Assembly (NCBI RefSeq): GCF_001019715.1
Contig: NZ_BBXJ01000001.1
Coordinates: forward strand, 1,364,001 to 1,428,000
Source of the DNA: Rodentibacter caecimuris
GTDB taxonomy: Bacteria; Pseudomonadota; Gammaproteobacteria; Enterobacterales; Pasteurellaceae
DNA length: 64,000 nt
Reading direction: 5' to 3'
A model generated the notes under the pieces. The model was not told where the DNA came from and made no database searches. It saw nothing but the letters and a program-made list of their open reading frames with translations. Both the position numbers and the translations under genes were made by a program. Each line of letters begins with the position of its first letter. Within the stretch, counting starts at the first letter, position 1. This document shows, one piece after another, positions 1 to 64,000 of this stretch.

Positions 1-458
1 ACCAAGGAATAGCGTGAAGTCTTATAACGCCCTGCCGGATAAGGCATTTCTATAGTTTTTAGGCATTCATAATCCGTTACCGCCTCTTGTGCAACTTTGT
101 CTTCTTTTGCAAACTTATCGGCGATTTTATCAAGTTGAATTTTCAACGGATAATCAATTCTATTCGCCCCCTCTAAATAACCACGCAACACCGCTAAATA
201 GGATTTTTTCACCTTTTTTTGCTCAAATTGCTGACACATCAAATTTGCAATTTCACTATTTAAGGCAAACAGCAACACACCGGATGTCGGACGATCCAAA
301 CGATGAATAGGAAATACGTGACGTCCGATTTGATCGCGTAATGTTTGCATAACAAATTGCGTTTCATGGGGATCTAACCAGCTACGGTGTACCAACATCC
401 CGGCCGGTTTATTTACCGCAACCAGCCATTCATCTTGATATAAAATCTCTAGGATCAT
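1..458 (-). CDS. truC: tRNA pseudouridine(65) synthase TruC, N-terminal part
   Basis: RluA-family pseudouridine synthase that modifies U65 of tRNA. Only about the first 152 codons are present; the gene runs off the left edge. The reverse-strand translation begins MILEILYQDEWLVAVNKPAG and carries the family catalytic motif HRLDRPTSGV with the active-site Asp. The ATG overlaps the stop of the upstream yqcC by four bases (ATGA), so the pair is probably translationally coupled. The yqcC-truC pairing is the same as in E. coli and separates it from the RluA, RluC and RluD paralogues. Confidence 0.9.
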   Translation of the reverse strand, partial: MILEILYQDEWLVAVNKPAGMLVHRSWLDPHETQFVMQTLRDQIGRHVFPIHRLDRPTSGVLLFALNSEIANLMCQQFEQKKVKKSYLAVLRGYLEGANRIDYPLKIQLDKIADKFAKEDKVAQEAVTDYECLKTIEMPYPAGRYKTSRYSL

Positions 459-769
459 TGATTCTGCAATAATTTTTCCAATTCCAATAAAGGGGCAAGT
501 AATAACGCAAGCCCATCGAATTCTTTTAATGCTTCCTCAATGTAAGGTGAAATAGCAATTTGACTCGGTAGTGGTGCTACACTTTCCAACAACGCATACA
601 TACGTGGAATAAACACCCATTGTAGCCATTCTTCGGGCGCCATCGTATCAAGTGAAAAAGGCTCTTCGCTCAAAAAAGCTTCCTGTGCCGGTGGCACGGA
701 TTGCCACAAATTCAAGCTTTGCATGATTTGTTGTAGCTGTTCAAGATGAAGTTTGGTTTGATTACGCAT
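455..769 (-). CDS. yqcC: YqcC family (DUF446) protein
   Basis: A 104-residue soluble protein, acidic and leucine-rich, with the conserved EEWLQWVFIPRM core of the YqcC/DUF446 family. No catalytic motif, signal peptide or membrane segment is visible. Its stop overlaps the truC start, as in enterobacteria, which suggests a role linked to tRNA modification, but no function is established that I know of. Family assignment rests on the sequence pattern and the conserved neighbour. Confidence 0.85.
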   Translation of the reverse strand: MRNQTKLHLEQLQQIMQSLNLWQSVPPAQEAFLSEEPFSLDTMAPEEWLQWVFIPRMYALLESVAPLPSQIAISPYIEEALKEFDGLALLLAPLLELEKLLQNQ

Positions 770-861
770 ATCGTCCTTATAATGAATAATGGAATCTGTC
801 GCTTAAAAAGTGGTGTATTCTACGTAAAATCACGTTGTTAGGCAAAAAAGTGCGGTCATTT

Positions 862-1131
862 TTAATCGCGAATCACTGAAAAATCTTCATCTGAGATTTC
901 TTTATGTGCATTCACTATCACTCGCTCAACGTTTGCCGTCACAGGCCCTAACCTTAACCATTGTTCGAAACTTTCCAACTGTTCTTCACTCCCCTGTGCA
1001 ATGGCTTCCACCGAACCATCATCACGATTTCGTACAAAACCTTTAATTCCTAATTTTTTTGCTTCTTTCCAAGTAAAATAACGAAATCCGACACCTTGTA
1101 CACGTCCATAAATAAAAAATTGTTTTGTCAT
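862..1131 (-). CDS. acyP: Acylphosphatase
   Basis: An 89-residue acylphosphatase, the usual length for this family, hydrolysing acyl phosphates such as acetyl or carbamoyl phosphate in the cytoplasm. The N-terminal phosphate-binding loop GRVQGVGFRYF carries the catalytic Arg, and the catalytic Asn lies in GFVRNRDDGSVEA. It is a single gene flanked by non-coding DNA; a USS lies just after its stop, near 845-855. The assignment is close to certain from motifs and length. Confidence 0.94.
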   Translation of the reverse strand: MTKQFFIYGRVQGVGFRYFTWKEAKKLGIKGFVRNRDDGSVEAIAQGSEEQLESFEQWLRLGPVTANVERVIVNAHKEISDEDFSVIRD

Positions 1132-1169
1132 ATTATCACTTCTCCCAATCTAACTCTTATTAAGTATCT

Positions 1170-1243
1170 TTCTTGATTTTGGTCATCATTTTATCAAGAA
1201 ATGAAATTCTAAGCTTTCCAATTCTTTAAAAATACCATACTAT
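1170..1243 (+). promoter_or_regulatory. Candidate operator and promoter of ytfE
   Basis: An 8-bp dyad TTCTTGAT (1170-1177) / ATCAAGAA (1193-1200) lies upstream of a possible promoter with -35 TTTCCA (1215-1220), a 17-bp spacer and -10 TACTAT (1238-1243). ytfE genes are usually under NsrR or FNR control. The dyad spacing does not fit a normal FNR box and I cannot match it to a known NsrR site, so the regulator is unassigned. Confidence 0.3.
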
Positions 1244-1281
1244 TTTTATCGGATTTATTTAGCTTAAATGGAGTGCTTATT

Positions 1282-1947
1282 ATGTCTTTTGCTCAACAAA
1301 CCCTTAGTGAATTAGCCGTTTCAATTCCGGGTGCAACAAAAATTTTCCGTGAATATGATCTTGATTTCTGTTGTGGCGGTTCTGCCCTTTTAGACGTTGC
1401 CGTACAACAAAAAAATCTTAATCTCGCTGAGATAGAAATGCGTTTAGCAAAGTTACAACAGCAAGAAAATACGGAAAAAGATTGGTCAAATACCTCTTAC
1501 AATGAATTAATCGAACATATTATTGAACGCTTTCATAATCACCATCGCGAACAACTGCCCGAGTTAATTACATTGGCGAAAAAAGTAGAAAGTGTACATA
1601 GTGATCGCGAAGATTGCCCGCTTGGTACGGCTGCACAATTAGAAAAAATCCATGCAGAATTAAGCCAGCATATTATGAAAGAAGAAAACATTCTTTTCCC
1701 AATGATTAAACTTGGCAACTACGCCATGGCTGCCATGCCAATTCCTGTAATGGAAATGGAACATGACGAAGCCGGGCAGGACCTAGAGATTTTGAAACTG
1801 CTCACAAATCACCTTACAGCACCGGAAGACGCCTGCTTTAGTTGGCATGCGCTTTATAACGGCATTAATGCCTTTATTGACGATTTAATGCACCACATTC
1901 ATTTAGAGAATAATATTTTGTTCCCGCGAGTACTAAATGAAAAATAA
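1282..1947 (+). CDS. ytfE: Iron-sulfur cluster repair di-iron protein YtfE
   Basis: A 221-residue YtfE/ScdA (RIC) protein that helps restore iron-sulfur clusters damaged by nitric oxide or oxidants. The N-terminal ScdA domain has the adjacent Cys30-Cys31 pair (FCCGG). The hemerythrin-like domain supplies His85, His130, Glu134, His161, His205 and Glu209, which match the di-iron ligands of E. coli YtfE with a shift of one. I prefer the ATG at 1282, eight bases after GGAG (1270-1273), over an in-frame GTG at 1273 that overlaps that ribosome binding site. It is monocistronic, with a terminator-like hairpin downstream. Confidence 0.93.
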   Translation: MSFAQQTLSELAVSIPGATKIFREYDLDFCCGGSALLDVAVQQKNLNLAEIEMRLAKLQQQENTEKDWSNTSYNELIEHIIERFHNHHREQLPELITLAKKVESVHSDREDCPLGTAAQLEKIHAELSQHIMKEENILFPMIKLGNYAMAAMPIPVMEMEHDEAGQDLEILKLLTNHLTAPEDACFSWHALYNGINAFIDDLMHHIHLENNILFPRVLNEK

Positions 1948-2011
1948 AATACGATCAAAACTATCGGTATTATGTGGCTGTTGTACAAAGATTTAGCCGA
2001 TTAAAAACGAT

Positions 2012-2050
2012 AAAATTCCTATTGAAATTTTAATTTAATAGGAATTTTCT
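2012..2050. terminator. Bidirectional hairpin between ytfE and the GntR gene
   Basis: Arms AAAATTCCTATT (2012-2023) and AATAGGAATTTT (2037-2048) are perfectly complementary around a 13-base AT-rich loop. The convergent genes on both sides fit a terminator, although the stem is low in GC. Confidence 0.45.
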
Positions 2051-2142
2051 TATGGCAAAAAGTCATTTGATTCCATAACCGGCTAAATGTATCGTTTCCC
2101 CAAAATCGGTAAGATACAAATAAAACGATTTGCTCAATCATA

Positions 2143-2874
2143 TTATTCTGATGATGAATGTTTTGTATTCCGTTTCGCTGTGCTGGCAAAAATAATTTTA
2201 TCAGGACGATAGCTAATACTCCCATATTGAAACGGGCGACCATCCGCCAAATAAGTCGTACTGGTGACATTAACAACCATCTCATATTCACCAAGATCCA
2301 AGGTCGTTTTTTCTTCTTCATTAGCATAACGAAAAGCAATTTTCCGTTGCGAGTGGCTAATTTTCAAACCTAATTCGCTTTCTAAATAGTGATAGATAGA
2401 TTGTTCCACAATGTCACGGTTAATAAAAGGCACGATACGGCGATCAAAATAAGAAAGTTCATATTCCACATTTTCCCCATCAATTTCACGTATGCGACCT
2501 ATACGGTAAAAATCAATTTGATCATTTACGTTAAAGATACGCATTAGTTTCTCTTCTCCTTGCACAATATACAAGCTCGTTAACGTTGTTTTCACTTGAT
2601 GGGTTGAAGAGTAATTCAATTCTCTCAGCGTTTTAATTTCAGAAAGCATCTGAGGTTTTAATGGATCCTGTTCCAAAACGATAGAATTCCTTCCCTGTTG
2701 CTTTTGAATATAGCCGTCAATTTCCAGTAATGAAAGGGCTTTGCGAATAGTATCTTTAGAAAAACCATAGCTTTGCATTAACTCATTTTCACTGGGTAGT
2801 TCTTGGTTTTTCGTTAAATCCCCTTTGTTAATTTTACTTTTTATATCATCATAGACTTTTTTATATTTGCTCAT
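2143..2874 (-). CDS. GntR-family (TreR-like, UTRA domain) transcriptional regulator
   Basis: A 243-residue repressor of the HutC/TreR branch of the GntR family. Residues about 1-65 form the winged helix (LPSENELMQSYGFSKDTIRK is the recognition part) and about 85-230 form a UTRA ligand-binding domain. It resembles the TreR repressors of Firmicutes rather than the LacI-type TreR of enterobacteria. It is divergent from malQ-glgP-PTS across 180 bp that hold a direct repeat and a palindrome, so it probably represses that operon and senses a phosphorylated sugar from the PTS. The effector, perhaps maltose or trehalose 6-phosphate, is a guess. Confidence 0.85.
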   Translation of the reverse strand: MSKYKKVYDDIKSKINKGDLTKNQELPSENELMQSYGFSKDTIRKALSLLEIDGYIQKQQGRNSIVLEQDPLKPQMLSEIKTLRELNYSSTHQVKTTLTSLYIVQGEEKLMRIFNVNDQIDFYRIGRIREIDGENVEYELSYFDRRIVPFINRDIVEQSIYHYLESELGLKISHSQRKIAFRYANEEEKTTLDLGEYEMVVNVTSTTYLADGRPFQYGSISYRPDKIIFASTAKRNTKHSSSE

Positions 2875-2941
2875 TCTTTATTCCACGTTTCCTGTTTAGC
2901 GGATAGGATAGCATAAATCACTTAAATTTATGCGTATAAAT

Positions 2942-3022
2942 CATGATCCATGTCACACTTTTACGTTAATGATTTTACTTTTACGTAAAAGATGTTGCGT
3001 AACACAAAATTTTAGCTAAAAT
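2942..3022 (+). promoter_or_regulatory. Promoter and candidate operators of the malQ operon
   Basis: A CRP-like site CATGA-N6-TCACA lies at 2942-2957 (8 of 10 consensus half-site bases). The 10-mer ACTTTTACGT is repeated in direct orientation at 2957-2966 and 2977-2986, exactly 20 bp apart; the second copy extends into the palindrome TTTTACGTAAAA (2979-2990). A possible promoter follows: -35 TTGCGT (2995-3000), 16-bp spacer, -10 TAAAAT (3017-3022). The repeat spaced two helical turns apart is the best candidate operator for the divergent GntR repressor. Confidence 0.5.
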
Positions 3023-3054
3023 TGGCAGCACTCTAGCTTCCATAAGGAAAAACT

Positions 3055-4569
3055 ATGCTTACTCGTTCAAGTGGCATTTTAATGCACATCACCTCCTTAC
3101 CTAATTCATTTGGTATCGGCAGTTTCGGGCAATCCGCCTATGATTTTGTCGATTTTTTGCTTGAAACCAAACAGACTTACTGGCAAATCCTGCCATTAAC
3201 CACAACAAGTTACGGCGATTCCCCCTATCAATCTTTTTCCGCCATTGCCGGCAATCCTCATTTAATTGACCTTGATTTATTAACACAAATGGGGCTTTTA
3301 ACAGAAAAAGACTACCATTCCGTTAATTTTGGCGATGATCCGACGCAAATTGATTATGAGCGTATAGCTTGTGCAAGACGCCCTATTTTAGAAACTGCGG
3401 TAAAAAACTTCGTTGCAAATGATAAGTTACAGCCTGAATTTAAAAACTTTGAAAAAAACAACCGCACTTGGTTATCGGATTACGCGGAATTTATGGCAAT
3501 TAAAGAGTATTTTGGCAATCGTGCGTTGCAAGAATGGGATGACAAACAAGTTATTGCTCGAAAACCTGAGGCGTTAAAAAAATACCGCACAATGCTTGCT
3601 CCACAGATTCAATATTTTAAAGTGACACAATATTTTTTCTTCCAACAGTGGCAAGCATTGAAAGATTACGCCAACCAAAAAGGTATTAAAATTATCGGTG
3701 ATATGCCGATTTATGTCTCTGCCGATAGTGTGGAAGTATGGACAAAACCGGAACTTTTTCAATTAGATGCTGAACGTCATCCACTTTTTGTGGCGGGGGT
3801 TCCTGCAGATCAGTTCAGTGCAACAGGACAACTCTGGGGTAATCCGCTTTATGATTGGGACGAACATAAAAAACAAGGCTATGCTTGGTGGATTTATCGC
3901 ATTGAAGAAAGTTTTAAAATCTATGATGTGTTGCGTATCGACCATTTCAAAGGCTTTTCAGATTATTGGCAAGTTGACGGTAAGGCAGAAATTGCGAAGT
4001 ACGGTAGCTGGCAACCGGGGCCGGGTTATGAACTATTCGAAGCCGTAAAACAACAATTGGGCGACTTACCGATTATCGCTGAAGATCTTGGTAATATTGA
4101 TGATAAAGCGAAAAAATTATTAGCCGATTGCGGTTATCCCGGTATGAAAATTTTACAATTCGGTTTTGAAGATATTACGGGAGAAAGTTTTGACAGCCCG
4201 CATTACTGCATACCTCATTGTATTGCCTACACAGGTACGCACGATAACGACGTGCTAAACGGCTGGTATGACAGTTTAACCTCGGATCAACAACAATATG
4301 TGAATGATTATACTCATCGCAGTGCAGATGAATCTATTTGTCAGGCGGTTGTCCGTCAATTATTTGCAACAGTAAGTAATACGGCGATTGCCACTATGCA
4401 AGATATTTTAGATTTGCCAACCTGCTCAAGAATGAATATTCCCTCTACCATTGGCGGAAACTGGCAATGGCGGATGCAAAAAAGCGATTTAACTCAAGAT
4501 AAAAAAGATTTCTTAACGAAAATAACCACGTTATATCAAAGAGCGAATAAGGAAAAAAACAATGATTAA
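3055..4569 (+). CDS. malQ: 4-alpha-glucanotransferase (amylomaltase)
   Basis: A 504-residue GH77 amylomaltase that transfers maltosyl or longer units between alpha-1,4-glucans, producing glucose and longer dextrins for the phosphorylase. The nucleophile Asp lies in LRIDHFKGF (near residue 295), the acid Glu in IIAEDLG, and the third carboxylate in THDND. The length matches the short form of bacterial and plant enzymes rather than the roughly 690-residue E. coli MalQ. The ribosome binding site is AAGGAAA before the ATG. The 3' end overlaps glgP by eight bases, so the two are coupled. A USS at 3462-3470 shows the gene is not a very recent arrival. Confidence 0.94.
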
Positions 4570-6829
4570 ATTTAGTGATTTTGTGCAAGCCAATGAAAAG
4601 AAGCCTCTTGAAAAATTAAACGATCAGGCTATTTATGTACAATTATTAAACTATGTAAAAACGCTTTCGGCGGATAAACCAAAAAATGTAGGAAAGCGGA
4701 AAGTTTATTATATTTCTGCTGAATTTTTGATTGGCAAATTATTATCTAACAACCTCATCAACCTTGGGGTGTATCAAGACGTTAAAGATGAATTGGCTCG
4801 TGCCGGAAAATCATTAAGCCATATTGAAGATATTGAACCCGAACCCTCTTTAGGAAATGGCGGCTTAGGTCGTTTAGCCTCTTGTTTTATTGACTCCATG
4901 GCAACACTTGGTTTAAATGCAGAAGGTGTGGGGTTAAATTATCACTGCGGGTTATTTAAACAAGTTTTTAAACAAAATGAACAAAAAACCGAACCAAATT
5001 ATTGGATCGAAAAAAATTCTTGGTTGCGCCCAACCAACGTTAGCTATGAAGTGCCGTTTAAATCTTTTACGTTGACCTCAAAATTAGATCGTATTGATAT
5101 TCTGGGTTATAAAAAATCAACTAAAAATTATCTCAATTTATTTGATATAAAATCAGTGAATTATCACTTAATCAAAGATGGGATTGAGTTCGATAAAACG
5201 AACATTAAAGAAAATTTAACCTTATTTCTTTATCCGGATGATTCTGATAAAAATGGAGAATTGCTACGCATTTATCAACAATATTTTATGGTATCCAATG
5301 CGGCACAATTATTAATTGATGAAGCAATTGAGCGTGGAAGTAACATACGGGATCTTGCGAACTATGCTTATGTGCAAATTAATGATACCCACCCTTCAAT
5401 GGTGATTCCGGAGCTCATTCGCCTACTCACCGAAAAACATCGTCTTGAATTTTTAGACGCGGTAAAAATCGTCCGTAGTATGGTGGGTTATACCAACCAC
5501 ACGATCCTTGCTGAAGCCTTAGAAAAATGGCCTCTTGATTATTTAGAAGAAGTCGTTCCACATTTAGTCGTCATTATCAAAAAATTAGACAAATTGGTGC
5601 GTGCTGAACATAAGGATCCGGCGGTACAAATTATTGATAAACAGCATCGTGTACATATGGCTAATATGGATATCCATTTTTCAAACTCGGTCAATGGTGT
5701 TGCGGCATTACATACTGACATTTTGAAAAATGCGGAACTCAAAGCCTTTTATACGATCTATCCTGAAAAATTTAATAATAAAACAAACGGTATCACTTTC
5801 CGTCGTTGGTTAGAATTTTCCAACCAAGAGCTGGCAGCTTATCTAAAACAGCTTATTGGGGATAGCTATCTACAAGATGCAACACAGTTAGAAAAATTAC
5901 TTACTTTTACCGATGATAAGCAAGTTCATCAAAAACTCGCCGAAATTAAATTTAAAAATAAGTTAGCGTTAAAAACCTATCTTAAAGAAAATAAAAACAT
6001 TGAATTAGACGAAAATTCAATTATTGATACGCAAATTAAACGTTTCCATGAATACAAACGCCAACAGATGAATGCACTTTATGTGATTCATAAATATCTT
6101 GAGATCAAAGCAGGGAAATTACCCCAACGCAAAATTACCGTTATTTTTGGCGGTAAAGCAGCTCCTGCTTATATCATTGCACAAGATATTATTCACTTAA
6201 TTCTTTGTTTATCCGAACTCATCAATCATGATCCGGAAGTAAACAAATATTTAAATGTTTATTTAGTAGAAAACTATAATGTGAGTGTGGCTGAAAAATT
6301 AATTCCGGCGACGGATATTTCAGAGCAAATCTCCCTTGCCTCAAAAGAAGCCTCTGGCACCGGTAATATGAAATTTATGCTTAACGGCGCATTAACACTG
6401 GGTACTATGGACGGCGCGAATGTTGAGATCGCAGAACTTGCGGGAGCAGAAAACATTTATACCTTTGGTAAAGATTCACAAAGTATCATTAAACTTTATG
6501 AAACCGCAGGCTATGTTTCAAAAGATTACTATACCAATGATAAGTATATTAAACGCGCGGTAGATTTTATTATCAATCCGACCTTGGTGAAACTCGGTAA
6601 TCCGGTGCGTTTAAAACGCCTCTATAACGAATTATTGAATAAAGACTGGTTTATGACCTTAATTGACTTCAACGCTTACGTAAAAGCTAAAGAGCAAATT
6701 TTGGCGGATTATGAAGATCAAGATAGTTGGAATAAAAAAGTCGTTCAAAATATCGCAAAAGCGGGCTTCTTCTCGTCAGATCGAACTATTGCACAATACA
6801 ACGCCGATATCTGGCACTGTGAGGATTAA
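4562..6829 (+). CDS. glgP: Glycogen/maltodextrin phosphorylase
   Basis: A 755-residue GT35 alpha-glucan phosphorylase that releases glucose 1-phosphate from alpha-1,4-glucans. The pyridoxal-phosphate Lys is Lys604 in the family signature [20 protein letters not shown], and the N-terminal [16 protein letters not shown] and C-terminal [10 protein letters not shown] motifs are intact. It starts inside the end of malQ. No glycogen synthesis gene is nearby, so maltodextrin is the likely substrate and malP would be an equally fair name. Confidence 0.92.
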
Positions 6830-6830
6830 A

Positions 6831-6839
6831 GGGGGGGGG
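6831..6839 (+). repeat. Poly-G tract of nine G residues in the ribosome-binding position
   Basis: Nine consecutive G residues occupy the 12-bp gap between the glgP stop and the ATG at 6842. They are the only purine-rich stretch that could serve as Shine-Dalgarno sequence for the next gene. A change in tract length would alter spacing to the start codon. Confidence 0.9.
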
Positions 6840-6841
6840 CA

Positions 6842-7633
6842 ATGAAACTACTTACCCTAAATGTACACGCTTGGTTAGAAGATAACCAAGCGGAGAAAAT
6901 AGCCATTCTTGCTCAAACTATCGTAGAAAAAGGCTATGACATCATTGCGTTACAAGAAGTCAATCAACTGATGACAGCGCCACCGATTAGCCAAGCCTTA
7001 AAACGGGATAATTATGGCGTAATACTATTACGCCAAATTAACCAACAAGCCGAGCAAAAATATTCGCTGTTTTGGAGTAATTCACACATTGGCTATGATA
7101 AATATGATGAAGGTGTCGCATTCTTAACCCGACTACCCGTTTATGACGTTGATCCTTTTTATTGCAGCCGCCATCAACGCCTTGATTCCATTCTCTCACG
7201 CAAAATTCTGGGTTTAACCGTGGAGTATCAAGAGCAGCTCATAGACTGCTACTCCTGCCACATCAATTTGCCGGATTCAAAAGACGAAGATCAGCTCGAC
7301 AATATTCGCACCATCATGACGCGCAGTCAGAGTAATAATCTAAAAATCCTAATGGGTGACTTCAATACCGATGCCATCACCAACCCTCAAGCCTATCAAC
7401 AAATCAAAGCATTAGGTTTGCTTGATAGCTATGAAATAGCGGAACAAAAAGATTCGGGGATCACTGTGGCAAAAGCCATTGATGGTTGGCATAGCCATAG
7501 CGAAGAAAAACGTTTGGATTATATTTTTTTAAATCAAGCAAAAAGGGTTTTATCTAGTCAGGTTATTTTTAATGGTAAAAATAAACCTGTGATTTCCGAT
7601 CATTTTGGCTTGGAAGTGGATGTCATTCTTTAG
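6842..7633 (+). CDS. Endonuclease/exonuclease/phosphatase family protein
   Basis: A 263-residue member of the EEP superfamily. The metal and catalytic motifs are all visible: LTLNVHAW at the N-terminus, ALQEVNQ (catalytic Glu), GDFNTDA and the C-terminal SDHFGLEVDV. Substrates in this family range from DNA to phospholipids and sugar phosphates; the position between glgP and a sugar PTS favours a small phosphoester, but that is inference. No signal peptide is seen. Translation starts just after a nine-G tract and the gene ends ten bases before the PTS gene start. Confidence 0.82.
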   Translation: MKLLTLNVHAWLEDNQAEKIAILAQTIVEKGYDIIALQEVNQLMTAPPISQALKRDNYGVILLRQINQQAEQKYSLFWSNSHIGYDKYDEGVAFLTRLPVYDVDPFYCSRHQRLDSILSRKILGLTVEYQEQLIDCYSCHINLPDSKDEDQLDNIRTIMTRSQSNNLKILMGDFNTDAITNPQAYQQIKALGLLDSYEIAEQKDSGITVAKAIDGWHSHSEEKRLDYIFLNQAKRVLSSQVIFNGKNKPVISDHFGLEVDVIL

Positions 7634-7643
7634 GAGAAAACAA

Positions 7644-9308
7644 ATGAAAAAATTGCTAAGTTTTGAATTTTGGCAAAAATTCGGCAAATGCCTTATGGTG
7701 GTAATTGCCGTTATGCCGGCTGCCGGATTAATGGTGAGTATTGGTAACTCATTGCCTTTGTTGAGTGATGCCGAATGGGTCTCCCGCATTGGTAATATCA
7801 TTGCCCAAATTGGTTGGGGGATCATCGGTAATCTACATCTCTTATTTGCCCTAGCCATTGGCGGCAGTTGGGCAAATGAGCGTGCAGGCGGAGCGTTTGC
7901 AGCAGGATTAGCCTTTATCTTAATCAACCTTGTTACCGGACATATTTTCGGTGTAAAAATTGAAATGCTGACAGATCCCAACGCGCATGTCGGCACCCTA
8001 CTTGCCGGTGAAATTCCCGTCGCAAACTACTTCGTCAATATACTCGGACAACCGGCATTGAATATGGGAGTCTTTGTGGGTATCATCGCCGGCTTTGTAG
8101 GGGCAACAACATTCAATCGCTACTACAACTTCCGCAAACTACCTGAAGTGCTCACCTTCTTTAACGGCAAACGCTTCGTGCCTTTTGTTGTGATTTATCG
8201 TTCCGTATTAGTTGCATTACTCCTTGCTTTATTTTGGCCTTTAGTACAATCGGGAATCAATCATTTCGGTCAATGGATAGCCAGTTCACAAAATAGCGCC
8301 CCAATCCTTGCCCCCTTTATCTACGGTACATTAGAACGTCTTTTATTGCCTTTCGGTTTGCACCATATGCTCACTATCCCAATGAACTATACATCATTAG
8401 GCGGCACTTATGAGTTCTTAACAGGAGCGCAAAAAGGTGTGCAAGTCTTTGGACAAGATCCATTGTGGCTGGCGTGGATCTCCGACTTAATCAATTTAAA
8501 AGATACGGGTAATTTGGCTCAATATAACGAACTACTCTCAAGCGTCACACCGGCTCGTTTTAAAGTCGGGCAAATGATTGGTTCAAGCGGTATCTTGATG
8601 GGAATTACCCTAGCAATGTATGTCAATGTCGATGCAGATAAGAAAAAAATTTATAAAGGGATTTTCCTCTCTTCTGCCCTTGCCGTTTTCCTTACCGGTG
8701 TAACAGAACCGATTGAATATATGTTTATGTTCGCCGCTGTGCCGCTTTATATCGTGTATGCTTTGGTTCAAGGTGCGGCATTTGCCATGGCGGATATTGT
8801 GAATTTACGGATGCATTCATTCGGTAATATTGAGTTTTTAACCCGTACACCAATGGCAATTAAAGCCGGCATTGGCATGGATGTCATCAACTTTATTTGG
8901 GTTTCTATTCTCTTTGCATTAGCTATGTTCCTGATTGCGAATTTTATGATTAAAAAATTCAACCTAGCAACGGCGGGACGCAATGGTAACTATGATGCGA
9001 AAAATGCCGATGAAAATACGTCCAACGAACCCAAAGTCGCCAACGCAAGCGCACAAGTCGTGCAAATTGTGAACTTACTTGGCGGACGCAATAATATTGC
9101 CGATGTTGATGCCTGTATGACACGCTTACGTATTACCGTGCATAATGCCGATTTAGTTGGCAATGAGGCGGGTTGGAAACAAGCCGGCGCGATGGGGATT
9201 ATTATCAAAGGAACCGGTATTCAAGCCATCTACGGGCCAAAAGCCGATGTGCTGAAATCCGATATTCAAGATCTGCTTGCCTCCGGTGCTGAAATTCCGA
9301 AAGTTTAA
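7644..9308 (+). CDS. PTS EIICB component, glucose/maltose family
   Basis: A 554-residue PTS permease with an N-terminal EIIC membrane domain (about residues 1-430) and a C-terminal EIIB domain whose phosphorylated Cys491 lies in DVDACMTRLRITV. There is no EIIA domain, so it needs a separate EIIA, probably Crr. The start is the ATG at 7644 after AGGAGA; an upstream in-frame start would lie within the preceding gene. The MalX/GlvC/MalT-like sequence and the malQ-glgP neighbours suggest maltose or an isomer, but glucose itself or trehalose cannot be excluded. Confidence 0.85.
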   Translation: MKKLLSFEFWQKFGKCLMVVIAVMPAAGLMVSIGNSLPLLSDAEWVSRIGNIIAQIGWGIIGNLHLLFALAIGGSWANERAGGAFAAGLAFILINLVTGHIFGVKIEMLTDPNAHVGTLLAGEIPVANYFVNILGQPALNMGVFVGIIAGFVGATTFNRYYNFRKLPEVLTFFNGKRFVPFVVIYRSVLVALLLALFWPLVQSGINHFGQWIASSQNSAPILAPFIYGTLERLLLPFGLHHMLTIPMNYTSLGGTYEFLTGAQKGVQVFGQDPLWLAWISDLINLKDTGNLAQYNELLSSVTPARFKVGQMIGSSGILMGITLAMYVNVDADKKKIYKGIFLSSALAVFLTGVTEPIEYMFMFAAVPLYIVYALVQGAAFAMADIVNLRMHSFGNIEFLTRTPMAIKAGIGMDVINFIWVSILFALAMFLIANFMIKKFNLATAGRNGNYDAKNADENTSNEPKVANASAQVVQIVNLLGGRNNIADVDACMTRLRITVHNADLVGNEAGWKQAGAMGIIIKGTGIQAIYGPKADVLKSDIQDLLASGAEIPKV

Positions 9309-9325
9309 GCCATATTCAAGCGACC

Positions 9326-9358
9326 AAAAAGTGCGGTTAAAATTAACCGCACTTTTTT
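9326..9358 (+). terminator. Terminator formed by an inverted USS pair
   Basis: AAGTGCGGT and its complement ACCGCACTT form a 15-bp stem with a very short loop, followed by six T residues, directly after the EIICB gene. Inverted USS pairs acting as intrinsic terminators are well known in Pasteurellaceae. Confidence 0.85.
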
Positions 9359-9583
9359 ATCATTCCGATGTGATATAAGTTAGCTTTATACAAAATGTGA
9401 AGATGTACTTTATGCGCCTTGGAGCATTACCCTTATAATCCGCTAAAACGTCGGTTTTATGCAACTGCGACATAATACCGAAAAACTTTTTCATTTTTAA
9501 CCGCACTTTTTTATTTCCATTTCATAGAAATTAGCATAGCATAGGCGGCGAAACTTATTTTCACCATAATAAAAGGAGTAATC

Positions 9584-10252
9584 ATGAAATTACGCACGTT
9601 TGCCTTTAGTATCGCAACACTATTAGCCAGTACGGCAAGTTTTGCCGGTGTGGTTTCCAGTTCATCAAATATCGATTTTCTAGCTATTGATGGTCAAAAA
9701 GCAAGTAAATCCCTTCTAAACAAAAATAACTCATTCAACATCAATGATAGCAACACCCATCAAGTCGTCGTGCGTGTGGGCGAAATTGTTGGTAGCGGTT
9801 CAAGCCAATCTCTATTTGAATCCAACCCAATTATTGTTACCTTTCAAGGTTCAACCGAAGATATTGTGATTTCCACTCCTAGCATTCGCACTAAAGCTGA
9901 AGCAGAAAAATTCAACGGAGCGCCTGTTATCAGCGTGAAAACAGCCTCAGGTCAGAATATTCCGGCAAAAATAGATACGTTAAAACAAGAAGGTCTGTTT
10001 CCATCGGCGAATATTGTGAGTGATCTAGCAAACTATAACGCTTCGGGTGCAATCGCAGCGGTTCCGGCACTGGCTACGGCAAGTATGCAACCAATGATGG
10101 GGGCGATGCCTGCTACAAACGATAAAGCAACTAAGGGTAAAGTCGTTGTTCAAGGTGAAAATGTCGCGGAACAACAATTACAATATTGGTTCCAACAAGC
10201 GGATAAAGAAACCCAAACCCGTTTCTTAAATTGGGCAAAATCCCATAAATAA
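9584..10252 (+). CDS. DUF2057 (UPF0319, YccT-like) exported protein
   Basis: A 222-residue protein with a clear signal peptide ending near ASFA (residue 21), so it is periplasmic. The body, beginning SSSNIDFLAIDGQKAS, matches the DUF2057/YccT family. E. coli YccT (CsgI) has been linked to curli inhibition; no curli gene is visible here, so the function is open. A terminator follows the gene. The ribosome binding site AAGGAG is strong. The 275 bp upstream, after the USS terminator, hold another USS but no other feature I recognise. Confidence 0.85.
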   Translation: MKLRTFAFSIATLLASTASFAGVVSSSSNIDFLAIDGQKASKSLLNKNNSFNINDSNTHQVVVRVGEIVGSGSSQSLFESNPIIVTFQGSTEDIVISTPSIRTKAEAEKFNGAPVISVKTASGQNIPAKIDTLKQEGLFPSANIVSDLANYNASGAIAAVPALATASMQPMMGAMPATNDKATKGKVVVQGENVAEQQLQYWFQQADKETQTRFLNWAKSHK

Positions 10253-10272
10253 TGACCGCACTTTATAACGGA

Positions 10273-10297
10273 GAGTGAGCTATCAAGCTCACTTTTC
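10273..10297 (+). terminator. Intrinsic terminator after the DUF2057 gene
   Basis: Stem GTGAGCT (10275-10281) / AGCTCAC (10286-10292) with loop ATCA and a following TTTTCTATTTT tract. Confidence 0.75.
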
Positions 10298-10317
10298 TAT
10301 TTTGATAAGGATTCAAA

Positions 10318-12465
10318 ATGAATAACTGGTTAAACGCAAAAGTCATCGCTTCCATTCCAATATTTATTAGCGTGAATCTCGCCGCTTTCGGTGTTTGGTT
10401 CTTTGATATTTCCAGTCAATCCATGCCATTAATTTTGGGAATTATTTCAGGTGGATTAGTGGACTTGGATAACCGTTTAACCGGTCGTTTAAAAAATATT
10501 TTTTACACATTAGTTGCCTTTGCCATTTCTTCTTTTGTAGTGCAGCTCAATATCGGCAAACCGATTCAATACATTGCATTAATTACTTCGCTTACCTTCA
10601 TTTTTACTATGATAGGGGCTGTTGGACAACGTTACAGTACCATTGCTTTCGGTGCACTTGTTGTCGCGCTCTATACAACGCTCACTCATGATCCCAATGA
10701 CACAGAAAGTTGGTTTATTAAAACAACACTGATTTTGCTCGGTACGCTACTTTATAGTGTGATAACCCTAATCGTTCATCTTTTTTTCCCAAATCGCCCC
10801 GTACAAGAAAGTGTTGCTAAAGCCTTTTGCTCCTTAGGGGAATATTTAGATGCCAAATCAATGTTTTTCGATCCCGATGAAATTGATGAAATCGAGAAAA
10901 AACACCTCAATTTCGCCCTCAAAAATGCCAACGTCATAAATGCGTTTAACCTTGCCCGAACCGCACTTTTTTATCGTATTCGAGGGCAACACCGACATAT
11001 CCGCACACAAAAAATGATTCGCTATTATTTTGCCGCACAAGAAATCCATGAGCGAGCCAATTCCACCCATTTTGATTATCAACAAATTGCCGAAAAACTT
11101 AAAAATACGGATCTGATTTTCCGTATTCAACGATTATTGGAATTACAAGCCCAATCCTGTCAAGAAATTAAGCAAAGTTTACGTCATAACCGCCCTTATC
11201 ATTATAACCAACGGGTAGAAAAAGCCCTCCTCGGCACCTTACAATCTTTTGAGCTGTATCGTCAAAAATACCCCGATGACAAAGATCTGATTATTCATAT
11301 TCAAGGGTTATTGGATAATTTGCAAAATATTAATTGGCAAATGAATCAATTAGAACAAGAGTCCAACATCAATGAGCCGCTTGCGCAAATTCATACCGTG
11401 CAAGTAACGGGGCTAAAGAATATTCTTTCCACTATTGCCGGACACTTTACCTTTGAATCGCAATTATTCCGTCATGCCGTGCGCTTATCTATTGTCGTTT
11501 TCCTTTGCTGTGTCATTGTGGATTTTTTCCAATTCAATCTCGGTTATTGGATCTTACTCACGGCAATTTTTGTTTGCCAGCCCAATTACTCCGCAACTAA
11601 AGCACGACTACGCCAACGCATTATCGGCACAATCTTAGGTGTAATTGTGGGGCTACTACTACCTTATTTAAATCCGACCCTTGAATTAAAACTCGGCCTA
11701 ATTGTGCTAACCAGTACACTATTTTTCTTCTTTCGCAGTAATAATTACAGTTTTTCAACTTTTTTCATTACTCTACAAGTATTATTAGGCTTTGATATCA
11801 TGGGTTTCAGCACGGAAACCGCGCTGATTCCCCGTGTACTTGATACCTTACTTGGCTCGGCTATTGCTTGGTTTGGCGTCTCTTATTTATGGCCGGATTG
11901 GAAATACTTACAACTTGATAAAGTCAGCCGACTTGCTATCAAAAGTGATGCACAATATTTGTTACATATCACCAGTCAGTTACAATTTAGCAAAAGCGAT
12001 GATCTTAAATATCGCATTGCCCGCCGTAATGCACACGAATACAACGCCGCACTGAGTACAACCATTTCCAATATGAACAGTGAACCGATGAAATATCAAG
12101 CACATTTGCAAGAAGGCTTTGATTTACTCAAAATCAATTATTCTTTATTAAGCTATATCTCTGCACTTGGCTCATACCGCTATAAAATGCGCGAATTACA
12201 ACAAACCACCGGTTTTCTATCGGGCTTTTATCCAGCAGCCAAAAAAATTATTTACGCCCTTGAAAACATCGAAAAACTCACGCCTGAGGTTTTTGCTAAA
12301 TTATTTGAAAATATTGAATCCAGTTTGAAAGAGATTCACGTATCTGAAAATACGGCATTTGTACTCCCATATCAGCAGTTAAATCTAATCGCACAACTAT
12401 TGCCGCAAATTTATAGCTACTTTCATAAAACATCCAATCATGACTCAAACCATGAAGATAAATAA
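10318..12465 (+). CDS. yccS: YccS/YhfK family inner-membrane protein (FUSC-like)
   Basis: A 715-residue membrane protein with two clusters of transmembrane segments (about residues 8-155 and 390-510), each followed by a long soluble region. This is the layout of the YccS family, related to aromatic acid and fusaric acid exporters (FUSC/AaeB). The second cluster contains YWILLTAIFVCQPNYSATKARLRQR, typical of the family (central part given here only by position near residues 400-425). The substrate is unknown. It follows the DUF2057 gene with a terminator between them. Confidence 0.83.
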   Translation: MNNWLNAKVIASIPIFISVNLAAFGVWFFDISSQSMPLILGIISGGLVDLDNRLTGRLKNIFYTLVAFAISSFVVQLNIGKPIQYIALITSLTFIFTMIGAVGQRYSTIAFGALVVALYTTLTHDPNDTESWFIKTTLILLGTLLYSVITLIVHLFFPNRPVQESVAKAFCSLGEYLDAKSMFFDPDEIDEIEKKHLNFALKNANVINAFNLARTALFYRIRGQHRHIRTQKMIRYYFAAQEIHERANSTHFDYQQIAEKLKNTDLIFRIQRLLELQAQSCQEIKQSLRHNRPYHYNQRVEKALLGTLQSFELYRQKYPDDKDLIIHIQGLLDNLQNINWQMNQLEQESNINEPLAQIHTVQVTGLKNILSTIAGHFTFESQLFRHAVRLSIVVFLCCVIVDFFQFNLGYWILLTAIFVCQPNYSATKARLRQRIIGTILGVIVGLLLPYLNPTLELKLGLIVLTSTLFFFFRSNNYSFSTFFITLQVLLGFDIMGFSTETALIPRVLDTLLGSAIAWFGVSYLWPDWKYLQLDKVSRLAIKSDAQYLLHITSQLQFSKSDDLKYRIARRNAHEYNAALSTTISNMNSEPMKYQAHLQEGFDLLKINYSLLSYISALGSYRYKMRELQQTTGFLSGFYPAAKKIIYALENIEKLTPEVFAKLFENIESSLKEIHVSENTAFVLPYQQLNLIAQLLPQIYSYFHKTSNHDSNHEDK

Positions 12466-12482
12466 AAAATCGGATTTTTTAA

Positions 12483-13259
<777 letters not shown>

Positions 13260-13274
13260 CACTCATCGTTAATT

Positions 13275-13358
13275 ATGATCTACTTTTTAATGGCTGTTAC
13301 CGTGTTAATTTTACTTATCGGGCTCTATCAAAAATTTTCAGGGAAAATGAAGAAATAA
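13275..13358 (+). CDS. Small membrane protein of 27 residues between rnfA and rnfB
   Basis: An ATG at 13275 opens a 27-codon frame whose stop shares one base with the rnfB start (TAATG at 13356-13360), the usual sign of translational coupling. The predicted peptide begins [18 protein letters not shown], one hydrophobic helix, and ends in a Lys-rich tail (KFSGKMKK), which predicts a cytoplasmic C-terminus. No strong Shine-Dalgarno sequence precedes the first ATG; an internal ATG at 13290 is possible. In E. coli the rsxA and rsxB genes are nearly adjacent, so the frame occupies extra sequence. I know of no described counterpart. Confidence 0.6.
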
Positions 13359-13939
13359 TGACTATTCTACTTATTGTCATCAGTCTGCTTGCGCTCATTT
13401 TCGGTGCTATTTTGGGATTTGCTTCCTTAAAACTAAAAGTGGAAGCCGATCCTATTGTAGAAAAAATTGATGCCATATTACCACAAAGCCAATGCGGTCA
13501 ATGCGGTTATCCCGGCTGCAAACCCTATGCGGAAGCAGTTTGCAATGGTGATTCAATTACCAAATGTGTTCCGGGCGGGCGGGACACCATAGTAAAAATT
13601 GCAGAGATTCTAGGTGTTGACGTGCCGGCAGTTGATGGCATGGAAGAACCGGTCGAAACCGTGGCGTTTATTGATGAAAATATGTGTATTGGCTGCACCA
13701 AATGTATTCAAGCCTGTCCGGTCGATGCCATTATTGGGACAAATAAAATGATGCACACTATTATTCCCGATCTTTGCACCGGCTGTGAACTTTGTGTCGC
13801 ACCTTGCCCGACAGATTGCATCTCAATGATTCCGGTAAAAAAAGGTATTGATAGTTGGGATTGGAAATTTGACGCAAAGCTGGTTATTCCGGTAGTGAAT
13901 GTGAACGGTAGCGAAAAAAAACGGGTTGTGGGGGAATAA
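13358..13939 (+). CDS. rnfB: Electron transport complex subunit RnfB
   Basis: A 193-residue iron-sulfur subunit of Rnf. An N-terminal membrane anchor (about residues 3-25) is followed by the Fe-S domain [15 protein letters not shown] and two 4Fe-4S ferredoxin motifs, [12 protein letters not shown] and [12 protein letters not shown]. It is the likely electron entry or relay subunit on the cytoplasmic face. Its start overlaps the stop of the 27-codon frame, and rnfC begins at the base after its stop. Confidence 0.95.
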
Positions 13940-16393
13940 ATGGCGGACGTTTTATCTCGTTTTAATTCCGGTAAACTATGGGATTTCAAAGGGGGAATTC
14001 ATCCTCCGGAAATGAAAGATCAATCTAACCATCAACCGATCAGAATACTTCCTTTAAGCAAGGATTTTTATATTCCGCTCAAACAACACTCAGGTCAGGC
14101 GGGTAATGTTTTAGTGAACGTCGGTGATTATGTTTTAAAAGGACAAGCCTTAACGCAAGGTGACGGTTTACGCGTACTCCCCGTTCATGCACCGACATCC
14201 GGCACAATTAAAAATATTGCCCCCTATGTCGCCGCACATCCTTCCGGGCTTGATGAAATGACTATTCATTTACAGGCTGACGGTTTGGATCAACATATTG
14301 AACAACACCCGATTGAAGATTTTCTTCACCTAACTGCGGAACAACTTATCGAAAAAATTTATCTTGCCGGCATTGCGGGCTTGGGAGGCGCCGTATTCCC
14401 TACCGCCGCCAAGATCCAATCAGCGGATAAAAAAGTCAAATTATTGATTATTAACGGTGCGGAATGTGAACCTTACATCACCTGTGATGATCGCCTAATG
14501 CGTGAACATGCCGATGAAATTATTGAAGGCGTGCGTATTTTACGCTATATCCTACGCCCTGAAAAAGTAGTTATCGCCATTGAAGATAACAAACCTAACG
14601 CCATTGAAGCAATTAATGCGGCGCTACACGGCGCAAATGATATTGATGTACGCGTAATCCCAACGAAATACCCGTCCGGCGCAGCAAAACAACTCATTTA
14701 TTTACTCACCGGTATGGAAGTGCCAAGCGGCTCACGCTCCTCCAATATTGGCGTTTTAATGCACAACGTGGGGACTGCTTTTGCGATAAAAAGAGCTGTC
14801 ATCAATGACGAACCTTTAATTGAACGCGTAGTTACATTAACCGGCGATAAAATTCAAGAAAAAGGGAATTATTGGGTACGTCTCGGCACGCCAATTTATC
14901 ACGCATTAACTCATACGGGTTATCAATTTGATGAACGTTTCCCTGTGTTCGTCGGCGGCCCAATGATGGGCTTGGAGCTACCGAATTTAAATGCACCGGT
15001 CACCAAAATCGTCAATTGCTTGCTTGCGCCGGATCATTTTGAATATACCGAACCGGAGCCGGAAAAAGCCTGTATTCGCTGCTCAAGCTGCTCGGACGCT
15101 TGTCCGGTAAATTTAATGCCACAGCAACTTTACTGGTTCGCACGCAGTGAAGATCACACAAAATCGGAAGAATATGCTTTAAAAGATTGTATTGAATGTG
15201 GCGTATGTGCTTATGTTTGCCCGAGCCATATCCCGCTTATTCAATATTTCCGCCAAGAAAAAGCAAAAATTTGGCAAATAAAAGAAAAACAGAAAAAAGC
15301 GGAAGAAGCAAAAATTCGCTTTGAAGCGAAACAAGCACGTATGGAACGTGAAGAACAGGAACGTAAAGCCCGTTCTCAACGCGCAGCTGAAGCCCGTCGC
15401 GAAGAATTAGCCAAAACCAAAGGCGAAGATCCGGTAAAAGCAGCATTAGCACGTCTCAAAGCGAAAAAAGCCGGTTCGGAAGAAATAACTCAGCAGAAAA
15501 CATTAACAACAGAAAAAGGCGAAATTTTACCGGATAATAGCGATATAACGGCATTGCGTAAAGCACGTCGTCTAGCCCGCCAACAAACGGAAATAAAAAC
15601 AGAACATCTTAATAATAGCGAAGAAACAGCCTCAGAAAATCCGAAAAAAGTCGCCGTGGCTGCCGCTATTGCCCGTGCGAAAGCTAAAAAATTGGCTCAG
15701 GCTAACCATAATGGTGATATAACAACGGAAAATGTGGAACAAGAAACAGGCGAAAAACCAACCGCACTTGATCCAAAAAAAGCGACTGTGGCTGCCGCTA
15801 TTGCCCGCGCAAAAGCCAAAAAATTGGCTCAAACTAACCATGATAGCGATATAACAACGGAAAATGCGGAGCAAAAAACAGACGAAAAACCAACCGCACT
15901 TGATCCGAAAAAAGCCGCTGTGGCTGCCGCTATCGCCCGTGCGAAAGCCAAGAAATTGGCTCAGACTAACCATGATAGCGATATAGCAACGGAAAATGCG
16001 GAGCAAAAAACGGACGAAAAACCAACCGCACTTGATCCGAAAAAAGCCGCTGTGGCTGCCGCTATTGCCCGTGCGAAAGCCAAGAAATTGGCTCAAACTA
16101 ACCATGATGGTGATATAACAACGGAAAGTGTGGAACAAAAAACAGACGAAAAACCAACCGCACTTGCTCCAAAAAAAGCGGCTGTGGCTGCCGCTATTGC
16201 CCGTGCGAAAGCCAAAAAATTGGCTCAGACTAACCATGATAGCGATATAACAACGGAAAATGCGGAACAAGAAACAGGCGAAAAACCAACCGCACTTGAT
16301 CCGAAAAAAGCCGCTGTGGCTGCTGCAATTGCCCGTGCGAAAGCCAAGAAATTGGCTCAAGCCCAACAGAAATCAGATAATGCACAGGAATAA
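13940..16393 (+). CDS. rnfC: Electron transport complex subunit RnfC with repeat-rich C-terminal tail
   Basis: An 817-residue peripheral subunit of Rnf thought to carry the NADH and flavin site. The conserved core (about residues 1-450) has a Gly-rich nucleotide region ([15 protein letters not shown]) and two 4Fe-4S clusters, [12 protein letters not shown] (from residue 378) and [12 protein letters not shown] (from 417). A charged, coiled-coil-like Lys/Glu/Ala-rich tail follows, and residues about 570-810 are five and a partial sixth copy of a 44-residue repeat containing [13 protein letters not shown]. The start lies one base after the rnfB stop, with GGGGGAA as ribosome binding site. Ala/Lys-rich RnfC tails are common, but this one is long. 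Confidence 0.94.
15640..16370 (+). repeat. 132-bp in-frame tandem repeat inside rnfC, one USS per unit
   Basis: Five full units and a partial sixth of 132 bp (44 codons). The USS ACCGCACTT lies at 15761, 15893, 16025, 16157 and 16289, exactly 132 bp apart, each time coding for TAL in PTALDP or PTALAP. Units differ by a few substitutions. The unit length is a multiple of three, so copy-number change would keep the frame. Confidence 0.93.
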
Positions 16394-16396
16394 ACA

Positions 16397-17476
16397 ATGT
16401 TTAAAATGGTCAGTTCTCCTCACTCACATTCAGGGAAGTTAACAGCTCGTATTATGCTTTGGGTCATCTTAGCCATGATGCCGGCTCTATTTACACAAAT
16501 TTATTATTTTGGTTTCGGTGTACTCATTCAATCGGTATTAGCGATCATTGTGGCGTTACTTGCTGAATTGTTAGCAATGAAATTACGCGGTAAAAAGCCG
16601 TTATCCTATCTTTCCGATTTCAGCGTAGTTCTAACCGCCTTGATTTTAGCCGTGGCAATTCCTCCCTATGCCCCTTATTGGATTATTATTATCGGTACAC
16701 TTTGTGCGGTACTACTGGGTAAACATGTGTATGGCGGATTAGGGCAAAACCCCTTTAATCCGGCAATGATTGGCTATGTCGTATTATTAATTTCGTTCCC
16801 ATTACAAATGACTACTTGGATACCGCCAATTCATTTATTGCAGGAACCGCCTACACTCTCCGATGCTGTCGCATTAATTTTTTCTGGCTTAACCACCGAT
16901 GGATTTTCCTTGCCACAACTTACCCATAGTATTGACGGCATCACGCAGGCTACACCGTTAGACAGTGCAAAAATCTTTTATTCTAATCACAAAGAATTAA
17001 CGGATTTCTATGAACTGATTAAAATGCCAATTTTTATGGGGAACGGTACGGACTTTGCACAGGGGTGGTGGCAAGTCAATCTTGCTTTTTTACTCGGCGG
17101 CGTATTTTTAATCTTAAAACGCACCATTCATTGGCAAATCCCCGTAGCAATGCTCACCACATTTTTTTGCTTGGCAACCATTACCGCCATAACGGGGGGG
17201 ACACATTTAAGTGCGGTGAGCCAAATGTTCAGCGGTGCAATGATGTTTGGCGCATTTTTTATTGCGACCGATCCGGTTACAGCCTCCATTACACCGCGTG
17301 GAAAAATCGTATTTGGCGCATTAGTAGGACTTCTCACCTATCTTATCCGCTATCACGGCAATTACCCTGACGGCGTTGCATTTGCGATTTTATTAAGTAA
17401 TATCTGCGTTCCTCTCATCGACCATTACACCCGCCCTCGTGTTGCGGGCTACGGCATAAAAGGGAGAAAAAACTAA
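16397..17476 (+). CDS. rnfD: Electron transport complex subunit RnfD
   Basis: A 359-residue polytopic membrane subunit of Rnf that holds a covalently bound FMN. The modified residue is probably Thr186 in [10 protein letters not shown], which aligns with Thr187 of the E. coli and Vibrio proteins. Other conserved stretches are [12 protein letters not shown] and the C-terminal [15 protein letters not shown]. The gene starts three bases after the rnfC stop and its own stop overlaps the rnfG start (TAATG). Confidence 0.95.
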
Positions 17477-18102
17477 TGGGCATTATTAAAACTACTTCTC
17501 AATATGGCGTGATTTTAGGCTTTATTGCGCTACTTTGTAGTGCTATTTCATCCGGCATTTTTTTTCTGACAAAAGGTAAAATTGATGAAGCCATGGCGGC
17601 ACAACAACGGGAACTCCTGCTCCAAGTAATCCCACAAAGCTATTTTGATAATAATTTGCTAGAAAGTGCAGTGACGCCAAAGTCAGAAGATTTAGCCGGT
17701 ATTCAAAAAGTTTATTTCGCAAAGAAAGACCATCATCTTTCAGCCTATGTCTATGAAACAACCGCACCGGACGGCTATTCCGGCGATATTCGCTTACTTG
17801 TCGGTTTAACGCCTGAGGGCAACGTGTTAGGCGTACGGGTGATCGAGCATCATGAAACACCGGGGTTAGGCGATAAAATCGAACTCCGTATTTCCAAGTG
17901 GATTTTATCTTTCGATCATCAGTCTATTAATGAAACTAATTTAACCGATTGGGCGGTCAAAAAAGACGGCGGAAAATTTGATCAATTCTCCGGAGCAACC
18001 ATTACTCCCCGCGCCATTGTAAATCAAGTAAAACGTTCGGCCCTAACCATGCTTAACAATCAGGCAACATTGCAACAGATTGCGATTCAAGAAAGGGAAT
18101 AA
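17476..18102 (+). CDS. rnfG: Electron transport complex subunit RnfG
   Basis: A 208-residue subunit of Rnf with one N-terminal membrane anchor and a periplasmic FMN domain. The flavin is attached to the Thr of the SGAT motif (Thr175 in [12 protein letters not shown]). The upstream motif [12 protein letters not shown] is also typical of RnfG/NqrC. Its start overlaps the rnfD stop, and rnfE begins two bases after its stop. Confidence 0.95.
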
Positions 18103-18103
18103 T

Positions 18104-18817
18104 ATGACAAATTTAACGGAAAAAACCACCGCACTTGAAGAAGCGCTACCTCAAAACAACGTTAAGGATCAGACGGAAAAATCCGTATGGCGGGAAATTT
18201 TTATACAAGGCATTTGGAAAAATAATCCAGCAATCGTGCAGCTATTAGGGCTTTGTCCTTTATTGGCAGTTTCCAGTACTGCGACCAATGCTCTCGGTTT
18301 AGGGCTTGCAACCATGCTGGTTTTAATTTGCACCAATACGGTAATTTCGCTCTTTCGCAAGCAAATTCCTCACGAAATTCGCATTCCTATTTATGTGATG
18401 ATCATTGCAACGACTGTCACCGTGGTGCAATTATTAATGAATGCTTACACCTACAGATTGTATCAATCTCTTGGTATTTTTATTCCACTGATTGTGACAA
18501 ACTGTATTGTCATTGGTCGAGCTGAAGCCTTTGCGTCCAAAAATAATCTTTTACAGTCTATTTGGGACGGTTTCTCGATGGGGTTCGGTATGGCTTTAAG
18601 CCTTACTATGCTTGGCGCACTCCGTGAAATTTTCGGGCAAGGGACGATTTTTGAAGGTATCGAAAATCTTTTTGGCGAACAAGCAAAATTTCTCACTTTC
18701 CATATTTACCAAACGGATAGCAGCTTTTTACTCTTCATCCTGCCGCCGGGTGCATTTATTGGATTGGGATTACTCCTTGCCCTAAAAAATAGAATTGATA
18801 ACCGAAGAAAAATATAG
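18104..18817 (+). CDS. rnfE: Electron transport complex subunit RnfE
   Basis: A 237-residue polytopic subunit, paralogous to RnfA, completing the Rnf complex. The core from [20 protein letters not shown] through [19 protein letters not shown] and [16 protein letters not shown] matches E. coli RsxE. I chose the ATG at 18104, after AAAGGGA. About 27 residues precede the family's usual N-terminus, and this extension contains a USS (18128-18136) coding for TAL. An upstream in-frame start at 18080 lies inside rnfG and is not needed. Confidence 0.94.
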
Positions 18818-18820
18818 ATT

Positions 18821-18971
18821 GAACACACACTTAATCTTCCCCGTGTAAATAGCCCGACCGACTTGGCATTTTTAGGAAAATTTGTATTGTTTGAGCCAAC
18901 GGCGAGTTTACAAATTTTCCGTAAAGAAATGACAACAAAGGTCGGAAAAGCGATTTAATCGGGGTGTGTTC
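18821..18971. repeat. Nested palindromic intergenic element
   Basis: Three sets of perfect inverted arms are nested around one centre: GAACACAC (18821-18828) with GTGTGTTC (18964-18971), CCGACC (18854-18859) with GGTCGG (18940-18945), and GGAAAATTTGTA (18875-18886) with TACAAATTTTCC (18909-18920). The whole 150-bp stretch could fold into one long hairpin. It fills the gap between rnfE and nth and looks like a MITE-like or REP-like unit rather than a gene remnant. Confidence 0.65.
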
Positions 18972-18975
18972 TTTG

Positions 18976-19002
18976 CTACTTTCTTGCACAGCAAGAAAGT
19001 AG
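18976..19002. repeat. Perfect 12-bp inverted repeat before nth
   Basis: CTACTTTCTTGC (18976-18987) and GCAAGAAAGTAG (18991-19002) are exact complements with a 3-base loop ACA. The repeat starts 4 bp after the larger palindromic element and ends close to the nth ribosome binding site. No U-run follows, so it is not a normal terminator. Confidence 0.8.
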
Positions 19003-19016
19003 AAGGAAATAAAATT

Positions 19017-19652
19017 ATGAATCAGAAAAAAAGAATTGAAATATTAACCCGACTACGGGATCAAAATCCCCACCCGACTACCGAATTGCAGTATAATTCG
19101 CCCTTCGAATTATTAATCGCGGTGATTTTATCGGCGCAAGCCACTGATAAAGGGGTAAATAAAGCGACAGAAAAACTTTTTCCCGTTGCCAATACTCCAC
19201 AAGCGATTTTAGATCTGGGCTTGGATGGCTTAAAAAGCTACATTAAAACGATCGGACTTTATAATAGTAAAGCAGAAAACATCATTAAAACCTGCCGCGA
19301 TCTCATTGAAAAACACAACGGTGAAATACCGGAAAATCGTGAAGCCTTAGAAGCTCTTGCCGGCGTTGGACGAAAAACTGCGAATGTGGTATTAAATACC
19401 GCCTTTGGTCACCCCACCATTGCAGTCGATACCCATATATTTCGCGTATGCAATCGCACTAATTTTGCACTGGGTAAAGATGTTGTCAAAGTGGAAGAAA
19501 AACTCTTAAAAGTGGTGCCCGATGAATTTAAAGTAGATGTGCATCACTGGCTGATCTTACACGGTCGTTACACTTGTGTTGCCAGAAAGCCCCGTTGCGG
19601 TTCCTGTATTATTGAGGATCTCTGCGAATATAAAGAAAAAACCGAATATTAA
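19017..19652 (+). CDS. nth: Endonuclease III
   Basis: A 211-residue DNA glycosylase/AP lyase removing oxidised pyrimidines, the same length as the E. coli enzyme. The helix-hairpin-helix LAGVGRKTANVVLN with the catalytic Lys, the catalytic Asp in VDTHIFRV, and the C-terminal 4Fe-4S ligands (CVARKPRCGSCIIEDLC) are intact. The ATG at 19017 follows GAAGGA and matches the family start; an in-frame start at 18966 would run through the hairpin. The rnf-nth order is as in E. coli. Confidence 0.95.
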   Translation: MNQKKRIEILTRLRDQNPHPTTELQYNSPFELLIAVILSAQATDKGVNKATEKLFPVANTPQAILDLGLDGLKSYIKTIGLYNSKAENIIKTCRDLIEKHNGEIPENREALEALAGVGRKTANVVLNTAFGHPTIAVDTHIFRVCNRTNFALGKDVVKVEEKLLKVVPDEFKVDVHHWLILHGRYTCVARKPRCGSCIIEDLCEYKEKTEY

Positions 19653-19696
19653 AAACAACTCATTTTTTGACCGCACTTTTATTAATAGGAAAGACA

Positions 19697-21070
19697 ATGA
19701 CAACAAATAAACAACAACGTCAAACTTGGTCTAGCCGACTGACTTATGTAATGACCGTTGCCGGCGCAACCGTTGGTTTCGGTGCAACTTGGCGATTCCC
19801 TTATCTTGTCGGAGAAAATGGCGGCGGCGCTTACGTACTGCTTTTTTGTCTTGCCATGATTGTAATCGGAATTCCAATGATTTTAGTGGAAAATGTAATA
19901 GGTCGCCGTTTACGAGTAAACTCCATTGATGCTTTTGGCGATAAAATTCTAGATAAAGGCAAACATATTTCAAAACATTGGAAGATCATCGGTTATATGG
20001 GGTTGCTCGGGGCATTTGGTATTATGGCTTATTATATGGTACTGGGTGGCTGGGTTATTTCTTATATCCTAAACTTAATCAACGGTACTCTTGATATTTC
20101 AACCCCCATTACAAAAGATGTCGCCAAAAACTTCTATGATCTTCATATTGGCAACAGCCCTTATGAAATTATGTTTTACACCTTCCTTTTTGTCATCGTC
20201 AATTACATTATTTTGGCAAAAGGTATCATTGGCGGTATTGAACGTTCGGTCAAATATTTAATGCCGTTACTGTTTATTTTCTTGATCGGTATGGTGATCC
20301 GCAATATTACCTTGCCGGGTGCAATGGAAGGGATTACTTTCTATTTAAAACCGGATTTCAGTAAGATTACTCCTCAACTTTTCATTTTTGTATTAGGACA
20401 AGTCTTCTTTGCTTTGAGCCTTGGCTTTGGTGTTTTAATTACCCTTTCAAGCTATCTTAATAAGGAAGAAAACCTCATTCACACAGCTGTCATTACCGGT
20501 TTTACCAATACCATAATTGCGGTACTTGCCGGTTTTATGATCTTTCCTTCATTATTCACTTTTGGTATCGAACCCAATGCCGGCCCAACTTTAGTCTTCC
20601 AAAGTTTACCGATTGTTTTCTCCCATTTATGGGCGGGAAAATTCTTTGCCATCATTTTCTTTAGCTTATTATTAATTGCAGCCCTCACGACTTCTATTAC
20701 TATTTACGAAGTCATTATTACCGCATTACAAGAAAAACTTCGTATGCGCCGTAGCAAAGCAATCATTTTAACCCTAGGAGGGATTTTTCTTGCGGGCAAC
20801 ATTCCGGCCATTCTAGGCGATAATCTTTGGAAAGACGTTACTATTTTCGGTAAAAGTATTTTTGATTTCTATGATTATGCGAGTGGCAATATTTTATTTA
20901 TGCTCACCGCATTAGGCTGCGCAATTTTCGTTGGTTTTGTATTAAAAGATGAAGCCAAAAAAGAGCTCTCTCAAACACCTGATTCGACCTTCACCAAAAT
21001 TTGGTTTAACTATGTAAAATTTGTTGTACCTGTGATTATTATCGTGATTTTCATCAGTAACTTATTTTAA
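19697..21070 (+). CDS. Neurotransmitter:sodium symporter (SNF) family transporter
   Basis: A 457-residue secondary transporter of the NSS/SNF family (LeuT-like fold) importing amino acids or related amines with Na+. The first helix carries the substrate and sodium motif VAGATVGFGATWRFPYLVGE, and GGGAYVLLF follows. About 11-12 hydrophobic segments are visible. I chose the ATG at 19697 after AGGAAAG; the longer frame would start inside a USS-containing spacer. The substrate cannot be read from sequence; bacterial members include tryptophan, tyrosine and leucine carriers. Confidence 0.88.
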   Translation: MTTNKQQRQTWSSRLTYVMTVAGATVGFGATWRFPYLVGENGGGAYVLLFCLAMIVIGIPMILVENVIGRRLRVNSIDAFGDKILDKGKHISKHWKIIGYMGLLGAFGIMAYYMVLGGWVISYILNLINGTLDISTPITKDVAKNFYDLHIGNSPYEIMFYTFLFVIVNYIILAKGIIGGIERSVKYLMPLLFIFLIGMVIRNITLPGAMEGITFYLKPDFSKITPQLFIFVLGQVFFALSLGFGVLITLSSYLNKEENLIHTAVITGFTNTIIAVLAGFMIFPSLFTFGIEPNAGPTLVFQSLPIVFSHLWAGKFFAIIFFSLLLIAALTTSITIYEVIITALQEKLRMRRSKAIILTLGGIFLAGNIPAILGDNLWKDVTIFGKSIFDFYDYASGNILFMLTALGCAIFVGFVLKDEAKKELSQTPDSTFTKIWFNYVKFVVPVIIIVIFISNLF

Positions 21071-21074
21071 TCCA

Positions 21075-21104
21075 TAAAAAAACCGAGCCAATGCTCGGTT
21101 TTTC
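21075..21104. terminator. Bidirectional terminator between the NSS transporter and uup
   Basis: AAAAAACCGAGC and GCTCGGTTTTT form a GC-rich stem with loop CAAT, with an A-run before and a T-run after, between two convergent genes. Confidence 0.85.
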
Positions 21105-21108
21105 TTTG

Positions 21109-23046
21109 TTACTTACTTTCTGCAATCGTTTTTTTCTCTTCCAATTCTTCCCAACGCAAAAATGTTTGTTCAAGCAGGGATTCAATATCAGCCAACTCCT
21201 TTAGCTTCGCCTCTGTAATTTCATGTGATTGTTGGAAAAACGTAGGCTCACCAACTTCCGCTTGAAGTGCGGTCAATTTTTCCTCTAATTCTTCCAATTG
21301 CTGCGGGAGTTGTTCTAATTCCCGTTGCTCCTTATAGGATAATTTAACGGACTTTGACTTATTAGAAGTGCGGTCGGTTTTGACAGTATTTTCTTGTGGC
21401 TTAGCTGACAATTTCTTCGTCATCTCTTGTTCGGCTTTAGCTGCCCAAAAATTGGCTTGCTGCTGTTTTGCATCAAAGAAACCGCCTACATATTTATTGA
21501 CTACGCCTTCTCCTTCAAATAAATAGCATTCAGTGGCGGTATTATCAATAAACTGACGATCATGACTCACGATCAATAATGTGCCCTGATAATCCGTCAA
21601 AATTTCTTCTAACAATTCTAAGGTTTCCACATCTAAATCATTGGTGGGTTCATCAAGAATCAGTAAATTATTCGGTTTAAGTAATAATTTTGCCAACAAC
21701 AAACGGTTACGTTCCCCACCGGATAAGGCTTTCACCGGTGTCATTGCCCGTTTAGGCGGAAATAAGAAATCTTGTAAATACCCCAGTACATGGCGTTTTA
21801 TACCGTTCACTTCAATATCTTGCTTACCGTCGGCAACGTTATCCATAACTGTTTTTTCCGGATCAAGCTCCGAGCGGTATTGGTCAAAATAGGCGATCTC
21901 TAATTTTGTCCCCGTACGAATTTTTCCACTTGTCGGTTGAATTTCACCGAGTAGTAATTTAATAAAAGTGGTTTTACCACAGCCATTTGCTCCTACTAGT
22001 GCAATTTTATCGCCTCTCAAAATAGTTGTGCTGAAATCCTTTAACAAGGTCTTACCCGCCACCTCATAACTCACGTTTTCCATTTCAAACACGATTTTTC
22101 CGGAACGGCTTGAGCTATCAAGTTGTAATTTTGCCGTTCCCATCACATCACGGCGTTGGCTACGTTCTTCACGCATTGCTTTTAATGCTCTCACCCGTCC
22201 TTCATTACGAGTACGGCGTGCTTTTATTCCCTGGCGAATCCACACTTCTTCTTGCGCTAATCTTTTATCAAATAATTCATTTTGAAGTGCTTCTACACGT
22301 AAATTTTCTTCTTTTGTCGTGAGATACAAATCATAATTCCCCGGATAAGAAACCAGCTGTCCGCGATCCAAATCAACAATACGGGTCGCCATTTTGCGAA
22401 TAAAAGAACGATCATGGGAAATAAAAACAATACTACCGTTAAATTCTAAGAGGAAATTTTCCAGCCATTCAATTGCTTCCACATCTAAGTGGTTAGTCGG
22501 CTCATCAAGTAACAACACATCCGGATCGCACACTAAGGCACGGGCTAAAGCCGCTTTACGTAACCAACCGCCGGAAAGTGCGGTCAATTTTGTGTTCGGA
22601 TTTAATCCCAATTTGAGCAAAACTTCTTTGATTTTATTTTCAAACCGCCAACCATCAGCATGTTCTAACTTTGCCTGAATTTGTTCAAATTGATTCAAGA
22701 TTTGATCACTATAATTTTCTTCCAATTGAATGGAAATACGGTGATATTCTTTTAATAAATCCGTTATATGATCGATACCTTCCGCCACATAATCAAATAC
22801 ATTACCTTCCGCATTACGAGGCGGATCCTGTTCAAGACGGGATATCACTAAATCTTTTTCATATTGAATATTGCCATCATCCAACAAGACGTCGCCGGCA
22901 ATAATTTTGAGTAATGTTGATTTGCCCGCACCATTTCGCCCGACCAAACAAACGCGCTCATTAGGCTCAATATGGAGCTCGGTATGATCCAACAATGGAG
23001 CATCACTAAAAGAAAGATAGCCATTCGTTAAGCTAATTAATGCCAC
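21109..23046 (-). CDS. uup: ABC-F ATPase Uup
   Basis: A 645-residue soluble ABC-F protein with two ATP-binding domains in tandem and no membrane segment. Walker A motifs are GRNGAGKSTLLK (about residue 36) and GANGCGKTTFIK (about 355); signature motifs are LSGGWLRKAALAR and LSGGERNRLLLAK. The C-terminal 100 residues form a coiled-coil DNA-binding-type tail typical of Uup. E. coli Uup affects precise transposon excision and ribosome-linked processes. The nearby ettA is the other ABC-F protein in this window. Confidence 0.9.
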   Translation of the reverse strand: MALISLTNGYLSFSDAPLLDHTELHIEPNERVCLVGRNGAGKSTLLKIIAGDVLLDDGNIQYEKDLVISRLEQDPPRNAEGNVFDYVAEGIDHITDLLKEYHRISIQLEENYSDQILNQFEQIQAKLEHADGWRFENKIKEVLLKLGLNPNTKLTALSGGWLRKAALARALVCDPDVLLLDEPTNHLDVEAIEWLENFLLEFNGSIVFISHDRSFIRKMATRIVDLDRGQLVSYPGNYDLYLTTKEENLRVEALQNELFDKRLAQEEVWIRQGIKARRTRNEGRVRALKAMREERSQRRDVMGTAKLQLDSSSRSGKIVFEMENVSYEVAGKTLLKDFSTTILRGDKIALVGANGCGKTTFIKLLLGEIQPTSGKIRTGTKLEIAYFDQYRSELDPEKTVMDNVADGKQDIEVNGIKRHVLGYLQDFLFPPKRAMTPVKALSGGERNRLLLAKLLLKPNNLLILDEPTNDLDVETLELLEEILTDYQGTLLIVSHDRQFIDNTATECYLFEGEGVVNKYVGGFFDAKQQQANFWAAKAEQEMTKKLSAKPQENTVKTDRTSNKSKSVKLSYKEQRELEQLPQQLEELEEKLTALQAEVGEPTFFQQSHEITEAKLKELADIESLLEQTFLRWEELEEKKTIAESK

Positions 23047-23132
23047 AATAACCTCGTAAAAATTTAACTAAAACTGACCGCACTATTTTATACGGTTTGC
23101 AGGGAAAAGCGAAAAGATGAAAGTAAATATAA

Positions 23133-23158
23133 GAAAAAAGGACGCTTTTCAGCGTCCT
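23133..23158 (-). terminator. Terminator of the infC-rpmI-rplT operon
   Basis: On the reverse strand GGACGCT-GAAA-AGCGTCC is followed by a run of six T residues, shortly after the rplT stop. Confidence 0.9.
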
Positions 23159-23179
23159 CATTCTCTAAACTTTAAAAAA

Positions 23180-23536
<357 letters not shown>

Positions 23537-23598
23537 TTAATCTCCTATGTATATTTTTCTAAAATGAACTAAATCGTACGTTTTGCTTAAATAACGGC

Positions 23599-23796
23599 TT
23601 ATGCATATGGTAAGCAAGCCACGACTAAAACTTGGTCTGCTTTCGCAACCATGGATTTATGACGTAAATGACGTTTACGTTTAGTTGATTTTTTAGTCAA
23701 AATATGACGTAAGTGAGATTGTTTACGCTTGAAACCGCCGGAAGCAGTTTTTTTGAAGCGCTTAGCTGCGCCGCGTACTGTTTTGATTTTAGGCAT
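23599..23796 (-). CDS. rpmI: 50S ribosomal protein L35
   Basis: The 65-residue L35 protein with the family N-terminus [17 protein letters not shown] and a Lys/Arg-rich body. It lies between infC and rplT in the normal order. A leader of about 200 bp with several hairpins separates it from infC, twice the E. coli spacing as I recall it. Confidence 0.97.
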
Positions 23797-23884
23797 TGTT
23801 AAAATAACTCCGCATTTTTTGTTTAAAACAACATAATCAGGCGAACTAAAAAGTTACTTGGAGGCACTGATTATTTCCACTATT

Positions 23885-23994
23885 AAGGCAAATTGCCTTT
23901 TCTCAAAGTAGTTAGGCTGCGTAGTGTGCCCAACATACAATGACTTTTCACCTAAGTGAAAAGATTTTTATTGAAATGAATATCTCAATAAAAA
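23885..23994 (-). promoter_or_regulatory. Structured rpmI leader, candidate L20 autoregulation site
   Basis: Within the infC-rpmI spacer three inverted repeats are visible: TTTTTATTGA (23965-23974) with TCAATAAAAA (23985-23994), CTTTTCAC (23944-23951) with GTGAAAAG (23956-23963), and AAGGCAA (23885-23891) with TTGCCTT (23893-23899). None is followed by a U-run in the direction of transcription, which argues against termination and fits a translational control region. Confidence 0.45.
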
Positions 23995-23998
23995 ATTC

Positions 23999-24541
23999 TT
24001 ATTTTTTCTTCGGTGCCAACACCATCACGGCTTGACGACCTTCTAACTTACCCGGTGCCGATTCCACAACGGAAATCTCAGCCAAATCATTTTTTACACG
24101 TTCCAACACATCTAAACCGATCTCTTGGTGCGCCATTTCACGCCCACGGAATCGTACGGTAATTTTGGCTTTATCGCCATCTTCTAAAAAACGAATAAGG
24201 CTACGTAATTTAACTTGGTAATCACCTTCGTCAGTGCCCGGACGGAATTTAATTTCCTTAACTTGAACAACTTTTTGTTTTTTCTTTTGCTCTTTTGCAG
24301 TTTTACTCTTTTCGTAAAGGAATTTACCGTAATTCATAATACGGCAAACCGGCGGCTCTGCATTTGGACTGATTTCAACGAGATCAAGCTCTGCTTGCTC
24401 CGCCATTTCTAAGGCTTGTTGAATAGGAACAATCCCTAATTGTTCACCATCTTGGTCAATTAAACGAACTTCTTTTACGCGAATTTCATCATTAATGCGA
24501 TTTGGGCGATTTACTGCCGGCGCTTTTTTCACGGTTTTAAT
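23999..24541 (-). CDS. infC: Translation initiation factor IF-3 with a probable AUU start
   Basis: IF-3 prevents premature subunit joining and checks the start codon. The core [38 protein letters not shown] and [10 protein letters not shown] is intact. The ordinary start available is GTG at 24532, but the reading frame continues upstream through AAA to ATT at 24541-24539, seven to eight bases after AAGGA (24554-24550). Starting there gives 180 residues, the E. coli length, and E. coli infC also starts with AUU, which underlies its autoregulation. A second ATT lies immediately upstream, with poorer spacing. Confidence 0.93.
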
Positions 24542-25179
24542 AATCGTATTCCTTCTATTGGTTTATGCAAAAATCCTCTGTAACACACAAAAGATTCCAA
24601 ATTTTATTACCCGAGTAAAACGAGCAAAAACGCACGAATTCTATAGTATCCGCATATTTTATGCAACAAAATTTAGCCATTTATACGAATTTCTACACCA
24701 ATACGTTACAAAAAGATTTGATAAGCGACTAATCCTTGCAGTTTCTAAACAAAGCCTATATTGATAACTGTTTGCCGTTGTCTAATTTCGTCATTTATGT
24801 CAAGAATTCCAAAGCACAACTTGATTATGCATTATGATGATCTCATTGAATACCTTTCAATAGTCTGTTTTTTGTTTTCTCTGCCGAATAGACGAAATCT
24901 CGTTAATTGTCGATTAAACGCATTTCATTTTTAGATCAATCTCTCTCCCTCTTCATAAGATTATTTTCAAAATATATAAACCTTGCAAATCCGGTATTAC
25001 CAAAATAAAAATAAATACCTTTTATAAATATAGTTTTAGTTATCAATAAAAACTCATATAAAATTAACCGCACTTTATTATATCTGCTACATTAATAATA
25101 AAAAAATATACAAAGAATTGCCTTTCTCTTAAAAACAATTTATAATATCCGAACTTAATTTCTAATATTAGTTAAATTT
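24542..25179. other. Long AT-rich intergenic region without a recognised gene
   Basis: About 640 bp between the divergent infC and FkbM genes. It should contain the infC promoter. I see one USS (near 25067-25075), no hairpin with a U-run and no convincing reading frame; the 89-codon frame that begins inside infC has no family resemblance I recognise. Confidence 0.6.
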
Positions 25180-26013
25180 ATGCGTACTTCATTACAACAA
25201 ACAAAATGGGGACTATTTAATCTCATTGAAGGTGATTTTATTAGTCAATTTGTCAAAGCTTATGGTGAATGGTCGGAAGTTGAAGTGCAGTTTTTCCGGA
25301 GCATTTTGTCTAGCCACAGTAATATTATTGAAGTGGGAGCAAATATCGGGATACACTCCGTCCCACTTGCAAAATTTGCGCCACAAGGTAAATTATTTTG
25401 CTTTGAGCCCCAACGTATTATTTTCCAAACTCTCTGTGCCAATATTTCATTAAATCATCTCACTAATGTTTACACTTATCACCAAGGCGTAAGTAATCAA
25501 AAAGAAGAGATTGAAATCCCCTCATCAAATTATGATACGGTTTGGAATTATGGCAGCTTTTCTTTGGATAAAGGATTTGATACGGAAGGGAATTTTCAAG
25601 GATCTACGCATAACGAATGGGTTCAAGTTGTTACTTTGGATAAACATCCCGAGATTCAAAAATTAACGGAGCTATCCTTACTGAAAATTGATGCGGAAGG
25701 ATTTGATCTCAATGTATTAAAAGGAGCGACCAATATTATTAACCAATACAAACCTGTTATTTTTATTGAAGCCCATCCCCACAAATCCGAGGCAATATTG
25801 AATTATTTAAATCAACTTGATTATCAATGTTTCTGGTTTATTTCTGATCGCTATCAGCCTAATAATTATTTCAATCAGGAAAAAACCATTTCCGGTTTAG
25901 ACTATAACCTAGCCTGTTTTCATCGCACAAAAACCTCAACTTTACCGATAGAAACATTAGCCAAACCTGAAATGGATTTATCTCAAGTACCACGACTAAC
26001 GTATCAAAATTAA
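25180..26013 (+). CDS. FkbM family methyltransferase
   Basis: A 277-residue S-adenosylmethionine-dependent methyltransferase of the FkbM family. The SAM-binding motif is IIEVGANIGIH (residues 49-59), followed by the acidic FCFEPQ strand and the family motif LLKIDAEGFDLNVLKGA. Such enzymes O-methylate sugars or secondary metabolites, often in surface polysaccharides. It stands alone here, with no polysaccharide genes on either side, so the acceptor is unknown. No clear ribosome binding site precedes the start, and the region is more AT-rich than its neighbours. Confidence 0.83.
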   Translation: MRTSLQQTKWGLFNLIEGDFISQFVKAYGEWSEVEVQFFRSILSSHSNIIEVGANIGIHSVPLAKFAPQGKLFCFEPQRIIFQTLCANISLNHLTNVYTYHQGVSNQKEEIEIPSSNYDTVWNYGSFSLDKGFDTEGNFQGSTHNEWVQVVTLDKHPEIQKLTELSLLKIDAEGFDLNVLKGATNIINQYKPVIFIEAHPHKSEAILNYLNQLDYQCFWFISDRYQPNNYFNQEKTISGLDYNLACFHRTKTSTLPIETLAKPEMDLSQVPRLTYQN

Positions 26014-26026
26014 ATAAAGAATATTT

Positions 26027-26056
26027 AAAAAGCATTTTGAATTCAAAATGCTTTTT
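26027..26056. terminator. Terminator after the FkbM gene
   Basis: AAAAAGCATTTTGAA pairs perfectly with TTCAAAATGCTTTTT, between the convergent FkbM and ppk genes; it may act in both directions. Confidence 0.8.
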
Positions 26057-26113
26057 CTGTTTATCTAAGAAGATATATGTGAAATGAATAAGAGGATATT
26101 TCCCCTTATTGAA

Positions 26114-28180
26114 CTATAAATGCCCGTACTTTTCCCATAAAGCATTTTGTAAGCTAAAAGGTACTTCATTTTCTGCAGGAACAATTTTTTTATAGCTGCC
26201 ATCAGGCAGCATTTCCCATGCTTTCGTATTATCTTTTAATGCCATTGTGAGACATTCTTCAATCACACGGGCTTTGAGCTCCGGGGATTCAATCGGTGTG
26301 GCAGTTTCAATTCGGCGGAAAAAATTACGCCCCATCCAATCTGCACTAGAAATATAGGTATTTTCTGCACCATTATTATAGAAATAATAAACTCTAGCGT
26401 GTTCAAGTTGACGCCCAACAATAGAACGCACACGGATATTCTCGGAAAGCCCTTCTACACCGGGACGTAATGTACACATTCCTCGCACAATTAAATCAAT
26501 TTGCACACCTGCCTGACTGGCTTCGTATAAAGCTTCGATCACACCGGTATCGACCAATGAATTCATTTTTGCAATAATTCGCCCCGTTCTGCCCTCTTGT
26601 GCATTTCGAGTTTCTTGCTTGATGTGAGACAAAACCGATTGATGTAAAGTGAAAGGGCTTTGATAGAGTTTGTTTAATTTTACCGGACGACCTAATCCTG
26701 TAATTTCCATAAATAAGGTATTAACATCATCGGTAATTTGTTCATCGGTGGTGATTAAACCAAAGTCCGTATAAATACGGGATGTTCCTTGATGGTAATT
26801 CCCTGTGCCTAAATGAGCATAACGTTTAAGTAAACCTTTTTCACGCCGGATAATCAGTACCATTTTGGCATGTACTTTATAACCAAAGACACCATAAACA
26901 ACATGAGCACCTGCATTTTCAAGCTGTTGTGCCCAGTTAACATTATTAGCCTCATCAAAACGCGCCATTAATTCAACAACAACGGTAACCTGTTTGCCTG
27001 AAAGCGCGGCTTTCATCAAGGCATTAACCAGTTCTGAACGGCTACCTGTGCGATAAATCGTCATCTTAATTGCCAATACATCCGGATCGTTTGCGGCTTC
27101 GCTAATCATTTCAACCACAGGATCAAACGATTGATAAGGGTGATGCAATAAGATAGGGGCTTGCCTGACATGATTCAAAATCGAATCAATTTTTGTTTTC
27201 TTGGATAGCGGGCTAGGAGTAACCGGAGGAAATTTTAAATCAGGTCGGTCAACTAAATCGGGAATAGCATTCAAACGAATAAGATTAACCGGGCCTTTCA
27301 CCCGATAAAGTTCATTGCTGCCGAGCTTAAACTGTGCCAGTAAAAAATCATAAATATGTGCCGGACAAAGATCCGCCACTTCTAAACGCACACCGTCACC
27401 GTATTCGCGATAATGTAACTCACTTTGTATTGCAGTGCGTAGGTTGTCTAATCTATCTCTATCCGATTCCACACTCAGATCACTGTCTCGGGTAAGGCGA
27501 AATTGATGACAGCCTTTAACCGTCATACCTAAAAATAATTTATGTACGTTAGAATGCAAAATAGAAGAAAGAAAAACAAACCCGTTTTCGCCTTGGCAAA
27601 TATCCGACGGCATTTTTACCACTCGAGGTAAAATTCGTGGAGCTTGTACGATTGCCATACTGGAAGGTCTGCCAAAAGCATCATTGCCGTCAAGTTCCAC
27701 CGCAAAATTAAGCGATTTATTCAATAAACGCGGAAAAGGATGGGAAGGATCAAGCCCTATGGGCGTTAATATAGGTAATAATTCACGATCAAAATATTGA
27801 CTTACCCATTCACGTTGCGCCTCAGTCCAACTTGAACGGCGATAAAAATGAATGCCTTCTTTTGCCAACTCCGGCTCAAGCACATCATTAAATAGAGCAT
27901 ATTGCTCATTAATTAAATCACGGGCTTCTTTTGAAGCAAAAGCAATCGCTTCTTCTGCTGTTCTGCCACTATCTAATAATGTATAAGGACTTAATTTACT
28001 TTCACGTTTTAAACTGGCAATCCGAACTTCAAAAAATTCATCTAAATTTGATGAAACAATACAAAGAAAACGTAACCGTTCCAATAATGGCGTATTCGGA
28101 TCTTGCGCCTGTGCTAAAACCCGACGGTTAAAAGCCAGTAAACTCATTTCTCGACAAAGAAAACGATTGTTATCAGTCAT
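26114..28180 (-). CDS. ppk: Polyphosphate kinase PPK1
   Basis: A 688-residue PPK1 that makes long-chain polyphosphate from ATP, the usual length for the family. N-terminal residues FLCREMSLLAFNRRVL and SSNLDEFFEVRIASLK mark the N domain. The phosphorylated His region lies in HAKMVLIIRREKG and YAHLGTGNYHQGTS, in the phospholipase-D-like C-terminal half. No exopolyphosphatase (ppx) follows, unlike in E. coli. A Pho-box-like pair of repeats lies 57-72 bp upstream of the start. Confidence 0.95.
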   Translation of the reverse strand: MTDNNRFLCREMSLLAFNRRVLAQAQDPNTPLLERLRFLCIVSSNLDEFFEVRIASLKRESKLSPYTLLDSGRTAEEAIAFASKEARDLINEQYALFNDVLEPELAKEGIHFYRRSSWTEAQREWVSQYFDRELLPILTPIGLDPSHPFPRLLNKSLNFAVELDGNDAFGRPSSMAIVQAPRILPRVVKMPSDICQGENGFVFLSSILHSNVHKLFLGMTVKGCHQFRLTRDSDLSVESDRDRLDNLRTAIQSELHYREYGDGVRLEVADLCPAHIYDFLLAQFKLGSNELYRVKGPVNLIRLNAIPDLVDRPDLKFPPVTPSPLSKKTKIDSILNHVRQAPILLHHPYQSFDPVVEMISEAANDPDVLAIKMTIYRTGSRSELVNALMKAALSGKQVTVVVELMARFDEANNVNWAQQLENAGAHVVYGVFGYKVHAKMVLIIRREKGLLKRYAHLGTGNYHQGTSRIYTDFGLITTDEQITDDVNTLFMEITGLGRPVKLNKLYQSPFTLHQSVLSHIKQETRNAQEGRTGRIIAKMNSLVDTGVIEALYEASQAGVQIDLIVRGMCTLRPGVEGLSENIRVRSIVGRQLEHARVYYFYNNGAENTYISSADWMGRNFFRRIETATPIESPELKARVIEECLTMALKDNTKAWEMLPDGSYKKIVPAENEVPFSLQNALWEKYGHL

Positions 28181-28236
28181 TGTAATATCCCTATTTTTAT
28201 CGTTACATTTCGAATGGAAAAAATAACCGATAAAAA

Positions 28237-28252
28237 TGACAAAAACGTGACA
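28237..28252 (-). promoter_or_regulatory. Pho-box-like element upstream of ppk
   Basis: On the reverse strand TGTCA occurs twice with an 11-bp period (28252-28248 and 28241-28237), the spacing of a PhoB box, and a TATTTT -10-like hexamer follows after about 10 bp. The match to the full 18-bp consensus is about 13 bases. Confidence 0.4.
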
Positions 28253-28438
28253 AAAATATTAATTCCCTTTGTTTCCCCCATATTTTTGTTTATACTCTAA
28301 CCGCTTTAACAGCATATTCATTCATATATCGCAAGTTTGTGTATAGGAAATGAACAAATCTGATTGTATTCTCAATTCTATTTTTCATCATATACCTTTG
28401 CTTGCAAATCATTAACTTTCTTAAGGATTTAAGAACTT

Positions 28439-29659
28439 ATGTTAGAGATTTGGCAACAATTCAAACAAAACTATCTCATTAAATATTGGAATCCTGTCGC
28501 AGCCGTGATCGCAGCCGGTTTGCTTTCCGCTTATTATTTCGGTGTAACCGGTACTTACTGGGCTGTAACGGGAGAATTCACCCGTTGGGGAGGGCATGCG
28601 TTACAAATGCTTGGTGTCGATCTGAGCGAATGGAGCTATTACAAAATCATTGGAATGGAAGGAAGTATTTTTACCCGTATTGACGGTGTGATGATTCTAG
28701 GGATGTTCGCCGGCTGTATGTCCGCAGCACTTTGGGCAAATAACGTTAAATGGCGTAATCAACCGTATAAACGCCGTATTGCCCAAGCCTTAATCGGCGG
28801 AGCATTAGCCGGTTTCGGCGCTCGCCTTGCCATGGGGTGTAACCTTGCCTCACTTTTCACCGGTATTCCGCAATTCTCTGTCCACGCTTGGTTTTTTACT
28901 ATTGCTACCGCACTTGGGACTTATATCGGAGTAAAAGTGACCTTACTCCCAATGTTCCGCGTGAAATTAGCATTAAAAAAAGGCGCGGCAAAATTAAACG
29001 AAACCGATCCCAAACAAGCCTCTCGTCGTTTTTGGCTGGGTATGGTGATTTTCTTTGCCTATCTCATGACATCACTTTATGTGATGACACATTCCATTAA
29101 ACTTGGGTTCGCTATGTTTTGCGGCTTAGCATTCGGTTTATTAATCGAACGCGCACAAATTTGCTTTACCTCTGCGTTCCGTGATCTCTGGGTAACCGGT
29201 CGTGCTTATATGGCAAAAGCCATTATTTATGGAATTATCGTAGGAACGATCGGTGTTTTCTCCTATATTCAATTGGGCGTTTCACCAAAAATTATGTGGG
29301 CGGGGCCAAATACAATTATCGGCGGATTACTATTCGGTTTTGGTATCGTGTTAGCCGGCGGCTGTGAAACCGGTTGGATGTATCGTGCCATGGAGGGACA
29401 AGTTCATTTTATGTGGGTGGGATTAGGTAATATTATCGGTTCTACTTATCTTGCCTACGTTTGGGATGACATCGCCCCTGCCCTCGCCTTGGATTACGAA
29501 AAATTGAACCTACTTAAATCTTTCGGCCCGGTAGGCGGTTTACTAGTAAATTACGCTTTATTAATTCTCTGTTTAGTTGCGGTGGTTTGGTGGGAACGCC
29601 GATTCCTTGCAAAAGCCAAAGCAAAAATTACAGCGACACAACCATCTTGCGGTTGTTAA
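28439..29659 (+). CDS. yedE: YeeE/YedE family membrane transporter
   Basis: A 406-residue inner-membrane protein with about nine or ten helices, in the YeeE/YedE (TsuA-like) family of thiosulfate and related sulfur-species importers. Conserved Cys-containing motifs are visible: LAMGCNLASLFTG, ERAQICFTSAFRD and LAGGCETGWMYRA. The C-terminus ends in PSCGC. It is followed at once by yedF, a TusA-like protein, as in E. coli. A role in sulfur or selenium supply is suggested by the family; the substrate is not visible. Confidence 0.87.
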   Translation: MLEIWQQFKQNYLIKYWNPVAAVIAAGLLSAYYFGVTGTYWAVTGEFTRWGGHALQMLGVDLSEWSYYKIIGMEGSIFTRIDGVMILGMFAGCMSAALWANNVKWRNQPYKRRIAQALIGGALAGFGARLAMGCNLASLFTGIPQFSVHAWFFTIATALGTYIGVKVTLLPMFRVKLALKKGAAKLNETDPKQASRRFWLGMVIFFAYLMTSLYVMTHSIKLGFAMFCGLAFGLLIERAQICFTSAFRDLWVTGRAYMAKAIIYGIIVGTIGVFSYIQLGVSPKIMWAGPNTIIGGLLFGFGIVLAGGCETGWMYRAMEGQVHFMWVGLGNIIGSTYLAYVWDDIAPALALDYEKLNLLKSFGPVGGLLVNYALLILCLVAVVWWERRFLAKAKAKITATQPSCGC

Positions 29660-29686
29660 TTCTTATTGATTAAAAAGGAAATGATT

Positions 29687-29956
29687 ATGGCATTTATCGT
29701 TGTTCAAAAATTAGATAAAGATCCGAAAGACATCACCCCGGATTATACATTAGATACCTTAGGCGAACCTTGTCCTTATCCAGCGATTGCAATGCTTGAA
29801 ACCATGCCACAATTACAAAAAGGTGAAATTTTGGAATTATTAAGTGATTGTGCCCAATCCATCAATAATATTCCTGTGGATACCAAAAACCACGGTTATA
29901 CGCTCCTGAGTGTTGAACAAGATGGAACAAAGTTGAGATATTTGATTCAACGCTAA
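29687..29956 (+). CDS. yedF: TusA-like sulfurtransferase YedF
   Basis: An 89-residue TusA/YedF protein. The conserved motif TLGEPCPYPAIA holds the reactive Cys, and the rest (GEILELLSDCAQSINNIP) matches E. coli YedF. I chose the ATG at 29687, seven bases after AGGA; an ATG at 29681 lies too close to it. It likely accepts or delivers sulfur (or selenium) linked to the YedE transporter encoded just upstream. Confidence 0.9.
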   Translation: MAFIVVQKLDKDPKDITPDYTLDTLGEPCPYPAIAMLETMPQLQKGEILELLSDCAQSINNIPVDTKNHGYTLLSVEQDGTKLRYLIQR

Positions 29957-29971
29957 AACTCCTTCAGCAGC

Positions 29972-30002
29972 AAAAAGTGCGGTCAAAATTGACCGCACTT
30001 TT
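29972..30002 (+). terminator. Terminator formed by an inverted USS pair after yedF
   Basis: AAAAGTGCGGTCAA and TTGACCGCACTTTT form a 14-bp stem with a 2-base gap, directly downstream of yedF. Confidence 0.8.
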
Positions 30003-30175
30003 CATTATCTCCGGTATTATGTAGCAGTTGCACAAACTTAAATTTTATCTCATAGGTAGGGGCGCCACACTGACATCCGCCATACAACCTTTTAAAATCA
30101 TTTAATTTTTACAGACACTGGTGTGACGTCCTTACATTTTCTTTAAATTGTGCATTGGCTACATAATGCGATTAT

Positions 30176-32314
30176 CTATAATTTTTTAAATTCCAATAAC
30201 ATTGCACTTTGCGGATCTAACACAGGAATAGTTAAACCAGCATTAGCAAGCCATTCGCCACGGATAGAGACGATTTTTCCGTCAAAGCAATCACGCAACC
30301 ATTGTGGGAAAATTTTCATTAAATGCCCCGCTTTCCCCTCGCGGATATAATTCGGAACAGAAAGCACACTGACTTGATAATTCCCATTGGCTTGCAAGTA
30401 AGGCAATCGGAGTTTCCCCATTTGCTTGTAATCCGGCATATCAAGTTGGCTTACAAGCACTACGGCTTGCGATTTATCTTTTGCCACTACGCCATGAAGA
30501 AGCGTTTTATCATCATGATAATCAAGACGGAATACCTCTCCGCCGTGTAATAACGGACGAAGTTGTTTGTGCAAGGCAATATATTTTGCAAAACCGATAC
30601 ATTCCTCTTCACTTTCTTTCACCGGATCAAGCTCTACTCCCATATGTCCAAATAAGGCGGTTAATCCCCGATAATCTATGGAAAAGCAACGATGCGTCGT
30701 TTGGCAAGGCGAACCGCCAATGTGCGCGCCCATTACTTCAGGCGGATAAAAATAACTCATCCCGCGGTGAATTTGTTGGCGGGTGTAGGCATCAATATTA
30801 TCCGATGCCCAAAAACGCTGTGAACGTTTTAAAATTTCATAGTCGATACGCGCCCCACCCGATGAACAACTTTCGATTTCAACGTGCGGATAACGTTTTT
30901 GCAATTCATCAAATAAACGATAAGCGGCTTGAGTTTGTTCCACCACCGCTGCACGCCCTCGACTACCCGGTTGAACAAGACGGCGGTTGTGATCCCATTT
31001 AATATAATCAATGGCGTGACTGCCCAGTAACCAATCCATACGCGCTAACAAATAATCAAATACTTCCTGTTTAGTGAGATCCAATACATATTGATGGCGT
31101 TCTTCCGGTTGGTCATACCCCTCTAATTGTAATAACCAATCGGGGTGGGTTTGGTACAATTTGGTGGGTTTGTTGATCATTTCCAGTTCGACCCAAATAC
31201 CAAATTGCATACCTAGTTTTTTCACAGCATTAATGACTTCGTTTAAACCGTTCGGGTATTTTTCTTCATCTAAATACCAATCGCCTAAACCGCCAAAATC
31301 ATCATTACGCCCAATAAACCAACCGTCATCAATAATAAAACGCTCTACCCCCATTTCTGCGGCTTTCTCCGCCATTGCAATGATGTGTTTAGGGTGGTGA
31401 TTAAACATAACGCCTTCCCAAATATTCAAATGTACCGGACGCACAGGATGAGCAAAATGTAAAATATGTTGGCGGACATGATTGTGAAATTGGCGTGACA
31501 TACCGTTTAGTCCCTCTTCCGAATACACCGAATACACCCAAGGCGTGCTATGGCTTTCACCTTGTTGAAGTTGAATTTCTCCCGGTAAATAAAGATTTTC
31601 TAATTGGGCGAAACGGCGACCATCAATCAATACATCTGCACGAATACGGTGATTTCCCGACCATGCTAAGTGAAATCCCCAGACTTTACCCTGTTGCTGA
31701 CTAAAATGAGGTGTTCCCAAAATCAGATTAGGGGCATATTCGTGAGAGGTGCGTCCATGGCGATTTTCTTGGACAAACGCACCGTGTTTAAGTGATACTC
31801 GATTTTCGTGTAATTCACGACACCAACGCCCGTAGAAACTTAATACTTCATCGGCATATTCAGGCACCGGCAAGGTAACGGTGAGACGATTTACGGTAAA
31901 TTCGCCCTCGCCTAAGTTAGTTAAAGTATGACGGAATTTAAACACCCCATTTTCATCGCATTCAATTTCTGCCTTGAAAGCCAGTTTTGCGATATTGTCT
32001 TCCATTTCTAACACTAAAGTGCGGTCGGTTTTCGCAATGTTTTTGGTAATGAATACCGGCGCCCAATCATAACCGTTGCGATGTCCTTCCACACTTGAAA
32101 CGCCAAAATAGCCTCTGCCGTTTTCTGCGGCGAGGGTAATTGGCGTATCTACATCAAGACTACCGTTTGCTACACCACGTTCAATGCTCATCACATCCGC
32201 TTCGGTAATTTCATCCAATTCAAGGTGTTTACCAAAATAGAGAATCTCTGCCGGTTCTGTGCGTAAAATTAAATCCGTCTCTTTGCTTTGTAAGCGAACT
32301 AATTGTGAACTCAT
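30176..32314 (-). CDS. Alpha-galactosidase, glycoside hydrolase family 36
   Basis: A 712-residue cytoplasmic GH36 alpha-galactosidase that splits melibiose, raffinose and similar sugars. The nucleophile is Asp441 in DYIKWDHNR and the acid/base is Asp505 in FWASDNIDA; the substrate motif SCSSGGARIDYE lies between them. N-terminal beta-sandwich, central barrel and C-terminal sheet domains fit the length. It follows melB after about 12 bp and has no signal peptide. E. coli uses an unrelated NAD-dependent GH4 enzyme (MelA) in this position. Its closest naming would be RafA or Aga type. Confidence 0.93.
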   Translation of the reverse strand: MSSQLVRLQSKETDLILRTEPAEILYFGKHLELDEITEADVMSIERGVANGSLDVDTPITLAAENGRGYFGVSSVEGHRNGYDWAPVFITKNIAKTDRTLVLEMEDNIAKLAFKAEIECDENGVFKFRHTLTNLGEGEFTVNRLTVTLPVPEYADEVLSFYGRWCRELHENRVSLKHGAFVQENRHGRTSHEYAPNLILGTPHFSQQQGKVWGFHLAWSGNHRIRADVLIDGRRFAQLENLYLPGEIQLQQGESHSTPWVYSVYSEEGLNGMSRQFHNHVRQHILHFAHPVRPVHLNIWEGVMFNHHPKHIIAMAEKAAEMGVERFIIDDGWFIGRNDDFGGLGDWYLDEEKYPNGLNEVINAVKKLGMQFGIWVELEMINKPTKLYQTHPDWLLQLEGYDQPEERHQYVLDLTKQEVFDYLLARMDWLLGSHAIDYIKWDHNRRLVQPGSRGRAAVVEQTQAAYRLFDELQKRYPHVEIESCSSGGARIDYEILKRSQRFWASDNIDAYTRQQIHRGMSYFYPPEVMGAHIGGSPCQTTHRCFSIDYRGLTALFGHMGVELDPVKESEEECIGFAKYIALHKQLRPLLHGGEVFRLDYHDDKTLLHGVVAKDKSQAVVLVSQLDMPDYKQMGKLRLPYLQANGNYQVSVLSVPNYIREGKAGHLMKIFPQWLRDCFDGKIVSIRGEWLANAGLTIPVLDPQSAMLLEFKKL

Positions 32315-32326
32315 AACACTTTCCTC

Positions 32327-33706
32327 TTAGTATTTTGTTTCAACTTTGCGATATTTATCTAATAAGGTGATATTGACTTTGGCGAGTAAATCACCGTGCA
32401 GTTTGTAATAACGAAAATAGACAAACAATTTCACCACATAGAAGAAAATCGGTAAGCCTATCATGATCACTTTCATATAAAATAAGGTGCTTTCACTTTG
32501 CGCTACATTAGGTACATAATCAATGGCTGTTAATAATACCCCGATTAAAAACGCGGAAACGGCGGAACCGGCTTTTACTACCATAGTTTGTACTGCATAG
32601 GCGATACTTTCGGAACGAATACCGAGCTTGTATTCGCCGTAATCTACGGTATCTGCCACCATAATCACTTGGAGTGTCCAGAACAATGCACTACCAATCT
32701 GCATAAAAATACCGGCAAGAATAATCAGGAAAATACTGTGATGTTCGGTAATACCGGTATAAGCTAAGATTGCACAACTAATAATGGAGCTAACAGAAAT
32801 GCCAATCCATAACATACGGCGTGAGAAAAGTTTTGCCAAACGGGCGAATAAAATTATCACGGCGAGATTAGCAACACCGGCATAAGACATATAATATGGG
32901 AACATTTCTTTATCGCCCACTACATAGGTGAAATAATAAATGGCGAAACCTGAAATGATATTGCCTGCAATGTTGTAACAAAGCGCCATTACAAGCAAAC
33001 TTGAAAGCTGATCGTTGCGTGGAATAAGCGATATGAGAGTTTTTAACGGTACTTTTTTCTGCGGTTCACCGCTTTCAATTGCATCGAAAGAATATTTTTC
33101 TTTGACATTCATTAAAGTGATAATCGTCGAAGCCACAAAAAAGCCGATAATCACAAGTGTAAACATTCTAAACCCAAAACCTTTATCATCGCCGCCCACT
33201 GCATCGACAAACGGCATACAGATACCGGCAGTCACAAAACCGGCAAGACTGGCAAAGAAACGCGGATAAGGCACGATTTCTTCACGTTCCCGTTGGTCAA
33301 GGGTTAAAGTCGGTGTAAGCGACCAAAACGGTATATCCATTAAGGTATAGGTCATTCCCCAGAGAATATAGGTAATTGCAATGTAAACGACAAGTGCCGT
33401 ACCGGAGAAATAATCTGCGCAAAAAAGAGAAAAAAGTGAAATTGAATTAAGAATCGTGCCAATCAAAATCCAAGGTTTAAATTTTCCCCAGCGAGATCGT
33501 GTATTATTGACAATCCAACCCATAATAGGATCATTTAGCGCATCCCACACACGGGCAACCATAAAAATAGTGCCCACAACCGCACCGGATACCCCCAACA
33601 CGTCCGTGTAATAATACATTAAATACATATACACAATGCCGATGGCAAAATCCTTACCGTAAGCTCCCAATCCAAAACTGATCTTGGTTTTCATTGATAA
33701 ACTCAT
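32327..33706 (-). CDS. melB: Melibiose:cation symporter MelB
   Basis: A 459-residue GPH-family transporter with 12 helices, very close to E. coli MelB. Asp19, Asp55 and Asp59, the cation and sugar site carboxylates of E. coli MelB, fall at identical positions (GKDF; DALNDP), which also supports the MSLS start after AGGAGG. The motif [14 protein letters not shown] is intact. The C-terminus is slightly shorter than in E. coli. It forms an operon with the GH36 gene and is divergent from melR. Confidence 0.94.
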
Positions 33707-33764
33707 AATGAGCTCCTCCTTTTAGTGAGTTTCATAGCCTCATCATGACAAAAGGAAAAGTGCT

Positions 33765-33865
33765 TTCCTATACCATTTCTTTATACAAGATTCCTAAAAA
33801 CTCACTTTATGAGATCTCAATATTAAAAAATGAATTTTCGGGAAAAATTTCTAGGAAAATAGGAA
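33765..33865. promoter_or_regulatory. melB-melR control region with repeated TTCCTA hexamers
   Basis: The 222-bp divergent spacer holds TTCCTA at 33765-33770 and 33791-33796 and its complement TAGGAA at 33852-33857 and 33860-33865. Paired copies in both orientations suit a MelR-type activator that binds several sites, but the hexamer is short and I cannot match it to the E. coli MelR site. Confidence 0.35.
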
Positions 33866-33928
33866 TTTATCAAAAAATTCGCTATAATTTGACCGCTCTT
33901 TTGCTTGGTAATATTTCGTAGGTAATGA

Positions 33929-34864
33929 ATGCAATCTGAAGATATTGTGTTGGATTATTTTGATCCGGAAAACGCCCTGGGTAGTAAAACAACCAGTCCC
34001 CTTTCCTTACCTTTAGAAAAACAATCGCTACGGGTAAAACTATGGCAGCCCCCTTTGAATATGCCTGCCCATCATTGGCACGGACATATTGAAATCAATA
34101 TCCCCTTTAACGATGACGTAACATATTTCTACAACGGTTCACAAATTACAGTCAAAAAAAATCATATTGCTGTTTTCTGGGCGGCGATTCCGCATAGTTT
34201 GGTGGATCGTAAAAACTGTACTGAAATGGCGGTAATTGATATTCCTGTTCATCAGTTTCTTTCTTGGCAATTAACCGATAAGCTGGTGACTCACATCACT
34301 CATGGGGTCGTCATTCAATCCCAAAACCCTGCGCTCGCCGGCACGTTTGAAATTATGCGCTGGGAAAACGAGCTGACAAAAGAGGATAAAAATCGCAACC
34401 AATTAGTCTATAGTGAAGTGCAATTACTGTTAAAACGCCTAGAACTTGACGGGTGGGAGCTTTTATTAAAGACAAATTATGAAAATCACATGAACGGTAA
34501 ATCCTCACGCCATACTCAATATTATGTGATTCAAATGCTTAACTATATCGCTAGTCACTTTAATCAAGCCCTCACCGTGTCTCAAGTCGCCGCTGCGGTC
34601 GGCTTGAATACCAACTATGCCATGGGACTATTTCAACGTGTAATGCAACTAACGATCAAACAATATATTACGATGATGAGGATTAACCACGCCAAGGCAT
34701 TACTCACCGATACCGATAAAACCATGCTCGATATTTCACTCACAGCAGGTTTTAATTCTTTAAGCCGCTTTTACGAAAATTTTCAAAAATATACCGGACT
34801 TTCCCCAGTGAACTATCGTAAGCAAATGCGTGGAAATCTTCCAATTCATCATCTCATTAGATAA
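33929..34864 (+). CDS. melR: AraC-family regulator MelR
   Basis: A 311-residue AraC/XylS-family activator. The N-terminal half (about residues 30-170, with PAHHWHGHIEINIPF) is a cupin-type sugar-sensing domain close to E. coli MelR; the C-terminal 100 residues contain two helix-turn-helix units (LTVSQVAAAVGLNTNYA and MLDISLTAGFNSLSRFYENF). Divergent location from melB and the GH36 gene indicates control of alpha-galactoside use. The length is close to the 302 residues of E. coli MelR. Confidence 0.92.
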   Translation: MQSEDIVLDYFDPENALGSKTTSPLSLPLEKQSLRVKLWQPPLNMPAHHWHGHIEINIPFNDDVTYFYNGSQITVKKNHIAVFWAAIPHSLVDRKNCTEMAVIDIPVHQFLSWQLTDKLVTHITHGVVIQSQNPALAGTFEIMRWENELTKEDKNRNQLVYSEVQLLLKRLELDGWELLLKTNYENHMNGKSSRHTQYYVIQMLNYIASHFNQALTVSQVAAAVGLNTNYAMGLFQRVMQLTIKQYITMMRINHAKALLTDTDKTMLDISLTAGFNSLSRFYENFQKYTGLSPVNYRKQMRGNLPIHHLIR

Positions 34865-34903
34865 AAAACCATTAAATTTCAACCGCACTTTATAAGGAAT
34901 ATT

Positions 34904-35620
34904 ATGAAACTTCCCGCTCTTCAATCAGCAAAACTGATTCGCCGCTACAAACGTTTTCTCGCCGATATTGAATTACCTGACGGTGAAATAATGACTATTC
35001 ACTGTGCTAACACCGGTGCGATGACAGGCTGCGGAGAAAAAGGCGATACCGTCTGGTATTCCCATTCCGATAGTCAAACAAGGAAGTACCCCCACTCATG
35101 GGAACTAACCCAACTTGCTAACGGACAACTTTGCTGTATTAACACCCATCGCTCCAACCAGCTTGTATTTGAAGCATTAAAAAACAAGCAAATTAAAGAA
35201 TTGGCGATGTATGATGACATCTATCCTGAAGTCAAGTACGGTGAAGAAAATAGCCGTATTGATTTTTTACTAAAAAGTGAAGGACTTCCCGATTGCTATG
35301 TGGAAGTGAAATCGATCACCTTGGTAAAAGGTAATCTCGGTATGTTCCCTGATGCCGTCACAACACGAGGACAAAAACACGTGCGAGAATTATTGACCAT
35401 GAAAAAACAAGGACATCGTGCCGTAATATTGTTTGCTGGTCTGCACAATGGGTTTGATCGTTTTAAAATTGCCGAATATATCGATCCCGACTACGATCGA
35501 TTATTAAAAGAGGCAATAGAACAAGGTGTAGAGGCTTATGCTTACGCCGGTAAATTTGAAATTTTAGAGGGAATTCCTACCGCACTTTCATTGGCTGAAT
35601 CCGTGCCTTATATGAAATAA
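34904..35620 (+). CDS. sfsA: Sugar fermentation stimulation protein SfsA
   Basis: A 238-residue SfsA, the usual family length. Motifs: [12 protein letters not shown] (OB-fold-like N-terminus), [11 protein letters not shown], and the nuclease-like core IDFLL-(x)[11 protein letters not shown] with [14 protein letters not shown]. SfsA was named for effects on maltose metabolism in E. coli and is considered a DNA-binding or nuclease-like protein. A USS lies in the spacer after melR. The gene stands alone and is followed by the small-RNA region. Confidence 0.93.
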
Positions 35621-35628
35621 TAAAATTT

Positions 35629-35680
35629 TGAGAATTATTTGCATTTATTTATTGACAGACTTATTGAGAACAATTATCAT
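35629..35680 (+). promoter_or_regulatory. Two Fur-box-like sites and promoter of a small-RNA candidate
   Basis: TGAGAACAATTATCA (35665-35679) matches 12 of 14 informative bases of the 7-1-7 Fur motif and overlaps the -10 of a strong promoter: TTGACA (35652-35657), exactly 17 bp, TATCAT (35675-35680). A second site at 35629-35643 matches 11 of 14. A Fur site over a -10 is the classical arrangement for iron repression. Confidence 0.7.
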
Positions 35681-35686
35681 GTAATC

Positions 35687-35782
35687 ATTCTAACAACAAA
35701 TGGTTGTATCTCCAGTTAGATACAGCGTCATGATAATCACTCCACATTCCCGCCTATTTCCCCACAAATAGGCTTTTTTTTT
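35687..35782 (+). ncRNA. Candidate Fur-repressed small RNA (RyhB/HrrF-type)
   Basis: Transcription from the promoter above should start near 35687 and end at a strong intrinsic terminator, GCCTATTT (35752-35759) / AAATAGGC (35766-35773) followed by nine T residues, giving about 96 nt. The 5' part holds a hairpin TGTATCT / AGATACA (35705-35724), and between the hairpins lies an unpaired C-rich stretch, CACTCCACATTCCCGC (35738-35753), suitable for pairing with ribosome binding sites. No reading frame of note lies inside. HrrF is a Fur-controlled RNA reported in Haemophilus influenzae; I cannot tell from memory whether this is its homologue. Confidence 0.65.
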
Positions 35783-35926
35783 ATTCACCATAACTAACAT
35801 TTAATCTCAATATCAAGAATTCATTTATTCCATTCCATTATAACTAATTCATTTCAATTCTTTCCCGATGAGAAAAATCTTCTCTACTATAATGCCTACG
35901 AAAACGCTTATGTCATAAAAGAAACA

Positions 35927-36586
35927 ATGAATTGGGATTACATTATCAGCGTGTTACCACGCTTTGTTGATGCAACATTGATAACGCTTGCCCTCTCGTT
36001 TTGGGGGATTTTATGCTCATTTATTATTGGCACGATTTGTGCAGTCATCAATAGTTATCACTTTAAGGCATTAAATTGGTTGGTGAAAAGTTATATTGAA
36101 CTTTCACGTAATACCCCATTATTGATTCAAGTTTTCTTCCTTTACTTCGGGCTTTCAAAAGTCGGCATCAAATTAGACGGTTTTACTTGCGGGGTAATCG
36201 GCTTAGCTTTTTTGGGCGGAAGCTACATGGCGGAAGCGATTCGTGGAGGCTTAGAAGCGGTTTCCAAAGGTCAAATTGAATCTGCGCTCAGTATTGGTTT
36301 AACACCATTTCAGGCCTTTCGTTACGTGATTTTTCCACAAGCATTGGCTATTTCCATACCGGCGATTGGGGCGAACTGTCTGTTTTTAATGAAAGAAACC
36401 TCCGTTATTAGTGCCGTTGCGGTGGCAGAACTGATGTTTATAGCAAAAGAAATTATCGGAATGGATTATAAAACCAACGAAGCGTTATTTTTATTAGTGG
36501 TGTTTTATTTAATTATTTTACTGCCTATCTCAATTTCTATTCGTTATTTAGAACAACGCACACGGAGAGCAAAATATGGGATTTGA
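35927..36586 (+). CDS. Polar amino acid ABC transporter permease
   Basis: A 219-residue inner-membrane permease of the His/Gln/Glu type (HisM/GlnP family) with about five helices. The EAA-loop motif that contacts the ATPase is visible as ESALSIGLTPFQAFRYVIFPQA. It starts a four-gene operon of two permeases, an ATPase and a binding lipoprotein, with 10- or 11-base overlaps between the first genes. The small-RNA locus with its own terminator lies upstream, so the operon needs a separate promoter in 35790-35920. Confidence 0.9.
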   Translation: MNWDYIISVLPRFVDATLITLALSFWGILCSFIIGTICAVINSYHFKALNWLVKSYIELSRNTPLLIQVFFLYFGLSKVGIKLDGFTCGVIGLAFLGGSYMAEAIRGGLEAVSKGQIESALSIGLTPFQAFRYVIFPQALAISIPAIGANCLFLMKETSVISAVAVAELMFIAKEIIGMDYKTNEALFLLVVFYLIILLPISISIRYLEQRTRRAKYGI

Positions 36587-37244
36587 ATTATTATTCCAAG
36601 GCAATAATTTCACCAGATTGCTAAACGGTCTTTGGGTGACCGCTGAAATAGCCTTCGTTTCCGTCTTTTTTGCCTGTCTTTTTGGGGTAATTTTAGGGGT
36701 GGTAATGACAAGCAAAAATGCCGTAATTAAAGTGATTTGCCAAGTTTATTTAGAATTTGTCCGCATCATCCCTTTGCTCGTTCTACTGTTTATCACCTAT
36801 TTTGGCTTGGCAAAATGGTTTGACATACATTTAGACGCTATCACCGTCTGCATTTGGGTATTTATTTTTTGGGGAACCGCAGAAATGGGCGATCTTGTGC
36901 GCGGCGCGTTAACCTCCATCGAAAAACATCAGGTTGAATCCGCTTATGCTTTAGGACTAACGCCTTTTCAAACCTTTATTTATATTTTGATCCCCCAAAG
37001 TTTAAAACGTGTTACCCCAAGTGCCATTAATCTTTTCACCCGCATGGTGAAAACCAGCTCCCTTGCGATGTTAATCGGCGTAATAGAAGTGATTAAAGTC
37101 GGTCAGCAAATTATTGAACATTCACTTTTTAGCAATCAATCGGCGGCACTTTGGATCTATGGCGTCATTTTCTTGCTCTATTTTATGATTTGTTATCCGC
37201 TCTCATTATTTTCCCGTTATTTAGAAACCCGTTGGGAAAGCTAA
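36576..37244 (+). CDS. Polar amino acid ABC transporter permease
   Basis: A 222-residue permease, partner of the preceding one, overlapping it by 11 bases. EAA loop: ESAYALGLTPFQTFIYILIPQSL. About five hydrophobic helices are visible. The two permeases likely form a heterodimer around the shared ATPase encoded next. Confidence 0.9.
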   Translation: MGFELLFQGNNFTRLLNGLWVTAEIAFVSVFFACLFGVILGVVMTSKNAVIKVICQVYLEFVRIIPLLVLLFITYFGLAKWFDIHLDAITVCIWVFIFWGTAEMGDLVRGALTSIEKHQVESAYALGLTPFQTFIYILIPQSLKRVTPSAINLFTRMVKTSSLAMLIGVIEVIKVGQQIIEHSLFSNQSAALWIYGVIFLLYFMICYPLSLFSRYLETRWES

Positions 37245-37253
37245 GGAATACCT

Positions 37254-38018
37254 ATGACATTATTAGAAATAAAAAATCTTGTTAAAAACTATGGTGAGGT
37301 TGAAGCATTAAAAGGCATTAATCTTTCCATAGAAAAAGGCGAAGTCGTTGTAATTTTAGGCCCGTCCGGCTGTGGAAAAAGCACATTACTTCGCACATTA
37401 AATGGCTTAGAGCCCATAAAGAGCGGTCAATTATTGCTCCAAAATGCCGGTGAGCTGGGTAAAGACATCAGTTGGGTCAATGCACGTCAACGAATTGGCA
37501 TGGTATTTCAAAGCTATGAATTATTTGCCCATTTATCGGTGATCGACAATATTTTGCTCGGACCTTTAAGGGTTCAAAAACGTGATCGATCAGAAGCTGA
37601 AAAACAAGCGGACGAATTATTAAAGCGAGTGGGATTATTTGATCGAAAAAATGCCTATCCCCGTGAACTTTCCGGCGGGCAAAAACAGCGGATCGCCATT
37701 GTTCGTGCGCTTTGTATGAATCCTGAGATTATGTTGTTTGACGAAGTCACTGCTGCGCTTGATCCCGAAATGGTACGCGAGGTACTGGATGTGATTTTAG
37801 GGCTTGCCAAAGAAGGCATGACGATGTTGATCGTAACCCATGAAATGGGCTTCGCCCGCCAAGTGGCAAATCGCATTGTTTTTATGGATAAAGGGCAAAT
37901 TATCGAACAAGCTAAACCGGAAGATTTTTTCACCAACCCCACCACGGATCGGGCGAAAACATTTTTAAACATCTTAAACTATGAACCGAGAGGAACAAAC
38001 TATGAAGAAAACATTTAA
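37254..38018 (+). CDS. Polar amino acid ABC transporter ATP-binding protein
   Basis: A 254-residue ATPase of the GlnQ/HisP family: Walker [10 protein letters not shown] (about residues 35-43), signature [15 protein letters not shown], Walker [13 protein letters not shown], and the switch His in IVTHEMG. Its 3' end overlaps the likely start of the binding-protein gene by 17 bases. Confidence 0.93.
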
Positions 38019-38859
38019 AAATTTAACCGCACTTTTTGCCACTGCGACTCTTGCCCTAGGGCTTACCGCTTGCGGTGACAATACGCTAAGCAAAGAGGCT
38101 TCACAAACTGCCTCAACCATTGAGCAGTTGAAACAAGCCGGCAAAATTCGTATTGGCGTATTCAGCGACAAACCGCCTTTCGGCTATGTAGATGCCCAAG
38201 GCAAAAGCCAAGGTTTCGATGTGGAAATCGGTAAAGCCATCACCAAAGATCTCTTAGGTGATGAAAATAAAGCGGAATTTGTATTAGTGGATGCCGCCAA
38301 TCGTGCGGAATATTTACTTTCCCAAAAAGTGGATATTATCCTCGCCAATTTCACCGTAACCGCAGCGCGAAAAGAGGTCGTGGATTTTGCTAATCCTTAT
38401 ATGAAAGTGGCGCTTGGCGTGGTTTCAAAAAATGGTGAAGTCATTACGGAGCTTGAGCAATTAAAAGACAAAACACTTATCGTTGATAAAGGCACCACAG
38501 CGGATATTTTCTTCACCAAGAATTATCCGAATATCAAATTATTGAAATTTGAACAAAACACGGAAACCTTTGAAGCGCTACGAGACGACAGAGGGGATGC
38601 CCTATCCAATGACAACACCTTCTTATTTGCTTGGGTAAAACAAAATCCGGGCTATACCGTAGGCGTGAAAAGTTTTGGTGATCAAGATGTGATTGCGCCT
38701 GCCGTCCGTAAAGATGCACCGGATTTATTAAATTGGCTCAACGCTGAAATTGAAAAACTTTCAAAAGAAGGCGTACTCAAACAAGCCTACGAAAAAACCT
38801 TATTGCCGGTTTATGGTGATAGTGTGACTGAAAGCGATATCTTAGTAGAATATAAATAA
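38002..38859 (+). CDS. Amino acid ABC transporter substrate-binding lipoprotein
   Basis: A 285-residue solute-binding protein with a lipoprotein signal peptide and lipobox LTAC (Cys about residue 24), so it is probably membrane-tethered. The fold matches the SBP_bac_3 family, as in PEB1 and Cja[41 protein letters not shown] (given by its parts), and DKGTTADIF. Such proteins bind aspartate, glutamate, glutamine or cysteine; the ligand is not resolved here. I chose the ATG at 38002 after AGGAAC, since the earlier in-frame ATG at 37981 would add residues before the signal peptide. Confidence 0.88.
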
Positions 38860-38869
38860 ATTCACAAAA

Positions 38870-38899
38870 TAAAAGGGCAATAATACATTGCCCCTTTAA
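38870..38899 (+). terminator. Terminator of the amino acid ABC operon
   Basis: AAAGGGCAAT pairs with ATTGCCCCTTT (one bulged C), followed by AATTATAA; it lies just after the binding-protein stop. Confidence 0.65.
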
Positions 38900-38968
38900 T
38901 TATAATCACGAATATCACATAAAGCGCCCAACTAAGGTCTGAGTTGTTGTCCGAACAATGATATAAAT

Positions 38969-38984
38969 TGTGATCTCATTCACA
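38969..38984 (+). promoter_or_regulatory. CRP site upstream of azlC
   Basis: TGTGA-TCTCAT-TCACA is a perfect match to the symmetric CRP half-sites with the proper 6-bp spacer, and the flanks (AAAT and CTTTT) also fit. It lies 101 bp before the azlC ATG. A TTGACA hexamer at 39011-39016 could be the -35, but no good -10 follows at the right distance. Confidence 0.65.
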
Positions 38985-39084
38985 CTTTTAACATTTCATT
39001 AACAAAACCATTGACATTTTTCTTGATCTATACCATCGTTCTTGAAAACGGTTTTTTTAGTATAGAACAAACGAGATACATCTA

Positions 39085-39774
39085 ATGAAATTATTTTCAA
39101 ATAAATCATTTAATGCGGGTCTAAAAGATTCAATATCTTTTGGGCTTGCATTTATTTTTCTGTATGTCCCTATTGGGGCTTTAGGTGCTAGCCAAGGTTT
39201 AGGTTTATCCGAAGTGATGGCTACCAGTATTTTTATCTTTTCGACACCATTACAATTCATGCTAATTCAGAGTTACGGCGCCGGAATATCTCTAATACCA
39301 ATCATTTTGGCATTAAATTCTCGATTTATTTTAATGTCATCTGCGTTATCTGGGTATTTTAAAAATATTTCATATAGAAAGATATTCTTATCAAGTGTCC
39401 TAATTGTTCCTTCTGTTTTTTCAGCCTGTATTTCTAGATTTAAAAATAAGGAAGAAAATTATTTTTTATATTTCTTAGGTGTAGGGCTACCCATTTATAT
39501 TGTTTCTGTTTTATCAACATTTATAGGTTATTATACGGGTTCTGAAATTAGCTCACCTCTATTTTATGAAATCGTTAAAATCGTTTTACCATTACAATTT
39601 ACTGCTCTAGCAGCAAAACATTGGCCGGATTATCTTGATATTAGCGCATATTGGCTAGGCTTATTATTAGCACCTTTATTCGTTTTCTTATTTAAAGAAT
39701 ATACGATGATTATTGCACCCTTTTTAATTGGTATTTCTTTAGCACTCATTGAATATATAGGTAAGAAAAAATGA
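39085..39774 (+). CDS. azlC: AzlC family branched-chain amino acid exporter, large subunit
   Basis: A 229-residue membrane protein of the AzlC family, which with AzlD exports branched-chain amino acids or analogues. Family features: the N-terminal GLKDSISFGLAFIFLYVPIGALGA, FSTPLQFMLIQ and NSRFILMSSAL (the azaleucine-family loop). About seven helices are visible. It overlaps azlD by four bases (ATGA). Both genes are more AT-rich than their neighbours and contain no USS, so they may have been acquired later. Confidence 0.87.
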   Translation: MKLFSNKSFNAGLKDSISFGLAFIFLYVPIGALGASQGLGLSEVMATSIFIFSTPLQFMLIQSYGAGISLIPIILALNSRFILMSSALSGYFKNISYRKIFLSSVLIVPSVFSACISRFKNKEENYFLYFLGVGLPIYIVSVLSTFIGYYTGSEISSPLFYEIVKIVLPLQFTALAAKHWPDYLDISAYWLGLLLAPLFVFLFKEYTMIIAPFLIGISLALIEYIGKKK

Positions 39775-40118
39775 CAAATATTATCCTTTTGATTCTTTTC
39801 TCAGCAATAACTATTTTTATCTTTAGAATATCGCCTTTCTTTTTGAAAGAGAATAAACATTTAAATAACAAAGAGGGATTTATATATAAATCCATAAGTT
39901 ATAGCGCTCAGGCTATGATTGGAATCATCGTTTTTAACAGTGCGTTTTCTGGGAAAGACATCGTAAATATGATAAATGATTTTAGCCCAAAAACTATCAT
40001 CATATCATTTCTATTGTTAGGGACATTTATCATGACCATCGTAACAAAGAAAATAATACCTAGTTTTATAATCACACTAACATTATACAGTTTAATACTC
40101 TATTACTTCCCTATGTAA
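39771..40118 (+). CDS. azlD: AzlD family branched-chain amino acid exporter, small subunit
   Basis: A 115-residue membrane protein with four hydrophobic segments, matching the size and layout of AzlD. The motifs RISPFFLKE near the N-terminus and SYSAQAMIGIIVFNSAF in the middle are family-like. Overlap with azlC by four bases indicates coupled translation. A weak palindrome (AAAACACAGTGTTTT, 40119-40133) separates it from the convergent uvrB. Confidence 0.83.
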   Translation: MTNIILLILFSAITIFIFRISPFFLKENKHLNNKEGFIYKSISYSAQAMIGIIVFNSAFSGKDIVNMINDFSPKTIIISFLLLGTFIMTIVTKKIIPSFIITLTLYSLILYYFPM

Positions 40119-40141
40119 AACACAGTGTTTTCCGGTTTGCC

Positions 40142-42178
40142 CTATTCGCTCATCACAAATTGTTCTCTTAATTGATGAAGTTGATCTCGAATAGCCGCAG
40201 CTTTTTCAAACTCCAGATCTTGAGCAAATTTATACATTTGTTGTTCCAGTTTTTTGACTTGTTGCTGATATTCCTTGGCATTTTTCGGGGCATTATAAAG
40301 TGCGGTCGGTTCTGCCACAATTTTGGCTCGTGATTTGCCTTTCCCTTTATTTGTAACACCCTGACCAATATCCAATAACTCACCCACTTTTTTGTTTAAG
40401 GCTTGTGGAATAATGCCGTGTTCTTCATTGTATTTCATTTGTTTTTCACGGCGACGGTTGGTTTCCGTGATGGCTTTTTCCATAGATTTGGTAATGCTAT
40501 CGGCATATAAAATCGCTTTTCCTTTCAGATTACGTGCAGCACGACCAATGGTTTGAATAAGCGAACGTCCAGAACGCAAGAAACCTTCTTTATCCGAGTC
40601 TAAAATTGCCACAAGTGAAACTTCCGGAATATCCAAACCCTCACGTAATAAGTTAATGCCAACCAGTACATCAAATTCACCTAAACGTAAATCACGGATG
40701 ATTTCCACCCGTTCAACAGTGTCAATATCCGAATGGAGATAACGCACCCGAATACCGTGCTCATCCAGATAATCCGTGAGATCTTCCGCCATTTTTTTGG
40801 TAAGGGTCGTCACTAAAACACGCTCATTTCTATCCGCTCTTTGGCGTGCTTCGGAAAGCAAGTCGTCCACCTGAATAGCAACGGGGCGAATTTCAATTTC
40901 CGGATCAAGCAAGCCTGTCGGACGCACCACTTGGTCGATAATTTCATCGCCGGATTTTTCTAATTCATAAGGCCCCGGTGTAGCGGAAACATAAATAGTT
41001 TGCGGCGCAAGGCGTTCAAATTCTTCAAAACGCAACGGGCGGTTATCTAAGGCTGAAGGCAAACGGAAACCATACTCTACCAACGTTTCTTTGCGTGAAC
41101 GGTCGCCACGATACATTCCACCGATTTGCGGGACGGTCACGTGGGATTCATCAATAATCAAAATAGCATCAGAGGGCATATAATCGAACAATGTCGGTGG
41201 CGGTTCACCCTCATTCCGACCGGAAAGATAGCGCGAGTAATTTTCAATGCCGGAGCAATAGCCCAATTCATTCATCATTTCAATATCGAACATTGTTCGC
41301 TGACTAATGCGCTGTTCTTCCAGCAATTTATTTTCTTTGATGAAATATTCACGGCGTTGTATCAACTCTGCTTTGATTTTTTCGATGGCATCTAAAATGC
41401 GTTCACGCGGCGTAACATAGTGGGTTTTCGGATACACCGTATAGCGTGGCACCGCACCTAAATGATGCCCGGTCAGCGGATCAAACAAACTTAATCGTTC
41501 AATTTCATCATCAAATAATTCAATACGGACGGCAATATCGTCAGATTCTGCAGGAAAAATATCAATAATTTCACCACGCACACGAAATGTTCCCCGCTGA
41601 AAGGCTTGATCATTACGCGTGTATTGCAATTCTGCCAATTTGGCAAGAATTTGGCGTTGATCAATAATCGCACCTTGTTGCAAATGCAACATCATTTTTA
41701 AATAACTATTCGGATCACCCAAACCGTAAATAGCAGAAACCGAAGCCACTACAATCGTATCACGGCGCTCCAAAAAAGATTTGGTTGCGGAAAGACGCAT
41801 TTGTTCGATTTGATCATTAATGGAGGCATCTTTTTCAATAAAAGTGTCACTACTTGGCACATAGGCTTCAGGTTGATAATAATCATAGTAAGAAACGAAA
41901 TATTCCACCGCATTTTCAGGGAAAAAAGCCTTCATTTCTGCATAAAGCTGGGCGGCAAGGGTTTTATTTGGTGCAAGTAACATCGCCGGACGATTAAGTT
42001 TTGCGATCACATTGGCGATAGTAAAAGTTTTACCCGATCCCGTTACCCCAAGAAGGGTTTGGTGGGCAAGCCCGTCATCTAAATTTTCAGCGAGTTTTTC
42101 AATGGCTTGAGGCTGATCACCGGAAGGGTTGAAATCAGAATGAAGAATAAAAGGTTTACTGTTAATTTTTTCTGCCAT
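40142..42178 (-). CDS. uvrB: Excinuclease ABC subunit B
   Basis: A 678-residue UvrB, the helicase-like damage-verification subunit of nucleotide excision repair. Walker A is [12 protein letters not shown] (about residues 44-55); the beta-hairpin [12 protein letters not shown] follows, with later helicase motifs [13 protein letters not shown] and QTIGRAARN. The C-terminal UVR motif ([22 protein letters not shown] region) binds UvrC. No LexA-box-like sequence was recognised upstream in the part I examined. Confidence 0.97.
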
Positions 42179-42440
42179 AGAAGTGCGGTTAAAATTGAGT
42201 GAGTTTTTATTGGCGCTATTCTAGCATATTTCTTACTCCAAATAGAGTGAAAAAGGTAAGTTTTACACAGTGTTAGCAATGTCAAGAGAAAAACCTCACA
42301 AAATTAGAAACTTTTTTTAGATTTTTTACTGGACTTTACTTAGCTAATTGATAAATAAGGAAACGTCATTTTGCAATCAATTACTGTCCCGCATTGTACA
42401 ATCCCAGTATTTATCAGCATTACCGGATCTTATTTTATTT

Positions 42441-42475
42441 TAATCCACAAAGTTATCCACAGTCTTTGTGGATAG
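42441..42475. promoter_or_regulatory. Cluster of three DnaA-box-like 9-mers
   Basis: A perfect DnaA box TTATCCACA lies at 42453-42461, with TAATCCACA (42441-42449) and the reverse-orientation TGTGGATAG (42467-42475), each one mismatch from consensus. AT-rich DNA flanks the group on both sides, including GATCTTATTTTATTTT just before it (from 42427). The 400-bp uvrB to tRNA-Asn spacer otherwise holds only the tRNA promoter. Confidence 0.7.
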
Positions 42476-42517
42476 AAAAATACGTTAAAATTTTTTTGAA
42501 TTTTTTTATTTTACCCG

Positions 42518-42546
42518 TTGACAAACTATTACTCGATCATTAAAAT
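42518..42546 (+). promoter_or_regulatory. Promoter of tRNA-Asn
   Basis: TTGACA (42518-42523), exactly 17 bp, TAAAAT (42541-42546), followed by a GC-rich discriminator GCGCC. The discriminator is typical of stable-RNA promoters under stringent control. Confidence 0.85.
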
Positions 42547-42578
42547 GCGCCTCCGATTCACTGTGATACAGAATTTAT

Positions 42579-42654
42579 TCCTCCTTAGTTCAGTCGGTAG
42601 AACGGTGGACTGTTAATCCATATGTCGCTGGTTCAAGTCCAGCAGGAGGAGCCA
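42579..42654 (+). tRNA. tRNA-Asn (anticodon GTT)
   Basis: A 76-base tRNA with encoded CCA. The acceptor stem pairs TCCTCCT with AGGAGGA, discriminator G; the anticodon loop CTGTTAA places GTT at 42612-42614; the T-loop is GGTTCAAGTCC. A hairpin terminator follows at 42723. Confidence 0.97.
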
Positions 42655-42722
42655 ATTTCTCTTTTGGTTTAGGATTTGTTTGTCTCCTTTTACGAATTCT
42701 AAATTAGCAACCAAAAGATGTT

Positions 42723-42753
42723 AAACCCATCATTTTGATGGGTTTTATTTTTA
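42723..42753 (+). terminator. Terminator after tRNA-Asn
   Basis: AAACCCATCA and TGATGGGTTT form the stem, followed by TTATTTTTAT on the plus strand. The T-run favours use by the tRNA transcript over the convergent transporter gene. Confidence 0.75.
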
Positions 42754-42757
42754 TCTT

Positions 42758-43729
42758 TTACCTTCCAAACAATACTACGCCACCAATCGATTCAAGGGTT
42801 GTGCCGTAAAGTAACGTTAACGCAAAGAAAATCATTATGCTACCCGCAACGATTTTTACTATTTGTCCGCTATATTGATTTAATGCTTTCGCCCCGTACC
42901 ATTTCCCTAGTTGTATTGCTATATTCTTAGCATAACGCACTAAAATAGCAAAAAGGGAAAGCGTCAGCCCTGTGCCGATTGACATCGCTAACGTAGCAAA
43001 AATCCCCCAAATGAAAAGATTCGTCATATAAGCAAGGAAAAGCACAAAAATTGCCCCTGTACAAGGGCGTAAACCAATACTCATAATCACAAGAAATTGG
43101 CTTTTCCAACTATTGGCTTGTTTTAATTGAGCCGCATTCGGTAAATGTTGATGTCCACAGCCACAATCCGCTTTAAAAGTGCGGTTAATTTTGACCGCAC
43201 TTTGTAACGGCAAATGAGTCAGCCGAACGGATTTAATACGAAAGGCTTTTGCTGATTTTCTCGTTCCTTGATAAATCCAATAAACCCCAAGCCCGAGTAA
43301 TAAAATTAACGCACTACGTTCCAACCATAATTGGCTTAATTTGAAATAGCGAGAGGAGAGATTTAGAATCACCACAATAATAGAGGTTGCAGTAATTGCC
43401 ACGATCCCCTGCATAAGTGAGGAAAGTAAGCTTAATTTCACACTTTGTTTTAGTTCACTTTCATGCGTAGATAAATAGCTTGCAATAATAAATTTGCCAT
43501 GGCCCGGCCCAAGCGCATGCAATACACCATATAGAAAACTTACTGTAATTAATAACACGCCTGCCGAAGTAGAATGTTGCTGAATAGCGTGAAGATTTTC
43601 AGATATCAATCGGTTAAACATCTGCTGCCACCCTATGGTTTTCATAAAAAGCCAAGGTAACAACCAAAAAATACCAATAAATACGGCAAGTAATGCAATC
43701 AACCATTTAAATGGAAAAACAGACTTCAT
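42758..43729 (-). CDS. NicO/RcnA-type nickel or cobalt transport protein
   Basis: A 323-residue inner-membrane protein of the NiCoT-related NicO family. The metal motif HALGPGHGK lies at residues 71-79 in the second helix, and GLRPCTGAIFVLF marks a later conserved helix. The cytoplasmic loop contains a Cys/His cluster, DCGCGHQH, suited to metal binding, and this loop is partly encoded by an inverted USS pair (43175-43203). It lies about 8 bp downstream of the DUF1007 gene. Direction (uptake or efflux) cannot be read from sequence. Confidence 0.83.
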   Translation of the reverse strand: MKSVFPFKWLIALLAVFIGIFWLLPWLFMKTIGWQQMFNRLISENLHAIQQHSTSAGVLLITVSFLYGVLHALGPGHGKFIIASYLSTHESELKQSVKLSLLSSLMQGIVAITATSIIVVILNLSSRYFKLSQLWLERSALILLLGLGVYWIYQGTRKSAKAFRIKSVRLTHLPLQSAVKINRTFKADCGCGHQHLPNAAQLKQANSWKSQFLVIMSIGLRPCTGAIFVLFLAYMTNLFIWGIFATLAMSIGTGLTLSLFAILVRYAKNIAIQLGKWYGAKALNQYSGQIVKIVAGSIMIFFALTLLYGTTLESIGGVVLFGR

Positions 43730-43737
43730 AGCTACAC

Positions 43738-44358
43738 CTACTCACACCAAATTTTTATTTTCTGTGCAAAAAGCATACCGAGAGAATCATCCTCATCCTT
43801 CCGAGTTTTATCGAGCGATGAGGCATAGAATCGTATTTTCTCATCCACATTTGGCTCAATGATTTCCCCTTTGCAGTTTTCCGGAAGTGCAGAAAAATCG
43901 ACCGCACTTTTTTCCTCCGGATAATACATAGAAACATAATAAGTCCGATCGTAAGTCATCAGCGTAAATTCGTTATTCTTTAATCGCTGAGGTTGTGCCA
44001 ATAAAAAATCAAAATAGTATTGAACTTTTGCCTCTTTCTTATTTACACCATAATTTTGTATTTGTTTTTTATATTTAATTTTGTTGTTATTTTTATCAAA
44101 AAAATAACTAAAATAATGTTCGTTCACCACATTATTCATCACATCATCGATCAATTTTTGTTGCTCAACCTCACTCCGCACCTGCTTCATATCATACAGA
44201 ATCGCTGAAGAACTTGGCTCATCCAATGTCCATTTCATCGAAAAGCCAATTAATTGATTTTGTTCAATCAACGGTTTACTTTGCATTTCAATAAAAGCAT
44301 GAGGATGAGCAAATACCGTATCGGTATAAAATAAAGAAAGTAGTAATAGTCTTTTCAT
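43738..44358 (-). CDS. DUF1007 family periplasmic protein
   Basis: A 206-residue protein with a signal peptide ending near DTVFA and the mature N-terminus HPHAFIEMQ, whose His residues are typical of DUF1007. The family is commonly encoded beside NicO-type transporters, and the pairing here suggests that it hands metal to, or receives it from, the transporter. I chose the ATG at 44358, preceded by GAGGG at good spacing; an ATG four codons earlier lacks this. Confidence 0.85.
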   Translation of the reverse strand: MKRLLLLSLFYTDTVFAHPHAFIEMQSKPLIEQNQLIGFSMKWTLDEPSSSAILYDMKQVRSEVEQQKLIDDVMNNVVNEHYFSYFFDKNNNKIKYKKQIQNYGVNKKEAKVQYYFDFLLAQPQRLKNNEFTLMTYDRTYYVSMYYPEEKSAVDFSALPENCKGEIIEPNVDEKIRFYASSLDKTRKDEDDSLGMLFAQKIKIWCE

Positions 44359-44458
44359 ATTAGCCCTCATCTAAAAAATTCGTTTATTCTAGCATAGACA
44401 AAAAAATTCTAAAAAACGTTTACTTTATAATCAAAAATTAATAAGTCATCGAAATTTA

Positions 44459-44498
44459 TTGACTTACATCAATAAACAAGAAGATTGAATTTTATTTT
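44459..44498 (+). promoter_or_regulatory. FNR box and promoter of a small-RNA candidate
   Basis: TTGAC-TTAC-ATCAA (44459-44472) matches the FNR consensus TTGAT-N4-ATCAA at 9 of 10 positions. A -10-like TATTTT lies at 44493-44498, so the box would be centred about 40 bp before a start near 44505, the class II activator position. Confidence 0.6.
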
Positions 44499-44502
44499 TC
44501 AA

Positions 44503-44625
44503 GAGGTTTTATGTACTATGCACCTCGTCAAGTGATTGCTTGATATTCATAAAGTTCCTAAATAAAATAATCATAAATATATAGCTAAACTACTTTCCTA
44601 CCACCCGAATCGGGTGGTTTTTTTT
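44503..44625 (+). ncRNA. Candidate FNR-activated small RNA resembling FnrS
   Basis: A strong intrinsic terminator, CCACCCG-AAT-CGGGTGG with eight T residues (44601-44625), has no gene upstream on its strand, which marks the end of an independent transcript. The 120-nt span from the FNR-type promoter to this point contains a 5' hairpin GAGGT / ACCTC (44503-44526) and TCAAG / CTTGA (44528-44543). The stretch ATGCA...GTCAAGTGAT resembles the 5' seed part of E. coli FnrS (ATGCA...GTCAAGCGAT as I recall it), and the total length is similar. Start site and homology are inferred. Confidence 0.6.
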
Positions 44626-44699
44626 GCCTTCTCATTAGCTTATTTGCTAAACATCAAGTAAAATGACCGCACTTTTTTAACCAGTGAGAAAGAACGAGT

Positions 44700-46370
44700 A
44701 TGTCATCACAATTTGTTTATACCATGCATCGTGTCGGGAAGGTTGTTCCACCTAAACGGCATATTTTAAAAGATATTTCCCTAAGTTTTTTTCCCGGTGC
44801 GAAAATTGGGGTTCTTGGCTTAAACGGGGCGGGTAAATCCACTCTACTCCGCATTATGGCCGGGATTGATAAGGAGATCGAAGGAGAAGCACGTCCACAA
44901 CCGGGCATTAAAATTGGCTATCTTCCACAAGAGCCAAAGTTAGAACCGCAACAAAGCGTGCGTGAAGCCGTGGAAGAGGCCGTCTCTGAAGTTAAAAATG
45001 CGCTTACTCGTCTTGATGAAGTTTATGCCCTTTATGCCGATCCTGATGCGGATTTTGATAAACTCGCAGCAGAACAAGCCGAGTTGGAAGCAATCATTCA
45101 AGCACAAGACGGACATAATTTAGATAACCAGCTAGAGCGTGCCGCCGATGCATTACGCTTACCTGATTGGGACGCAAAAATTGAGCATTTGTCGGGTGGT
45201 GAACGCCGCCGTGTCGCACTTTGCCGTCTGTTGCTTGAAAAGCCGGATATGCTATTGCTCGACGAGCCGACCAACCACCTAGATGCAGAATCAGTGGCGT
45301 GGTTGGAGCGTTTCTTACACGACTATGAAGGTACGGTAGTAGCAATTACCCACGACCGCTATTTCCTAGACAATGTGGCCGGTTGGATTTTAGAGCTTGA
45401 CCGTGGTGAGGGAATTCCGTGGGAAGGTAACTACTCTTCTTGGTTGGAGCAAAAAGAAAAACGCCTAGCCCAAGAGCAAGCGGCGGAATCGGCTCGTCAA
45501 AAATCTATTGAGAAAGAATTGGAATGGGTTCGCCAAAATCCGAAAGGTCGCCAGGCGAAAAGCAAAGCACGTATGGCACGTTTTGAGGAACTCAATTCAG
45601 GTGAATATCAAAAACGTAATGAGACCAATGAACTCTTTATTCCACCGGGTCCACGTTTAGGTGATAAAGTGATCGAAGTACAAAATCTCACTAAATCTTA
45701 CGGAGATCGTACCCTAATTGATGACCTTTCTTTCTCCATTCCGAAAGGTGCGATTGTAGGGATCATCGGGGCTAACGGGGCGGGTAAATCTACTCTATTC
45801 CGTATGCTTTCAGGTCAGGAAAAACCTGATAGCGGCTCTATTGCAATGGGAGAAACCGTTGTTCTCGCCTCCGTAGATCAATTCCGTGATGCCATGGATG
45901 ATAAAAAAACCGTGTGGGAAGAAGTATCAAACGGACAAGATATTCTCACCATCGGTAATTTTGAAATTCCAAGCCGTGCTTATGTCGGACGCTTCAATTT
46001 CAAAGGTGTTGATCAACAAAAACGGGTTGGCGAACTCTCCGGTGGTGAGCGTGGGCGTTTACATTTAGCTAAATTATTACAAGCAGGCGGCAACGTGCTC
46101 TTACTGGATGAACCGACTAATGATCTTGATGTAGAAACCTTGCGTGCATTAGAAAATGCAATCTTGGAATTCCCGGGTTGTGCAATGGTGATCTCCCATG
46201 ACCGTTGGTTCCTAGACCGTATTGCAACCCATATTTTAGACTATGGCGATGAAGGCAAAGTCACCTTCTACGAAGGCAACTTCTCCGACTACGAAGAGTG
46301 GAAAAAGAAAACCTTTGGCACAGAGGCATTGCAGCCACACAGAATGAAATATAAACGTATTGCAAAATAA
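44700..46370 (+). CDS. ettA: Energy-dependent translational throttle protein EttA
   Basis: A 556-residue ABC-F protein that binds the ribosomal E site and gates translation according to ATP/ADP. Two ATP-binding domains: Walker A GLNGAGKSTLLR (about residue 40) and GANGAGKSTLFR (about 358); signatures LSGGERRRVALCR and LSGGERGRLHLAK. The arm and linker regions (QNPKGRQAKSKARM) are characteristic of EttA. A USS lies just upstream of the ribosome binding site. A USS-pair terminator follows. Confidence 0.95.
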   Translation: MSSQFVYTMHRVGKVVPPKRHILKDISLSFFPGAKIGVLGLNGAGKSTLLRIMAGIDKEIEGEARPQPGIKIGYLPQEPKLEPQQSVREAVEEAVSEVKNALTRLDEVYALYADPDADFDKLAAEQAELEAIIQAQDGHNLDNQLERAADALRLPDWDAKIEHLSGGERRRVALCRLLLEKPDMLLLDEPTNHLDAESVAWLERFLHDYEGTVVAITHDRYFLDNVAGWILELDRGEGIPWEGNYSSWLEQKEKRLAQEQAAESARQKSIEKELEWVRQNPKGRQAKSKARMARFEELNSGEYQKRNETNELFIPPGPRLGDKVIEVQNLTKSYGDRTLIDDLSFSIPKGAIVGIIGANGAGKSTLFRMLSGQEKPDSGSIAMGETVVLASVDQFRDAMDDKKTVWEEVSNGQDILTIGNFEIPSRAYVGRFNFKGVDQQKRVGELSGGERGRLHLAKLLQAGGNVLLLDEPTNDLDVETLRALENAILEFPGCAMVISHDRWFLDRIATHILDYGDEGKVTFYEGNFSDYEEWKKKTFGTEALQPHRMKYKRIAK

Positions 46371-46379
46371 AAGGCAAGA

Positions 46380-46407
46380 AAAGTGCGGTTAATTTTAACC
46401 GCACTTT
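46380..46407 (+). terminator. Terminator formed by an inverted USS pair after ettA
   Basis: AAAGTGCGGTTAA and TTAACCGCACTTT form a 13-bp stem with a 2-base gap. The following T-run is short, so efficiency is uncertain. Confidence 0.65.
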
Positions 46408-46425
46408 ATAATTTCAGGAGTCAAA

Positions 46426-46971
46426 ATGAAAAAATTATTACTCATTTCAATCATAGCATTGGGAGCGACAGCCTGTGTTTCAACCGAGCTCTCTAATCAA
46501 AATACCCCTTATGATGTCACAAAAGATGCCAGAATTCGTTTATACGGACAAAACGGACGACCATCTTTTCTAACAGTCAATATCGATGGTAAAAAAGAAA
46601 AAGTGACTATTGGAGGCGGTTTAGCACAAGCATTTAGTTCAATGGTTGGCGCTAAAGGAAACGAGAGTATTGGAATGCCGGAAACACTATTAAGTAAAAA
46701 TCCATCTGCACATTCAAAATTCTTATCTGGCATCTTTTTTAAAGAATTTGTTATTCCGGCTAACACCGAAGTGCAAGTAACCAATGAAATTATTCCACTG
46801 GACAGCACTCATACGCATTACACAACAACGGAAAAAATTACTACTATTATCAAAGGAAAGGGCTGTAAAGGAAATACTATCACCTTTATTCCTGAAGCCG
46901 GTAAAGACTATGAAGTTGCACCAATAAGCACCAATCGTGAGTGTGGTGTTACTCTTTATGAAATCAAATAG
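46426..46971 (+). CDS. Putative lipoprotein of unknown function
   Basis: A 181-residue protein with a lipoprotein signal peptide; the lipobox is GATAC with the lipidated Cys at about residue 17. The mature part is polar with no membrane segment and three further Cys residues (in GKGCKGN, NRECG and the lipobox). I do not recognise the family. It follows ettA after a terminator and precedes the SirB2-like gene by about 27 bp, so those two may be co-transcribed. Confidence 0.75.
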   Translation: MKKLLLISIIALGATACVSTELSNQNTPYDVTKDARIRLYGQNGRPSFLTVNIDGKKEKVTIGGGLAQAFSSMVGAKGNESIGMPETLLSKNPSAHSKFLSGIFFKEFVIPANTEVQVTNEIIPLDSTHTHYTTTEKITTIIKGKGCKGNTITFIPEAGKDYEVAPISTNRECGVTLYEIK

Positions 46972-46998
46972 AAATAGAGTGTTTATTTAGGAGTGATT

Positions 46999-47340
46999 AT
47001 GTTAATTTCTTTGCACGTTTTCTGTGCATTTTTAAGTTTAGGGCTTTTAATTGTTCGCGGCATAATGCAATTAAGTGGGAAAGATTGGCGAGCCATAAAA
47101 CTGTTAAAAATTTTACCGCACTTAGCAGATACGCTTTTAATTGTAAGCGGAGCAATCATATTTTTCCTATTGCCTTTTGAATTGGAAACTTGGCTTATTG
47201 CTAAACTCTGTCTGCTCATTTTGTACGTTATCTTTTCAGCAAAATTCTTTGGCAGAAAAGTAGTAAAAGCCAATCCAATATTTCTACTGCTTTCTCTCAT
47301 AAGCTTTATTGGTGCGATTCTCATTGCTTATCTCCATTAA
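46999..47340 (+). CDS. SirB2-family integral membrane protein
   Basis: A 113-residue protein with four hydrophobic helices, matching SirB2-family layout (HVFCAFLSLGLLIVRG at the N-terminus; LPHLADTLLIVSG in the second helix). The function of the family is not established. The ATG at 46999 follows TAGGAG; a GTG at 46993 overlaps that site and is less likely. Confidence 0.75.
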   Translation: MLISLHVFCAFLSLGLLIVRGIMQLSGKDWRAIKLLKILPHLADTLLIVSGAIIFFLLPFELETWLIAKLCLLILYVIFSAKFFGRKVVKANPIFLLLSLISFIGAILIAYLH

Positions 47341-47357
47341 GTTGAGATTGAGATATA

Positions 47358-47385
47358 AAAAATCCATCTTTAAAGATGGATTTTT
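47358..47385. terminator. Bidirectional terminator between the SirB2-like gene and yciH
   Basis: AAAAATCCATCTTT pairs perfectly with AAAGATGGATTTTT, giving T-runs in both directions between convergent genes. Confidence 0.85.
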
Positions 47386-47391
47386 ATTTTT

Positions 47392-47712
47392 CTAACCGCC
47401 TACTATCTTCACGGTGAAACCTTTTTCTTCCAGTAATCGTTTGAGCAACTCTCTTTTTTCACCTTGGATTTCAATATCACCGCCCTTTACAGAACCGCCT
47501 GTGCCACAGCGTTTCTTGAGTTCCGTAGCAAGTTTTTTCAATTCTTCATCCAATAAATCTAATCCGGTAATGACAGAAACAGCGGCACCTTTTCGACCGC
47601 TGGTTTGTCGTTGAATACGCACAATACCATCCCCCTTAGGTCTTGATGGTTGAGCTTTTTCTTCTTTAATTCGCCCACTTTCAGTGGAATAAACTAAAAC
47701 AGATTCGGACAT
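47392..47712 (-). CDS. yciH: SUI1-family translation factor YciH
   Basis: A 106-residue SUI1/eIF1-like protein. The core VSVITGLDLLDEELKKLATE and CGTGGSVKGGDIEIQG, with the GTGG loop, is diagnostic. It is proposed to affect initiation fidelity in bacteria. It ends the leftward lapA-lapB-pyrF-yciH run and starts two bases after the pyrF stop, as in E. coli. Confidence 0.92.
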   Translation of the reverse strand: MSESVLVYSTESGRIKEEKAQPSRPKGDGIVRIQRQTSGRKGAAVSVITGLDLLDEELKKLATELKKRCGTGGSVKGGDIEIQGEKRELLKRLLEEKGFTVKIVGG

Positions 47713-47714
47713 AA

Positions 47715-48410
47715 TTATGGTGCAATAGAAGCGTTAATAGAATGAAGCACTTCCGCCGGATTTTCAGCTTGTGTAATCGGGCGACCAATCACTAAATAAT
47801 CAGAACCGGATTTAATTGCCGCGGCCGGCGTCATTACACGACGTTGATCGCCAAAATCAGCACCAATCGGACGAATTCCGGGGGTAATTAATTTGAAATC
47901 GGCACCACAGCTATTACGTAAAATTTCCACTTCTTGCGGTGAGCAAACTACGCCGTCTAATCCTGCACGCTGCGTTAAATGTGCAAGGCGTAATACCTGT
48001 TCCATCGGTGAAGCATTAATACCAATTTGAAGTAAATCCAAATCTTCCATACTGGTTAAAACAGTTACGGCAATCAAAAGTGGCGCATCTTTACCATAAG
48101 GCTCAAGAATTTTTTTCGCTTCTTCCATCATTTTTAAACCGCCACTAGCGTGAACATCCACCATCCATACGCCTAAATCGGCGGCAGAACGCACTGCTCT
48201 AGCCACAGTATTCGGAATATCGTGGAATTTTAAATCAAGGAAAACGTCAAAATTACGTTGATGTAGTTGTTTTACAAAATTCGTTCCCAACGTGGTAAAC
48301 ATTTCTTTGCCGACTTTTAAACGGCATAAACTTGGATCAATTTGATCAACTAACGCAAGCGCTTCTGCTTCTGTTTCGTAATCAAGTGCAACAATAACTT
48401 TGCTAGTCAT
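47715..48410 (-). CDS. pyrF: Orotidine 5'-phosphate decarboxylase
   Basis: A 231-residue OMP decarboxylase, the last step of UMP synthesis. The catalytic Lys-Asp set lies in [16 protein letters not shown], and the phosphate-binding end is [13 protein letters not shown]. It sits between lapB (12 bp upstream) and yciH. Confidence 0.96.
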
Positions 48411-48422
48411 AAATTTTCCTCT

Positions 48423-49613
48423 TTAATGATGTTCTTGTGCGGATAATGGTTTAATCGTTTCCCAATGACGGCAAGACGGGCAATTCCAAAGTAGTTTATG
48501 AAGTTGATAACCACAATTTGAGCAGCGATAAACTGCGCTCTGTTTGATACGTTCCCCTACCATTTTGTGAAGCAAAACCAGGCTTTCTTTTCCTCGGCCT
48601 TCTTCTGCATCATCAATTTGATATTGGATAAAACGATGGAAAATAAGTGTGCTTGGATTTTTCGTTAATCGTTGGTAAAGATTAGTTTGTGCCGACGATT
48701 TTCCATCTTTTTCTTCAATTAATTTTGCAAGTGCTAAATCAACCTCATCATTCTTAGTTACTTGCCCTGCCCGGATTAAAAATAATTCAAAATTATCAAG
48801 CTGATTTAATTCTTTATGACAATATTCTAAAGTGGGTAAAACTTCTCCAATATAATCAGCGTTTTGATAAAGTACATTTTCTAATGTCTTAATTGCTTGT
48901 TGATAAGCTCTTTCTTCAATATCTAAATCTGCTAACAATATTGAAGCTCTAACACAGCTTGAAGAAATTTGTAGCGCTTTTTGTAAAATTCGACGTTTTT
49001 CGACCGCACTTTCAGTACTCAAACTTTGAGTATATTCACAATAACATTGAGCTAATTCAACATTATTAGCTTTAGGATGAATTTTTGCTAATTTTTCGGC
49101 AATATTCACCGCTTTTTTCCACTCTTTTGTTTTTTGATAAATTAACAAAAGTTGTTGTAATGCGTTTTCAGCAAATTCCGGTTCATCGACCAATAAAATA
49201 TAAAGATTTTCTGCACGATCAAGAAAACCGATAGTCATAAAATCACGTGCCAGCTGTTGTTTAGCAAGAAGTTTTTGCTCAAAAGAATAATTAGGACTAC
49301 GATCAAGAGCCTGATGAATACGTAACGCCCGATCAACTTCTCCTCGAGAACGGAATAAGTTACCAAGAGTTAATTCGGCTTCAAATTGTGAACGACTTTC
49401 TATATCATTTTCAGCCTCTTGCTTTTGTAATATATCCAAAAACAAATCTACTGCTTTATCAGTTTGATTAGAAAGCAAAAAATTGACTCCCGTAACATAA
49501 TCACGGGAGAGTTTATTACTAATACCTTCCTGATCTTTCTTAGCACTACGCTGCCCCATATACCAACCATAAGCAGCAGCGATAGGCAAAAGCAGAAAGA
49601 GCAACTCAAGCAT
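48423..49613 (-). CDS. lapB: Lipopolysaccharide assembly protein LapB
   Basis: A 396-residue LapB (YciM): an N-terminal membrane anchor, TPR repeats through most of the protein, and a C-terminal rubredoxin-like metal site with two CxxC pairs (CSNCGYQL and CPSC). In E. coli it directs LpxC to FtsH and so sets LPS synthesis. Its ATG overlaps the lapA stop by one base. Confidence 0.94.
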   Translation of the reverse strand: MLELLFLLLPIAAAYGWYMGQRSAKKDQEGISNKLSRDYVTGVNFLLSNQTDKAVDLFLDILQKQEAENDIESRSQFEAELTLGNLFRSRGEVDRALRIHQALDRSPNYSFEQKLLAKQQLARDFMTIGFLDRAENLYILLVDEPEFAENALQQLLLIYQKTKEWKKAVNIAEKLAKIHPKANNVELAQCYCEYTQSLSTESAVEKRRILQKALQISSSCVRASILLADLDIEERAYQQAIKTLENVLYQNADYIGEVLPTLEYCHKELNQLDNFELFLIRAGQVTKNDEVDLALAKLIEEKDGKSSAQTNLYQRLTKNPSTLIFHRFIQYQIDDAEEGRGKESLVLLHKMVGERIKQSAVYRCSNCGYQLHKLLWNCPSCRHWETIKPLSAQEHH

Positions 49614-49912
49614 TATTCTGCCTTAGCCTTATCACGAATGCTTGTTAATTCATTAATTTGTAAAGTTTGACGTTTAATTTGACGGCTAAGAGACATATTT
49701 TTTAGTTTCAATTTTAAGTAGAAGAAACCAGTAATAAGCCATCCTAAAATTAATCCTAAACCAAACAAAATAGCAACAAGTGTTGAAAGTTGAAACTGAC
49801 TTTCTGCAAAAATATAATTGAACGTAATTATTTGATCATTATTCGCACCAATTGTAACTGCTACAAGCACGATGGCTAAAGTAATTATAAATCCTAAAAT
49901 GTATTTAATCAT
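49613..49912 (-). CDS. lapA: Lipopolysaccharide assembly protein LapA
   Basis: A 99-residue membrane protein with two helices (MIKYILGFIITLAIVLVAV; the second near residues 40-65) and a C-terminal coiled coil, matching LapA/YciS (DUF1049). I chose the ATG at 49912 after AGGATC; the longer frame from 49972 adds residues that would precede the first helix and are not conserved. It is co-transcribed with lapB. Confidence 0.92.
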   Translation of the reverse strand: MIKYILGFIITLAIVLVAVTIGANNDQIITFNYIFAESQFQLSTLVAILFGLGLILGWLITGFFYLKLKLKNMSLSRQIKRQTLQINELTSIRDKAKAE

Positions 49913-49997
49913 ACAAGATCCTTTAGAAAACGTTTTCTTTATTATGCCAAAGTTTCTAATGAAAAACGACACCTAAGTGTCGCTATTTCATCTATTT

Positions 49998-50282
49998 CTA
50001 AGAGAATATATCTACACGTTCTCTCAGTTCTTTACCCGCCTTAAAATGAGGTACACATTTAGCATCTAATTTCACAGAATCGCCTGTCTTCGGGTTTCTA
50101 CCGAGGCGGGGCTGACGATAATGAAGAGAAAAACTTCCAAATCCCCGAATTTCTATGCGGTTCGCTTCTTCCAACGATTGTGCAATAAGTTCTAAAATAT
50201 CTTTTACAATAGCTTCAATTTCTTTTACAGGTAAAGAAGGATGTTTAGCAGATAAATTTTCAATAAGTTCTGATTTGGTCAT
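49998..50282 (-). CDS. ihfB: Integration host factor subunit beta
   Basis: A 94-residue HU-family protein forming IHF with IhfA, a DNA-bending factor. The sequence [18 protein letters not shown] and [20 protein letters not shown] is diagnostic of the beta subunit, with the intercalating Pro in the arm ([10 protein letters not shown]). Two tandem ATGs are present; the second (50282) has proper spacing to AAGGAG. It follows rpsA, as in E. coli. Confidence 0.95.
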
Positions 50283-50323
50283 CATATTTCTCCTTTATTT
50301 CTAATTTAGTATGCTTATGACAA

Positions 50324-50372
50324 CAAGTTTTATTGATAATTCATTTACCATATGAATTATCAATAAAACTTG
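50324..50372. repeat. 21-bp perfect inverted repeat between rpsA and ihfB
   Basis: The arms 50324-50344 and 50352-50372 are exact complements (core TTGATAATTCAT / ATGAATTATCAA) around a 7-base loop TTACCAT. It lies between the rpsA terminator and the ihfB ribosome binding site. Confidence 0.9.
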
Positions 50373-50404
50373 AAGAAAAAGAAGGCTGGGACAAACCCAG
50401 CCTG
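50372..50404 (-). terminator. Terminator of rpsA
   Basis: On the reverse strand AGGCTGGG-TTTGT-CCCAGCCT is followed by TCTTTTTCTTC, 15 bp after the rpsA stop. Confidence 0.85.
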
Positions 50405-50418
50405 ACAGAATAAATTAA

Positions 50419-52068
50419 TTATTCACCTTTAGCTGCTTTAAACGCTTCAGCCATTGCATTCGGAATAGCAACTTCTTCTTGTTTGTTATTCACGCTTGCA
50501 ACTGCCGCAGCTTCTTCAGCTTGAGCTTTTGCTTTTACAGATAAATGAACAATACGGGCTTTACGATCTATACCGGTGTATTTCGCTTCAACGACATCAC
50601 CTGCCACCACTTCATCAGTAAGATCTGCCGCACGAATATAACCTTCAGCTCCGCCTACTAACTCTACTTTAGCGCCTTTTGCATCAGCTTCAACCACAGT
50701 TGCAGAAACTACCGCACCCTTCTTATTGATTGCGATGAAGTTATTAAACGGATCTTCTTCAAGTTGTTTGATACCTAAAGAAATACGCTCTTTAACTGCA
50801 TCTACTGCTAATACTACTGCAGAAACTTCGTCACCTTTTTTGTAGTTACGAACCGCTTCTTCACCTGATACATTCCAAGAAATATCAGATAAATGAACTA
50901 AACCATCGATTCCACCTTCAAGACCGATAAAGATACCGAAATCAGTGATAGATTTAATTTTACCGGTTACTTTGTCGCCCTTATTGTGAGTTTCAGCAAA
51001 TTGAGTCCACGGGTTAGGTTTACATTGTTTTAAGCCTAAAGAAATACGACGACGTTCTTCGTCAATTTCTAATACCATGACTTCAACAACATCGCCTAAG
51101 CTAACCACTTTAGACGGATGAATGTTTTTGTTAGTCCAATCCATTTCAGAAACGTGAACTAAGCCTTCAACACCATCTAAGATCTCAACAAAACAGCCAT
51201 AGTCAGTTAGGTTAGTTACTTTACCGGTTAATTTGCTGTTTACCGGATGATTTTCAGCGATAGCAACCCATGGATCTTGACCTAATTGTTTTAAGCCTAA
51301 AGACACACGAGTACGATCCTTATCAAACTTCAATACTTTAACGGTTACTTCATCACCGACATTCACGATTTCGCTTGGATGTTTAACACGTTTCCAAGCC
51401 ATATCTGTGATATGAAGTAAACCGTCAACACCGCCTAAATCAACGAATGCACCGTAATCAGTTAAGTTTTTAACAATACCTTTAACTTCCGAACCTTCAA
51501 CAAGGTTTTCTAACACTTGTTCACGTTCTTGGCTATTTTCTGACTCAATCACTGCGCGACGAGAAACCACAACGTTATTACGTTTTTGATCTAATTTGAT
51601 CACTTTGAATTCTAATTCTTTACCTAATAAGTGATCCGCATCACGAGCAGGGCGAGTATCAACTAAAGAACCAGGTAAGAATGCACGAACACCGTTTAGC
51701 TCAACTGTGAAACCGCCTTTTACTTTACCGTTGATTAAACCGATAACAGTCGCTTTTTCTTCATAAGCTTTTTCTAATTCAATCCAAGATTCGTGACGAA
51801 CCGCTTTCTCACGAGAAAGCTTAGTTTCACCGAAACCATCTTCAACTGCATCTAATGCAACATTCACCGTATCGCCGACTTGAACTTCAAGTTCACCTTG
51901 TGCATTTAGGAACTCAGCAACGGGAATTGCAGATTCGGATTTTAAACCGGCATCAACAAGGACGAAACCTTTTTGAATAGCTACTACAGTACCGCTAACG
52001 ATTGAACCTTGACGGGTTTCAAGGCCTTTTAATGATTCTTCAAAGAGTTGAGCAAAAGATTCTGACAT
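50419..52068 (-). CDS. rpsA: 30S ribosomal protein S1
   Basis: A 549-residue S1 with six S1 RNA-binding domains, needed for recruiting most mRNAs. Repeated motifs such as [40 protein letters not shown] and [20 protein letters not shown] mark domains 3-5. Its length is close to the 557 residues in E. coli. It lies downstream of cmk, with about 95 bp between them. Confidence 0.97.
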
Positions 52069-52163
52069 ATAAATAATCTTCTTTAAAAGTTAATAACATC
52101 CACATTTTATCCATAAGATGTGGGGTTGAGAATAAACGTCTATTCATCCTTGAATAAACAAAG

Positions 52164-52835
52164 TTAAGTATTTTTACGTTGTTGAATATAAGCCATCGCT
52201 TGAGCAATCACGTCATCAATACTCAATGTTGTACTATCAAGTAACAACGCATCTTCAGCCGGCTTAAGCGGAGCGACCTCACGATTTCTATCACGAAAAT
52301 CCCGTTCCTTTATCTCGGCCAAAATCTGTGCAAAGTTACCACTAATTCCCTTGCTTTGCAACTGTTTGTAGCGCCTTTTTGCACGTTCTTCGGCACTTGC
52401 ATCTAAAAAGAGTTTTATCTGAGCATTGGGAAATACCACGGTTCCCATATCACGTCCGTCAGCAATGAGGTTATTATTTTTGGCAAAATCCCGTTGAAGT
52501 TGCAGTAGTGCCGCTCTAACTTGTGGAAAAACAGCGATTTTTGATGCGGCATCCGCTGTTTCTTGAGTGCGAATTAAACGGCTTACATTCTCTCCGTTTA
52601 ATAAAATCTTCACTTCCCCATCTTGCGGAACAAATTGAATATCCAAATTACCTGCCAATTCCGCCAACGCAAATTCATCGGATAAATCGACCGCACTTTT
52701 TAGCGCAGCCAATGCTGTAACACGATAAATCGCCCCACTATCTAACAAGGCATAACCTAATTTTTCCGCTAACGCATAGCACAATGTGCCTTTTCCCGCC
52801 CCACTTGGGCCATCAACGGTAATAATTATTCCCAT
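52164..52835 (-). CDS. cmk: Cytidylate kinase
   Basis: A 223-residue CMP/dCMP kinase. P-loop GPSGAGKG (residues 9-16), the NMP-binding DSGAIYR and [12 protein letters not shown] motifs, and the lid KRRYKQL are present. It is followed by rpsA, the common order in gammaproteobacteria. Confidence 0.96.
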
Positions 52836-52843
52836 AAGAAATC

Positions 52844-53533
52844 CTATAATTTGTCTAACATACCTAAAACCAATGCTGAAGATTGCTTCGCCGCAAGCGG
52901 TAAAAATTCCTCAAAAGACAGACTCGCTTCCCCATCACCACTATCAGAAATCGCACGTACGACCACAAAGGGCACATTAAATGCATAGCACACTTGAGCA
53001 ATTGCCGTTGCCTCCATCTCGACCGCTGTCACATGAGGGAAATCCGATTTGATTTCCGCAATTTTATCTTCGCTATGAATAAAGCTATCACCGGAACAAA
53101 TTAACCCACGTTTTACCGATTGCCCCTGTGCTTCAGCCGTTTTTTGTGCAAGATCCGCTAATTTCTCATCAGACAAAAATGCAGCAGGGTTAGCCGGAAG
53201 TTGACCTTTTTCATAGCCGAATGCCGTAACATCCACATCGTGATAACGGGTTTCATCGGAAATGACAATATCACCGACTTTTAATCCTTTCGCTACGCCA
53301 CCGGCTGATCCCGTATTGATCACAATATCTGGTTTTGTCAGTTGTAGTAAGGCGGTAGTTCCGATTGCAGCGGCGACTTTACCGATCCCTGATTGCAACA
53401 AAGCAACGGATTTTCCATTAATTTTTCCCTCAAAAATGACCGCACTTGCTACTCTTGTTTCGATCTTATCCGTCATTAAGCCTTTCAGTATTTCGACTTC
53501 TTGCGCCATTGCACCAACAATACCTATTTTCAT
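52844..53533 (-). CDS. mtnN: 5'-methylthioadenosine/S-adenosylhomocysteine nucleosidase
   Basis: A 229-residue nucleosidase (Pfs) that recycles methylthioadenosine and S-adenosylhomocysteine and supplies the precursor of autoinducer-2. Motifs: [16 protein letters not shown], catalytic Glu region [11 protein letters not shown] and the active-site Asp in AISDSGD. Its start overlaps the stop of the DsbA-like gene by four bases. Confidence 0.95.
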
Positions 53534-54237
53534 TTTTCTCTCTCCTTTTCCAATTTATTCACTAAATAATCTAATACAGCCACACTGTAATCATCGTTAT
53601 AAAGCGTGCTTGCCGTGAGTACATATTTCCCACCAATCACCACATAAGGATAGGTAAAAACACCATATTCTTCCGTTAATTCAATGGAATCTTTTACTTT
53701 TTCCTTTATCTCCGAAGAATGTTCGGTTTTTGCAAAGATTTGTTTATCAAGTCCCTGCTTCTCTGCCCATTTTAGCATTTTTGCCGGTGATGCCAGTTCG
53801 ACATAACGTGATTTTTCTGCCGTTTCAAATAATAATACATCCGATAATTCCCCTGCTTTTAATGCTTTCAATGTGTAGAACACCTTTGCACTAAATTGAT
53901 TTTCGATGGTTGCCACCGGATATTGTTCCAACACAATTTTGTCAGGGCGCATTTGGCTATAGAATTCCAAAATATCTTGCGCGGACGAACACACTCGACA
54001 ATCATAATCAAAAAAGAATTGAATACGGATTTTCTTATCTGCACGCAAAGGATGAACCACCGGTTCTTTATAGGAAAAATAATCACGCCCGTCTTCAAAT
54101 CCTAATGTATTTGCAGACGGCAAGTGCGGTTGATTTTGTACAGAAAAATCTTTTGGATTCGTTTCTGCGAAAGCAAATTGCGTTGCAATACCAAATAACG
54201 CAAGATTGCCCCATCGCCACTTTCTTACTTTACTCAT
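53530..54237 (-). CDS. DsbA-like thiol:disulfide protein
   Basis: A 235-residue protein with a signal sequence (hydrophobic segment to about residue 24) and a thioredoxin-fold domain. The redox pair is CRVC (Cys80, Cys83) in [10 protein letters not shown], and the cis-Pro loop is [12 protein letters not shown]. It differs from DsbA (usually CPHC) and is less clear than DsbC. It overlaps recJ upstream by eight bases and mtnN downstream by four. Partner proteins are unknown. Confidence 0.78.
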
Positions 54238-55957
54238 CTATGGGTTCAATATGCTCGACTAATAATTGGATGTTACGATTACCACGAAATTCATTTATAT
54301 CCAGTTTATAGGCTAAACGGGCCCGTTTAATGGATAAATCGGGATACAGTCGGGTATCAACATTAAAGGCAATGGCATCTAAAAGTGGGCCGCCCTGTTT
54401 CGGTTCAACCAACATTTTTAAGTGATTTTGCCCTTGCCCAATTGCACGTTGATCCAAAATTTTAAATTCACCGTCAAAGCAAGGCTCGGCAAATGCCTGC
54501 CCCCAAGGGCCACCATTTTTTAACAATTCCGCCATTTCAAGGGTGAATTCATTCGTTCCTAATTCGCCATCTGTCCAAATTATGCCTTGTAAATGCGTTT
54601 CATCCAACCAATCTAGCACTGTTTGATTAAAAATTTGTTGAAATTGGCTAAAACATTCTTCACGAATACTTAAACCGGCCGCCATTGCATGTCCACCAAA
54701 TTTTAAGATCATATCGGGATATTGAGAATGAATTCGTTCTAATAGATCACGGATATGTACCCCTTCAATAGAGCGGGCAGAACCTCTCAATACTCCTTTT
54801 TCATCTTGCGCAAAAGCAATAACCGGACGATGATACTGATCTTTAATGCGAGACGAAACGATGCCTAACACACCTTGATGCCAATCCGCTTGATAAAGCA
54901 CGATACCTGTTGGCAAGGCATTAAAAAGTGCGGTGAGATTTCGGCAAATTTCCAGTGCCTCAAGTTTCATTCCCGCTTCAATTTCTTTGCGTGTTTGATT
55001 AAGTTGATCAAGTTCCAAAGCAAGTTCACGCGCAGTTTGCATATCTTCCGCAAGTAATAATTCCACGCCAATAGACATATTATCCAATCGCCCCGCCGCA
55101 TTTAGACGAGGGCCAATAGAAAAGCCAAGATCGCTTGCTGAAAACTGCTCAACATTACGATTCGCTACTTCCGCTAAAGCAATAATCCCCAGTCGACAAT
55201 ATTTAGCCCGAATACGCATTAAACCTTGATAAGCTAAAATACGATTATTCTGATCAAGCGGCACGACATCAGCAATCGTACCAAGCGCTACGAGGTCTAA
55301 CAGTTCTGTAAAATTAGGTTGGTTTTCCGCCGTAAAAATACCCAACTCACGAAATTTCGCCCGTAGCGCCAGCATCAAATAAAATGCGACCCCTACGCCA
55401 GCCAAGGATTTTGAAGGAAAATCACATTGATTTAAGTTAGGGTTCACAATAGCATCAGCCGGTGGCAGTCTATCTGGAGGCAGATGATGATCTGTCACTA
55501 AAACCCGAATTCCTTTTTCTTTCAAAAAAGTAATTCCGTCAAAAGAAGATACACCATTATCCACTGTCATGAGTAATTGCACGCCTTTTTCAATCGCCAT
55601 CTCAGCTACGGGAATACTCAATCCATAGCTTTGTTCAAAGCGATTTGGCACCAAATAATCAATATTCGTAAAACCAAGCTGACGAAGTGCTAATATCGCT
55701 AATGCCGTACTTGTTGCCCCGTCAGCATCAAAATCCCCCACAATGACAATTTTTTGTTGGGTTTGATAAGCCGACACCAACAATGCAACCGCCTGAGTAA
55801 TGCCATAAAGCTGATTCGGATTTAACATAGATTTTAAAGTGCGGTCTAATTCTTGCCTGTTTTTAATATGACGGGCACGATAAAGGCGATCCAATAAAGG
55901 ATGTTCGGAAACAGAACCTCCGATTGGGATTTCACGGCGTTTAATGAGTTTATTCAC
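54230..55957 (-). CDS. recJ: Single-stranded-DNA exonuclease RecJ
   Basis: A 575-residue 5'-3' exonuclease of the DHH family, active in recombination and mismatch repair. Metal motifs are IVGDFDADGATSTA, TVDNGVSS and VTDHHLPP (DHH), with the DHHA1 motif GGHAMAAGLSI. Length equals that of the E. coli enzyme within a few residues. Its role in processing incoming DNA fits a naturally competent host. It follows dsbC after a terminator. Confidence 0.96.
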   Translation of the reverse strand: MNKLIKRREIPIGGSVSEHPLLDRLYRARHIKNRQELDRTLKSMLNPNQLYGITQAVALLVSAYQTQQKIVIVGDFDADGATSTALAILALRQLGFTNIDYLVPNRFEQSYGLSIPVAEMAIEKGVQLLMTVDNGVSSFDGITFLKEKGIRVLVTDHHLPPDRLPPADAIVNPNLNQCDFPSKSLAGVGVAFYLMLALRAKFRELGIFTAENQPNFTELLDLVALGTIADVVPLDQNNRILAYQGLMRIRAKYCRLGIIALAEVANRNVEQFSASDLGFSIGPRLNAAGRLDNMSIGVELLLAEDMQTARELALELDQLNQTRKEIEAGMKLEALEICRNLTALFNALPTGIVLYQADWHQGVLGIVSSRIKDQYHRPVIAFAQDEKGVLRGSARSIEGVHIRDLLERIHSQYPDMILKFGGHAMAAGLSIREECFSQFQQIFNQTVLDWLDETHLQGIIWTDGELGTNEFTLEMAELLKNGGPWGQAFAEPCFDGEFKILDQRAIGQGQNHLKMLVEPKQGGPLLDAIAFNVDTRLYPDLSIKRARLAYKLDINEFRGNRNIQLLVEHIEPIDE

Positions 55958-55976
55958 TGGGGATTAATTCATAAGT

Positions 55977-56004
55977 AAAGAGCTGTTAAACCAACAGCTC
56001 TTTT
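55977..56004 (-). terminator. Terminator between dsbC and recJ
   Basis: AAAGAGCTGTT pairs with AACAGCTCTTT around loop AAACC; a T-run is present on both strands. It lies 40 bp after the dsbC stop and 20 bp before the recJ start. Confidence 0.75.
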
Positions 56005-56044
56005 ATAAAATACAACGTTGTTTTTATTCAACAAAAATCAATTA

Positions 56045-56731
56045 TTACTTGCTTTCTTTCAGCGCAGCCAATAAATCTGACGGTTTTAAATATCCGCCGA
56101 TTATCTCACCGCTTGAAGTAATAACTCTCGGTGTGCCGCTTACACCGAATTGAATACCTAACTTATAGTGTTTTTTCACAATATTAGGTATTTTAACTTC
56201 TTTCGGCAATCTACCACTTTCAGCTTCGTTTAAAGCAAAAGCAGGATCTTTGGCAGTCCAAATAGCTTCCATTTGTTTTGCAGTTTCACTTCTCATGCCA
56301 CCACGAGGGAAAGCTAAATAACGCACGGTAATACCAAGATCATTATATTCTTTTAATTGTTGATGTAATAAATGACAGTAGTGGCAAGTAATATCCATAA
56401 AGACAGTAACAACGTATTTTTCATTTTTTGCCGGATAAACAATCATTTCATTTTTATAAGAATTGAGTTTATCCACCAATAACTTACCGCTCACATCCAC
56501 AGGACCTTTGTTTGTTAATTCGTACAGTTTCCCCTGAAAAGCATATTTACCGTCTTCCGTTACATAAATAATTCCTTCATCGGTTACGGCTGTTTTAACA
56601 CCGCGAACAGGCGAATTTTTGATGTCAATATTTTTCGCGTCAAGTGCTTGTAATTGGCTTTTGATTGCTGAATCATCAGCCATTGCACTTGCTGCCGTAA
56701 CACATAAAAGTGCGGTTAACATTTTCTTCAT
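56045..56731 (-). CDS. dsbC: Thiol:disulfide isomerase DsbC
   Basis: A 228-residue periplasmic disulfide isomerase with signal peptide (cleavage near SAMA). The N-terminal dimerisation domain is followed by a thioredoxin domain with the CHYC active site (Cys116, Cys119) and the cis-Pro motif GVSGTPRVITSSG. DsbC upstream of recJ is the E. coli order. It is divergent from prfB. Confidence 0.95.
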   Translation of the reverse strand: MKKMLTALLCVTAASAMADDSAIKSQLQALDAKNIDIKNSPVRGVKTAVTDEGIIYVTEDGKYAFQGKLYELTNKGPVDVSGKLLVDKLNSYKNEMIVYPAKNEKYVVTVFMDITCHYCHLLHQQLKEYNDLGITVRYLAFPRGGMRSETAKQMEAIWTAKDPAFALNEAESGRLPKEVKIPNIVKKHYKLGIQFGVSGTPRVITSSGEIIGGYLKPSDLLAALKESK

Positions 56732-56863
56732 TTTTCATTCCTAAATTTGCTAAATTAAGCGAATCTGGGATTATAGATAAATTACCAATTTCTGCAACCC
56801 TAGCTACCCAAAAATAAGAAAATAGCATATAATCCACCAGTTTAGAGTTAAAGCAAATTTATT

Positions 56864-57962
56864 ATGTTTGAAATAAACCCCGTGAAAAATAAAATCGCCG
56901 ATCTTTCCGACCGCACTTCCGTGCTTCGGGGGTATCTTTGACTTCGATACTAAAGTCGAACGTTTAGAAGAGGTCAATGCTGAATTAGAACAGCCTGAAG
57001 TATGGAACGACCCGGATAAAGCCCAAGCCTTAGGAAAAGAGCGAGTAGCGCTTGAACAGGTGGTGAATACCATCAATAATTTAGAACAAGGCTTGGAAGA
57101 TGTGGACGGATTACTTGAGCTTGCAATAGAAGCTGAGGATGAAGAAACCTTCAAAGAAGCCATCGCAGAATTAGAAACGCTTGAAATACAACTAGCTCAA
57201 TTAGAATTTCGTCGTATGTTCAGTGGAGAACATGACGCCTCTGATTGTTATGTCGATTTACAAGCCGGCTCAGGAGGTACAGAAGCGCAAGATTGGACGG
57301 AAATGTTATTGCGCATGTATTTACGTTGGGCGGAAAGCAAAGGTTTTAAAACGGAATTGATGGAAGTTTCCGATGGTGATGTCGCAGGTTTAAAATCTGC
57401 CACCATCAAAATCAGCGGTGAATATGCCTTTGGTTGGCTACGTACTGAAACCGGCATTCACCGTTTAGTACGAAAAAGCCCTTTTGACTCCAATAACCGC
57501 CGTCATACCTCTTTTAGCGCCGTGTTTGTTTATCCTGAAGTCAATGATGATATTGATATTGAAATTAATCTAGCAGATTTACGGATTGATGTTTATCGTG
57601 CTTCCGGTGCCGGAGGTCAGCATGTCAATAAAACCGAAAGTGCGGTGCGAATTACCCATATTCCGAGCGGTATTGTCGTGCAATGTCAAAATGATCGTTC
57701 CCAACACAAAAATAAAGATCAGGCAATGAAGCAATTAAAAGCAAAATTGTATGAACTGGAGCTACAAAAGAAAAATGCAGATAAACAAGCTATGGAAGAC
57801 AATAAATCGGACATTGGTTGGGGCAGTCAAATTCGTTCTTATGTGTTGGACGATTCACGCATAAAAGATCTACGTACCGGTATCGAAAATCGTAACACGC
57901 AAGCCGTACTTGACGGCGATTTGGATCGCTTTATTGAAGCCAGTTTGAAGGCGGGTTTATAA
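56864..57962 (+). CDS. prfB: Peptide chain release factor 2 with programmed +1 frameshift
   Basis: RF2 recognises UGA and UAA. The first frame (25 codons from ATG 56864) ends at an in-frame TGA at codon 26 (56939-56941), within GGGGGTATCTTTGAC, the classical frameshift site with its internal Shine-Dalgarno-like G-rich stretch. After a +1 shift the frame continues to 57962, giving 365 residues, the E. coli length. The SPF anticodon-like motif (RKSPFDS) and GGQ motif (GAGGQHVNK) are intact. A USS lies at 56910-56918, 20 bp before the shift site. Confidence 0.96.
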
Positions 57963-58004
57963 TTAGATCAATAGTAAAAAACTAGGCAAATAGATGAGAA
58001 ATAA

Positions 58005-58898
58005 ATGAGAAATATTGATTATAAGTCTTTGAAGTTACTTGATCTTATCATTAAAGAGCAGGGATTTGAAAAAGCCTCAAATAAATTAGGCATTACTCAG
58101 TCCGCTGTGTCACAGCGGATTAAGCAACTAGAAAATGAATTTGGTGAATTATTAGTCACTCGTACAGCGTCTCCAAAGCCAACCGCTCTTGGGCAAAAGT
58201 TATTAAAATTACTTAACCATGTCCGTTTAATTGAGCACGATATTTTTGATAATGGTGGCATAGACATCGAAATAATCCCAATTTCCATTAATGCAGATTC
58301 CCTTGCCACCTGGTTTTTACCCGCTGTTAATGAAATACTTACGGATCCATCTTTACGTCTTGATATTAATGTAAAAGATGAAACTTATACGTTAAATAGC
58401 CTATTATCAGGCAATGTTGTCGGAGCAGTAAGCACTCATTCAAAACCGATCATTAACGGCAAATGTGATTATATTGGTTCTTTAGACTACGTTTTTGTAT
58501 CTTCACCAAAATTTGCAGACAGATTCTTCCCTCATGGCGTTAATCAAGAGAGCCTACTAAAAGCACCTGTTCTGGCATTTTCTACTGAATTTGATCAACA
58601 CAATTTATTCCTGCAAGAATATTATGGTATGAGTCCCGGCAATTTAATTAGCCATATAATTCCTTCCTCTGAAGCCTATATACCACTCATTCTACAGGAC
58701 GTGGCCTGCACTATGATTTCTCGCCAACAAATTGAAAAAGAACTTGCAGCTGGCACAATTGTAAATTTAGAACCCCAATTAGTACAGCACAAAAAACTGT
58801 ATTGGCATCGTTACAATTTAGAATCGGAATCTATCCAACGTTTAACTAGATGTATAATTGAAAACGGTCAAAAATTATTGCAATATAAATGCTCTTAA
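58005..58898 (+). CDS. LysR-family regulator, ArgP/LysG-like
   Basis: A 297-residue LysR-type regulator. The N-terminal helix-turn-helix (EKASNKLGITQSAVSQRIKQ, residues about 20-40) and the C-terminal effector domain resemble ArgP (IciA)/LysG, which respond to lysine and arginine. It is convergent with cadBA; its stop lies 110 bp from the cadA stop. ArgP-type regulators control lysine-related genes, and no cadC is seen here, so it may govern cadBA; this is inference. A USS follows the stop. Confidence 0.83.
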   Translation: MRNIDYKSLKLLDLIIKEQGFEKASNKLGITQSAVSQRIKQLENEFGELLVTRTASPKPTALGQKLLKLLNHVRLIEHDIFDNGGIDIEIIPISINADSLATWFLPAVNEILTDPSLRLDINVKDETYTLNSLLSGNVVGAVSTHSKPIINGKCDYIGSLDYVFVSSPKFADRFFPHGVNQESLLKAPVLAFSTEFDQHNLFLQEYYGMSPGNLISHIIPSSEAYIPLILQDVACTMISRQQIEKELAAGTIVNLEPQLVQHKKLYWHRYNLESESIQRLTRCIIENGQKLLQYKCS

Positions 58899-58932
58899 AA
58901 TAAACCGCACTTTTGAAATATTTATCGATAAA

Positions 58933-58956
58933 AATACCCCACCAAAGTGGGGTATT
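58933..58956 (-). terminator. Terminator between the LysR gene and cadA
   Basis: AATACCCCAC and GTGGGGTATT with loop CAAA. The reverse strand continues into TTTTTATC, so it serves cadBA best, though it may stop both. Confidence 0.75.
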
Positions 58957-59008
58957 CGTTCGGAGTGATTTATTACCTATACAAATAAAGTGACAACCAT
59001 GAATATGA

Positions 59009-61147
59009 TTATTCAACGATAATTTTCACCTTATACCGCCCATCGTCTTGTTTATATGCACCGTGAATATCAGTGGCAAACCCAGGATAATGAGTACCTA
59101 TTTCACATAGCATTAGTAAGAATTCCAAAATCGGGCGACTTTCTTCGGTGATCATTTCACCCGGCATAACCAGTGGTACTCCCGGAGGATAAGGCAAGAT
59201 CATATTAGCATTAATTTTTCCAATCATATCTTCAATATAACAATCTTGCACAGAACCGCTCAATTCTAGCTGGAAAGCTTTATTTGGAGTCATTACCATC
59301 TTCGGTAAAATATCAAAGGCTTTGTACATTAGTTCCGGTAAATTATGTTTACAAATCAATTGATGAATCCCATGGGCTAGGGTTTGAATCCCCATTTTTT
59401 CATAAAACTCCGGCGACTCCGCATACACTTCAGGTAGAATATCCTTCACAAGTACATTTTGATCATAGAGAGCTTTAAACTCATTTAATCCTTGTACCAA
59501 ACTTACTGCTTTAGTGTCATCAACACCGATACTGATGAGTACTAATAAATTATAAGGTCCTGTTTTTTCAATAATGATACCTTTACTATCAAGGAATTTG
59601 GACACTAATACGGCGGGAATACCTGTTTCTTGTAATTGCCCTTCTTTGCTCAAACCAGGGGTTAATAGCGTGACTTTGATTGGGTCTAAATACATATGTT
59701 CACTATCAATATGTTTGAAACCATGCCAAGATTGATTTGGCTCAAGCTCCCAACATTCGATGCAATCAATATTCTCAGGCTGCCAAACATTAAAATACCA
59801 ATCATCACTAGCTAAATACGACTGACGAATAAGTTTTCTTAATTTAACCGCTCTTTCAATAGAATCTTGGATCAAGCGTTTTCCCATATTGTCATTCATC
59901 ATTGCCGCAGCAACCTCAGTAGATGCCACAATCCCATAATTTGGTGAGGTAGAGGTATGCATCATATAAGCTTCATTAAAAACATCTTCGTCAATCTTAC
60001 CTTTAATATGAATCATGGAAGCTTGTGAAAATGCAGCTAGCAGTTTATGAGTAGATTGGGTTTCATAAATCACTTTATTCGGTAGTTGAACACCTCCCAT
60101 TCCCGTTTTACCTCGGTAAATTGGGCTGAAATTGGTATATGGGACCCAAGCAGAATCAAAATGAATGGACTTTACATTTAAATTTTTTTTGATTTTATCG
60201 GTGTTGTAAAACAAACCATCATAGGTAGAATTAGTGATTACTGCATGTACCGGCCAACTGGCGTTTTGTGTCGTAGCAATTTTTTGTTTGATAATATCAT
60301 CGGTAAATTCACTTTGAGGAATTCCCCCCAACAAACCATAAGCATTACGGGTAGGTTTGAAATAAATAGGTACAATATCACTCATCATCAATAAATGAGT
60401 AAGCGATTTATGGCAATTGCGGTCAATCAACACTGTTTTGCCGGCTGGTACAGAATACATTCCTACTACTTTATTGGCGGTAGATGTGCCGTTGGTGATG
60501 ATATAACTGCGATCTGCATTAAAGGTTTTGGCAATATATTTCTCTGCTTCAGCATGAGGTCCAGAATGATCCAATAATGAACCTAGTTCTCCTACCGAAA
60601 TAGAAATATCAGATTTCAAGGTATTTTCACCGAAGAAATCATAGAAAATCGTGCCTATTGGTGATTTTTGAAATGCGGTGCCGCCCATATGTCCTGGTGT
60701 ACAGAAGGTATATTTTCCCTCATCAACATATTTAAACAGGGCTTTAGTTAAGGGAGGAGTAATTTTGTCTAAGTAATTTGTTACCGCTTTTTCAATTTTG
60801 TACAAAATATCCTGCTCCGAATAAAGATTACTCTCAATGTATTGCACGTTATTTTCTAAACTTTCAAAATCCAACTCCTCATCATTTTCCGAGTCTTTTA
60901 ACAAGAAAATAGGTAAGTTTTCATTAATCATATTCATTTTCTTCACTAGTTCTTGGCTAAAAAAATCATCGTTGAAGAAATCCATATTAAGTAGCACAGC
61001 CACAATTCGGGTATTATTCTTAATCAAATTTAATAACTCCGATCTCAAACATACTTCAAGCACTTGATAGTTCTGCCGCTGTAAATAATGTGTTAGAGAT
61101 TTGGTATAATACGTCGTTTTATTGTAACCCATAACGATAGTTTTCAT
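59009..61147 (-). CDS. cadA: Inducible lysine decarboxylase CadA
   Basis: A 712-residue PLP enzyme of the Orn/Lys/Arg decarboxylase class I (wing, PLP and C-terminal domains), turning lysine to cadaverine and consuming a proton. The sequence follows E. coli CadA closely: GKYTFCTPGHMGGTAFQKSP, SDISISVGELGSLLDHSG and the PLP Lys368 in TQSTHKLLAAFSQ. With the antiporter CadB it forms an acid-resistance module. No exact USS is present in the gene, unlike in neighbouring genes. Confidence 0.94.
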   Translation of the reverse strand: MKTIVMGYNKTTYYTKSLTHYLQRQNYQVLEVCLRSELLNLIKNNTRIVAVLLNMDFFNDDFFSQELVKKMNMINENLPIFLLKDSENDEELDFESLENNVQYIESNLYSEQDILYKIEKAVTNYLDKITPPLTKALFKYVDEGKYTFCTPGHMGGTAFQKSPIGTIFYDFFGENTLKSDISISVGELGSLLDHSGPHAEAEKYIAKTFNADRSYIITNGTSTANKVVGMYSVPAGKTVLIDRNCHKSLTHLLMMSDIVPIYFKPTRNAYGLLGGIPQSEFTDDIIKQKIATTQNASWPVHAVITNSTYDGLFYNTDKIKKNLNVKSIHFDSAWVPYTNFSPIYRGKTGMGGVQLPNKVIYETQSTHKLLAAFSQASMIHIKGKIDEDVFNEAYMMHTSTSPNYGIVASTEVAAAMMNDNMGKRLIQDSIERAVKLRKLIRQSYLASDDWYFNVWQPENIDCIECWELEPNQSWHGFKHIDSEHMYLDPIKVTLLTPGLSKEGQLQETGIPAVLVSKFLDSKGIIIEKTGPYNLLVLISIGVDDTKAVSLVQGLNEFKALYDQNVLVKDILPEVYAESPEFYEKMGIQTLAHGIHQLICKHNLPELMYKAFDILPKMVMTPNKAFQLELSGSVQDCYIEDMIGKINANMILPYPPGVPLVMPGEMITEESRPILEFLLMLCEIGTHYPGFATDIHGAYKQDDGRYKVKIIVE

Positions 61148-61148
61148 A

Positions 61149-62471
61149 TTAAACTCCTTTACTTACTGTATTGACTGATTTGTTACCAAGCTTTTTGGCA
61201 TAGAAGGCAAAAATGGTGAGGGAAACCAATACTGTGGCTGTAATTTGATATTTCTCTGCTCCCGCTAAGGCGATAAAACAAAATAAAATCGCTAATACGG
61301 AAGCAACAAGACTGATAGTGCTTTTGGTAGTCATCCCCTCAAAGCGGAGCAAGTTAATTGCCGAATAGAAATAAGGGAACATAGTGAGCATTACTGCAAT
61401 GCTAGTTAATTGAGTGAATAAATCTGCTGCATTCGATCCACTAGCACTGACAATAGTGATGAGAACCATTAAAATAGTCATCATTGTTGACGCAATGATT
61501 AAGCCTTTTCTTGGAACATTATTGTTATCTGTTTGTGCAAAAACAGTCGGAAAATTACCATCTTTGGCTGCTCGCAAGCCAGCCTGTCCGACTAACATCA
61601 TCCAAGACCCCAAAGAAGTTAAACAAGCAATAGCAGTAAAAGCAGATACAAAAGGTTTTACCCAATCCCCCACCATTTTTGCCGAACTGATAGCAAAAGG
61701 CGCACCAGATTGTGCAATTTCTCCATTTGGAAACATGCCTGAAATTGCCTGTGATGCGGAAATGTAAATAAGACCTGCAACAGTCGTTCCTAGTAAGGTA
61801 GCCAGTGGTACGGTACGTTGTGGATTTTTCACTAATCCGCTACTTACGGCAGCGGATTCCACACCAACAAATGCCCACAAGCAGAGCAACACAGAATTGA
61901 TAATAGATTTGGACGAATCAATCGTTGGATCACCAAGCCAGTTAGCTTGGTAAATATTTATATCAAACCAAGCCCAGCCAAAAATTGCTGTGCCAACTAC
62001 AGGAATCAAAACAAGGATTAGCCCGATAGATGTTAATTTACTTACCCAAGCTCCACCTAATAAATTTACAAAAGTGAATAACCAGACTACAGCGATAACT
62101 GCAATTGCCGCTGGAATTGGCTGATTAAGAATGGGAAAAAAGACTGAAGAATAAGCAATCGCCGTAATAGCGATGGCAAGATTGCCAATCCAATTAGCGT
62201 GATAATACATAATTGAGGTTTGATAACCCAACAGCGGGGAAATTTCGCCTGCATAGGCAACAGGTCCTCCCTCTTGTGGGTTTTTCGTACTCAGCCTCGC
62301 AAATACATAGGCAAGTGCTAATGCACCAATGGTAGCAATAATCCAGCCAATAATAGAAATCGATCCTATCTTGGCAAGCCCTGCCGGAAGTAAAGCGATT
62401 CCGCTTCCCATCATGTTACCTGCAACCACCGCAATACAGGTAAAAAGCCCTATTTTTTTAGATGATGTCAT
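61149..62471 (-). CDS. cadB: Lysine:cadaverine antiporter CadB
   Basis: A 440-residue APC-family antiporter with 12 helices. The N-terminal GNMMGSGIALLPAGLAKIGS and the sequence GPVAYAGEISPLLGYQT, YYHANWIGNLAI and LCLWAFVGVESAAVS match E. coli CadB closely. It is the first gene of cadBA, ending one base before the cadA start. No exact USS is present. The C-terminus is about as long as in E. coli. Confidence 0.93.
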   Translation of the reverse strand: MTSSKKIGLFTCIAVVAGNMMGSGIALLPAGLAKIGSISIIGWIIATIGALALAYVFARLSTKNPQEGGPVAYAGEISPLLGYQTSIMYYHANWIGNLAIAITAIAYSSVFFPILNQPIPAAIAVIAVVWLFTFVNLLGGAWVSKLTSIGLILVLIPVVGTAIFGWAWFDINIYQANWLGDPTIDSSKSIINSVLLCLWAFVGVESAAVSSGLVKNPQRTVPLATLLGTTVAGLIYISASQAISGMFPNGEIAQSGAPFAISSAKMVGDWVKPFVSAFTAIACLTSLGSWMMLVGQAGLRAAKDGNFPTVFAQTDNNNVPRKGLIIASTMMTILMVLITIVSASGSNAADLFTQLTSIAVMLTMFPYFYSAINLLRFEGMTTKSTISLVASVLAILFCFIALAGAEKYQITATVLVSLTIFAFYAKKLGNKSVNTVSKGV

Positions 62472-62535
62472 TCATCTCCTCCTTACAATTTCATGAGTAT
62501 CGTTTTTGTCAGCCAATACAACGAAATCAGATTGG

Positions 62536-62585
62536 CTAATCAAATATTATATTGATTAGATAAACTTAACATTGATCATGATCAT
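62536..62585. promoter_or_regulatory. Dyad and FNR-like box between cadB and lysS
   Basis: CTAATCAA (62536-62543) and TTGATTAG (62552-62559) form an 8-bp dyad, a candidate regulator site, and TTGAT-CATG-ATCAT (62572-62585) matches the FNR consensus at 9 of 10 positions. Both lie 65-115 bp upstream of the cadB ATG. The remaining 200 bp to lysS hold its promoter and nothing else I recognise. Confidence 0.45.
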
Positions 62586-62782
62586 AATTTTTACTGATAA
62601 TTTAATATTAAAAATTAATTTAACTTATAATAAAGTAGTAGGGAGCTTAATTAGACTGAAGAGAAAAATGATTAACATTTAACTGGAACTAAACTGAATT
62701 ATAAGAAGATGAAAGAAGTGATTGTTTTGTTCACTTGATAAATCAGATATAATCAACCCAACAATTGTACAGGAGATTCAAT

Positions 62783-64000
62783 ATGTCAGAACCACAAACC
62801 CCAGAAATTGATCTTCAAGGCGAAATGCTCGTTCGCCGTGAAAAATTAGCTGCGTTACGCGCTAAAGGTAACGCGTTCCCGAACCAATTCCGCCGCGATT
62901 CGCTTGCACAAGATTTGCATAATCAATACGAATCAGAAGAAGGCGAAGCATTAAAAGAAAAAAATGTTGAAGTGACTGTTGCCGGCCGTATTATGACCCG
63001 TCGTGCAATGGGTAAAGCAACCTTTATCACATTACAGGATATGAGCGGTAAAATTCAGCTTTATGTAGCTCGCGATAACCTACCGGAAGGAGTGTATAAA
63101 GATGATGTCGGTCAATGGGATTTGGGAGATATTGTCGGAATTAAAGGAACATTATTTAAAACCAAAACTGGCGAGCTTACGGTTAAAGCAAGTGAAGTTC
63201 AACTATTAACTAAAGCACTTCGCCCATTGCCGGATAAATTCCACGGCTTAACAGACCAAGAAATGCGTTATCGCCAACGTTATTTAGACTTAATTTCTAA
63301 TGAAGAATCCCGCCGTACTTTTATCATTAGATCAAAAGTCGTCGCAGGCATTCGTGAATATTTCATTTCAAAAGGTTTCATGGAAGTAGAAACGCCAATG
63401 TTGCAAGCGATTCCGGGAGGAGCATCCGCCCGTCCGTTCGTGACACATCATAATGCTCTTGATGTGGATATGTATTTGCGTATTGCGCCGGAACTTTATT
63501 TAAAACGTTTGGTAGTCGGCGGTTTTGAACGGGTATTCGAATTAAATCGTAACTTCCGCAATGAAGGGGTTTCCGTTCGCCATAATCCGGAATTTACTAT
63601 GCTTGAATACTATCAAGCCTATGCGGATTACCATGACTTAATGGATAACACCGAAGAATTATTACGTAAACTCGCTATTGATATCCTTGGCACAACTATC
63701 GTGAAATACGGTGAATACGAATTTGACTTTGGCAAACCATTTGAGCGTATTACATTACATGACGCAACCATCAAATATGGTGCAGAGAAAGGCATTGTAA
63801 AAGAAGATTTATACGATTTCGACCGAGCCAAAGCTACCGCTGAACGTTTAGGCATTGAGGTGCAAAAATCTTGGGGATTAGGCAGTATTGTCAATGCAAT
63901 TTTTGAGGAAGTGGCGGAACACCATTTAATTCAACCGACTTTCTTAATGGCACATCCCGCAGAAATTTCACCGCTTGCCCGTCGTAATGATGAAAATCCG
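62783..64000 (+). CDS. lysS: Lysyl-tRNA synthetase, N-terminal part
   Basis: Class II lysyl-tRNA synthetase, cut by the right edge after 406 codons (full length about 500). The OB-fold anticodon-binding domain ([20 protein letters not shown]) precedes the catalytic domain with motif 1 ([20 protein letters not shown]) and motif 2 ([20 protein letters not shown]). The start ATG at 62783 follows AGGAG. prfB, its usual upstream partner in gammaproteobacteria, lies about 4.8 kb away here because the cad region separates them. Confidence 0.96.

Follow-up and report, generated by a model that had tools for sequence, protein, structure and literature searches.

A Small One-Helix Protein Gene Between rnfA and rnfB in One Branch of the Pasteurellaceae: A Candidate Accessory Subunit of the Rnf Pump

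Rnf pumps link the transfer of electrons to the transport of ions. In Rodentibacter caecimuris, a very short gene separates rnfA from rnfB; it has been studied here in a window of this genome (the whole stretch of 64,000 nucleotides that was analysed) and across the family Pasteurellaceae. The gene is real; on balance, and with moderate confidence, we consider it to be specific to one clade, and to encode a one-helix accessory subunit of Rnf that likely arose by duplication of the 5' end of rnfB; the gene would be translated and its product would bind the Rnf complex. The conserved peptide is also encoded in Haemophilus influenzae (found there by a pattern scan for the first nine codons), where it constitutes a testable new candidate component of Rnf.

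Gene Arrangement and Features of the Peptide

The operon is read on the + strand in the order rnfA, small gene, rnfB, rnfC, rnfD, rnfG, rnfE, followed by nth. The names rnfC, rnfD, rnfG and rnfE are presumed from general knowledge and operon order, and nth from general knowledge. The features are the following:

12681..13259, + strand: rnfA (RsxA), 192 amino acids, upstream neighbour (NCBIfam NF003481, E 3.8e-102; PF02508)
13275..13358, + strand: gene of a 27-amino-acid single-helix membrane protein (27-codon frame, ATG start; open reading frame and translation)
13337..13357, + strand: 21-nt stretch with the rnfB Shine-Dalgarno, within the 3' end of the small gene (anti-SD duplex -4.6 kcal/mol)
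13356..13360, + strand: TAATG, where the small gene stops and rnfB starts, the two sharing a base (read from the sequence)
13358..13939, + strand: rnfB (RsxB), 193 amino acids, with an N-terminal anchor helix that appears to resemble the small protein (NCBIfam NF003475, E 4.1e-91)
13940..16393, + strand: rnfC, 817 amino acids, a 132-bp unit being repeated 5.5 times in tandem towards its end (open reading frame, operon order, relatives)
16397..17476, + strand: rnfD (open reading frame, operon order, relatives)
17476..18102, + strand: rnfG (open reading frame, operon order, relatives)
18104..18817, + strand: rnfE (open reading frame, operon order, relatives; ATG at 18104 chosen, the listed frame starting with TTG at 18080)
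19017..19652, + strand: nth, endonuclease III (open reading frame, relatives; ATG at 19017 chosen, the listed frame starting with GTG at 18966)

The small gene begins 15 nt downstream of the rnfA stop (13257-13259) and ends with TAA at 13356-13358, whose final A is common to the rnfB ATG at 13358. An earlier note, made on the letters of the window, had described just such a frame of 27 codons in the rnfA-rnfB gap, with an ATG start, one helix, a Lys-rich tail and a stop overlapping the start of rnfB, and it is indeed present at 13275-13358. Judged by eye, its product has a single hydrophobic stretch, approximately at residues 2-18, followed by the Lys-rich tail; cysteines and iron-sulfur domains are absent. 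Part of this tail is the purine-rich stretch upstream of rnfB, namely the rnfB Shine-Dalgarno (-4.6), read as codons. According to the positive-inside rule, basic residues lie on the cytoplasmic side of the membrane; because such residues are found at the C-terminus of the small protein, its predicted orientation is N-out, C-in, the same as that of the RnfB anchor.

From the perspective of translation signals, a Shine-Dalgarno is lacking in front of the small gene in this genome (anti-SD duplex +0.6 kcal/mol), and the duplexes of six other genes (rnfA, rnfB, rnfC, rnfD, rnfG and nth) range from -4.3 to -8.4 kcal/mol. A promoter scan of the operon gave 11 sites vs 15.7 expected, and a search for RNA elements returned three matches, all below gathering scores and none within the frame of the small gene. 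The peptide has no Pfam match at the curated cut-off (the best, UPF0114, reaches 14.4 bits vs a cut-off of 23.1), no match in NCBIfam, a best E of 0.17 in PHROGs and no match among solved structures.

Distribution in the Pasteurellaceae

The sample comprised 140 Pasteurellaceae genomes, one per species, from 43 genera, all of them (140/140) with a match to RnfA, and the rnfA-rnfB junctions were taken from every genome, 139 by script and one (G032) by hand. A search with the single peptide sequence found 25 of the 140 genomes at E 2.8e-5 or better. By position, the frame is present in 37/140 species, that is, in 15/15 Rodentibacter (g1), 10/10 Haemophilus (g19, including influenzae, haemolyticus, aegyptius and others), 11/11 members of the parainfluenzae group (g22) and the only genome of a further genus, g39. 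Ten of the 11 parainfluenzae-group genomes and the g39 genome, missed by the single-sequence search, were found in this way. In all 37 carriers the gene lies between rnfA and rnfB; it encodes 20-30 amino acids, and all 37 peptides are free of cysteine. A one-base overlap of stop and start joins it to rnfB in 32/37 carriers; at the other end, it overlaps rnfA through ATGA in 14/37 and starts 4-15 nt past the stop of rnfA in the remaining 23. No frame broken beside an intact rnf operon, the kind of relative that the earlier note had set against its own proposal, was seen: the frame is open throughout the three carrier genera (36/36 genomes) and, in a short form, in the g39 genome. Two unusual forms deserve mention. 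The g39 gene (L057, G131) has 20 residues and a stop that ends 22 nt before rnfB, and the RnfB of this genome lies on a long branch; in a member of the Rodentibacter genus (G121, L020) the gene encodes 30 residues, of which two are inserted and one is added at the end, and ATGA replaces TAATG at the junction with rnfB.

The other 103 of the 140 species have no such frame between rnfA and rnfB. In 102 of these 103 non-carriers the two genes overlap or are at most 14 nt apart, the 102 parsed spacers ranging from -4 to 14 nt, with 68 of them at -1 (G039 and G106, for example, have -1 each). The single non-carrier with a long spacer (G032, L098) has 347 nt and an 81-codon frame, in which the peptide finds no match at E <= 10. 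The suggestion of the earlier note that the product could be a small Rnf subunit or assembly factor has thus been narrowed: the real coding frame, coupled to rnfB, stands, but a general subunit of Rnf is ruled out, given that 103/140 Pasteurellaceae species have rnfA and rnfB without the frame.

A DNA pattern of the first nine codons, run against a species-genome collection, gave 27 stretches, 21 of them from Pasteurellaceae and six from other organisms; no rnfB motif is found in the available stretch of the six. One of the 21, a contig labelled Pseudomonas stutzeri NCTC11607 (CABDVE010000001.1, L170), has the junction pattern and agrees in length with a contig of a Rodentibacter genome (G128), and it looks mislabelled.

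Selection on the Protein

The amino acids of the small protein are under selection, which in two groups is looser than the selection acting on RnfB and in the third about equally tight. Codon tests were made on the 27-residue forms of Rodentibacter (12/15) and of all 10 Haemophilus, and on the 24-residue forms of the parainfluenzae group (10/11). A synonymous bias, for which the earlier note had proposed to check the rnfA-rnfB spacers of other Pasteurellaceae, is evident in the carriers, with in-frame pN/pS values of 0.04-0.24 and a value of 1 for omega rejected. When only distinct sequences are counted (12 in Rodentibacter, seven in Haemophilus, seven in the parainfluenzae group), pN/pS in frame is 0.18, 0.17 and 0.04, respectively, and for Rodentibacter and Haemophilus together it is 0.24 in frame vs 0.68 and 1.23 when the same set is read in either shifted frame. 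Codons 2-22 alone give 0.17 in Rodentibacter, 0.16 in Haemophilus, 0.045 in the parainfluenzae group and 0.24 in the first two pooled.

The codon model, calculated on the rnfB tree with a null of omega 1 in which kappa was tried at seven values, gave an omega of 0.203 for Rodentibacter (2dlnL vs omega 1 = 18.5), 0.155 for Haemophilus (13.3), 0.200 for the two together (32.0) and 0.022 for the parainfluenzae group (25.1). For the first 18 codons of 35 of the 37 carriers (G121 and G131 being left out), omega is 0.062 (2dlnL 88.7). The same model gives 0.03-0.07 for rnfB.

Resemblance to the RnfB Anchor

Common to the small protein and the anchor helix at the start of RnfB are the hydrophobic pattern, an aromatic residue near the start, a Gly near the end of the helix, a basic flank and the predicted orientation. 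The two differ in that the small protein is a separate gene product without the iron-sulfur domains of RnfB, and the statistics of the likeness are weak. The background consisted of 537 helices from 464 kb of the genome to which the window belongs. When 85 RnfB N-termini from non-carriers are scored over the 18 columns in common, their median exceeds 534/537 of these helices; the other three, unrelated to RnfB, reach this median, and the single RnfB N-termini shown rank from 1 to 64 of 538. By local alignment, the RnfB of the window itself scores 31.7, ranking 5/538 overall and 2/86 among N-terminal helices, and shuffling its columns gave a mean of 23.8 (sd 1.2) and a maximum of 26.6 in 100 shuffles, vs the 31.7 observed. 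The top background helix, with 43.2 vs 31.7 for RnfB, belongs to an unrelated 126-residue protein starting MIYFLVIVLIAVVFTT (L204, reverse strand, position 14374 on that strand), and its score is probably due to chance. Tyr3 of the peptide aligns with Tyr in 53/85 RnfB N-termini, and with Tyr, Trp or Phe in 68/85. A profile comparison with hhalign gave E 5.5e-5 and a probability of 66, for 18 hand-picked N-termini of the 85 and with an E-value that refers to one pair. The likeness of the small protein to the RnfB anchor is suggestive; it is weak in absolute terms, and hydrophobic helices resemble one another.

A second line of evidence comes from the start of RnfB. From this start to the first Cys motif there are 44-45 residues in 36/37 carriers and 48 in g39, and 46-55 residues in 102/102 parsed non-carriers; the split between carriers and non-carriers holds when the earliest in-frame ATG, GTG or TTG is used. 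Since a duplication of the 5' end of rnfB predicts a later RnfB start wherever the upstream look-alike appears, the split fits a duplication, although the carriers, being kin, represent a small number of events.

History on the RnfB Tree

The tree was built from RnfB without its first 30 residues, i.e., the anchor region, for 139/140 genomes (G032 was left out). The 36 carriers of the three genera share one fork with a support of 83/87, which is moderate and outside the well-supported forks. The carrier label requires two changes on the tree, because the g39 genome sits elsewhere, on a long branch; none of 200 bootstrap trees (0%) needs only one change, and none of 500 shuffles of the label gave as few as two. 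The simplest reading is one gain for the 36 carriers, in the Haemophilus-Rodentibacter branch of the Pasteurellaceae; for g39 we are unsure.

Proposed Role and Alternative Explanations

From operon position, predicted topology and resemblance to the RnfB anchor, we infer a role as a subunit or an assembly factor of Rnf. Within the favoured reading of an accessory subunit, ribosomes that finish rnfA would restart at the small gene and then at rnfB, and through these coupled restarts the peptide would be produced in step with the pump. In the membrane it would take the orientation of the RnfB anchor, N-terminus out and Lys tail on the cytoplasmic side, and would pack against the portion of Rnf that is embedded there, most likely next to the anchor helices of RnfB and RnfG, acting as a stabilising accessory subunit. 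One solved Rnf is described as having the RnfB anchor helix in interaction with that of RnfG, and the adjoining RnfB domain as moving during electron transfer (PMC11889175); a second RnfB-like helix could sit at these anchors and steady that of RnfB. In the first 120 alignment columns of RnfG, compared by eye in 21 operons, no helix is gained or lost in carriers. The most likely origin would be a tandem duplication of the 5' end of rnfB, whose upstream copy kept the old start and the helix, so that the downstream rnfB may now start a few codons later.

A more specific form of this reading is offered tentatively: the duplicated RnfB anchor may have become a separate, stoichiometric Rnf subunit, the N-terminus of RnfB being shortened in step, and may sit beside the RnfB and RnfG helices, tuning the mobile electron-carrying domain of RnfB. 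If the RnfB origin is true, a subunit was born by copying the anchor helix of a neighbour, and the start of the donor gene was shifted in step.

Considerably less likely is an assembly or insertion factor, which would act only during the membrane insertion of RnfB or of a neighbour and would be absent from the finished pump. The gene lies directly before rnfB, its product resembles the RnfB anchor and RnfB starts later in carriers, all of which would suit such a factor. NqrM maturation proteins use cysteines for iron; as none of the 37 peptides contains a cysteine, the small protein has no claim to be a counterpart of the iron-delivering NqrM, and a protein of that type is ruled out. NqrM offers a precedent, being described as a small membrane-bound maturation protein that is encoded in the operon of the homologous Nqr pump, is needed by it and is thought to serve the insertion of the membrane [2Fe-2S] cluster (PMC12174285).

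It is improbable that the frame is a coupling device only, which would relay ribosomes from rnfA into rnfB and control how much RnfB is made, with a functionless peptide. The tight junctions (one-base overlap with rnfB in 32/37, ATGA with rnfA in 14/37) and the rnfB Shine-Dalgarno inside the frame are what such a device would have. However, the amino acids would then not be needed, yet omega is 0.02-0.20 and pN/pS is low for codons 2-22; moreover, little would be gained, given that 102/103 non-carriers already have overlapping genes or genes at most 14 nt apart.

Peptides of one helix serve many purposes, and the small protein might be a membrane peptide that works outside Rnf and is simply carried along in the operon. 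We regard this as slightly more improbable still, because the gene lies between rnfA and rnfB in 37/37 carriers and little resembling it stands elsewhere among the matches listed. The peptide alignment was searched against 394 genomes of the order (family members included, drawn from a larger group), and 214 of them gave at least one match at E <= 1; among the matches listed, none outside the Pasteurellaceae was better than E 8.2e-4. The best 20 lesser loci (L174-L193; 19 outside the family and one in a non-carrier of the family) are near chance and have no rnfB motif. Within the genome from which the window comes, the profile of the small protein finds its next match with E 0.39, and this match contains a stop. 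Finally, a chance open frame in the spacer, to which the shortness of 27 codons might point and which the earlier note had rightly called unlikely, is rejected as highly improbable by the same frame in the same place in 37 of the 140 species and by the codon tests, where omega 1 is rejected with values far below 1 and the shifted frames have no such bias.

Comparison With Known Systems

Very short one-helix proteins encoded in the operons of respiratory complexes are well represented by CydX of cytochrome bd oxidase (with CydY and CydZ), which is described as present with only some versions of its complex, CydX pairing with the long Q-loop of CydA (PMC4325964). The small protein would be of the same kind: it is shorter than about 50 residues, has one predicted helix, is encoded in the operon of a complex and is selected as a protein; in both cases, moreover, a large subunit of the complex differs between carriers and non-carriers. 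The complex is, however, a different one, the likeness carries no claim of sequence relationship, and CydX is an established component, the small protein a candidate one. It also looks like CcoQ and similar one-helix proteins that have been described, together with CydX, in respiratory complexes (PMC10903887). An extra subunit in the Rnf of one lineage has a parallel in RnfH of Azotobacter vinelandii Rnf1, which is described as cytoplasmic (PMC12174285), unlike the predicted membrane helix considered here.

In the available portions of the papers on the solved Rnf complexes, which come from other lineages, no such helix is listed (PMC11889175, PMC12174285), and no report of a small protein between rnfA and rnfB was listed in searches of the open-access literature. 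The genome paper of H. influenzae KR494, in the portion available, gives the operon as rnfABCDGE and the enzyme as one of six subunits; it also describes a partial second rnf cluster beside the complete one, with rnfA, rnfB and rnfD close to those of H. haemolyticus (PMC3928620).

A minor observation regards rnfC. The 5.5 tandem copies of the 132-bp unit near its end, at 15639-16360, have 90% matches and are rich in Ala and Lys when read. In the 21 genomes compared, the RnfC frame has a length of 630-894 residues.
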